A stretch of DNA of 5,987 bases, from the NCBI GenBank assembly GCA_947624095.1, contig CANQIR010000062.1, forward strand, positions 1 through 5,987. The letters are read 5' to 3'. This document shows positions 1-5,987 of the stretch, in pieces. The translations under genes and the position numbers were made by a program. The DNA comes from an uncultured Bacilli bacterium. Lineage in GTDB: Bacteria > Bacillota_I > Bacilli_A > RF39 > UBA660. Each line of letters begins with the position of its first letter. The stretch's first letter is position 1. The notes beneath the pieces were generated by a model. That model saw only the letters and a program-made list of their open reading frames with translations. It made no database searches and was not told the DNA's origin.

Positions 1-84
1 CTGCCGGCTAAAACCGTTATTTAAATTAAGTCAATAAAGGATGGTACCGCATACTTTTGCTCCTTGCAAAGTATGTGGTTTTTT
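1..84 (+). promoter_or_regulatory. T-box riboswitch, 3' part (antiterminator/terminator region) controlling serS
   Basis: This is the distal half of a tRNA-sensing T-box leader. The T-box core at 38-51 reads AGGATGGTACCGCA, close to the consensus AGGGTGGNACCGCG. The antiterminator can be drawn by pairing 14-20 (CCGTTAT) with 34-40 (ATAAAGG), with one mismatch, and CGG at 5-7 with CCG at 47-49. The TGGT at 42-45 lies in the bulge that would hold the uncharged tRNA NCCA end. Its variable base is U, which could wobble-pair with the G73 discriminator usual for tRNA-Ser. The specifier loop that would prove tRNA-Ser recognition lies upstream of the window. The expected logic is that uncharged tRNA-Ser stabilises the antiterminator and lets serS be transcribed. 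Confidence 0.9.
46..84 (+). terminator. T-box regulatory intrinsic terminator
   Basis: The arm at 46-60 (ACCGCATACTTTTGC) pairs with 66-79 (GCAAAGTATGTGGT). There is one bulged U and one G-U pair, a loop of five bases (TCCTT), and a run of T at 79-84. The 5' arm reuses the end of the T-box, so terminator and antiterminator exclude each other, which is the hallmark of T-box attenuation. Confidence 0.88.
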
Positions 85-102
85 AAAGAAAGAAGGATTA
101 AG

Positions 103-1386
103 ATGATTGATATTAAATTAATAAGAGAAAATAAAGACTTAGTAAAAGAAAATATTAAAAAGAAATTCCAAGACGAAAAATTGCCACTTGTCGATGAAAT
201 CTATGCTTTAGATGTAGAATATCGTGATGCCAAAAGAAAAATGGATGAACTTCGGGCTGAAAAAAATCGTTTAAGTGACCAAGTAGGTAATTTAATGCGG
301 GAGAAGAAAGTTGACGAAGCTAACCAAATTAAAGCTAAAGTATCTAAAATGAATGATGAAATCGCCGAGTTGACTACTAAAGAAGATGAATTAAGTAAAA
401 TCATTAAAGACAAAATGATGGTTATTCCTAATATTATTGCCGATGATGTTCCTATTGGTGAAGATGATACCCATAATGTTGAACTTCAAAGATTTGGTGA
501 GCCATTAGTTCCTGATTATGAAATTCCTTATCATGCCGATATCTTAGAAGCATTAGATGGTTTAGATAAAGAAGCAAGTGGTCGAACTAGTGGCAATGGG
601 TTTTACTATTTAATGGGTGATATTGCAAGACTTTCTAGTGCAATGCTTACTTATGCTAGAGACTTTATGATTGATAAAGGCTTTACTTACTGCATTCCAC
701 CATTTATGATTCGTAGTAGTGTAGTTACTGGTGTTATGTCCTTTAAAGAGATGGATGCAATGATGTATAAAATTGAAGGTGAAGATCTCTATCTAATCGG
801 TACTTCTGAACATTCGATGATTGGTAAATTTAAAGATCAAATTATCGATAAAAACAAACTACCTATTACGATGACTTCTTATTCCCCATGTTTCCGTAAA
901 GAAGTAGGTGCTCACGGTATCGAAGAAAGAGGTATCTATCGTGTCCATCAATTTGAAAAACAAGAAATGATTGTTATTTGTGAACCAGAAGAATCAGCTT
1001 CTTGGTATGAAAAAATGTGGCAATATACTGTCGAGCTATTTAGAAGTCTAGACATTCCTGTTCGTCAATTAGAATGTTGTAGTGGTGATTTAGCCGACTT
1101 AAAATATAAATCTTGTGATGTCGAAGCTTGGAGTCCTCGCCAACAAAAATACTTTGAAGTTGGTAGTTGCTCAAATTTAACTGACGCCCAAGCTCGTCGT
1201 TTAGGAATCCGCGCCAAAAGTGAAAAAGGTAATTACTATCTCCACACCCTCAATAATACAGTCCTCGCTAGTACTAGAGCCCTCATCGCTCTAATTGAGA
1301 ACAATTACCAAGCTGATGGTTCCATCAAAATACCTAAAGTTCTTCAACCATATATGGGTGGCAAAGAAAAAATAGTCCGTAAATAA
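103..1386 (+). CDS. serS: Serine--tRNA ligase (SerRS), class II, archaeal-like sequence type
   Basis: This enzyme charges tRNA-Ser with serine in the cytoplasm using ATP. The start chosen is ATG at 103, preceded by AGAAGGA at 91-97. An ATG further up in the same frame (64) lies inside the leader terminator and is rejected. The protein is 427 residues, normal for SerRS. Residues about 30-105 are the charged helical region expected of the tRNA-binding coiled-coil arm. The catalytic core follows, with TSEH at 234-237 (E236 in the serine-binding position), class II motif 2 (CFRKEVGAHG at 263-272, then RVHQFEKQE), NLTDAQARR at 358-366, and motif 3 around 383-403 with R392. The TSEH, FRKE.GAHG and HTLNNT..ASTR variants resemble archaeal and eukaryotic SerRS more than the usual bacterial TAEV, FR.EAGS.G and NGSGLAVGR; this comparison is from memory. 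It is a single-gene unit between the T-box leader and its own terminator. Confidence 0.96.
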   Translation: MIDIKLIRENKDLVKENIKKKFQDEKLPLVDEIYALDVEYRDAKRKMDELRAEKNRLSDQVGNLMREKKVDEANQIKAKVSKMNDEIAELTTKEDELSKIIKDKMMVIPNIIADDVPIGEDDTHNVELQRFGEPLVPDYEIPYHADILEALDGLDKEASGRTSGNGFYYLMGDIARLSSAMLTYARDFMIDKGFTYCIPPFMIRSSVVTGVMSFKEMDAMMYKIEGEDLYLIGTSEHSMIGKFKDQIIDKNKLPITMTSYSPCFRKEVGAHGIEERGIYRVHQFEKQEMIVICEPEESASWYEKMWQYTVELFRSLDIPVRQLECCSGDLADLKYKSCDVEAWSPRQQKYFEVGSCSNLTDAQARRLGIRAKSEKGNYYLHTLNNTVLASTRALIALIENNYQADGSIKIPKVLQPYMGGKEKIVRK

Positions 1387-1396
1387 TTTTTATTCC

Positions 1397-1436
1397 AGAA
1401 ATTATATTTAGCAATTTAAGTATAATTTCTTTTTTT
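1397..1436 (+). terminator. Intrinsic terminator after serS
   Basis: There is a perfect 10-base inverted repeat, AGAAATTATA at 1397-1406 and TATAATTTCT at 1421-1430. It can extend inward through TTTAG/TTAAG (with wobble pairs) to a CAAT tetraloop, and a T run follows to 1436. The stem is AT-rich, as expected in this genome. It lies 11 bases after the serS stop and separates serS from the NHEJ operon. Confidence 0.85.
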
Positions 1437-1443
1437 GTATAAA
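1415..1443 (+). promoter_or_regulatory. Possible weak housekeeping promoter for the ku operon
   Basis: TTTAAG (1415-1420), a 17-base spacer and TATAAA (1438-1443) give a poor -35 and a fair -10, with a start expected near 1450. Because serS ends in a terminator, ku should have its own promoter in this 95-base gap, but AT-rich DNA gives such matches easily. A rival sigma-G-like site (1437-1466) is described in the findings. Confidence 0.25.
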
Positions 1444-1481
1444 ATTATCCTCTTCTTCTCATAATGATATCAGGTGATCAT

Positions 1482-2231
1482 ATGGCAAATATTAGTACAA
1501 CTATATCTTTTGGTTTAGTAAATATTCCTGTAGTTTATAACCCAGTCATTAAAAATAATGACACATCATTTAATCAATTACACAAAAAATGTCTCCATCG
1601 CATTCGCTATCAAAAATACTGTGAACATTGTAAGAAAATCGTGAAAGAAGCTGATTTAATTAAAGGATACGAATACGAAAAAGGGGAGTATGTAACCTTT
1701 ACTAAAGAAGAATTAAATAATCTTCAGATCGATAATAAAGATACTTTAGAAATTATCGCTTTTGTTCCCGAAAATGAAATAGATCCCTTTTACTATGAGA
1801 AAAGCTATGTCCTTACTCCTCCCAAAAAATCCAAAGCTTTTTCTCTATTTTTAGAAGCCTTAAAGAAATCTAAAAAAGTAGCAGTTGCTAAAACTTCAAT
1901 GCATAGTAAATTCTATTACTGTCTACTTGCTTATTACAATGGTAATATTTTGATGTCAACTATTTATTTTGCTGAAGAAATCAATCTCCCAGAAGCTACT
2001 ACTGAATCCAAATTCACTAAACAAGAATTAGATTTAGCAATGAAACTAATTGATCAATTATCTAATCATTTTAAACCCGAAAGTTATCTAGATGATTATC
2101 AAAATCAGATTAAAGATGCTATTCAAGATAAAATCGAAGGTAAACCAATCCCTAAAAAGATAGCTAAGAAAAAAGCTAGTGTTCGAGATTTACTTACTTC
2201 CTTACAAAAAAGTTTGGAACCTGTTAAATGA
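1482..2231 (+). CDS. ku: Bacterial Ku protein (NHEJ DNA-end binding)
   Basis: Ku forms a homodimeric ring that threads onto double-strand break ends and recruits LigD-type enzymes. The start is ATG at 1482, preceded by AGGTGAT at 1472-1478; an in-frame ATG at 1464 lies upstream of this ribosome site and has none of its own. The protein has 249 residues, slightly short for bacterial Ku. It shows the family's opening (MANISTTISFGLVNIPV), the segment HKKCLHRIRYQKYCEHC (residues 34-50) with its three cysteines, GYEYEKGEYVTFTKEEL (62-78), and the helical ELDLAMKLIDQL block (182-193). Only a short C-terminal tail follows, with one lysine-rich patch (KKIAKKK, 225-231); some Ku proteins have much longer basic tails. 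The TGA stop overlaps the ligase start by four bases (ATGA), so the two are translationally coupled. Identification is firm. Confidence 0.95.
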   Translation: MANISTTISFGLVNIPVVYNPVIKNNDTSFNQLHKKCLHRIRYQKYCEHCKKIVKEADLIKGYEYEKGEYVTFTKEELNNLQIDNKDTLEIIAFVPENEIDPFYYEKSYVLTPPKKSKAFSLFLEALKKSKKVAVAKTSMHSKFYYCLLAYYNGNILMSTIYFAEEINLPEATTESKFTKQELDLAMKLIDQLSNHFKPESYLDDYQNQIKDAIQDKIEGKPIPKKIAKKKASVRDLLTSLQKSLEPVK

Positions 2232-3124
2232 TTTTCGGTAAGCCTTTTAAGCCTATGCTTCTCCAAGAAGTAGAGCAACCATTTAATTCTTACGAATATC
2301 TCTATGAGGTAAAATTTGATGGTATTCGAGCTACTATACACGTTGGACCTTCCAAATTTCTTATCTTTAATCGCTATGGTAAAGACATTACTAATTTCTA
2401 TCCCGAATTAAAAAATATTCAAAAAACTATCAACCAAAATACTATTTTTGATGGTGAAATCGTTCTTTTTAATAATGATAAACCTAACTTTTCTAAACTC
2501 TTAGAACGCGCTCACTTAAAAAATCATTCAAAAATTCAATACTTCACTAAGCATTATCCCGTTACCTTTGTCGCTTTTGATTGTCTTTATCAAAATAGAA
2601 GTCTTCTCACTCTCCCGCTCCAAAAGCGTAAAGAAGTTTTATCTCAATACCCAACGAATGATTATTTTATTATAAGTCCCTATATTTTAACTGATGGTCA
2701 AAAATTATTTAAAGAAATTACTAAACTTCATCTAGAAGGTATTGTCGCCAAAAAGCTCGATAGTCCTTATACCATTGCAACTCGTAGCTTTGAGTGGCTT
2801 AAGATTAAAAATTTTCAAAAAAATAACTTCTATGTAGGTGGTATCTTTGAAAAAGAAAATAATGCCGTAGCATCTCTCTATCTAGGCGAATATCAAGCTA
2901 ATGAATTTCACTTTGTCGGTAAAGTATCCATAGGTAAAAAGCAAGCATTCTATCAAAAAGTAAAACAATCTCCCACCAGGAAGACCTCACCATTCCAAGA
3001 TTACCAAAATCCTCAAATCACTTATCTAAAACCCACCTTAACTTGTCAAATCGCTTATCTAGAAAGAACAAAAAACAATCACCTACGGCAACCAATATTT
3101 AAAAAGGAGTCAAAAAATGACTAA
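2228..3124 (+). CDS. ATP-dependent DNA ligase, stand-alone LigD-type LIG domain
   Basis: This enzyme seals nicks and broken ends with ATP as cofactor, acting after Ku and the polymerase in NHEJ. The 298-residue protein contains only a ligase module. Nucleotidyltransferase motif I is EVKFDGIR at 27-34, with K29 the adenylated lysine. FNRYGKDIT follows at 47-55, FDGEIV (motif III) at 74-79 with E77, FVAFD at 114-118, EGIVAKK (motif IV) at 170-176, and WLKIK (motif V) at 190-194. An OB-fold region follows from about 200 and ends in LRQPIFK (286-292), like the end of LigD ligase domains. No polymerase or phosphoesterase part is present. The start overlaps the ku stop (ATGA) with no strong ribosome site of its own, which suggests translational coupling. 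The stop overlaps the start of the next gene by 8 bases. It could also be called a LigC-type ligase, but its neighbours favour the LigD role. Confidence 0.93.
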   Translation: MIFGKPFKPMLLQEVEQPFNSYEYLYEVKFDGIRATIHVGPSKFLIFNRYGKDITNFYPELKNIQKTINQNTIFDGEIVLFNNDKPNFSKLLERAHLKNHSKIQYFTKHYPVTFVAFDCLYQNRSLLTLPLQKRKEVLSQYPTNDYFIISPYILTDGQKLFKEITKLHLEGIVAKKLDSPYTIATRSFEWLKIKNFQKNNFYVGGIFEKENNAVASLYLGEYQANEFHFVGKVSIGKKQAFYQKVKQSPTRKTSPFQDYQNPQITYLKPTLTCQIAYLERTKNNHLRQPIFKKESKND

Positions 3125-4529
3125 TTTAACTAAATATAATCAAAAAAGAAATTTTAATAAAACGAAAGAACCTAAAGGAATTAAACAAAAATCTAAGCAA
3201 AAACTTCATTTTGTAGTTCAGCATCACTTAGCCAAAAAAGATCATTACGACTTTCGCCTAGAACTTAATGGCACTTTAAAAAGTTGGGCTGTGCCTAAAG
3301 GACCATCCTATAATTCCAAAGATAAAAGACTAGCCGTTCATGTTGAAGACCATCCTCTAGCTTATCGCAATTTTGAAGGCACTATTCCCAAAGGCGAATA
3401 TGGTGGGGGAACCGTTATGTTATGGGATGAAGGTACTTGGGAACCAATTACTAGTCCTAAGCAAGGTTACCAAAAAGGTAGTTTAAAATTCATCTTACAC
3501 GGTCAAAGACTCAAAGGTAAATGGACTTTAGTTCGTTTTAAAGAAGATAATTGGTTATTAATTAAAGAAAAAGATGATTTTTATCTATATCAAGATATTA
3601 ATGAATTTAATACTAGTATTCGTACCCAAAGAACAATGGCTGAAATTGCTACTAATAAACCTCCTCAAGTAAAAAATTCTATTCCTAAAAATCTAGTTGA
3701 AGGTATTACCATTACTAATCCCGAAAAACTTATGTATCCCCAATCGAAAATTACTAAAATGGCTGTTGTTAAGTATTATCAAGCTGTTGCTAAAAGAATG
3801 CTTCCCTATATTGAAGGCCGTATCATTAGTACTATTAGATGTCCAAAAGGTATAGAAGAAGAATCTTTCTTTAAAAAACACTATGAAGAAGAAAGTGAAG
3901 GTTTAGGTAAAATTAATCTTCCTACTACCAAGAATCAAAGATTAGATTATTACTATATTCGGAATACTACTGGTATAATTAATGAAGTCCAAATGAATGG
4001 TCTAGAATTTCATATTTGGGGTAGTTCAATAGCTAATTTAAATCATCCTAATCTTCTTGTTTTTGACCTTGACCCAGATCAAGGAATGCCAATTGCTAAA
4101 ATAAGAGAAGGTGTTAAAGATTTAAAAAGTATCTTAGATGAACTTCATTTAAAATCTTATTTAAAGACGAGTGGGGGAAAAGGCTACCACGTAGTTGTTC
4201 CCGTCCATAATTTAAAAACGTGGAAAAGTTTTCGTACCTTTGCCCAAGATATTGCCCAAGTTATGGAAACTAAATGGCCAGATAAATATACTAGTAATAT
4301 AAGAAAATCTGAAAGAAAAGGCAAAATATTTATCGACTGGCTTCGTAATACCAAATCAGCTTCCAGTGTTGCTCCATATTCCCTAAGAGCTAGATCTAAC
4401 GCTCCCGTATCCTTTCCTCTTAAATGGAGTGAATTAGACAAAGTAAAACCCAATGAAATAACTCTTCCCAAAGCTCTCAAACTTCTTAAAAGAAAAGACC
4501 CGTGGGCAGGCTTCTTCGATATTGAATAG
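3117..4529 (+). CDS. PE-POL fusion: LigD 3'-phosphoesterase plus primase/polymerase domains
   Basis: This 470-residue protein carries the two end-processing modules of LigD without the ligase. The phosphoesterase (PE, about 28-155) trims 3' ends with phosphates or ribonucleotides. It keeps the residues matching the Pseudomonas LigD active site: H37, H43, D45, R47, H79 and Y83 (HYDFRLEL, VEDHPLAY, FEGTIPKGEYGGG). A linker of about 155-195 contains RTMAEIA. The archaeal/eukaryotic-primase-type polymerase (POL, about 196-470) starts at ITNPEKLMYP. It shows FFKKH, LEFHIW (H299), metal-binding DLDP (D317, D319), TSGGKGYH (352-358 region with H358), FIDWLRN (D407) and PYSLRAR (420-426), so it looks catalytically intact and able to fill gaps with NTPs or dNTPs. 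The start at 3117 has a good AAGGAG at 3104-3109 with 7 bases of spacing. It is the last gene of the ku operon, and no clear terminator follows. Confidence 0.93.
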   Translation: MTNLTKYNQKRNFNKTKEPKGIKQKSKQKLHFVVQHHLAKKDHYDFRLELNGTLKSWAVPKGPSYNSKDKRLAVHVEDHPLAYRNFEGTIPKGEYGGGTVMLWDEGTWEPITSPKQGYQKGSLKFILHGQRLKGKWTLVRFKEDNWLLIKEKDDFYLYQDINEFNTSIRTQRTMAEIATNKPPQVKNSIPKNLVEGITITNPEKLMYPQSKITKMAVVKYYQAVAKRMLPYIEGRIISTIRCPKGIEEESFFKKHYEEESEGLGKINLPTTKNQRLDYYYIRNTTGIINEVQMNGLEFHIWGSSIANLNHPNLLVFDLDPDQGMPIAKIREGVKDLKSILDELHLKSYLKTSGGKGYHVVVPVHNLKTWKSFRTFAQDIAQVMETKWPDKYTSNIRKSERKGKIFIDWLRNTKSASSVAPYSLRARSNAPVSFPLKWSELDKVKPNEITLPKALKLLKRKDPWAGFFDIE

Positions 4530-4600
4530 GCAATTTCTTATGTAAAAAATTAATGAAAGGTGTTTATGGAAATTTTATTAACTCTCCCCAAAATAATAAC

Positions 4601-4629
4601 TTTTCAAAATCCTCATTTAATGCTAAGAT
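4601..4629 (+). promoter_or_regulatory. Possible extended -10 promoter for the unknown gene at 4655
   Basis: TTTTCA (4601-4606), a 17-base spacer and TAAGAT (4624-4629), with TGC directly before it, form an extended -10 promoter (TGnTAnnnT). A start near 4636 is expected, just before the G-rich ribosome site AAGGTGGGTGG at 4637-4647. With no terminator after the PE-POL gene, readthrough from the NHEJ operon is equally possible. Confidence 0.4.
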
Positions 4630-4654
4630 AATCTTGAAGGTGGGTGGTTTATAA

Positions 4655-5347
4655 ATGAATAGATTAGTTACCAATAAAATACTTCTTAGTGGTCGTTTTT
4701 TAGTCCGTTTAGTAAATGGCGAATTTAACTCTTTCCATCTCGAAAGGCAACAACCGCACCAAAATGAATTTATTCGTTTATATAATACTCAAGATTTCTA
4801 CGAAGGCATTTCTCTCATTGTCTATGCATCAGGTCGTTGGATTAGTAACGGCTACCGCTGCTATGAATTTGAATATACCTTTAATAACTTCATCAATGAC
4901 TATCTAGCTAAGCTTATTCAAAAAGTCAAAGACCCCGATAAACGTAACCAAATATTAAAACTTTTTACCAACAAGAACTTTTGTGAGTTACCTGTCCTCA
5001 TTCTTGCTATTGAAACCCTTTGCTCCTCTGCTATTAAATATCCCGACCAATTCCCTTATCTATATAAATTATTTACTACGAAACGTCTTCATCGTTATAC
5101 GCAAGAAAACTCTCCCTATATCTTTTTATCCATTCTTTATGGTAATCAAGAATTAGCTAGAGCTGTTAGTAACTCCCTAACAGATACCTATAGTCAATAT
5201 TACTTTAATCGTGGCGATCCTAATTCAACCTTAGAGTTTCTAACTTTCACTTATAACAATAAAGATGTTCAAAAATTAATTCAACAACAAGTTCTTAGTC
5301 TCAAAATTCCTCCATATTCTTCAATAGAGGATACTTTACCTTACTAA
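4655..5347 (+). CDS. Hypothetical protein, 230 residues, unrecognised
   Basis: I do not recognise a family. The start is ATG at 4655, with GGTGG at 4643-4647 and 7 bases of spacing (an overlapping AAGGTGG lies at 4637-4643). The protein has no signal peptide, no convincing membrane span and no coiled coil, so it is probably cytoplasmic. Roughly residues 1-75 look strand-rich with many aromatics (RWISNGYRCYEFEYTF at 61-76). Residues 77-225 look mostly helical, with aromatic and Leu/Ile-rich segments that could form a helical repeat bundle. There are three cysteines (69, 109 and 122), not in a metal-site spacing, and no nuclease, ATPase or helix-turn-helix motif that I can see. It lies 125 bases after the PE-POL gene on the same strand, so a link to NHEJ is possible but unproven. 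Codon use resembles the neighbours, and the long open frame with a good ribosome site supports a real gene. Confidence 0.8.
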   Translation: MNRLVTNKILLSGRFLVRLVNGEFNSFHLERQQPHQNEFIRLYNTQDFYEGISLIVYASGRWISNGYRCYEFEYTFNNFINDYLAKLIQKVKDPDKRNQILKLFTNKNFCELPVLILAIETLCSSAIKYPDQFPYLYKLFTTKRLHRYTQENSPYIFLSILYGNQELARAVSNSLTDTYSQYYFNRGDPNSTLEFLTFTYNNKDVQKLIQQQVLSLKIPPYSSIEDTLPY

Positions 5348-5355
5348 TAAAAAAC

Positions 5356-5384
5356 TTTAAAACTATTACTATATTTGTTATAAT
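5356..5384 (+). promoter_or_regulatory. Strong extended -10 promoter for miaB
   Basis: TTTAAA (5356-5361), a 17-base spacer and a perfect TATAAT (5379-5384) are seen, with TGT directly before the -10 (TGnTATAAT). Transcription should start near 5391, giving a leader of about 14 bases that begins close to the ribosome site GGAAGTGAT (5392-5400). It lies just after the stop of the unknown gene, so miaB begins a new transcription unit. Confidence 0.7.
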
Positions 5385-5404
5385 GTACCTCGGAAGTGAT
5401 TATT

Positions 5405-5987
5405 ATGCAGTTACCAAATTTAAACGAAGCTAGGAAAAGGACTAATGAAGAAGTAGATTATATATATTTAAAGGATAGTTACACTAAACAATTTACTAAT
5501 CAAAAATACTTTCTTAAAACTTATGGTTGTCAGATGAATGTTCACGATTCCGAAGAAATTGCTGCTCGGCTTGAATCTTTGGGTTATACACGTACAGAAA
5601 CTCTCAATGAAGCAGATATTATCATCTTAAATACTTGTGCTATTCGTGAAAATGCCCACGATAAAGTTTTCGGTTTTCTTGGTCGTTGTAAACATTTAAA
5701 AAAAGAGAATCCAGAACTAATTATCGGTTTATGCGGTTGTATGGCTCAAGAAGAGGGTGTAGTAGATGAAATAATGACTCATCATCCCTATGTTGACTTA
5801 GTCTTTGGTACCCATAATATTCATGAATTACCAAAACTAATCCTTGCTAAAAGACAATCTCAAGAAGTAAATGTCTATTCTTATGAAGGTAAAGTCTTTG
5901 AAAATATTCCTTATACCAGAGATTCAAAAATTAAAGCCTGGGTCAATATCCAATATGGTTGTGATAAATTCTGTACCTATTGTATTG
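5405..5987 (+). CDS. miaB: tRNA-2-methylthio-N6-dimethylallyladenosine synthase MiaB (partial, 3' end outside window)
   Basis: MiaB is a radical-SAM enzyme that adds a methylthio group to i6A37 in tRNAs reading UNN codons. It uses two iron-sulfur clusters. The start is ATG at 5405 after GGAAGTGAT at 5392-5400, and 194 codons are visible before the window ends. An N-terminal extension of about 34 residues, as in Bacillota MiaB, precedes the methylthiotransferase domain. The three ligands of the auxiliary cluster are C42 (KTYGCQMN), C78 (NTCAIRENA) and C112 (CGCMAQ). The radical-SAM motif CxxxCxxC is present at C186, C190 and C193 (GCDKFCTYC). NTCAIRENA and the overall sequence favour MiaB over the related MtaB or RimO. 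The catalytic barrel and TRAM domain lie beyond the window. Confidence 0.95.
   Translation, partial: MQLPNLNEARKRTNEEVDYIYLKDSYTKQFTNQKYFLKTYGCQMNVHDSEEIAARLESLGYTRTETLNEADIIILNTCAIRENAHDKVFGFLGRCKHLKKENPELIIGLCGCMAQEEGVVDEIMTHHPYVDLVFGTHNIHELPKLILAKRQSQEVNVYSYEGKVFENIPYTRDSKIKAWVNIQYGCDKFCTYCI

Follow-up and report, generated by a model that had tools for sequence, protein, structure and literature searches.

A ligase-free PE-POL protein accompanies Ku and a stand-alone ligase in a family of gut Bacilli

Introduction

How is NHEJ organized when the ligase is encoded apart from the domains that process DNA ends, and do the separate parts share one history? This question is raised by a stretch of 5,987 nucleotides (the window), in which ku is followed by a lone LIG gene and then by a PE-POL gene without LIG, with catalytic motifs intact in alignments. 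An earlier sequence-only reading had taken this arrangement for a single LigD split in two, had considered the layout uncommon, and had suggested that end processing would become physically separable from sealing. The features discussed below are as follows.

1464..2231, + strand: ku, 255 aa, with an alternative in-frame ATG start at 1482
2187..2219, + strand: Ku C-terminal motif DLLTSLQKSLE, which resembles the conserved minimal C-terminus in other Bacilli Ku rows
2228..3124, + strand: lig, stand-alone ATP-dependent LIG, 298 aa
3104..3109, + strand: AAGGAG, likely PE-POL ribosome-binding site read from the sequence, 7 nt 5' of the PE-POL ATG
3117..4529, + strand: PE-POL protein with no LIG domain, 470 aa
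3219..3536, + strand: PE domain (LigD_N), residues 35-140, PF13298 at 151.7 bits
3657..3686, + strand: predicted hinge, residues 181-190, at the site occupied by LIG in PE-LIG-POL LigD
3753..4505, + strand: POL domain (LigD_Prim-Pol), residues 213-463, PF21686 at 277.5 bits

Results

Domains and gene junctions

The ku product matches Pfam PF02735 (151 bits) and TIGR02772, Ku_bact, at 248 bits against a cut-off of 150, as expected of a bacterial Ku gene for Ku-dependent NHEJ. The role of the minimal C-terminal region of Ku is treated in PMC9638933, in the portion available to us. The ligase contains the PF01068 catalytic domain (122 bits) and the PF04679 C-terminal domain (49 bits), and its motifs EVKFDG, DGE, EGIVAKK, and WLKIK are present, so that an ATP-dependent ligase with intact motifs is encoded with ku. 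Its best NCBIfam model is TIGR02779 (NHEJ_ligase_lig) at 199.6 bits, below the curated cut-off of 227.75 for membership. Nor is it a LigD in the sense of a LIG fused to POL and/or PE, since LIG stands alone and PE-POL lacks it.

In the PE domain, residues H37, H43, D45, R47, H79, and Y83 are conserved in ≥95% of the 31 rows compared, and we take these to be the catalytic His/Asp/Arg/Tyr set of the PE active site. The domain scores 228.4 bits with TIGR02777 (cut-off 144), and its predicted model matches the Pseudomonas and Methanocella PE structures 3n9b and 5dmp, so that both fold and residue set are those of the LigD PE family. The POL domain likewise has the fold and the DxD, SGGKGxH, and downstream Asp motifs of the LigD POL family: it carries DLDPD, TSGGKGYH, and FIDWLRN, scores 285 bits with TIGR02778 (cut-off 214.7), and yields a predicted model that matches the Methanocella and Pseudomonas POL structures 5dmu and 2fao. 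No Pfam ligase model was found within the 470 aa. The hinge block between the two domains has a pLDDT of 57 vs. a model mean of 89.8 (pTM 0.62). ORFs, Pfam domains, and alignments all agree with the earlier description of LIG alone and PE fused to POL, each with its catalytic motifs intact.

The three genes overlap, ku and lig by 4 nt (ATGA) and lig and PE-POL by 8 nt. A same-genus locus, L103, again has ku-lig-PE-POL with identical overlaps, at identities to the window of 62% for LIG, 83% for Ku, and 75% for PE-POL. PE and POL share one ORF at 77 of the 80 other named loci, and LIG is in that ORF at none of the 80. Among the best 120 of 8000 scored homologues (window itself included), every one matches the PE and POL models and none matches a ligase model. 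Because independent assemblies show these genes in separate frames again and again and AAGGAG precedes PE-POL, an assembly split is unlikely, and we rejected an assembly error or broken LigD gene; an assembly error had been named as a possible refutation of the layout.

Ancestry of the parts

In our trees, the family was represented by 18 linked or fetched ligases and 20 PE-POL loci. L204, a near-copy of L203, and hits covering <60% of the query were left out, and L177 (recorded as Clostridia) was kept in the PE and POL trees but excluded from identity means. The family's PE and POL group among Firmicute PE-LIG-POL LigDs, with Thermocaproicibacter melissae closest, and the clade of the family, T. 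melissae, and the f18/f7 LigDs was recovered at 100/99 in the POL tree and 99/96 in the PE tree. Firmicute PE-LIG-POL ancestry is probably not shared by all three domains, as LIG groups elsewhere. A joint clade of the family LIG with Firmicute fused LigD ligases was rejected (AU p 0.0046 with 46 rows and 0.0001 with 37 of the 46 rows), while its placement as sister to all fused LIG was not rejected (p 0.30), and its grouping with other ku-LIG ligases was weak (84/68). The T. melissae LigD has mean identities to the family of 57.8% in PE, 53.0% in POL, and 30.4% in LIG, vs. 39-53%, 37-47%, and 44-47%, respectively, to four other Firmicute LigDs. Judged by these sequence comparisons, PE-POL is likely of different ancestry from LIG, and a LigD split in two, as originally proposed, is probably the wrong history. 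The fast evolution of LIG seen between the window and L103 could distort its position in the tree.

Ku was considered as LIG's partner in ancestry. The family Ku sits alone on a long branch, and trees that held it with the Ku of ku-LIG pairs (p 6e-6) or with fused-LigD Ku (p 1e-5) were both rejected; the Ku tree therefore gives no support to a history common to ku and lig.

Pairwise alignment shows what separates PE-POL from its closest fused relative. Residues 4-177 align with T. melissae LigD 5-185 and residues 176-470 with 514-809, leaving LigD 186-513 as the only stretch without a counterpart, consistent with clean loss of LIG. The stretch after PE, TSIRTQRTMAEI, matches the PE-LIG linker of the T. 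melissae and S. meliloti LigDs; we did not take it as proof of a scar left by a lost LIG because a tail with loose similarity to it also occurs in PE-only proteins (G058, G599). The direction of change, with LIG lost rather than inserted, is a matter of parsimony only.

Elsewhere in the class, 14 genomes of other Bacilli families carry Ku and a ligase (12 pairs read as L227-L238 and two more by coordinates), and neither PE nor POL was found anywhere in them. Seven PE-bearing genomes of other families contained no PE-POL without LIG. Other divisions are also seen in the class: PE-LIG with a separate POL (G547, G577), LIG, PE, and POL as three genes (G058), or PE and POL apart (L181, G061, G112).

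It is reasonably likely that PE-POL derives from a Firmicute PE-LIG-POL LigD minus its LIG segment and that the ends are sealed by the ligase of the ku-lig pair, which would come from a different lineage. Beyond this, we slightly favor a chimeric origin, in which a ligase-only Ku-LIG system, of the kind that persists without PE or POL in other Bacilli families, acquired a ligase-less LigD remnant, with PE-POL, usually encoded at a distance, acting in trans, the ligase foreign to it, and Ku holding both.

The strongest rival, though an unlikely one, is that one PE-LIG-POL gene broke up and that its own LIG relocated to a position between the ku and PE-POL genes, with rapid divergence afterwards. 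Every part does belong to a LigD-type family, LIG is the most rapidly evolving of the three proteins within the genus, and the divided genes just listed suggest that fission is easy in the class. Against this stand the two AU rejections and the T. melissae LigD, which is the closest fused relative in PE and POL and yet has a LIG only 30% identical to that of the family. Considerably less probable is that separate modules are older, with PE and POL fused later in the family and Firmicute LigDs formed by insertion of LIG. Unrooted trees and the three-gene versions known in the class (G058) and, according to the part of PMC4797286 available, in archaea would allow such an order. But LigDs from Proteobacteria, Dyadobacter, T. 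melissae, and f18 all share the PE-LIG-POL order, the family's PE and POL fall on the Firmicute side within this set, and the stand-alone PE and POL of G058 and G599 are placed on distant branches.

Distribution and linkage within the family

PE-POL without LIG is the usual architecture in one family of uncultured gut Bacilli. PE occurs in 45 of its 291 genomes, 43 of them with a PE frame of at least 455 aa, so that within its own family the layout is not the uncommon one it had been thought to be. Ku occurs in 46 genomes and both in 42, a near-complete co-occurrence (Fisher p 2e-42, with genomes taken as independent of kinship). The exceptions are G098 and G253, which have PE but neither Ku nor LIG; G186, in which LIG and PE-POL lie at a contig end and Ku is missing; and G028 (a fragment), G264, G280, and G288, which have Ku but no PE. 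Ku adjoins LIG in all 45 family genomes with both, with 222-261 bp between domain ends. In the 43 genomes with PE-POL and LIG, as counted on fragmented MAG contigs, these are adjacent in 14, 2.4 kb apart in one, and on different contigs in 28. End processing is physically separable from sealing, as the earlier reading had suggested, and this unlinking of the genes goes beyond what that reading saw.

A conserved ku-lig-PE-POL operon was rejected as a general rule on the flanks of 81 PE-POL loci (window counted) and on variable gene order. ku or lig lay inside the fetched DNA at 19 loci, neither was present at 29 with at least 4 kb on both sides, and neither was present at 33 with flanks shorter than 4 kb on at least one side. 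L132 is arranged head-to-head, and L155 has PE-POL upstream of ku. At 62 named loci, the fetched flank contained neither ku nor lig; we checked the genomes of 50 of them, and six of these genomes coincide with the family-genome set. Among the 50, Ku was present in 46 and LIG in the same 46, adjoining Ku in 45, and four carried PE-POL with neither.

A role of PE-POL outside NHEJ, such as the excision repair or gap filling suggested for Prim-PolC/LigC of mycobacteria, is highly improbable: PE-POL often lies away from ku-lig, and a few genomes have it with no Ku or LIG found, but it is nearly always accompanied by both (42/45; 46/50) and scarce without them.

Some stray matches were set aside. 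Four of 27 PF13298 matches, weak ones in family f21 that all fell below the cut-off, were dropped; in G572, the sole long ORF at such a match is presumably xylose-isomerase-like, by its sequence. A phage origin was also rejected, as two "Bacteriophage sp." faecal contigs carry only distant POL (28-29%).

Discussion

We consider it reasonably likely, from gene content and domain sequences, that the family has an NHEJ set in two catalytic pieces, a ku-lig pair and a ligase-free PE-POL working in trans. With a ku-lig unit and a ligase-less LigD remnant, processing and sealing would act in trans: Ku at the break would bring LIG and PE-POL together, PE would heal 3' ends, POL would add (ribo)nucleotides, and LIG would seal the ends after PE-POL had cleaned and filled them.

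PE-POL with a separate LIG is a variant of the known modular NHEJ system, and its PE-POL form is unnamed in the literature that we searched, where a search by name found none. Of the other proposed refutation, that the layout is widespread and described, only the first half applies, and that in one family only. PE-LIG-POL LigDs of the Pseudomonas type, including the T. melissae plasmid LigD (L202), have the same PE and POL families in the same order, and L202 has a Ku gene nearby, as in the window. By contrast, their LIG is within one polypeptide, whereas the window's is a separate gene that groups elsewhere. The separately encoded archaeo-prokaryotic NHEJ of Methanocella, Archaeoglobus, and Streptomyces coelicolor, as far as the available parts of PMC4797286 and PMC1378119 describe it, resembles the window in combining a lone ligase with separate end-processing proteins. 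However, in the examples given there PE and POL are made as two proteins, and here they form one. Bacillus subtilis LigD is LIG-POL with PE missing, according to the portions available of PMC8656161 and PMC3656841. Both are Bacilli departures from the three-domain LigD, but LIG is fused to POL with no PE in B. subtilis, while the window has a free LIG and a PE-POL fusion. The Ku-LIG pairs of other Bacilli families are similar in that ku is directly followed by a stand-alone LIG of ~300-320 aa, their ligases being the nearest group in the LIG tree, if weakly so; the window differs in having PE-POL.

The family offers a natural experiment: the PE-POL fusion is retained, LIG is a protein of its own, and the two genes, though often unlinked, are kept or lost as a pair. 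Set beside the genomes that have only Ku and a ligase, it forms a series that would range from end joining alone to end joining assisted by processing in trans, and this series, from Ku-LIG only to Ku-LIG plus PE-POL, is open to reconstitution with purified proteins. These NHEJ genes are present in reduced-genome Bacilli (genome roughly 1-Mb), some of which are labelled Tenericutes in records.

Gene order and domains

The window holds ku, a free ligase gene and a gene for a 470-aa protein (PE-POL) that combines LigD phosphoesterase (PE) and LigD polymerase (POL):

64-1386: open reading frame (ORF), which we take to be serS from its sequence features
1464-2231: ku (Pfam/NCBIfam Ku)
2228-3124: lig, stand-alone ATP ligase (LIG, 298 aa) with adenylation and C-terminal (OB) domains (Pfam/NCBIfam)
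3117-4529: PE-POL gene, LigD PE plus LigD POL (Pfam/NCBIfam)
4655-5347: unnamed 230-aa ORF between PE-POL and the miaB-like gene
5396 onward: start only of a presumed miaB-like gene, so named from its sequence features

The overlaps are 4 nt between ku and lig and 8 nt, in a different frame, between lig and PE-POL, with AAGGAG lying 7 nt upstream of the PE-POL ATG. No ligase domain was found in the PE-POL protein with Pfam and NCBIfam models. Alignments showed intact motifs in LIG, PE and POL, in line with the sequence-only reading that each domain had kept its catalytic residues. The source assembly comprises 0.93 Mb in 127 contigs and is 77% complete. The 230-aa ORF had no match in Pfam or NCBIfam; among ORFs of the loci searched, its relatives occur only in L103, a same-genus locus repeating the ku-lig-PE-POL order, once at the same position (52%) and as a second copy farther along (33%).

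An AlphaFold2 model of PE-POL (36 sequences; mean pLDDT 89.8, pTM 0.62) predicts two confident domains separated by a weak block at residues 181-190. Because of the low pTM and this weak hinge, the model does not fix the relative arrangement of PE and POL. In Foldseek, one half resembled polymerase structures from NHEJ proteins (5dmu, 2fao) and the other PE structures (3n9b, 5dmp).

PE-POL across the family

All 120 best PE-POL homologues of 8000 scored, the window included, matched PE and POL models, and none matched a ligase model. PE was found in 45 of 291 genomes sampled from the window's family of uncultured gut Bacilli, in 43 of them within a frame of at least 455 aa; POL in that same frame was confirmed directly for part of the 43. 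The two short PE frames are genuine departures from fused PE-POL: PE and POL are adjacent overlapping ORFs in G061 and lie on separate contigs in G112. From the 389 loci of a public set that gives record titles, the 80 best were used; all are MAGs of uncultured gut Bacilli, Tenericutes or similar (one is Candidatus Caccenecus avistercoris). PE and POL share one ORF at 77 of these 80, and LIG lies within that ORF at none. The exceptions are L147, where PE and POL are split over two ORFs, L180, whose contig starts inside the gene, and L181, with overlapping ORFs for a 191-aa PE and a 291-aa POL.

Modular, separately encoded NHEJ is well known (PMC1378119). The combination of a PE-POL protein and a free ligase was not named in the main text of the openly accessible literature searched, and we therefore take it as a new form of modular NHEJ.

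Association with Ku and LIG

Ku was present in 46 of the 291 family genomes. Ku and PE occurred together in 42, PE only in 3, Ku only in 4 and neither in 242 (Fisher p 2e-42, kinship ignored). Ku and ligase adjoin in all 45 genomes with both. Among the 43 with both PE and LIG, these are adjacent in 14, 2.4 kb apart in 1 and on different contigs in 28. PE-POL of G021 sits at 47 kb on a 142-kb contig, and the sole Ku on a different contig of 107 kb. As a check on whether such separation reflects contig breaks or genuine unlinking, 50 of the 62 named loci whose fetched flank contained neither ku nor lig were tested; 6 of these genomes coincide with genomes in the 291-genome survey. Ku was found in 46 and LIG in the same 46, adjoining Ku in 45 and 1.75 kb off in G648. 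Neither was found in the other four tested (G636, G639, G666 and G668).

As established for these protein families (PMC8656161, PMC4797286), Ku attaches to DNA ends and stimulates their ligation, 3' ends are healed by PE, and POL adds ribonucleotides by preference. PMC9638933 reports that one species' Ku core directly binds both ligase and polymerase domain, and that a minimal Ku C-terminus suffices to stimulate ligation. The family Ku has a C-terminal motif resembling that minimal region. Given this dual binding and this resemblance, we infer that Ku could hold unfused LIG and PE-POL simultaneously, with no fusion needed.

Other families of the class

A PE search of 395 genomes of the class gave 27 matches. 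Of these, 23 exceeded the cut-off, 16 from the window's family and 7 from other families. None of those 7 had PE-POL without LIG. Fused PE-LIG-POL adjoins ku in G435, G565 and G370, as does PE-LIG with a separate POL in G547 and G577. PE, LIG and POL are three genes in G058 (L209), and PE and POL are two genes in G599 (L208, with LIG not found in the 10 kb read); Ku was not found in either genome. LigD is partitioned in a further way at L206 and L207, where a PE-LIG fusion lies beside ku and POL has its own, overlapping gene.

LIG matches were obtained in 24 of 247 class genomes. Fourteen of these, all from other families, carry Ku, and genome searches found neither POL nor PE in any of the 14. 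A LIG of 302-318 aa comes immediately after ku in the 12 that were read (L227-L238); the ligase beside ku is fragmented in G355 and G446. Ku and lone LIG without PE or POL form a ligase-only NHEJ pair in several other Bacilli families.

Ancestry of the components

A chimeric origin of the NHEJ set is likely, and no description of one was found in the literature searched. In IQ-TREE trees, the family and five Firmicute LigDs form one clade for POL (100/99) and PE (99/96). In the LIG tree, the ligases of three-gene, PE-LIG and fused sets group with a single lone Rhizobium ligase in an 11-row clade (100/99), with the family LIG outside. The latter is sister to the lone ligases beside ku in other Bacilli families, with weak support (84/68). 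Forcing it with the five Firmicute LigD ligases was rejected by AU test (p 0.0046, 46 rows), and still rejected (p 0.0001) after removing 9 of the 46 rows, including odd-composition ones and Bacillus plasmid ligases; forcing it with all LigD-type ligases was not rejected (p 0.30).

At the level of sequence, identities alone show the contrast of LIG with PE and POL, without any tree. The plasmid PE-LIG-POL LigD of Thermocaproicibacter melissae (L202), the closest fused relative, is 57.8% identical to the family in PE, 53.0% in POL and 30.4% in LIG, vs. 39-53%, 37-47% and 44-47%, respectively, to four other Firmicute LigDs. PE-POL residues 4-177 align with residues 5-185 of this LigD and 176-470 with 514-809; PE-POL thus matches both flanks, and the LIG segment alone is missing. 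The POL tree needs one change to the PE-POL state.

The family Ku forms a long branch apart, and forcing it with the Ku of ku-LIG pairs or with LigD-linked Ku was rejected in each case. LIG is also the fastest-evolving component (window vs. L103 identity: LIG 62%, PE-POL 75%, Ku 83%). This Ku position and the fast evolution of LIG count against a neat origin story.

A contig from human faeces whose record is titled 'Bacteriophage sp.' (MT836529.1; L219, 2520-3512) carries a lone POL-like 330-aa ORF (28% identity), and no relative of ku, LIG or PE was found at that locus. A plasmid of Oscillospiraceae bacterium MB08-C2-2 carries a ku-ligase pair (L220, 4180-5927), next to which lie genes annotated as SIR2-family and as DNA polymerase IV.
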